IMG/VR virus record: IMGVR_UViG_3300042731_001457
Coordinates: 1-24,053 of that record
Origin: a virus
Direction: 5' to 3' (one strand)
DNA length: 24,053 bases
The notes under the pieces were generated by a model. That model saw only the letters and a program-made list of their open reading frames with translations. It ran no database searches and was not told the DNA's origin. The translations under genes and the position numbers were made by a program. The first letter of the stretch is position 1; every line of letters begins with the position of its first letter. Shown here piece after piece: positions 1 through 24,053 of the stretch.

Positions 1-226
1 CTGGATCGTTCTCAAATATAAAAGCCAAGTTCTTCCGGTTGGATCTTGGTCGTACTACGTTCTTCAGTGTTCGCTGGTCTTCCTTATAGACCGCTCTGGG
101 CTTGTCCAGCATTTCCCACACTTGGGGATCGGCTCCGATCGGCTTGGGATCTTCTCTCAGTGTGATCACGTGGCCAAGTTCTTTCCCCAGCTCCATCATT
201 TTCTCAATCTTTTCTTCTTCTGTCAT
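1..226 (-). CDS. Unknown phage protein, C-terminus beyond the left edge
   Basis: The reading frame opens at an ATG at 226 and stays open for 75 codons to the left end of the window. Its start overlaps the stop of the upstream methyltransferase-like gene as ATGA, so it is probably translationally coupled to it. The visible part is very charged: an acidic N-terminus (MTEEEKIEKMMELGKEL), a middle with several prolines, then a basic stretch with KNVVRPRSNRKN. No signal peptide, membrane segment or known motif is visible. It belongs to the early/replication-type operon by position. I do not recognise the family. Confidence 0.7.
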   Translation of the reverse strand, partial: MTEEEKIEKMMELGKELGHVITLREDPKPIGADPQVWEMLDKPRAVYKEDQRTLKNVVRPRSNRKNLAFIFENDP

Positions 227-843
227 AGTAGCGCCCCCCATTGTTCAGCCATTGCCACAGCTATTCCTTTGAACGTTTTACTTGATTCTTTCTGTGATAT
301 ATTTTTAAATCTTGCTTTCTGTCCTCTCTTTTTTCCTCCCGTATTGCTTGGAAGATAAGGGGTGTAGCTGTTCAAAACATTGGTATATTTAAGATCAGGA
401 AGATTCTTCAGCCATAATCGTGTCGCTTTAGAATAGGGATGTCCAAATTGATAGGGCTGAACTTGTTGAGTGTAATCAGGAAGTAAACCCCTTAATGATA
501 TTGGGTTCTCCAGTGCAATATACCGAATTGGAGCTCTCCACAAGTGGAGAAAAAAACTAATAGCTTCTTCTCTTTTTTTCTTTCTTATTGGATCTATACC
601 GTTCTTTTTTACACCATCATTATATACCCAGCGAGCTCCTGCATTACTCAAATATGTACAAGGAGGATGGGCTATCATCATTTTATATTTTCCAGAATAG
701 GCTTCTTTTATGGCATCGCCTTTTATATGCCATTCTGGAAACCCCCCAGAAGGATCTTGTATATCACAGGAAAACGCTTCAAAACCTAGATCGCGGAAAG
801 CCTTGCAAACTGTTTGTGATTCTTCACAAGCTATTAAAATCAT
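223..843 (-). CDS. DNA cytosine-methyltransferase-like phage protein
   Basis: A 206-residue protein of a family common in phages and often annotated as DNA cytosine methyltransferase. Seen in the sequence: ACEESQ at residues 5-10 in the place of the SAM-binding motif I, HPPCT at 59-63 with the candidate catalytic cysteine (motif IV-like PC), ENP at 112-114 (motif VI-like), and a downstream block with YQFGHPYSKATRLWLKNLP. It is shorter than classical C5 methyltransferases and has no obvious target-recognition domain, so its substrate and even its exact reaction are uncertain. The ATG at 843 overlaps the stop of the adenine methyltransferase as ATGA and follows a GGGGGG-type ribosome site. Likely roles are modification of phage DNA against host restriction or altered regulation; this is inferred from the family and context. 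Confidence 0.8.
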   Translation of the reverse strand: MILIACEESQTVCKAFRDLGFEAFSCDIQDPSGGFPEWHIKGDAIKEAYSGKYKMMIAHPPCTYLSNAGARWVYNDGVKKNGIDPIRKKKREEAISFFLHLWRAPIRYIALENPISLRGLLPDYTQQVQPYQFGHPYSKATRLWLKNLPDLKYTNVLNSYTPYLPSNTGGKKRGQKARFKNISQKESSKTFKGIAVAMAEQWGALL

Positions 844-1457
844 CTTTCCCCCCTATAATCTTGCGATGGAATCCAGCGCGTGATTGTTTCACCAGAGAAG
901 CCCTTCTCCCACACGAACCACGCATAATCCAGAGCATTGGAACCACCATCATCATCATTATTCTTCCAGATCTTTATCCTGGATGAATGAACATAGATGA
1001 ACTTCGGTGGAAGCTCCTGGAACAAGAAGAACCGCTTCTTAGATGCTAAGAACTGAACCTTGAAGAGCATTATCACCCATTTCCCCTTCGACACCATATC
1101 AAGCGACTTCCGCACGAAATCTATATCTTGATTCCCCTTGTATGGAGGATTCGTGATGACATCCCCATCCCAGCGCATTCTATCAGTCTGTTCCAAGAAA
1201 TCATACACTTCACCATAACCCCGATCTATCTTGTCAGTGGCCAGAACCAAGAATCCCCGTTCTCGTAGAACTTGCGCCAGGTTTCCTTCTCCACATGCTG
1301 GTTCCCATACCTTTCTACTCAGTATCTCACCATCACGATCACCGAAGGCCCATAGGAAATCTTTGAACGCTTGGGGATCTGTAGCATAATAATCATTATG
1401 TTCTCTCTCTTCTTTTGTGTGGTTGGAAGCTCCCACAATCTTCATAGTCCGTTCCAT
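840..1457 (-). CDS. DNA N6-adenine methyltransferase (phage type)
   Basis: A 205-residue SAM-dependent methyltransferase. Motif I is EPACGEG at residues 52-58 (SAM binding) and the catalytic motif IV is NPPY at 103-106, the signature of amino-methyltransferases acting on adenine N6. Near the N-terminus YYATDP and near the C-terminus DYAWFVW are features of the small phage adenine methyltransferase family. No target-recognition domain is separately visible, so the recognised sequence cannot be read off. The chosen ATG forms a TAATG overlap with the upstream HTH gene and has a GGGGGA ribosome site; a second ATG five codons in is possible. It sits directly before a cytosine-methyltransferase-like gene, so the two probably work together in marking phage DNA. 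Confidence 0.88.
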   Translation of the reverse strand: MERTMKIVGASNHTKEEREHNDYYATDPQAFKDFLWAFGDRDGEILSRKVWEPACGEGNLAQVLRERGFLVLATDKIDRGYGEVYDFLEQTDRMRWDGDVITNPPYKGNQDIDFVRKSLDMVSKGKWVIMLFKVQFLASKKRFFLFQELPPKFIYVHSSRIKIWKNNDDDGGSNALDYAWFVWEKGFSGETITRWIPSQDYRGER

Positions 1458-1705
1458 TATTCTTCCCCCACAATCTTCAAGGTTGGCTTTCCATAAACTT
1501 CTCTCTTGATGTTCGCGGCGTGTTCTTTCCAGTCTCTTCCATCGATTTCAGATAGACCTTCAGCTAATATCTTGATTGTGTCCAATCGTGGTTTGTGTTT
1601 TCCAGCGAACAATCTCACCAATCCACTTCTGTCCAGTCTGGTCATCTGTGAGAATGCTCTTTGTGAAATACAATATTCGTTTAATATTCTGCTAACGTAG
1701 TTCAT
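1457..1705 (-). CDS. Small helix-turn-helix protein
   Basis: An 82-residue protein whose first about 55 residues look like a Cro/C1-type helix-turn-helix: helix 2-turn-helix 3 around residues 14-35 (SQRAFSQMTRLDRSGLVRLF) followed by a GKHKPRLDTIKILAEGL helix typical of the fourth helix of XRE domains. The C-terminal tail is basic then acidic. A good ribosome site (GAGGA, six bases before ATG) fixes the start. It precedes the methyltransferase pair with a TAATG overlap, so it may regulate this operon or the methyltransferases. The 45 bases before it are AT-rich and contain no larger gene. Confidence 0.72.
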   Translation of the reverse strand: MNYVSRILNEYCISQRAFSQMTRLDRSGLVRLFAGKHKPRLDTIKILAEGLSEIDGRDWKEHAANIKREVYGKPTLKIVGEE

Positions 1706-1750
1706 ATTTTCCTCATTTTTTCATTATTTTATTCATATTTTATTGAGTTT

Positions 1751-2602
1751 TTACAGTAGGTCTTTCAGTTTTCCCCACCACTGACAAGAGTTCCGGTGGT
1801 TGCACTGTGGCCATCTGACCACATTTGGCATAGCCAGATCGATGGAGAAATAAACCGAGTTATCACCACATTGTGGACATCTGATATAACGGGCATTATT
1901 ACCCACAATCCGCGCGCCGGCTTGGCTCGCTATTCTTTCACGAAAAGCGCTATCCAGTTCCAGCGATTCCAGCGTAACCGGTCCACGGTTCTTTGGGGAA
2001 TACTTCTGGGGGGTTGCCTGGGGGGCTTCTTGGGGGATGGATTTCCAATCGAGTTCCAGAAGATCACCTTGGAGACTTTCAGCGGTTTGGAAATAGTTCC
2101 GTGGATGTTTTGGGTCTTCTTCTTGGAGATCCGGATCGGGAAGAGCATATCGAAAATAGATTCTTGCTCGGTCCTTCAATGCTTTGGGATCTGGTTCTCC
2201 TCTTCCCACTACTCTTTCCCACAGCTGGAAACCCCACTTGGAAGCGCGATCCCATTCCGTGGCTGGAACTAGCTCCTTCAATGGTAGGATGATTCTGTAT
2301 TTGTGGTAGTGTGGCTTATGTGAGTAGCTGGTGTGGGCTATCACCACCCAATCAGTGAACAGTCGCCACGTGTCGAAAGGTGTAACACCATCATCCAGAT
2401 CATAGACAAGGCAAGATATAAACTGTGCGTTCTTCCCGTTTCTGGTTCCATCGAATAGCGTAGGGGACCAGAGTGGAAGTTCGTTTTTTGATACCACATT
2501 CTTCCCCGTGTCAGCAAGTAGCCCCTTGGCTATTGTCTGAAGATCTCCGGTGAATATGGTTGGTTTGTTTGCCTTGATATTGGGGAATAGGCTTATCTTC
2601 AT
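1751..2602 (-). CDS. AEP-type primase-like replication protein with C-terminal zinc site
   Basis: A 283-residue protein resembling the catalytic core of phage and plasmid primases of the archaeo-eukaryotic primase (AEP) superfamily. Visible motifs in order: YDLDD at residues 67-71 (metal-binding DxD), TSYSH at 91-95 (SxH-like motif II), KYRIILPL at 101-108, and DPKALKDRARIYFRY at 138-152, which corresponds to the family's D...R.yy block. A linker rich in proline and glutamine (about 185-205) leads to a zinc-binding tail, C242-x2-C245-x21-C267-x5-C273. No Walker A helicase motif follows, unlike many primase-helicase fusions. It lies directly after the RusA gene with an AGAGGAG ribosome site. 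The expected role is primer synthesis for phage replication; assignment is from motif order, not from a search. Confidence 0.65.
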   Translation of the reverse strand: MKISLFPNIKANKPTIFTGDLQTIAKGLLADTGKNVVSKNELPLWSPTLFDGTRNGKNAQFISCLVYDLDDGVTPFDTWRLFTDWVVIAHTSYSHKPHYHKYRIILPLKELVPATEWDRASKWGFQLWERVVGRGEPDPKALKDRARIYFRYALPDPDLQEEDPKHPRNYFQTAESLQGDLLELDWKSIPQEAPQATPQKYSPKNRGPVTLESLELDSAFRERIASQAGARIVGNNARYIRCPQCGDNSVYFSIDLAMPNVVRWPQCNHRNSCQWWGKLKDLL

Positions 2603-2608
2603 TATTTG

Positions 2609-3025
2609 TCACTCCTCTTGTGTATATAGTTGGAATATGGTGTGGGGTTCTTCATTCTTCCCACAATAATAATCTTCCGCTTGAATGGAAACCACTTGGG
2701 CATCATCTTCCCAGATTTCCCACTTGGTGAGAATATCCAGAACCATTTTGACCATATTGTCGAGATCTGGCCGTGTAGGTTTCCATATTCTGGAATCTGG
2801 ATCGGTCTTCTTCTGGAGTCTTTGGGGGCGCTTGGATATGAACGTAATCTGGATTCTAACCGGTCCAGACAGCTGAAAAGGAGCTTCCCCCAGTTCTTCC
2901 ACGTGTTTATTCTGATACTCTCTGGTGGCTGGTGGTGTGTATATCCTTCCGGTTCTGGTTCCTCTTGGCCTTCCCATCGGTTTTGGCTGGCCAAGAAGTA
3001 TCCCTTGGTGTTCAAGTTTCCACAT
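2609..3025 (-). CDS. rusA: RusA-family Holliday junction resolvase
   Basis: A 138-residue endonuclease that cuts four-way DNA junctions during phage recombination and before packaging. The family signature is clear: an N-terminal strand and GQPKPMGRPR (residues 12-21) followed by G.IYTPPATREYQ, a central strand TFISKRP, the metal-binding DLDN at 87-90, and EDDAQV at 106-111 carrying the further acidic residues that match the catalytic aspartates of E. coli RusA. Length is a little above the 120 residues of the E. coli protein. The ATG lies one base after the stop of the HTH gene with an AGGGA ribosome site. An overlapping longer frame (2602-3057) is a shadow. Position in a leftward operon with a primase-like gene fits a replication and recombination module. 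Confidence 0.9.
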   Translation of the reverse strand: MWKLEHQGILLGQPKPMGRPRGTRTGRIYTPPATREYQNKHVEELGEAPFQLSGPVRIQITFISKRPQRLQKKTDPDSRIWKPTRPDLDNMVKMVLDILTKWEIWEDDAQVVSIQAEDYYCGKNEEPHTIFQLYTQEE

Positions 3026-3026
3026 T

Positions 3027-3434
3027 TTATCTTTCCCTGTTTATTGTTTCGACCCATTCCAAGAAGGCCTTTTCACCTTGTTCTTTTGTATAGAGAACTT
3101 GGGATAAGCGCCACAAGAAGTGAACCGCTGGATAGTTCTCCCCAGATACCCACTTCTGAACAGCACTGGCCGAGGTTCCGAGCTCATAACCCAGAACTCT
3201 ATAGCTTAGATTGGATAGCTTCACAGCCGTTTCCAAGCGCTTACAGAATGGAACATAACCCAAGATAGCATATTTCTCCCTGATATATCGTTCCGCTTGT
3301 TCTTCTGTGGTGAATGTATTGGATAGGATTTGTCCATCATCTTGGGGAACCATCCCCTGATAGAGTGTGATATCCCCACGAAACCATTCAGAGATCGTTC
3401 CAATCTCCAGATTTCCCTCGAATACTGATATCAT
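3027..3434 (-). CDS. Two-part protein with C-terminal Cro/C1-type HTH
   Basis: A 135-residue protein. I place the start at the ATG at 3434, not further upstream, because AGGAGGTG lies six bases before it and because the longer frame would overlap the 55-residue gene. Residues 64-113 form a Cro/C1-like helix-turn-helix (LSYRVLGYELGTSASAVQKWVSG). Residues 1-55 are a separate small domain of unknown fold with ITLYQGMVPQDDGQILSNTFTT followed by an EEQAERYIREK helix. The start overlaps the previous stop as ATGA. Being the largest regulator-like gene near the divergent promoters at 3.78-3.83 kb, it is the best candidate for a repressor of that region, though that is inference. It could also be a replication accessory protein. 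Confidence 0.78.
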   Translation of the reverse strand: MISVFEGNLEIGTISEWFRGDITLYQGMVPQDDGQILSNTFTTEEQAERYIREKYAILGYVPFCKRLETAVKLSNLSYRVLGYELGTSASAVQKWVSGENYPAVHFLWRLSQVLYTKEQGEKAFLEWVETINRER

Positions 3435-3598
3435 TTCAACACCTCCTTCTTGGCTTCTTGCCATACTCCAAGAAACTTGGGGTTCTGTGGATTCCAAGAA
3501 TCGGCCCATTCTCTGGTCTGGGATCTTCCGTTCTTCTTTACTGATCGAATGAGTGATCTTATTGCTAAGCGCTTGAATAGTCTTTGGTCTTTGGTCAT
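3431..3598 (-). CDS. Small basic protein of 55 residues
   Basis: A short frame starting at the ATG at 3598 with a very good ribosome site (AAGGAGA, seven bases upstream) and ending in an ATGA overlap with the next gene. The protein is basic, with MTKDQRLFKRLAIRSLIRSV at the N-terminus, then KKNGRSQTREWADSW and a C-terminal KKEVLK. The NGRSQTREWADSWNP pattern looks like a small compact domain, but I do not recognise it. Support for it being a gene is the ribosome site, the coupled stop/start, and tight packing between two other genes. Confidence 0.7.
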   Translation of the reverse strand: MTKDQRLFKRLAIRSLIRSVKKNGRSQTREWADSWNPQNPKFLGVWQEAKKEVLK

Positions 3599-3610
3599 TG
3601 TGTCTTCTCC

Positions 3611-3724
3611 TTATTGACAGTTTATTCCAAGTAATGTGCAGACAAGAAGCCCGACACGGATGGCAATGTGCATAGATAATAATAGGCTGATTGTGATAAT
3701 AGCCATTGATAGAAAGTCTTTCAT
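3611..3724 (-). CDS. Tiny single-pass membrane protein of 37 residues
   Basis: First gene of the leftward early operon. The ATG at 3724 follows GAGGTACAA, the same ribosome site type used by the scaffold and tail-chaperone genes of this phage. The protein begins MKDF and is then almost wholly hydrophobic (residues 5-33, LSMAIITISLLLSMHIAI then RVGLLVCTLLGI), ending in NCQ. It contains one or two short membrane segments. Only 13 bases separate its stop from the next start. Early-expressed phage membrane peptides often inhibit host functions or block superinfection, but nothing here shows which; function unknown. Confidence 0.55.
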   Translation of the reverse strand: MKDFLSMAIITISLLLSMHIAIRVGLLVCTLLGINCQ

Positions 3725-3774
3725 TTTGTACCTCATTTGTAAATATAAATCTATAGTGTTGATTTATATGTACG

Positions 3775-3804
3775 GTTATAATGGTTTTCCTGTTGTATTG
3801 TCAA
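3775..3804 (-). promoter_or_regulatory. Leftward sigma70-type promoter of the early operon
   Basis: On the minus strand there is a perfect TTGACA (3804-3799), an 18-base spacer and TATAAC (3780-3775). Transcription would begin near 3768, giving a leader of about 44 bases before the 37-residue gene. It is the only good promoter seen for the nine leftward genes between here and the left edge. Confidence 0.7.
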
Positions 3805-3806
3805 CA
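3791..3806. promoter_or_regulatory. Inverted repeat, candidate operator between divergent promoters
   Basis: TGTTG (3791-3795) and CAACA (3802-3806) form a perfect inverted repeat with a six-base spacer. It covers the whole -35 hexamer of the leftward promoter and lies just upstream of the rightward extended -10, so a dimeric repressor bound here could control both. The operon's own HTH proteins are candidate ligands. Arms are only five bases, so chance occurrence is possible. Confidence 0.4.
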
Positions 3807-3822
3807 CATTTTATTAAAAAAA

Positions 3823-3831
3823 TGCTATACT
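3823..3831 (+). promoter_or_regulatory. Rightward extended -10 promoter
   Basis: TG-C-TATACT is a full extended -10 element (TG at 3823-3824, hexamer 3826-3831). No good -35 lies 16-18 bases upstream; TTGTCA at 3798-3803 is too far (22 bases). The predicted start of transcription is about 3838, only three bases before the ATG at 3841. Confidence 0.55.
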
Positions 3832-3840
3832 TGCCCCACT

Positions 3841-4353
3841 ATGAAGAAAAAGACTCGTTTAATCCGTGGTGATAGAAACTTCCAGAACTTCATCATTCCC
3901 AATCTGAAAGATGATTTTCCTGGTCTGTGGCAAAGCACCAATGGAACACTGGCCGATATGAAACACGGGATTGATTTCTATTATACCCACGGTCAAACCA
4001 CACTATCTATTTCCGCGCGTGTTTGGACTTGCGAGCCCAAGCAACACTTCGCGGTTCGATGGAAGAAGACATCCGACCCAGAACAGCTTCTTGAAGTCGG
4101 TTCCAGACTGAAAGCTCTTCGAAATGATCTTCCGATGAGTAATCTAACCATTGAAGGATTCGTTTATAATAGATGGGTTTATATCGCTTGGGTGGATACT
4201 CGTGTCTTGTGGGAAGCTGTGGAGGTTAATCTGGATAACCTTAGACACTTTCCAGTCAAGAATCAAGAAGGAGGATATACCCTATTCCTTCAGGTTCCGT
4301 TCTCGCTATTTCCTGAAGAGGTTCTATTCAAGAAAGTGTGTTCTATAATTTAG
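3841..4353 (+). CDS. Lone plus-strand gene of unknown function, possible nuclease-like fold
   Basis: A 170-residue protein and the only gene on this strand. I start it at 3841 (MKKKTRLIRGD) because the upstream in-frame ATG at 3781 would add a cysteine-rich stretch across the promoter. There is no ribosome site, so the mRNA is probably nearly leaderless. The stretch STNGTLADMKHGIDFYY (about residues 34-50), then ISARVW and FAVRW, and later GFVYNRWVYIAWVD, recalls a group of phage and bacterial proteins with a D...GID...R pattern that may have a restriction-endonuclease-like fold; that link is tentative. Its 3' end overlaps the membrane-protein gene on the other strand by 11 bases. With its own promoter and opposite orientation it looks like an independently expressed accessory (moron-like) gene. 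Confidence 0.75.
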   Translation: MKKKTRLIRGDRNFQNFIIPNLKDDFPGLWQSTNGTLADMKHGIDFYYTHGQTTLSISARVWTCEPKQHFAVRWKKTSDPEQLLEVGSRLKALRNDLPMSNLTIEGFVYNRWVYIAWVDTRVLWEAVEVNLDNLRHFPVKNQEGGYTLFLQVPFSLFPEEVLFKKVCSII

Positions 4354-4621
4354 CTTTGATTTCAACCACATCTTCCTTAATGCTTTTCACTTCAGTTCCT
4401 ACGTTCTGAAGTTCGATAGTCATATCGTACAGGCTCTTTTTATACACTTCCCGATCTTGGCTGTGTTCATCGATGACCCGATCGAACTGGTCTAGGTGTC
4501 GATTGACCCAGACCGGAAGATGCTGACCAATCCAACGACCGATCACAAAGATAGCCATAAGACAGAGAACCAAGGCCCCCACCGGACCCGTTAACAGTTG
4601 AATCATTACAGGATCGTTCAT
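4343..4621 (-). CDS. Small membrane protein with coiled-coil tail, holin candidate
   Basis: A 92-residue protein with one hydrophobic segment at about residues 9-28 (TGPVGALVLCLMAIFVIG) followed by a long charged, probably coiled-coil helix to the C-terminus (VIDEHSQDREVYKKS, then regular I/V-E-K repeats). I start it at the ATG at 4621, which overlaps the endolysin stop as ATGA; a TTG four codons earlier is less likely. One membrane span with a cytoplasmic or periplasmic helix beside an endolysin fits a holin, a holin partner or a spanin-like protein. There is no lipobox. No terminator is visible after it, so transcription probably continues antisense into the plus-strand gene. Confidence 0.75.
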   Translation of the reverse strand: MNDPVMIQLLTGPVGALVLCLMAIFVIGRWIGQHLPVWVNRHLDQFDRVIDEHSQDREVYKKSLYDMTIELQNVGTEVKSIKEDVVEIKAKL

Positions 4622-5202
4622 CGTTCCACCCAAGTTTGAATCCCTTGAGATATTCCAAGGGCTATTTGTTTTATTCCGTGGTGATTCAATAGGTTCTTGT
4701 GCGTATCCATAAAGATCGGTTCACAACAGATCGCCACTGGTCTTCCTACTCCCTTGATTGTGTTCCACGCGTTCTTTGTCCAGTCTCCACCTCTACAGGG
4801 AATCGCCTTGACATCATTCAAACTTGGGAGAGTCTGAAACAGCGCTTTGGATATTTTACCGGCCAGTTCTTTTCCCATTGGTGAAGCGTGGTGATAGAAG
4901 AATGAACCGTATTCACCACCACCCGCGTTCAAGTGAAGAGCCAAGTACACACTGTTTTGAACTCCCACCGCGTAGTTATTGATTCTTGCGTGTCTTGTTC
5001 CATAAGATCCATCCGATATAGGAAGAACATCATAACCCATTTCCAATAATAAGATTTCAAGTTCGATAGCCAAGCGGCCAGTCCATATCGCTTCTCGTTC
5101 GGCCCAAGAAATAACCCCATCACCATCCAGATCCTGACCGGCTCCCCTGTCTGATAATCGCCTAGGCTTTCCAGCGTGCTGTCTATCTATGAATACTAAC
5201 AT
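4618..5202 (-). CDS. Endolysin: N-acetylmuramoyl-L-alanine amidase with EF-hand loop
   Basis: A 194-residue zinc amidase of the Amidase_3 fold that cleaves the bond between muramic acid and the peptide of peptidoglycan. Likely zinc ligands are H9 (IDRQHAG), E37 and H90 (LHLNAGGG); the likely catalytic glutamate is E161 (CCEPIF). Residues 24-35, DLDGDGVISWAE, are a textbook EF-hand calcium loop (D, D, D, G, I, E at positions 1, 3, 5, 6, 8, 12), only two residues before E37. No signal peptide and no cell-wall-binding domain are present, so it needs a holin to reach the wall. It is followed with an ATGA overlap by the membrane protein. A GGGG ribosome site precedes its ATG. Confidence 0.9.
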   Translation of the reverse strand: MLVFIDRQHAGKPRRLSDRGAGQDLDGDGVISWAEREAIWTGRLAIELEILLLEMGYDVLPISDGSYGTRHARINNYAVGVQNSVYLALHLNAGGGEYGSFFYHHASPMGKELAGKISKALFQTLPSLNDVKAIPCRGGDWTKNAWNTIKGVGRPVAICCEPIFMDTHKNLLNHHGIKQIALGISQGIQTWVER

Positions 5203-5241
5203 AGCCCCAGAATATCACGATCTGGTTCTGGTGTATATTGC

Positions 5242-5262
5242 CAATAGGAAAGTTTCCTATTG
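5242..5262. repeat. 9-bp inverted repeat between tail and lysis genes
   Basis: CAATAGGAA, three bases, then TTCCTATTG form a perfect hairpin. In the minus-strand RNA it begins at the stop codon of the tail-tip gene. No U-tract follows, so it is not a standard intrinsic terminator; it could stabilise the tail mRNA 3' end or lower read-through into the lysis genes. Confidence 0.6.
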
Positions 5263-6951
5263 TCTCTGATTTATAATGGGATTCTCTTCAATGTGGAGAA
5301 CAAAGAACCACCGGTTATCTCTCCAGCTTTTCGATATGATCTGACATTTGTGATCAGTGAATCCGATATCGCTGGTCAATGAAATAATATCCCCAATCTC
5401 CATAAAAGAATATCTTGGACTGGCTGAAACTTCAATGGCCTTGGCTCCCAATCCCCTGACTCGTATTGTGTTCCGAGCTATTCGGAAAGCCGTGGCCAGA
5501 TCCCACACGAAAGGAAGCTCCAGAACTTGTTCGCGAAGTCCAAACCGTTCAAAGCTAAGGCGCGCTATTGGATCGTTGACCACCATTGTTTCTTCTTGGT
5601 CCAGCCTTGGATCGATGATGATTGTGGCTTGGTAGGCATCATTGGAAGAAGCGTAACAGAATTTAACTGTTAAATGATTGATGATTGGCTGGTCCAGTGG
5701 CTGGATTCCCGTGATGATCTCGAAATCACCCGAACTTCTAACGTGGTGAAGAACTTGGGGAATATCGCTATTGAAATATAAATTTAGCTTTGGGGTGATT
5801 CCCCTTGTAGAATTCACAACCTCGATGGGAAGGTTGGATATGATATTCTCTTTCAACCAATCCCAAGCTTTGGTTTCATAGTCGTTGATATATCCAGCGA
5901 ACTTGTAACGATTGAGAACAGCCAGAAGACCAGCCCACGCTTGATAATCATAGTCAAGGCCTATCTTCTCCAAGAAATACATACAAATATCACCACCGCC
6001 AGTCATCGCCCCAGAAGAGAACGCTTGAAAATATCCTCCATCTTCTTCACCCCAAGAAGCATAGAAGTCTTGAAAGATCTCTACACCACCAGAAGACTGT
6101 TGAAAGTTGTCATATTCCAGAACATCCGCGCCGGTGGAAATTATTTTGTAGTTCACATAACTGTATAGATTTCCTTCATCATCTGAATCCACTAGAATGG
6201 GATTTCGGAACGATCCCCCAGCTGGATCGTATATCCGGCCGATACTCGCTTTTACTGGATGGTGGGCTATCAAGTAGCGAATATTTTCCTCGAAAGAAGG
6301 GCTGGTTTGTCTTGTGAATTGCACTTGAAGCGCCGGCGTGGTCGCGTACTTTTCAGTGAAAGATATCTGTCTACTCGCTTCTGGCTTGGGGATGAGACCG
6401 GGCTTTCCAAATACGAATGGAGCATATTTCCCATATACAGCATCCTGAACCGGTGAAGGGAACCGGTTTCTTGTGATCTCGTTGGAACCCTCCAGGAGCT
6501 TCACAACCTGTATGTTCTCATTGTTTTCCACAGAAAAGGCTATCCATCCTTTGGGCTTCTCTGGATCTCCATAGATCGGGCTTGAAACTTTCCCAGAGTA
6601 CAAAGGAACACGATCCAGAAGAGTGAAAGAAGTCGTTCCATCTCTGATCGGTACAGCGTACAGAATAGCTTTGGAGTGGTCCAGAACTCTTCCGGCCAAC
6701 CATTCTTCCACCCAATCGAGTTCAGAGAAAACCAACTGCATTGAAACCGCATCACCCTCAATAGATACCCCCAAGAAACTTGTCTCTTGGTTTATATCTG
6801 GATCTTCAAGGCCCCCATCATATCTAACAGTGAGATCTTCCCTTGTATCCTCCAGATCGATCGGGATGGTAGAGAACCGATATATTTTCCCCAAGTAATC
6901 CACATCCAAGAGGAAACACATTTCCATCCCTTCGAACTCGTTGTAATACAT
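5257..6951 (-). CDS. Tail-tip / baseplate hub candidate
   Basis: A 564-residue soluble protein with no signal peptide or membrane segment and a mixed beta-rich composition. Recognisable stretches are an N-terminal strand-rich domain (MCFLLDVDYLGKIYRFSTIP), an HSKAILYAVPIRDG block around residue 95, and YGKYAPFVFGKPG near residue 175. The last about 100 residues (RVRGLGAKAIEVSASPRYSF... then CQIISKSWRDNRWFFVLHIEE) have the look of a hub or distal-tail beta domain. I do not recognise a named family. It starts immediately after the stop of the fibre gene (TAA then ATG) with AGGAG upstream, and is the last gene before lysis. Position after tape measure and fibre is the main reason to call it a tail-tip component. 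Confidence 0.7.
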   Translation of the reverse strand: MYYNEFEGMEMCFLLDVDYLGKIYRFSTIPIDLEDTREDLTVRYDGGLEDPDINQETSFLGVSIEGDAVSMQLVFSELDWVEEWLAGRVLDHSKAILYAVPIRDGTTSFTLLDRVPLYSGKVSSPIYGDPEKPKGWIAFSVENNENIQVVKLLEGSNEITRNRFPSPVQDAVYGKYAPFVFGKPGLIPKPEASRQISFTEKYATTPALQVQFTRQTSPSFEENIRYLIAHHPVKASIGRIYDPAGGSFRNPILVDSDDEGNLYSYVNYKIISTGADVLEYDNFQQSSGGVEIFQDFYASWGEEDGGYFQAFSSGAMTGGGDICMYFLEKIGLDYDYQAWAGLLAVLNRYKFAGYINDYETKAWDWLKENIISNLPIEVVNSTRGITPKLNLYFNSDIPQVLHHVRSSGDFEIITGIQPLDQPIINHLTVKFCYASSNDAYQATIIIDPRLDQEETMVVNDPIARLSFERFGLREQVLELPFVWDLATAFRIARNTIRVRGLGAKAIEVSASPRYSFMEIGDIISLTSDIGFTDHKCQIISKSWRDNRWFFVLHIEENPIINQRQ

Positions 6952-9900
6952 TTATTCGATCTCCTGAAGTGTGATACTGGCAACACGAAACATTTCATTT
7001 TCTTGTTCTTCACCCAGAACAGATTCAATCGTGATAGCTCCGACCGGCCTGACCAGCGCGTGTTCATAGGTCCGGTTAAATACTTGGTTATCCACTCCCT
7101 TGGTGATGGATGGAAGATAAACAGCTGGATGTTGATTTCCAAGAGAATCCCATATCCCCATCATCTGAAAAGGGCTATCTCCATAGTTCGCTACAGGTTG
7201 AGATCCAACAGATGTGGACAGTTGCCAATAGTCTGGAGTCCTTGACATAATGTTTCGTGAATCAACTGGTTCAGTCCACGCGATCTGGAATGTTCTGGAC
7301 CCGTTGGATAGTCTTCTGGAATGGAAAGTGTTGTCTAGTGTGGTCGTTCCTTGGGTATTGGGTTCAAAGGAAATCGATCGGCCGCGCTGATATTGTGGAG
7401 CCATAAAGGCAACGTGACCATAGACCATCATACCAATCTGAAAATAACCCTCAAGTGTATCCTGAACGGGAATCCGAATCGCAAAGGCTTCTTGTCCTGG
7501 GTTGGAAGATTGAAGAAGCTCTGTTGTGATGGTTACGCTATCGGGAATAAGCTTCATTGTTCCGTTATTTGGAAGAGAAAGAGCATAATCCGATTCTTCA
7601 TCTATCATAATGATAGCTTCTTTGTGGTTCCCTCTTCCCCATACTCCTTCCGAATTGGTCTTCAGCTTTACCACGTGACCAGATCCCAGATCCGCGCGCC
7701 ATCCAGCGCATTCATTATAATGTAAATAAAACGGATTCCCCGTGGAAGCTGGGAACAGTGTGTTCCCTTTTCGCTGATATGTTCCGGTCAGACCATCCGA
7801 CACGTTGACAGTTAGATGATCTTGCCAAGACATTGAAACAATATCCCAGAACTGAATCGTGAATGTTTCAAAATTGATATTCGACAAGTGGAGTCCAGCC
7901 ACACCATTCAGAGTCAAGTTCGGTTCATTGGCTCCCTGAAGAGCATTCAAGAAGATTCCAAGAGTGTGGTGTGTTGTGTCGTTGCCTGATCGCCAAACCA
8001 CTCTTGGGCTGGGTGAAACTTGGTGGAAGATGTTCTGAATAGGGAAATCATAACGAGGCTCCACTTCATACTCTTCCCCTTCACGAGCCGGTGATTCTTT
8101 GGCTGTGATTGAAAGCCCTTCATCTATATAGGTGTAGGTCCCAAAGGTTGGATACGTGGCTGGTCTTTGGGTTCCATCATCGATAATATAACCACCTTCA
8201 CCGATCCCCACACGTAACCAGACAGAAGTGGAAGGTTGTGAAACGAAATGACCAAATTCATAGTTATTTCCAAGGCCCGTGGTTGTTTGTCCCAGTGTTA
8301 CACTAACCTTGTTCCACTTCTTCACGTGGTTGTTATCGGCGGTTCTGTAATACACATCCACTTCACGACCTTCCATTGAAACAATGAATTCGTGGAAGTT
8401 TGTCATGTCCAGAGTTCTGGTTCTTAGATTGTTGGCATTATCCCAGATCTGAAAACCTGTAGTGGAGAACCGAATCGAAAGCTTCCAGCTGTTTATATTG
8501 TTATCGCTGAACTTCCGGAAAGCGATTCTTTCTTCACTGAGTAACCCCCCAGTTGGAACTTTTAACTTGAAGGAAAATATTTGGTTGATTCCAGAACCGG
8601 AACTTCCATTATAATATCTTTGGTTTACCGCGGTTTGAATCTGAAGGCCATCACTGGTCAACGTGGCCGATCCAGCTCCGTTCGCACTCCACTTGGAAGA
8701 GACTTCTGGCTGGAAATATGGAATATACATGAAATCATTGTTGCAATACTGGAAAGGGCTGGCCTGATCTCGTAGTGGTGGATACGTTACGCTTGAATAG
8801 CCCCCAGCGTACATCCCCACAAGAGAATCATTCACATATCCCAGAAGAAGCGCGCGGCCCTCCCACATTGTGGACCTGAGATTTTCGATTCTATCGGTGG
8901 TGTTATAGGTTCTTAATAGATAACTGAATCCAGTTATTCCAGAATCATCAATAAGCCTTCCAGCATAATCCCAAGTCTTTCCACGATCTTCTGAAACCCT
9001 GATAACTATACCCTTTGAAGATTTCGATTGGGCTATAACATAGATCCGGTCATCCTCATAGAACGCATCAATCGAACCTTCTTCAAGTATTGAACCACCT
9101 TGTGAATTCGTTCCAGCAGTCGCCACAGCCAAGGAAACAACACGAACCGCGTTCTGATCCTTGAAATCATCCCCAAAGAAAACAGAAACATCCGGAACCA
9201 CAATTCCATCTATCGTAGAAGTTCCTGAAATATAGCAGACAAAATATTCACCGTTGTCGAGTGGGATCGCTGTTATCTGATGATAATCATTTCCATCCGA
9301 TGTTAATGATCTAAATGTGGTTCCCTGATCTCGTGAAACAAAAACAACAGTTCTATTTCCACCGGCTGAACTATTCCCAACGAGCTCCAGAACCATCACC
9401 ACATTATTTCCGACTGTGATCAGATTGGTCTTTCCAAGATCATAACCGAACGTGGTGGAACCATTTCCCACAAATATATCATATAGACCAAGAAGCGCCC
9501 TCGATGAAATCTTCCTCCAAGTGGTTCCCCTATCGTAAGATCTCCACACTGTAGCGTTCAGGGATTCTTCTTCTGTATAGTTGAAATAAGCGACCAAGAT
9601 CGATTCATCTGGAAGAATAGTGATCATTGGCTTGGCTTCTGTGATTGTGGTGGCTGTGGTTTGGAGCAAGATCTGAACCAGACTGAAAGTTCCCGTTCCT
9701 CTCGCTTGTTTATACACCTTTACCGCTTTTTGTGCTCCATTGATGAACTCTTCCACAACATAGAGATTTCCCAGACTATCTGAGATACAATCTTGGCTTC
9801 GTGATGTGGAAGAGGTTTCAAATTTAAAGATTTCATATTCTGACAGAAGATTGAAGTGGTCTTTTCCAATCCTTACACCATCGGCCTGATTCCAGACAAA

Positions 9901-10128
9901 ACCAGCCGACCCAGGAAGACCACCTTGGACCGTTTCAAAACTATAGTTATCGGTTTGTTCTCCAGCTCCAATCAAGACCATTCCAGTATCGGTTTGTCTT
10001 GGCTTGGGGATTCCCGCGCGTGGATTGGCTTGGCTGAATGTGGATTCACCGGCCCAGAAGTTATCCTGTGTTAGTTGCGCCCTTGGAACGAGTATTCCCC
10101 GAAGTTTATCTGGTGTCGTATTGGCCAT
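6952..10128 (-). CDS. Large tail fibre/tip protein with Asp-box beta-propeller and lectin-like region
   Basis: The largest gene of the window, 1058 residues. Three sialidase-type Asp boxes (S-x-D-x-G-x-T-W/F) are visible: SYDRGTTW at 197-204, SRDQGTTF at 265-272 and SEDRGKTW at 379-386, indicating a beta-propeller spanning roughly residues 90-450. Asp boxes are structural and do not prove sialidase activity; I see no convincing arginine triad. Around residues 470-640 a beta-sandwich with WKLSIRFSTTGFQIWDN and FHEFIVSMEGREVDVYYR resembles LamG/concanavalin-like domains. The C-terminal 400 residues are further beta-rich sequence. Placed after the tape measure with an AGGAGATAA overlap of ribosome site and upstream stop, it is the likely host-recognition or glycan-binding protein. 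Confidence 0.82.
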   Translation of the reverse strand: MANTTPDKLRGILVPRAQLTQDNFWAGESTFSQANPRAGIPKPRQTDTGMVLIGAGEQTDNYSFETVQGGLPGSAGFVWNQADGVRIGKDHFNLLSEYEIFKFETSSTSRSQDCISDSLGNLYVVEEFINGAQKAVKVYKQARGTGTFSLVQILLQTTATTITEAKPMITILPDESILVAYFNYTEEESLNATVWRSYDRGTTWRKISSRALLGLYDIFVGNGSTTFGYDLGKTNLITVGNNVVMVLELVGNSSAGGNRTVVFVSRDQGTTFRSLTSDGNDYHQITAIPLDNGEYFVCYISGTSTIDGIVVPDVSVFFGDDFKDQNAVRVVSLAVATAGTNSQGGSILEEGSIDAFYEDDRIYVIAQSKSSKGIVIRVSEDRGKTWDYAGRLIDDSGITGFSYLLRTYNTTDRIENLRSTMWEGRALLLGYVNDSLVGMYAGGYSSVTYPPLRDQASPFQYCNNDFMYIPYFQPEVSSKWSANGAGSATLTSDGLQIQTAVNQRYYNGSSGSGINQIFSFKLKVPTGGLLSEERIAFRKFSDNNINSWKLSIRFSTTGFQIWDNANNLRTRTLDMTNFHEFIVSMEGREVDVYYRTADNNHVKKWNKVSVTLGQTTTGLGNNYEFGHFVSQPSTSVWLRVGIGEGGYIIDDGTQRPATYPTFGTYTYIDEGLSITAKESPAREGEEYEVEPRYDFPIQNIFHQVSPSPRVVWRSGNDTTHHTLGIFLNALQGANEPNLTLNGVAGLHLSNINFETFTIQFWDIVSMSWQDHLTVNVSDGLTGTYQRKGNTLFPASTGNPFYLHYNECAGWRADLGSGHVVKLKTNSEGVWGRGNHKEAIIMIDEESDYALSLPNNGTMKLIPDSVTITTELLQSSNPGQEAFAIRIPVQDTLEGYFQIGMMVYGHVAFMAPQYQRGRSISFEPNTQGTTTLDNTFHSRRLSNGSRTFQIAWTEPVDSRNIMSRTPDYWQLSTSVGSQPVANYGDSPFQMMGIWDSLGNQHPAVYLPSITKGVDNQVFNRTYEHALVRPVGAITIESVLGEEQENEMFRVASITLQEIE

Positions 10129-10132
10129 TTTG

Positions 10133-12244
10133 TTATCTCCTCATTCCGGTTTGTTTTGGGGTTCGGAACCCGATTTCACGCGCGAATCTTCCGAAGTGTC
10201 TGAACGGCTGAATCACCATAACATTATCACTTTTTTGTCCACCCTGCTGTAATCTCTTCACCCCTTCTTCACCACCGATTCTTCTCACAGTAGCCCTATC
10301 AAGGATAGCTTCACCCTTCAGAACGCGCGCGCTTGTTTCATCGCTGGCCATTCCTCCCATGTGGAAGCTTGGTGGCTGTTGTGATGAGATAAGACCGGCT
10401 TGGGTTGCACCAGTCGCAGCTATCACACCAGCCAGAGCGGCCCCAACTGGACCCGGATAAGTCGCTAAGGCATTGACCACACCCTTGGCTGTGTTCATAA
10501 GTGTTTCAGCGAGCGCGGCCCCTTGTCGCAATGTGAAAGCCTTAACAGCGGCGGCCTGTTCAGCGGCGGCGCGCTTCTTCTCGAAATCTTCCCTATCCTT
10601 TTCCTTCTTTGCTTCAATATCGGCCACGGCTTTGGAACGTTCTTCCAGATCGGTGATTCTTTGGGCTTCTCCAAGTTCCCTTTGTCTTTGTTTCTGGAGT
10701 TCTCTTTCCATTTCCCCGATATCTTCTTCCGCTCTTCTTCTGGAAAGTTCTTCAAGGGCATCGGCCCCAGCTTCTAACCCACCAGAAAACGCGCCGATCA
10801 TCGCTTCACCTTGTTGGATCGCGGCCTGTTGTTCTTTCCTCAGCTGGTCCATTCTCTTCTTGTGCTTTTCCTCATCGAGATCCATCTGTAACTTAGTCAA
10901 GGCTTCTTCAATACCTCCCACCGCATCGGCTTCCTTGGCTAGCTCCTTCAGTCTTTCGATCTCCATATTATATTTGAGATCAATAAGATCCATTTCAGAT
11001 CCGGTGATCTTGATAAACTCTTGGCCTAAAACTTTACGCGCTTTTAAAATATCCTCTTCAGATTGCGCTTGTTGTTTTCTGAAGTTCTTGAGATCTTGGG
11101 CGATCTGGGCTTCTCGTTCAGCTAGTTCCACGGCCTTTTCTAGCGCTTTTTGTCTGGCCTCTTCAGCCTTGGCAAGTCTTTCCGCTTCTTCCGCTTGTTC
11201 GTGTTCAAAATCGGCCAGTTGTTTAGCCCTTTCAACCGAAGCCCCTTGAAGGTTCTTTAGACCGGCCAGATTCTTCTCCATTTCAGCTAGTTGTCTAGCG
11301 CCTTCTTTGTACATGTGAGATAGAGCCGTGGCTTGTTTTCCTCCCTTCTCGGTTAGGTTCAAGCGATTGTTCGCGGCCTTGGTTTGTAGTTGAAGTGTTT
11401 CCAGCTGTTCCTTCTGTTTATCAGAGATCGCGATCTGTGCTTTCCCTAAAGTGGTGGCTGAATCTTCCAGCCTTTTCACGAAAGCGATCTCTTTCTTCTT
11501 CTCCTGGATAAGTATTTCTTGGGCCTTGATATTGTCCTGTATCCCTTCGAAAGCTCCCCTTCCAGCTTCTCGGATAGCGTAATCATATTCAGAGATCGCC
11601 CCTGTTGCTAGCTCGATTCGTTCTTCTATTTCCCGATACGTGGAAGCGGCTTCATCGAGGTTGTTTCTTTGTTCTTTCTGGGAATCAATAAGGGCTTTCT
11701 GAGCATCACGATACTTCAGGGTTAGTTCTCTGACCTTCTCCAGTTCCTTCTTGTGGGATTGATAGCCCAAAGTTAGCGCACCGATAGCCACAGCGGCCGC
11801 GACCACGAAAGGATTCAACGCCTTAAAGGACATTGTGAGTCCTTCCACAACGGCGAAAGTATCGGCAAGACCATCGGCGGCCTCTGCAAGTCTGGGATTC
11901 ACTTCTCGAAGTGCTAGGCCCACAGAAGAGAAACCGCGATCAATATCCCCACTGGCATCGGCTACACCTTCCAGCCGGTGTTCAGCGCGCGCGGCAGAAT
12001 CGGCCATCAGATCGAAATCTTTCGCGCCTTTTCTCGCGGACTGTGCGCTGGCTCTCGCGGCCTTTTTACTGGCTTCTGCTGATTTCTTGGCGGCCTTTTC
12101 AGCCTGTTTCAGTTGCCTGTCCAGCGCGGCCACCATCTTCTTGGCTTCTTGTTCTGTGATATTCGGGATGGTCTTCAGTTTAGCCTTGAGATCGGCAATA
12201 TTTGCCTTGTAACTAATTTCTATGCTTCGTTTTTCTTCAGCCAT
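10133..12244 (-). CDS. Tail tape measure protein
   Basis: A 703-residue, alanine/lysine/glutamate-rich, mostly helical protein. The N-terminus has long coiled coil (KAAKKSAEASKKAARASAQS near residue 50), a hydrophobic segment at about residues 147-165 (FVVAAAVAIGALTLGY), then extended coiled coil rich in QLEE-type heptads, and a second hydrophobic segment before a C-terminal block with FHMGGMASDETSARVLKGEAILDRATVRRIGG, which is a typical tape-measure ending. It fixes tail length; at about 1.5 angstrom per residue it would give a tail of about 100 nm (rule-of-thumb inference). It follows the chaperone frameshift pair and the gp10-like gene, the normal order. A serine-rich open frame on the opposite strand is a shadow. 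Confidence 0.93.
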   Translation of the reverse strand: MAEEKRSIEISYKANIADLKAKLKTIPNITEQEAKKMVAALDRQLKQAEKAAKKSAEASKKAARASAQSARKGAKDFDLMADSAARAEHRLEGVADASGDIDRGFSSVGLALREVNPRLAEAADGLADTFAVVEGLTMSFKALNPFVVAAAVAIGALTLGYQSHKKELEKVRELTLKYRDAQKALIDSQKEQRNNLDEAASTYREIEERIELATGAISEYDYAIREAGRGAFEGIQDNIKAQEILIQEKKKEIAFVKRLEDSATTLGKAQIAISDKQKEQLETLQLQTKAANNRLNLTEKGGKQATALSHMYKEGARQLAEMEKNLAGLKNLQGASVERAKQLADFEHEQAEEAERLAKAEEARQKALEKAVELAEREAQIAQDLKNFRKQQAQSEEDILKARKVLGQEFIKITGSEMDLIDLKYNMEIERLKELAKEADAVGGIEEALTKLQMDLDEEKHKKRMDQLRKEQQAAIQQGEAMIGAFSGGLEAGADALEELSRRRAEEDIGEMERELQKQRQRELGEAQRITDLEERSKAVADIEAKKEKDREDFEKKRAAAEQAAAVKAFTLRQGAALAETLMNTAKGVVNALATYPGPVGAALAGVIAATGATQAGLISSQQPPSFHMGGMASDETSARVLKGEAILDRATVRRIGGEEGVKRLQQGGQKSDNVMVIQPFRHFGRFAREIGFRTPKQTGMRR

Positions 12245-12247
12245 TTT

Positions 12248-12721
12248 TTACACTCTCTTGGATAGATCTTTCATTAAAGCGCGAACCACTTTCCGCGCCG
12301 ATTTCTTCAAGGGCTTCACCAGTAGTTCATCGGCCACAAGTTTTCCTTGGGGCTGAATAATATCTTTCCCATCCTTGTTCCTGGAGTCCGCGCCAAAGAA
12401 CATAAGATAAGAATAATCCGCTGTGTTCTTCAGATACACTTCCAGAACTCCACCAGCGGTTACACGAACCCCACGCCTGAACATTCTATAAGACTTTTTT
12501 GATCGATCCCTGAAATATACGATTTCCCCTTCTTTATTGGTTCGGATCGCCGGCTTCCTCTTGGGCCAATCTTTCACCGCTTCTTCTTCAATCTTGTCGA
12601 GTTCTTCACGCATGATCTTTTCCGCGTTGGGTGTTACGGTCTGGAGAAATGACAAAAAGATCCCTTCCATATCTTCCGTGAATTGGACCACCGCATTTCC
12701 ATTTTTGTACATCTTCCCCAT
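12248..12721 (-). CDS. HK97 gp10-like tail completion / neck protein candidate
   Basis: A 157-residue basic protein. The layout (a helix with EKIMREELDKIEEEAVKDWPKR, a central strand pair YRMFRRGVRVTAGGVLEVYLKN, then an ADYSYLMFFG loop and a C-terminal helix LVKPLKKSARKVVRALMKDL) resembles the HK97 gp10 / minor tail family: a long helix, beta strands around a Y-A-x-F/Y motif, and a final helix. Its position between the tail chaperone and tape measure is not usual for that family, which commonly lies before the tube, so the assignment is moderate. ATG at 12721 lies three bases past the frameshifted chaperone stop with GGGGA as ribosome site. Confidence 0.7.
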   Translation of the reverse strand: MGKMYKNGNAVVQFTEDMEGIFLSFLQTVTPNAEKIMREELDKIEEEAVKDWPKRKPAIRTNKEGEIVYFRDRSKKSYRMFRRGVRVTAGGVLEVYLKNTADYSYLMFFGADSRNKDGKDIIQPQGKLVADELLVKPLKKSARKVVRALMKDLSKRV

Positions 12722-12723
12722 AT

Positions 12724-13286
12724 TTATTCCCCGATAGATTTGGCAATCATCGCCTTCATTTTAGCCCTTTTATTGGCTTCTTGTCTATCTTTTATTTCCT
12801 GTGGGGAAGATGTTTCAATCCTATGATTGGCCAGAACTTTGATCTGTGTTTCTGGTTCCAGAGTGTAAAACCATTCAGGATCTCGGTTCCAAGCCTTGGC
12901 GATTCTTATGGCCAGAAGATCCAGCGATCCCCTAGCACTTAGGAAAAATTTGCAGTGTTTTCCACTTCATCCTCAGTCGGAATCGCTTTCATCATTTCAA
13001 GAAGAACCTGTGACCCCATTTCATACACATCAGACAAAGAAACCCCGGCTTCCAGTAGCCGGTCCATTATCTTGTGACCGAATAGAATCGGATCGCCACT
13101 GGCTATCTTGTACGCTGGAAGAACCCGTGAATGATCCACCCCCACAGCAATCGCGGCCGCGCAAAGTCGACCCAGCTGGGCGCGGTTTGGTTCGCTTCCC
13201 CAGATTGACACAAAGTCCACGCACGTGGCCAATGACTTCGGCGCGCGGACTTCGTGTGTTCCTAGTTTTTTCAAATTAAGTTCCAT
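12724..13286 (-). CDS. Tail assembly chaperone, -1 frameshift fusion product (G-T type)
   Basis: Ribosomes that slip -1 at the heptamer at 12951-12945 leave the first frame just before its TAA and continue for 73 codons (FLSARGSLDLLAIRIAKAWN onward), ending at TAA 12726-12724, three bases before the next ATG. The fused protein is 187 residues. The extension includes RIAKAWNRDPEWFYTLEPE and a basic C-terminal helix with KDRQEANKRAKMKAMIAKS, typical of the T extension of tail chaperones. Without the shift, 12724-12938 would be the only sizeable non-coding stretch inside the late operon, and no ribosome site precedes an internal start there. Confidence 0.85.
12939..13286 (-). CDS. Tail assembly chaperone, unshifted product (G type)
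   Basis: A 115-residue mostly helical protein between the tail tube and tape measure genes, the standard site of the lambda G / G-T pair. The N-terminal MELNLKKLGTHEVRAPKSLA is a beta/loop segment; the rest is helical (AQLGRLCAAAIAVGVD, ILFGHKIMDRLLEAGV) and ends in an acidic PTEDEVENTANFS tail containing the slip site. It starts at ATG 13286 with a GAGGTACAA ribosome site. Chaperones of this kind coat the tape measure while the tube is built and are absent from the finished virion. Confidence 0.85.
   Translation of the reverse strand: MELNLKKLGTHEVRAPKSLATCVDFVSIWGSEPNRAQLGRLCAAAIAVGVDHSRVLPAYKIASGDPILFGHKIMDRLLEAGVSLSDVYEMGSQVLLEMMKAIPTEDEVENTANFS
12945..12951 (-). other. Programmed -1 ribosomal frameshift heptamer
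   Basis: In the minus-strand message the zero frame reads GC A AAT TTT TCC TAA, so the heptamer A AAT TTT has the perfect X XXY YYZ form and sits two codons before the stop. A short hairpin, CCTA-AGTGC-TAGG extended by G-U pairs, begins right behind it (about 12930-12943). After the shift the frame stays open to the next gene. Confidence 0.85.
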
Positions 13287-13314
13287 ATTGTACCTCGTTG
13301 AAACTGTTTATTTA

Positions 13315-13827
13315 TTATACGGGACCTGTAGCTGATGAACCACCGTAACAAGTGAAGTTCAGAGTGAAAGAAGAAGGATCGCCTTCTGAGAAGTCCAATG
13401 AACATACACATTTTGAAAGTGTAACCACGTGGTCAGCATCATCCCCGAAATCGGTTCCTTCCGCAGTATATCGGATATCAATACAATAATGTTCTACATA
13501 CGGAACACCGGTTCCACCTGTGGAAACATTGGAAGAATAGTGGCCAGTCTGGTTCAAGAAGTCACGAACTGAACCGGCCTCACTTCCATCTGTGAATTGT
13601 CTGAAGTGGAAAGAGAACGATCCAGTGATCGCTTGTTGATCTTGTTTCCGGATCGCGGCGAAGTTCCCACGGTCCATCACCACAAGTTCGCTAAACTCAT
13701 TGGGTTCCGAGAATGAGAAGTTTCCATCTTCATAAGCGATTTCAAGAACGTTCGCTGTTGGTGTTGCGCCATCTACAAGTTCGATCTTTCCATCGCGCTT
13801 GGTTTTTGGGACTACTGAATAAGCCAT
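13315..13827 (-). CDS. Major tail tube protein
   Basis: A 170-residue beta-rich protein. Stretches such as VLEIAYEDGNFSFSEPN, NFAAIRKQDQQAITGSFSFHFRQFTD and YCIDIRYTAEG...DHVVTLSKCVCSLDFSEGDPSSFTLNFTCYGG give the alternating strands of a tube-forming beta sandwich; the final ...LNFTCYGG is a common ending for tail tube and gpV-like proteins. The gene lies between the tail terminator candidate and the frameshifting chaperone, the expected location, and has a strong AAGGAGA ribosome site as befits an abundant protein. Confidence 0.85.
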   Translation of the reverse strand: MAYSVVPKTKRDGKIELVDGATPTANVLEIAYEDGNFSFSEPNEFSELVVMDRGNFAAIRKQDQQAITGSFSFHFRQFTDGSEAGSVRDFLNQTGHYSSNVSTGGTGVPYVEHYCIDIRYTAEGTDFGDDADHVVTLSKCVCSLDFSEGDPSSFTLNFTCYGGSSATGPV

Positions 13828-13839
13828 TGTGATATCTCC

Positions 13840-14268
13840 TTAGATTGTGTGTAGAGCTATAAATTCAAGAGTTATTATAACATATTCTTGGCTCTCTGTT
13901 ACCTGTCGAGAAGAACCCAGATATCTTATTGTAAATTCATTATTTTCCGAATAGGTTTCCAGAACCTTGGCGATCACTGTTTCTTCAGTATCCATAGCCA
14001 GATCGTAGTCTGTTGGATAGATATCCAGCGGCCGCAATCGATACGAGAAGAGAACCTGGGCTGGAGTCTGGACATATACCCCCACCGATCTTCTTTGGCG
14101 TTCTTCCATTGCCGCAGAAGACCCCAAGCGAACCCCGAAAGCTTTATGGGCCACAGTGTTTTCAGTCCTTCCGAAATAATCCGGACTTTGGCCAGATTCC
14201 TTGAATCCGGTTAGTTCTGAAATCTTGGAAGCAATAGCCCCGCGAACCTGTGAAAACTTGAGAGCCAT
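13840..14268 (-). CDS. Tail terminator / tail completion candidate
   Basis: A 142-residue protein with an N-terminal helix (FSQVRGAIASKISEL), a central strand region (VRLGSSAAMEERQRRSVGVYVQTPAQVLFSYRLRPLDIYPTDYDLAMDTEE) and a final strand pair (EYVIITLEFIALHTI). The pattern of a helix, then strands centred on a VLFSYRL.P.D...DYDLAMDTEE block is like gpU/gp17-type tail terminators. It overlaps the previous gene by one base (TAATG) and precedes the tube gene, supporting that role. GAGGTAG upstream could serve as the ribosome site, with coupling. Confidence 0.68.
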   Translation of the reverse strand: MALKFSQVRGAIASKISELTGFKESGQSPDYFGRTENTVAHKAFGVRLGSSAAMEERQRRSVGVYVQTPAQVLFSYRLRPLDIYPTDYDLAMDTEETVIAKVLETYSENNEFTIRYLGSSRQVTESQEYVIITLEFIALHTI

Positions 14269-15038
14269 TATTTTCTTCTACCTCGGAACGCACCAAAACG
14301 ACCGTGTTGTGATAGATAGATCACTGGCTGTTTAGCGGTTCGATTGTTTGGTGTTTCCGCTTTTCCATCGTGATCGAAATCATATATGAAATTGATCTGT
14401 TTCCAATCGTTATGGTACTGTCTGAAGTGTTCCCCAGCTAGGTCCAAGTATCGGCCATTGGATTGACCGAGTGAAGAATGGAAATCTCTGAAAATGTAGT
14501 ACAGTGTGAGATTTTGGTGGGCTGATCTGAATGATTCCGCACTCATCACCAGATATTCCAGACCACCACCTTCTTGGCGTAGCTTCTGAATCATTGTATA
14601 CCACGCTTCATCAATATAAGTCTGATATGATGTTAGATTGGATGGTCGGATATCTGCTAGTTGTGAATATGTGGAAGTTAGATCACCATCTGAGATCACC
14701 GGATAGAGTCTTCTTTTCACAATCGCGGTATTTCTACGAAAAGTGAAAGGAGCGCCCCCAAGGGTTACAGTCCATTCTTGAAGATAGCCTTCACCCAAGT
14801 TCAAGGTTTCAGCCATCACAGAAGCGGAGTGGGTATATTGTGGAATGTTTCCTGGATAAGTCGCTACGGCATTATCCACCACTTTGGTCTGGTCCGGTGC
14901 TGTTAGACTGTATCGAACTTCAGTTGGACCCACCAGAACCCCATCGCGATAGATGGGAAGAACGCTGGTCTGTGTTTTCCCCCGTTCCAATAGTTCAGGG
15001 ATTTTTATCTGTGGTGAATAAGGCGTAGAAGAACTCAT
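14268..15038 (-). CDS. Head-tail connector / adaptor candidate
   Basis: A 256-residue protein located between the unknown protein after the capsid gene and the tail terminator candidate, where head-tail adaptors normally lie. The N-terminal half is beta-rich (VLPIYRDGVLVGPTEVRYSL, LQEWTVTLGGAPFTFRRNTAIVKR) and the middle is helical (SYQTYIDEAWYTMIQKLRQEGGG, FRSAHQNLTLYYIFRDFHS). Near the C-terminus YDFDHDGKAE (residues 219-228) has the D-x-D-x-D-G pattern of a calcium-binding loop. The basic tail FGAFRGRRK could touch DNA. It starts with an ATGA overlap. The family is not certain; the domain order fits connector proteins with a strand-rich head and helical body. Confidence 0.65.
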   Translation of the reverse strand: MSSSTPYSPQIKIPELLERGKTQTSVLPIYRDGVLVGPTEVRYSLTAPDQTKVVDNAVATYPGNIPQYTHSASVMAETLNLGEGYLQEWTVTLGGAPFTFRRNTAIVKRRLYPVISDGDLTSTYSQLADIRPSNLTSYQTYIDEAWYTMIQKLRQEGGGLEYLVMSAESFRSAHQNLTLYYIFRDFHSSLGQSNGRYLDLAGEHFRQYHNDWKQINFIYDFDHDGKAETPNNRTAKQPVIYLSQHGRFGAFRGRRK

Positions 15039-15700
15039 TTTAAGATCCTATGGTATATCTCAAGACCCTTGGCTTCATAATCAGAAATACACTTCTTCAT
15101 ATCCTCCAGGATCTTATAATGTTCATTTATTTTCACTTTCACTTCTGGAATGTGTTGAGAACCGGCCAATCGATTGATAGTCTTCTGGTGGCTATAGGTT
15201 TGAAGCTCCCAGAAGTGCGGTTCTGGTTGTGGAAGGATGTGATTTACAAGTAGGTTACACGACCATTTCCAGAACGATTCACTGTCCATCTTCTTGATAA
15301 TCTGACCAGCCACCACACGAACTTCCAGCCATTTCGGAACGTGGTATCTTCCCCCGCGTACTGGATACACGTGCATATAATCGAACTGTTGAGGAGAAAG
15401 ATATATCCAACCCTGTTGTTGGAGCTTTCCGATTCTTGAACCGGCTTCTCCTATCTCTCCAGAGATCTGATGAATCCCATTGACACCAGGAACGATTCTT
15501 TCCATTCTGATATTGGGAACAAATAGCCCGATTCTTTCAAGCTCTGGTTCTTTCTTCTTGGATTCTTTGGGAACCTCGAAATAATGAAAGCCCCAGTTCG
15601 AAGGATGGAACTTATAATAAAATGGATGATTGGGGCGCGCTGGAAGTGTTTGTGGTGCTTCTGGTTTGGTCATCGCCCAAGGTTGTGGTTTAATATTCAT
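15035..15700 (-). CDS. Unknown protein directly after the capsid gene
   Basis: A 221-residue soluble protein with a proline-rich N-terminus (PWAMTKPEAPQTLPARPNHPFYYKFHPSNWGF) and a helical, charged C-terminus (VKVKINEHYKILEDMKKCISDYEAKG). It is rich in aromatic residues and histidine. No catalytic motif, membrane segment or zinc cluster is visible, and I do not recognise a family. It begins at ATG 15700 with the GAGGTACA ribosome site and sits behind a hairpin that may limit its expression relative to the capsid protein. A head completion or scaffold-like role is conceivable from its position only. Confidence 0.72.
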   Translation of the reverse strand: MNIKPQPWAMTKPEAPQTLPARPNHPFYYKFHPSNWGFHYFEVPKESKKKEPELERIGLFVPNIRMERIVPGVNGIHQISGEIGEAGSRIGKLQQQGWIYLSPQQFDYMHVYPVRGGRYHVPKWLEVRVVAGQIIKKMDSESFWKWSCNLLVNHILPQPEPHFWELQTYSHQKTINRLAGSQHIPEVKVKINEHYKILEDMKKCISDYEAKGLEIYHRILK

Positions 15701-15730
15701 TGTGTACCTCCACTATGATTTGATATAGAA

Positions 15731-15755
15731 GGGGAGAAATAAACCATTTCCCCCC
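15731..15755 (-). terminator. Hairpin after the capsid gene, candidate attenuator
   Basis: The minus-strand RNA forms a 10-bp stem (GGGGGGAAAU with AUUUCUCCCC) and five-base loop. One pair is G-U in this RNA but would be an A-C mismatch in the plus-strand RNA, so it fits leftward transcription. It is followed by UUCUAUAU rather than a pure U-run, suggesting partial termination or mRNA protection instead of a full stop. Confidence 0.55.
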
Positions 15756-15769
15756 ATCCATTTTTGGTT

Positions 15770-16699
15770 TTATACCAAAGTAGCGATTTCAACGCCACGA
15801 TTGTCATCGATGATAGCCAATCCAAGATAAGCGTGTCCAACGATACGAGTCAACGCCTTAGTAGCATCGCGATCCATTTCAATCACGACTTCACCCATTT
15901 CCATAGTTTCAGCGGCTCCAGGAAGTCCAGCTGGTGTTCCAGTTGCGTAACCGATAGCACCAGGACCCCACATAGCAGCGGCATAGTTAGAACCGTTATC
16001 TGTAACGTGTGAAGAAGTGTAGATTTCAACACCCATAAAAGCGCCTTTGTAGTGGCTTCCCTTAGCAGAAATCGCTTCGTAAGAAGGAGCCACGAACTGG
16101 AGGATTCCGGTGCTTTCTGAACGGATTGAATCTTGAAGCTCTGCGAACTGAGCTGGAGCAAGAACACAAACATACGGACCAGGAACACCTTTTCCAGAAT
16201 CAGCACTTTCCAAGGTCTGGATAGCATCAAGGAAAACACTAACAGACATAGCAGCTGCTGAACCGACTTGGGGAGTGAAACCACCAAGAAGCGCACCTGT
16301 AAGATTTGCGAATCGTGCTTCATAAGATTTCGCGATAGATTCAGCGATACGGAAAGGATCGATATCAGCGCCCATTCCAGTCATTGAAGCCAGATCAGTG
16401 ATCGCGTATGCAAGAGCCTGTCGCTTAACTACGACATCAACGTGACCATCGACAAGGGCTTTATCAGAAACAGCGCCATCTTCAGTTCCACCAGTGAACT
16501 CGGACCAGCCATCTTCACCATCGAGGAACGCCTTACGTACACGGATAGTATCAGATCCCATTCCATTAATAGATCCCACGAAATCCATGAAGGGAGTATT
16601 TCGAAGATTGACAGAATCGTTGAGAAGTAAACGGATTTCTTGAGAAATCATTTGGGCCAATCGAAGATCACCCACAAGAGAGTTATTAGTAATAGCCAT
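15770..16699 (-). CDS. Major capsid protein
   Basis: A 309-residue HK97-fold-like coat protein. I start it at ATG 16699 (MAITNNSLVGDLR), rather than the GTG three codons earlier, because AGGTG lies seven bases upstream. Supporting features: N-terminal RLAQMISQEIRLLLNDSVNLRNTPFMDFVGS, the strand DTIRVRKAFLDGEDGWSEFT, the spine-helix-like AESIAKSYEARFANLTGALLGG, the VCVLAPAQFAELQDSIRSESTG segment and a C-terminal ALTRIVGHAYLGLAIIDDNRGVEIATLV typical of phage coats that end in a strand reporting native assembly. No maturation protease gene is visible nearby, so the capsid probably assembles with the separate scaffold. The gene has its own terminator-promoter unit upstream and hairpin downstream. 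Confidence 0.9.
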   Translation of the reverse strand: MAITNNSLVGDLRLAQMISQEIRLLLNDSVNLRNTPFMDFVGSINGMGSDTIRVRKAFLDGEDGWSEFTGGTEDGAVSDKALVDGHVDVVVKRQALAYAITDLASMTGMGADIDPFRIAESIAKSYEARFANLTGALLGGFTPQVGSAAAMSVSVFLDAIQTLESADSGKGVPGPYVCVLAPAQFAELQDSIRSESTGILQFVAPSYEAISAKGSHYKGAFMGVEIYTSSHVTDNGSNYAAAMWGPGAIGYATGTPAGLPGAAETMEMGEVVIEMDRDATKALTRIVGHAYLGLAIIDDNRGVEIATLV

Positions 16700-16761
16700 T
16701 GTAAACACCTATTTATTTTGTATGTTAAAGGTTTGAATCTGTGTGGTTTTCCTGTGTTTTA

Positions 16762-16774
16762 CGGGTACGACCCG
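16762..16774 (-). promoter_or_regulatory. Short hairpin in the capsid mRNA leader
   Basis: CGGGT, three bases, ACCCG form a perfect 5-bp inverted repeat inside the predicted 88-base 5' leader of the capsid transcript, about 60 bases before the ATG. It may protect the 5' end or be a protein binding site; there is no U-tract after it. Confidence 0.4.
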
Positions 16775-16793
16775 ACCACTTAATTTCTATTAC

Positions 16794-16822
16794 AGAATAT
16801 AACAAAAAATCACCCTTGGCAA
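16794..16822 (-). promoter_or_regulatory. Sigma70-like promoter of the capsid gene
   Basis: TTGCCA (16822-16817), 17-base spacer, TATTCT (16799-16794) on the minus strand. The -35 begins three bases past the T-tract of the terminator, so transcription is stopped and restarted here. Predicted start of transcription is about 16787. Confidence 0.55.
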
Positions 16823-16825
16823 GTC

Positions 16826-16855
16826 AAAAAAAAACCCCCAATCAAAGATTGGAGG
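16826..16855 (-). terminator. Strong intrinsic terminator before the capsid gene
   Basis: On the minus strand CCTCCAATC, loop TTT, GATTGGGGG forms a fully paired 9-bp stem (one G-U) followed by nine T. It lies 36 bases after the stop of the repeat-fibre gene and ends the terminase-to-fibre transcript. Confidence 0.9.
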
Positions 16856-16890
16856 TTCCAAACCGGGAGGTACACCAGTTTTCGGAAAAA

Positions 16891-18282
16891 TTAGATAGAG
16901 ATAACGATCTTCAATCCAGTCTTGTTCGATCCAGCTTTGACTTTCAGATTGTTAGCATCTGTTAGTTGAACATCCAACATGACCAAATTGTCATTGGCAT
17001 CATAAGCAGAAACATGAACGAACTTCTTTCCAAGCCCGTGGTTCAACGTGGCGAAAGTGTTCGCAGTTAATGATTGGTTTGCGAACTCCTTTCGAAGATC
17101 ATCCATATCAACAGAAAGTTCACCGGTAGAACTGTTGTAGTTCAGAAGCTGGTTCTGGATACCAGAATCAAGAGACAAGGCAGAACGCGCGCGAGCATCT
17201 GTGAAATACTGGTTTGTAGATCCTTCCGCGATGTCATCTGAGTCAGCATCAAGAGCAATAACACCAGTAGAAGAATCATAGGCTAACCCATCTGTATCAA
17301 CAGAGATCGCCCCACGTGCGCGAGCATCTGTAAAGTATTTATTGGTGGGGCTTGCGGCCTCTGGAACATCATCTGTGTTCGCAGAAAGAGAATATTCCCC
17401 ACCATCGAAAGCCAGACCATCTCCAGCGCTGAACTGGTTGAAAACTCTTGATACTGGAAGAGATAACGCACCGCTAACACTGTTATAGGTTAGAAGTTGG
17501 AAATCTTCCGAACCTACTGAATTTAGAGAGATAGAACTTCTTGATCTTGCTTGAGTGAAGAAGAGGTTGTTTTCTTCTGTTACATCATCCGATCCGATTG
17601 AAGCAGTGATAACACCAGTTGAAGAATCATAAGTAAGACCACCACCACTAACAGAGATCGCGCTTCTTGATCTTGAATCGGAATAATATAAATTTGAACT
17701 TCCTTCGTTGATTCCATCCGAAGTTACATTCAAAGTATAAACACCATTGGCATCATCATAACTTAGACCAGTTCCAGCGCTGAAGAAACCACGAATCTGA
17801 CCTTGATTGGCTGTGAATTCACCGGTGGTGCTGTTGTAACTTACACCAGAAGAAGCGGAAAGAAGAGAACGCACTTCTGAAGCGGAAACATCTGAACCTT
17901 CGATCTGGGTGAAATCAGCAGAAGTTCCAGCGGTTCCACCGTTATGAATGTAGGTTTCAGTTCTGGAAGATGAAGTATTGGTGAGGATGATCATATCCCC
18001 CTCTTGAAGTTCATCGCCATTGGTGTAGTTTGTACTTATCCAGTTCGCCAAAGAAGTAGCGGTTGAATCAACAGTAACATCAGTTACGGCAAGAGACTTA
18101 AGTTTCAATTGCTTGGAACCATTGACCACTACAGTCTCAGCAAGTAGAGAAGAATCAGTGTGAATCGCCATAATAGCATTGGATTCCACCCAGTCTTTTC
18201 GTACTGCGTGATTGGATTGTGAAGGTGCATTTTCGAGCTGGACTATTCCTTCGAAGATCACATTGGGATTGAAAAAATTCAT
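16891..18282 (-). CDS. Repeat-built fibre or capsid decoration protein (YFTDARAR repeats)
   Basis: A 463-residue serine/threonine/aspartate-rich protein. From about residue 130 it is made of a repeating module of about 43 residues: a YDSSTGVI-like strand (near 148, 174, 217, 265, 334, 381) followed by a YFTDARARSAIS-like element (199-210, 241-252, 316-327, 359-370). The N-terminus NAPSQSNHAVRKDWVES resembles the attachment end of marine phage fibres, and the C-terminus NHGLGKKFVHVSAYDANDNLV is a tip-like domain. Repeats of this kind are known to me from virion structural proteins of aquatic phages. Its place is unusual: between decoration-like genes and the capsid gene, not with the tail fibres, suggesting a head fibre or neck whisker. 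AAGGA precedes the ATG. Confidence 0.8.
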   Translation of the reverse strand: MNFFNPNVIFEGIVQLENAPSQSNHAVRKDWVESNAIMAIHTDSSLLAETVVVNGSKQLKLKSLAVTDVTVDSTATSLANWISTNYTNGDELQEGDMIILTNTSSSRTETYIHNGGTAGTSADFTQIEGSDVSASEVRSLLSASSGVSYNSTTGEFTANQGQIRGFFSAGTGLSYDDANGVYTLNVTSDGINEGSSNLYYSDSRSRSAISVSGGGLTYDSSTGVITASIGSDDVTEENNLFFTQARSRSSISLNSVGSEDFQLLTYNSVSGALSLPVSRVFNQFSAGDGLAFDGGEYSLSANTDDVPEAASPTNKYFTDARARGAISVDTDGLAYDSSTGVIALDADSDDIAEGSTNQYFTDARARSALSLDSGIQNQLLNYNSSTGELSVDMDDLRKEFANQSLTANTFATLNHGLGKKFVHVSAYDANDNLVMLDVQLTDANNLKVKAGSNKTGLKIVISI

Positions 18283-18296
18283 AATAATTTTCCTTG

Positions 18297-18310
18297 TTTT
18301 GAATTCAAAA
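18297..18310. repeat. 14-bp perfect palindrome before the repeat-fibre gene
   Basis: TTTTGAATTCAAAA is a perfect 14-bp palindrome in the 59-base gap upstream of the repeat-fibre gene, containing an EcoRI-type GAATTC. It lies between a small hairpin and the ribosome site, and could be a protein binding site. No clear promoter hexamers surround it. Confidence 0.5.
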
Positions 18311-18318
18311 TAAACACA

Positions 18319-18333
18319 TGGGGGTTATCCCCA
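18319..18333 (-). terminator. Weak hairpin with U-rich tail, possible attenuator
   Basis: In minus-strand RNA UGGGG, five-base loop, CCCCA forms a 5-bp stem just after the stop of the 70-residue gene, followed by a U-rich but interrupted stretch (GUGUUUAUUUU). It is too short for a sure terminator; partial termination is possible. Confidence 0.3.
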
Positions 18334-18341
18334 AGGCTATC

Positions 18342-18554
18342 TTATCTCAAGAAAATAATCCCTGATATTGCATTTTGGAAAGTTACTACAACCTCATTAA
18401 TACTGTTGTGTGTTACGTTACAGAACGCCATCTGACCATTGACAACTAGATATACCATTGGGTGATATCCTAGGTTGTGGGTTATGGTCATATTGTCGGT
18501 ATTGATGAACGGATATTCTCGTGGATAGAATACCGGATTTTCTATTCTGGCCAT
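18342..18554 (-). CDS. Small virion protein with fibre-tip-like fold
   Basis: A 70-residue beta-rich protein: MARIENPVFYPREYPF, then ITHNLGYHPMVYLVVNGQ and a final VVVTFQNAISGIIFLR. The THNLGY...V.LVVNG pattern matches small C-terminal domains found at the ends of phage fibres, and parallels the NHGLGKKFVHVSAYD tip of the next gene. It probably forms or caps a trimeric or decoration structure with the neighbouring repeat protein. The GGGGGA ribosome site ten bases from the stop of the gene upstream is strong. Exact role unknown. Confidence 0.72.
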   Translation of the reverse strand: MARIENPVFYPREYPFINTDNMTITHNLGYHPMVYLVVNGQMAFCNVTHNSINEVVVTFQNAISGIIFLR

Positions 18555-18563
18555 TCTTCCCCC

Positions 18564-18869
18564 TTATTCTTCGAACATTATATTGATATCAGCGGCGGAA
18601 GAAGATGATGTGGCAATATATACAGATGTAGATCTGTTGTAGCCCTTAGCCAGTCGGAACTCGATTGACCCACCAGAAAGAATCTCTATTCTGTGAGCGC
18701 TTGGTGGTTCTCCATCTTCCCCATCGAAAGATATAACTATCTTGTGATCGGGACTTTGAATGGTCATATATCCAGCGTTCGCTGGAACCTGAATTTCTGT
18801 ATTACTTGTATTCCCTGAAAAGGTCCGAATCACCGGAAACCGATTCAAGGCTCGATAATCGAGCGCCAT
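18564..18869 (-). CDS. Small beta-sandwich virion protein, decoration candidate
   Basis: A 101-residue protein with regular strands: EIQVPANAGYMTIQS, HKIVISFDGEDGEPP, HRIEILSGGSIEFRLAKGYN, STSVYIATSSSSAADINIMFEE. This profile, with a short ALDYRALNRFPVIRTFSGN lead, looks like small phage decoration or head-surface proteins. It is located between scaffold and fibre genes and has a strong GGGGGTGA ribosome site, consistent with an abundant structural protein. No specific family recognised. Confidence 0.72.
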   Translation of the reverse strand: MALDYRALNRFPVIRTFSGNTSNTEIQVPANAGYMTIQSPDHKIVISFDGEDGEPPSAHRIEILSGGSIEFRLAKGYNRSTSVYIATSSSSAADINIMFEE

Positions 18870-18884
18870 ATTTCACCCCCGATC

Positions 18885-19502
18885 TTATCTGGATTTCCAG
18901 GCTTTTCGGATTGAATCCCGATTTGCCTTATAGAACTCGAAATCTTCCGCGCCACGTTTCAGAAGATCGGTGGATCGCGCCGGCGCGGCCTGGGCGCCTT
19001 GATTGGTCTTTGGTGGAAGCATCACCGGCGCTTCTTCTTGAACCACTGGCTGTTCTTGTGGTTCTGGTGTGGGTGTTGATACTTGTTGTGTAGATAAGTG
19101 TGGTGCTAGGGTCTTGGGGGCTTTGCTTGGATCTTTCCGGATCTCCCCAAGCCAATCGGAAAGCGCTGGAGGCTCTTCCATCCCCTTGATGGCCTTCTCA
19201 TAGCTCCATTCCACCATTTCCCGAAGTTCTTCATCTTGGAATCCCATTTCAGCAATAGCCAAGTGTCTTGAATACTTGGATTCTGATTTCTTCAGCTGTT
19301 CCCCTAGTTCTCTTATCTGGCTGTTCAGCGTTTCCAATGTTTCCAGCTTCCCAGATTGGTTATCAATCTGGTCCTGTAGGCTCTTTGCTTGTTCTTCCGC
19401 TTGGATAGCTCTGGAACTCAGTTTCTGGATTCGTTCCTTGAATGCGGATTCCATATCCGTTTTCAGAACATAGGTTTGACCTTCGTGTTCAATCGTTTTC
19501 AT
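18885..19502 (-). CDS. Capsid scaffold protein
   Basis: A 205-residue charged, helical protein. I start it at ATG 19502 (MKTIEHEGQTYVLK) because the GAGGTACAA ribosome site lies just upstream; the longer frame is unlikely. Residues about 20-85 form coiled coil (AIQAEEQAKSLQDQIDNQSG and following), then a proline/glutamine-rich flexible stretch (TPTPEPQEQPVVQEEAP) and a basic C-terminal helix with FYKANRDSIRKAWKSR, the usual coat-binding end of scaffolds. It overlaps the zinc-finger-like gene by 14 bases. Location between portal and coat supports this call. No protease motif is visible. Confidence 0.82.
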   Translation of the reverse strand: MKTIEHEGQTYVLKTDMESAFKERIQKLSSRAIQAEEQAKSLQDQIDNQSGKLETLETLNSQIRELGEQLKKSESKYSRHLAIAEMGFQDEELREMVEWSYEKAIKGMEEPPALSDWLGEIRKDPSKAPKTLAPHLSTQQVSTPTPEPQEQPVVQEEAPVMLPPKTNQGAQAAPARSTDLLKRGAEDFEFYKANRDSIRKAWKSR

Positions 19503-19788
19503 GTTGTACCTCTTTGAGTTTTTGTAAGTGAATGTAGAAATATTCAATCGCCACAGCGGCAGAATCCCACTTCATATCCAGCGCAATATCCAAGAACATT
19601 GGTAGATGTTTCAGTGGAAGCCAATGATCTTCCAATCCATCCCCAAGAAGATCTTGGGTCTGGGCATATTCACAAGTTCGGTGAACGGCCCGGATTGTTT
19701 CAGAAAGGGCTTCTATATCATTGGATAGCCATTCAATGATAGCCCCTTCTTCAAGATCGATCGGCTTTCTACAGTGTGAGCATATCAT
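19489..19788 (-). CDS. Small zinc-finger-like protein between portal and scaffold
   Basis: A 99-residue acidic helical protein beginning MICSHCRKPIDLEEG. Likely zinc ligands are C3-x2-C6 and H36-x2-C39 (VHRTC), a zinc-ribbon-like arrangement. The rest is helical (LKHLPMFLDIALDMKWDSAAVAIEYFYIHLQ). ATGA overlap with the portal stop and 14-base overlap with the scaffold start. I do not recognise its role; a structural accessory in procapsid assembly is possible from position only. Confidence 0.72.
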   Translation of the reverse strand: MICSHCRKPIDLEEGAIIEWLSNDIEALSETIRAVHRTCEYAQTQDLLGDGLEDHWLPLKHLPMFLDIALDMKWDSAAVAIEYFYIHLQKLKEVQHEND

Positions 19789-21248
19789 AGAAATTCGGCT
19801 CTTTCAATCTTGACTTGTCTCAGATATTCACGGGCTTCCCGTTCATCCATATCATCATACATCATCATTACGGCCTGAACTGGTGAGATTAGACCAGCGC
19901 CCATTTTCTGGATAATATCTTCTCTTTGCGCTCTCATTTCTTCCGGTGTTAGTGGCATTGAATGATAACTTACGCGATATCCATCTTCTGGAAGATTGGT
20001 TCCAAGGAATCGATTGGCTAACATTGCAGTTTTGGCCAATAGTTCTTCATCACCCATTCGGAAGACCGGCGCGAACTTCTTCTGGGCTTCTCTTTGTCCT
20101 GATCTCGAAACAGCCAAGGCATATCCTGAACGGGGATCGCCATTGGAGCTTCTTGAAATATCGGCCGGTGATAGACCAGCGGCAAGTCCTACCCGCATTT
20201 CATATTTGGAAACAGACTCAAGAAGAGCGTGGGGATCGGTTGGAATGGAGAACGATCCAACCAAGGGCTGGCCCTGGGCATCCGGATCTTGTGTGAAGAC
20301 AAGAATGGAACTCGGATCGGTCGCGATGGAAGATCGGCGCGCGATTTCGTTCTGGTCCATTTGGTTCAATCCCGCGATAGATAGCCCGGCGACATACTTT
20401 TGACTCCAGCACGCATCCCGAACCAAATGAACCCACATTGAATAGAGAACGCCACAAGTGAGAGAACCATAGACCATTTGCGAAGCATTATAAGAATCCC
20501 ACAAGAAGCCAGTCTTTTCCGCGTGATATAGCGTGATTGGAAGAAAGGGTTTTCCTGTTGAATCTCGATAAGGATAATCTTCTCCTTTGTGGGTAGGATG
20601 ACCCATATATTCTTCTGAAACATCACGACCCAAAGAACCATCTTGGTCTACTTCATACATTCCGAATATCGGATTGTTCAGATCACGAATATCCAGAACA
20701 TCGGCAACCCACACCAGATCACCCTGGGGATTCTTTCGTAGTCTGTATTCTTGATAATATACTGGGATATCCGGCTGGTCTGGATGGTTTTCACAATAGA
20801 CCATATCCGGCGTAACGATTCTATATTGAATACCAGGAGCCTGAACCGAAGCGCCTTCCACGTGGGGATTCACATCGATCCGGACTATTGTTTCACGTAA
20901 CCCAAGAACCATCTGCTGGGTTCTCTGTTGAAGTTGCCACAGTCCGGCCTTGGTCACCAGCCCTTCACGAGATACCAGATCTTCAATGTTTCCATTCAGA
21001 TTGGTCACGCTGGGATTCTCGTGGTAGAGAACAGATAACTGTCTAGTGATTTGTTCGAATGGGTTGGAACTCAGATCGGCCGGCCCCCACGCTTCACGCC
21101 TATCAGCCGGAAGGTGTCTAGCCAGTTCATCTTCCAGATCTTCCTCCCATAACCCCAAGATCATTCTTCTTCGAAGTCCAGTATGATCCCAACGTGCTTG
21201 TTCTTCTGTGCTAGTGGCTAGCGGTTTCATAGGTTTGTTCATAAGCAT
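19785..21248 (-). CDS. Portal protein
   Basis: A 487-residue protein forming the dodecameric DNA gateway at one capsid vertex. It follows the large terminase and precedes the scaffold, and shows portal features: N-terminal helical wing, a strand-rich centre (VQAPGIQYRIVTPDMVYCENH, VWVADVLDIRDLNNPIFGMYEVD), a crown/stem region with IPTDPHALLESVSKYEMRVGLAAGLSPADISR, a helical stretch with GYALAVSRSGQREAQKKFAPVFRMGDEELL and a C-terminal NFLG/PLTPEEMRAQREDIIQKMGAGLISPVQAVM block typical of SPP1/HK97-like portals. The start may be this ATG or the third codon ATG; both are poor in ribosome site and probably coupled to the terminase stop. Confidence 0.9.
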   Translation of the reverse strand: MLMNKPMKPLATSTEEQARWDHTGLRRRMILGLWEEDLEDELARHLPADRREAWGPADLSSNPFEQITRQLSVLYHENPSVTNLNGNIEDLVSREGLVTKAGLWQLQQRTQQMVLGLRETIVRIDVNPHVEGASVQAPGIQYRIVTPDMVYCENHPDQPDIPVYYQEYRLRKNPQGDLVWVADVLDIRDLNNPIFGMYEVDQDGSLGRDVSEEYMGHPTHKGEDYPYRDSTGKPFLPITLYHAEKTGFLWDSYNASQMVYGSLTCGVLYSMWVHLVRDACWSQKYVAGLSIAGLNQMDQNEIARRSSIATDPSSILVFTQDPDAQGQPLVGSFSIPTDPHALLESVSKYEMRVGLAAGLSPADISRSSNGDPRSGYALAVSRSGQREAQKKFAPVFRMGDEELLAKTAMLANRFLGTNLPEDGYRVSYHSMPLTPEEMRAQREDIIQKMGAGLISPVQAVMMMYDDMDEREAREYLRQVKIERAEFL

Positions 21249-21249
21249 A

Positions 21250-22671
21250 TCAATACAGCCTTATCTTGGATTGTGGAATGTTTGGTCTATAGGATTCAAG
21301 GGTTGGAACGATCGTATAGCGCAAGGCATCAACCGCATGACCCCACTCATCTTTCGAACGTGCTGACTGGTTCTTCTTCATTGTCCAGCGCTGGAGACTA
21401 AGAATCAACCGGTTACACTTGGGATGAATAAAAAATTGCTTTCGCGCCATAATCGAATGAATCATAGCGCTACCGTAATATACACTATAACGAGGCTTCT
21501 TGATAGTGCGAATTCTGAATGGTAACTGTGGAACCCTTAGAACCGATTCAAAGGCTCTCATCAATAGCGAATTGGACATCTTACCAGAACCTGAAGCCCC
21601 CGAACCAAAATGAACATTGTCTCCTGTCCATCTACATTGGTTCGGTTCAATGTGGTTTCTTCTCAGCATTCCCAAGATCGCGCGCGCGTGACTTTCTGGT
21701 GGAGCGGCCCCGGATATATATTCATCCAGAACGTACACCCAAGGGTTATCTGGTTCGGACATATTGATCGCGGCCAGAATGGCCACCTGTGCGTTGGGTT
21801 GGCTTCCGTGGTCCACTCCAATCGCGAACTGATAGTTCGCTTGGGGAGCTGGATCGCTGGAAATCATATCCTCGCTGAAACAATCGAACACGCGACCTTC
21901 TGGGATTCCCACGTTCCAATCACCGCTAAGGCGCGCGGCTCTCTCTATTGGGAGATAAGCCCTTGAAATATCATCGATCTGGTTCTGTGATATTATGGGC
22001 TTGCAGAACTTAGGAGTTGTATCCTGGACTGTTAGTGGTGCTTTGGTACAAGATACAACACCTTCTTCCACGAGCTTCTGAAGATATGCTACATCTTGAC
22101 CCACCGGGGTCATTGTGATTCCGATCGTTCCAGTCTTTCCCCCAGCTCCACCACGCAAAACCCGTGCAATAAGTTCATTGAATACTTCACCACTGACAGG
22201 CTCATCGATAGCCACATACGAAATTGTAGAAGAGGCCAATCCCAAGCCTTGGTTGGCTGTTTTCACCATTATCATCGATCCGTTATTGAACCTAACCACG
22301 GGATGAATACCGCGGAATCCTCTTCCTGGAACGAACTCGCAATCTGGATGAAGGGCATCTTTCGGGCACATATTGAATAGCTTCTCTTGGATGGTTATGC
22401 TTTGCTGGTGTGAATGTGTAACAAGGAAAGCCTGAATCGGTGGAGGATCCACTTTCAGATATGGATGATTCCCCAGGCATCTATAGAGAAGTTCAGCCGT
22501 GGCGGCGTAGGTTTTCCCCACTTGATTTCCACCCAGTAACAGCTTGATTTTAGATGGATCTCGAAGCCATTTTTCTTGTGGAGGAGTAGGACAGAAGTAC
22601 GCCAAAGGATTCTTGGTCGTTCGATCCCGTAACCGGCGCATGTTCTTGGTGGCTCGTTTAATCCCGTTCAA
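21250..22671 (-). CDS. terL: Terminase large subunit
   Basis: A 473-residue DNA packaging motor with ATPase and nuclease domains. Walker A is GGNQVGKT at residues 47-54, Walker B is YVAIDEP (D156, E157), with a motif III-like IGITMTP after it. The nuclease domain shows the RNase H-like acidic residues D287 (IGVDHGS), D351 region (WTGDNVHF) and D448 (HAVDALRY). The start is a TTG at 22671 with GGGGA upstream; a later ATG (MRRLRD) has no ribosome site. It overlaps the HTH gene by 14 bases. Confidence 0.95.
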   Translation of the reverse strand: MNGIKRATKNMRRLRDRTTKNPLAYFCPTPPQEKWLRDPSKIKLLLGGNQVGKTYAATAELLYRCLGNHPYLKVDPPPIQAFLVTHSHQQSITIQEKLFNMCPKDALHPDCEFVPGRGFRGIHPVVRFNNGSMIMVKTANQGLGLASSTISYVAIDEPVSGEVFNELIARVLRGGAGGKTGTIGITMTPVGQDVAYLQKLVEEGVVSCTKAPLTVQDTTPKFCKPIISQNQIDDISRAYLPIERAARLSGDWNVGIPEGRVFDCFSEDMISSDPAPQANYQFAIGVDHGSQPNAQVAILAAINMSEPDNPWVYVLDEYISGAAPPESHARAILGMLRRNHIEPNQCRWTGDNVHFGSGASGSGKMSNSLLMRAFESVLRVPQLPFRIRTIKKPRYSVYYGSAMIHSIMARKQFFIHPKCNRLILSLQRWTMKKNQSARSKDEWGHAVDALRYTIVPTLESYRPNIPQSKIRLY

Positions 22672-22897
22672 AATGAATCCCCATCTTTTCAGCGCCTTGA
22701 AGAATCACGATCAGAAAGGGGATCTTCTTCTCCCTTGAAATCACGTAGCAAACCTTCAAGAAGTATTCTGTTTTGGGTCTGGTTCCCTTCCTCCACTTAT
22801 TCGCCATTGAAGTGGAAGCGCCTATTTCTTTCATAAGCCAGTGGATGGATTTCCCCATCCCGTTCATTTCCTTCCGGACCCATTCCCCGAAGTTCAT
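22658..22897 (-). CDS. Small HTH protein between terminase genes
   Basis: A 79-residue basic protein. I start it at ATG 22897 (MNFGEWVRKEM) rather than the upstream TTG. Residues 17-50 form a Cro/C1-like helix-turn-helix (KSIHWLMKEIGASTSMANKW then RKGTRPKTEYFLKVCYVIS), followed by a hydrophobic helix-strand (PFLIVILQG). It overlaps the terminase large subunit start and is one base after the membrane-protein stop. A DNA-binding protein here could assist terminase or act as a late regulator; unknown. Confidence 0.72.
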   Translation of the reverse strand: MNFGEWVRKEMNGMGKSIHWLMKEIGASTSMANKWRKGTRPKTEYFLKVCYVISREKKIPFLIVILQGAEKMGIHFERD

Positions 22898-22898
22898 C

Positions 22899-23324
22899 TT
22901 ATTTCCGCTTTCCAATGTAATCTATACAGGTTTCGATTTCCAGACCAAGCGCTTGACAGCTATTCAACACGGCCAGACTATTGGAAACATTGGCGATTTC
23001 TTCACATTCACTCTGTGAAGCTCCATCACCTTCACGGGTTTGGAGTCTACAAAACATTTCACGACACAACAGATCGCCACTGGTCTTCAGATAATCAGCT
23101 GAACAGGCAACGTTCAGAAGATCGGGAGCGGTTAGATTCTTCTTCAGCTCCAGTTCTCCTTTGTGAATACTTGCCTGGAGTGAAGCGAGATCTTGGATGG
23201 TCTGGGCTTGGTTTTCTTGAATCACATCCCAGCGGTTCGCGCGCTTTTCAATCCACAAGAATATCCCAGTGGTTCCAAGGGAACCCACACCCAGCCCAAG
23301 AACGATAGCTTGAATCAAGGTCAT
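22899..23324 (-). CDS. Membrane-anchored cysteine-rich protein, lysis-related candidate
   Basis: A 141-residue protein with one hydrophobic segment at about residues 4-24 (IQAIVLGLGVGSLGTTGIFLWI), a helical stretch (NQAQTIQDLASLQASIHKGE) and a C-terminal half with six cysteines (74, 87, 92, 107, 123, 133), an even number that could form three disulfides outside the cytoplasm. The basic EKRANR after the span argues weakly for the opposite topology, so orientation is uncertain. It could be an inner-membrane spanin or holin-like protein; lysis genes often lie beside small terminase genes. It is coupled to the upstream gene by ATGA. No embedded outer-membrane lipoprotein frame was found. Confidence 0.72.
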   Translation of the reverse strand: MTLIQAIVLGLGVGSLGTTGIFLWIEKRANRWDVIQENQAQTIQDLASLQASIHKGELELKKNLTAPDLLNVACSADYLKTSGDLLCREMFCRLQTREGDGASQSECEEIANVSNSLAVLNSCQALGLEIETCIDYIGKRK

Positions 23325-23980
23325 TTCTTTTCCCCTATTGCTACGATATTTTTCATTCCTATTATCGAGTCTTCCAATCTTTGTCGAAGGATTGGTGGAA
23401 GGGAAATGATAGCCCCTTCAATCTCGGCCACCAGCTGGTCATCTGTCAAGCCATCCATTTCATCGCCCATCCCTTCTTCAGCTTCAATTTGTCGTATTTG
23501 TGTAACCACTGAAAGGAGTTGGCGCTGGAGCGCGGCGTAGGCTTGCCACGATTCGGATTCTTTTGCCTGTTGTGCTGAAGCCCGTAGATCTTTCGCGGTT
23601 TGTCTCAGTAGTCCAAGAACATCCTGGGGAACTTCCACCGGTTCTTCTTTGGGTCTGGTGGATTTCAGGCCATCACGGGAATATCCGTGGCGGCGTTCCA
23701 GTAACCAAGCGGCCGCCTTCCAATCTTTGGCACTGGCTTCTTGAATGGTTCCCAGATTGGTGATCGCCCCTTCAGCTTCTGCACTTTTTATATCGTTGAG
23801 AAAGGTTTGATAATTTTTATCTGTTCCTTGTTCTCCCTTCTTCATCCAAGACCATAGTGTGGTCCTAGTAATCCCAGCGTAATCGGCCGCCATTTCATAA
23901 GAACAGCCAGCGCCGATCGCCTTGATGATTCGCTCTTTTCTCTCTTTCGTGAATTTGCTTCTTCTTCCTCTTGTGGTCAT
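23321..23980 (-). CDS. terS: Terminase small subunit
   Basis: A 219-residue protein that recognises the packaging site and feeds DNA to the large subunit. I start it at ATG 23980 (MTTRGRRSKF) because the upstream ATG at 24004 overlaps the -10 of the predicted promoter. The N-terminus is a basic helix-turn-helix (residues 17-46, KERIIKAIGAGCSYEMAADY then AGITRTTLWSWM), typical of TerS DNA-binding domains. The middle (SAEAEGAITNLGTIQEASAKDWKAAAWLLERRHGYSRDG) is the common phage TerS segment ending in RR.GY/F. The C-terminus is coiled coil, acidic and probably oligomerising. First gene of the late operon. Confidence 0.88.
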   Translation of the reverse strand: MTTRGRRSKFTKERKERIIKAIGAGCSYEMAADYAGITRTTLWSWMKKGEQGTDKNYQTFLNDIKSAEAEGAITNLGTIQEASAKDWKAAAWLLERRHGYSRDGLKSTRPKEEPVEVPQDVLGLLRQTAKDLRASAQQAKESESWQAYAALQRQLLSVVTQIRQIEAEEGMGDEMDGLTDDQLVAEIEGAIISLPPILRQRLEDSIIGMKNIVAIGEKK

Positions 23981-24002
23981 ATATATTCCCTTTTTTATTT
24001 TC

Positions 24003-24032
24003 ATTTTACTGGAAAAAAATCAGCGCTGACAA
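24003..24032 (-). promoter_or_regulatory. Promoter of the late/packaging operon
   Basis: TTGTCA (24032-24027), 18-base spacer, TAAAAT (24008-24003) on the minus strand, with the predicted start of transcription near 23996, 16 bases before the small-terminase ATG. The -35 lies between poly-T stretches that form bendable AT-rich DNA. Confidence 0.55.
24020..24029. promoter_or_regulatory. Perfect 10-bp palindrome on the -35, candidate operator or packaging site
   Basis: TCAGCGCTGA is a perfect palindrome flanked on both sides by runs of seven A. It covers half of the -35 of the late promoter. It may be an operator; being next to the small terminase gene it could also belong to a packaging (pac/cos) region, though nothing proves this. 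Confidence 0.4.
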
Positions 24033-24053
24033 AAAAAGCCGGCGGTTCAAGCA
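24031..24053. terminator. Probable half of an intrinsic terminator cut by the right edge
   Basis: Seven A followed by GCCGGCGGTTCAAGC reads as one arm and U-tract of a GC-rich terminator for a transcript arriving from the right on the minus strand (GAACCGCCGGC then seven T). The partner arm would lie past position 24053, so this is inferred from half a structure. Confidence 0.35.

Follow-up and report, generated by a model that had tools for sequence, protein, structure and literature searches.

The putative chaperone gene and its neighborhood

The window, by which we mean the whole stretch of DNA that was analysed, is a 24,053-base IMG/VR virus record from an uncultured tailed phage. It carries a putative tail assembly chaperone gene whose end is overlapped by a second open frame at -1 (Table 1). 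The 3' end of the zero frame reads GCA AAT TTT TCC TAA. The -1 frame opens 25 nt before the zero-frame stop, giving an overlap of 25 nt, and the heptamer lies inside it.

Table 1. Features of the chaperone locus and adjoining tail genes in the window.
Feature	Position	Strand	Basis
Zero-frame gene for a putative tail assembly chaperone (G-like), 115 aa	12939..13286	-	ORF; conserved in all relatives
Slippery heptamer A_AAT_TTT, in phase	12945..12951	-	direct sequence; identical in 63/66 distinct sequences
Zero-frame stop TAA, one sense codon past heptamer	12939..12941	-	direct sequence
-1 frame extension (T-like), 73 codons + stop TAA (12726..12724)	12724..12945	-	dN/dS 0.20 in -1 frame
Predicted 11-bp hairpin, 8 nt past heptamer, possible stimulator	12911..12936	-	folding
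Tail tube (major tail) protein, 170 aa	13315..13827	-	predicted-model matches; directly upstream of chaperone
Conserved ~157-aa gene between -1 extension and tape measure	12248..12721	-	same place in relatives
Tail tape-measure protein, 703 aa	10133..12244	-	PHROG 1506 tape measure, E 1.2e-10

Within the 115-aa gene A_AAT_TTT was the only in-phase heptamer of the form X_XXY_YYZ. Fourteen other window genes were tested, and their 5420 codons held 18 in-phase heptamers of this form and no in-phase AAATTTT. At that frequency a random heptamer would be expected in the 25-nt overlap about 3% of the time. Judged from these counts the slip site is beyond chance, and its conservation in relatives (see below) removes the remaining doubt.

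The tube gene adjoined the chaperone gene upstream in 25/25 representatives. The model of the tube protein was moderate (pLDDT 64), and its structural neighbors were almost all tail-tube or Hcp-type proteins, the best being the YSD1 major tail protein (VIA-align Z 9.2, rmsd 4.1, 135 aligned). On the downstream side, a same-place gene of 152–198 aa followed the extension in all 20 readable representative relatives; in many relatives there is a four-base overlap between its start and the -1 stop, and the window copy gave no family match in Pfam and PHROG scans. The tape-measure counterpart in the distant relative L052 matched several tape-measure PHROGs. The chaperone gene lies, as in lambda G/G-T, between the tail tube and tape-measure genes, with one extra gene interposed, and this order is kept in relatives. 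The earlier note had given the same location, with a tube-fold protein now found upstream and a tape measure downstream, and had correctly read the zero-frame ending, the in-phase X_XXY_YYZ heptamer and 73 open codons at -1. Two of its distances were corrected: the gap past the zero-frame stop is 217 bases rather than 215, and 2 bases, not three, separate the -1 stop from the ATG of the next gene at 12721.

Pfam and PHROG scans with both parts of the chaperone returned no real match and no chaperone family. The zero-frame product was modeled as two short N-terminal strands and five helices (pLDDT 89, 26-row alignment). A PDB fold search with this model gave only noise and no solved structure alike, and the only two fold neighbors in BFVD with a tail chaperone annotation were weak (TM 0.40–0.48, E > 3), a model-based resemblance that is only suggestive. 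Profile matches of the zero-frame product to designed TIM barrels were dismissed, as they covered about 30 residues of Ala/Gly-rich helix.

Elsewhere in the window several genes on the minus strand drew our attention. A 463-aa protein (18282..16894), whose gene belongs to the head group and immediately precedes that of the major head protein, contains repeats including NQYFTDARARSALS and GLTYDSSTGVI and had no Pfam match; a fibre or decoration role is possible. A 221-aa protein (15700..15038) also had no Pfam match, and its counterpart in the distant relative L051 (464..1132) is alike in both size and sequence. The product of 5202..4621, which showed a weak Amidase_3 match (E 2.3e-4) under the curated cut-off, is likely a lysin, and the adjoining gene at 4633..4343 encodes a short protein, membrane-spanning by its look, that may be a holin.

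Conservation of the slip site

Relatives were collected through scans of viral contigs, three with the fusion protein or its alignments, two with distant members and one with the tape measure. Together with the window, these uncultured relatives gave 66 distinct sequences covering the zero-frame end (about 26 groups at 85% identity), 58 of which are complete. A_AAT_TTT was present in phase in 63 of the 66, and two of the three exceptions carry another perfect X_XXY_YYZ heptamer; a conserved slippery heptamer within the frame overlap is a feature of lambda G/G-T. L133, the most distant member (about 30% identical, and near-identical to L052), has G_GGT_TTT at the equivalent codon, and L129, from the same contig as L051, has T_TTT_TTG one codon later. 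The third exception, L068, has G_GAT_TTT at the equivalent codon followed by TCC_TAA; this does not fit X_XXY_YYZ strictly but has been described as a viral shift site (PMC5009743). One contig stands behind each of the L068 and L129 variants. Since all three exceptions keep a slippery site, slipperiness persists though the residues encoded there change (Asn to Asp or Gly).

The codons of the slip site also stand out from the rest of the gene. In the zero frame 51 columns have a conserved amino acid; synonymous variation is seen in 48 of them, with entropies from 0.41 to 2.43 bits, and the three slip-site columns are the least variable (GCA 59/60, AAT 62/62, TTT 63/63; 0.12, 0 and 0 bits). The chance of exactly these three columns being the lowest of 51 is about 1 in 21,000. 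The lone GCG in the first slip column belongs to L068, and in three relatives with another residue in this column the codon still ends in A (ATA, ACA).

The -1 extension and alternatives to a ribosomal slip

The -1 extension was open in all 58 complete sequences, running mostly 62–75 codons past the position of the zero-frame stop and 43 in the most distant. Pairwise dN/dS over the -1 region had a median over 488 pairs of 0.20 in the -1 frame, vs 0.87 and 1.51 for the two alternative frames, both of which contain stops. By this measure the extension is a real coding region, a selected domain under purifying selection in the -1 frame only. The earlier note had named disrupted heptamers or -1 stop codons in related phages as observations that would speak against a programmed -1 frameshift in a tail chaperone gene; its reading is upheld by the conservation of heptamer and -1 frame and by gene position, with each of the 3 sequences lacking the exact A_AAT_TTT keeping another -1 slippery site.

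The -1 region might instead be a separate gene with its own translation, by re-initiation or from a non-canonical start, next to a coincidental heptamer. Overlap with coupling is frequent among phage genes, and many relatives do have a TTG or ATG near codons 8–12 of the -1 frame. In the window, however, no ATG, GTG or TTG occurs ahead of codon 62, and in the window and 20 relatives (21/58 sequences) there is none in the -1 frame from the upstream stop to codon 40 past the slip, so that in those 21 the -1 frame cannot be initiated from a usual start codon. In the lambda G/G-T arrangement two frames overlap, and a -1 shift leads into the second, which lacks a start of its own; these 21 sequences show it in startless form. 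Conservation of the -1 frame moreover starts exactly at the slip site, and a separate gene leaves the frozen state of the three slip codons unexplained. We therefore consider a separate gene very improbable.

Slightly less probable still is a fusion produced by transcriptional, rather than ribosomal, slippage on the A/T run. The window site, A3T5, would lend itself to this idea, but in many relatives the T run is no longer than T4 (AAATTTTACG), and in one the site reads GGGTTTTACG. Such short runs are too short for efficient polymerase slippage, and slippage of polymerase on T would need no frozen AAA. That a sequencing or assembly indel, or gene decay, split one reading frame, as could happen in the assembly of a single metagenomic contig, has a negligible probability, being contradicted by 66 distinct sequences, drawn from many samples, that all share the split, and by purifying selection on both parts.

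Stimulators, proposed mechanism and known systems

The preferred reading, a ribosomal slip at A_AAT_TTT, may be helped by downstream RNA structure or by the nearby stop codon. The hairpin that the earlier note had described after the slip site was recovered by folding as an 11-bp stem (-16.4 kcal/mol, z -3.0 vs dinucleotide shuffles), but its stimulatory role fared less well: within its clade of three, L053 has the hairpin and L054 does not, and alignments of relatives showed no base-pair covariation beyond chance for it or for a conserved stimulator hairpin. Across 26 representatives the RNA after the slip had a mean z of -1.13 (codons 1–18) and -1.45 (codons 1–24) vs codon-preserving shuffles, and RNA further downstream had no folding excess (z +0.42 and +0.27). 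An RNA stimulator after the slip site is plausible.

A stop codon lies 0–1 codons past the heptamer in 33/66 sequences and 6–12 codons past it in the other 33. Post-slip structure differed modestly between these groups, with a mean z of -0.9 for near stops vs -1.9 for far stops (p = 0.04, uncorrected for relatedness). It is possible, if rather unlikely, that two slip boosters have been exchanged within the chaperone family, one group relying on a near stop and the other on a far stop plus stronger RNA structure downstream. An upstream Shine-Dalgarno-like stimulator was also sought; 4-mers of this kind were found 13 nt upstream in 32/66 sequences, at 6 nt in 15 and at 7 nt in 15. The codons that hold them are Glu-rich, and the window lacks a 4-mer at any of these distances, so that such a stimulator is unsupported.

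Our analysis points with high confidence to a tail assembly chaperone of the lambda G/G-T type made with programmed -1 ribosomal frameshifting. In the window phage and dozens of its relatives, a single gene almost certainly yields two helper proteins for tail building through a slip at a fixed site. Most ribosomes would halt at TAA and release the 115-aa protein, and a minority would slip back one base, with both tRNAs on A_AAT_TTT, to make a 187-aa fusion (...TANF-FLSAR...). That ribosomes slip at this heptamer is what the sequence evidence argues for, and the chaperone role is indicated by gene position and architecture. If the roles follow those in lambda, the tape-measure protein would be coated by the short form, tube protein would be brought in by the -1 domain of the long form, and the virion would contain neither form.

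The lambda G/G-T mechanism and its wide conservation have been reviewed (Levin 1993; Xu, Hendrix, Duda 2004, 2013, 2014, in PMC5009743). In lambda, as here, the gene lies between tail tube and tape measure and gives a short form and a C-terminally extended form. Differences are the slip site, which in lambda is of the GGGAAAG type rather than A_AAT_TTT, an undetectable sequence similarity, and the extra ~157-aa gene ahead of the tape measure in the window lineage. TP901-1 gpG/gpGT has the same arrangement and -1 frameshift, and its extended form was tested by mutation of the slip site, but its heptamer is GGGAAAG and the proteins differ (PMC4493119). The recoding site of pea enation mosaic virus, G_GAU_UUU_UGG_UAG (PMC5009743), has the same heptamer as L068 (G_GAT_TTT_TCC_TAA), again with a stop one sense codon later, and the stop is equally close in half of the window's chaperone family; this is a plant RNA virus using eukaryotic ribosomes, and the parallel is mechanistic only. 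For HK97-like members, frameshift rates of 6–7% have been measured (PMC3711429). In the literature found, AAATTTT was paired with a phage frameshift only in a Wolbachia hydrolase, not in a tail chaperone.

Neither the chaperone nor the terminase had a detectable relative in 50,697 phage records, and a search of the GTDB genome collection with both gave no match. As the chaperone has no detectable relative in phage records or genome contigs, the phage lineage is undescribed within the collections searched; the mechanism itself is well known. We regard the locus as a new and well-supported case of a known frameshift mechanism, in a phage lineage previously without annotation. With no relatives in phage records and no Pfam or PHROG family for the gene, the extended form would be missed by gene callers. 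The finding adds an uncultured phage lineage to those with a frameshifted tail chaperone, and its relatives, in which the slip site varies naturally at a single position and the stop codon has two layouts, would offer a test bed for bacterial frameshift rates.
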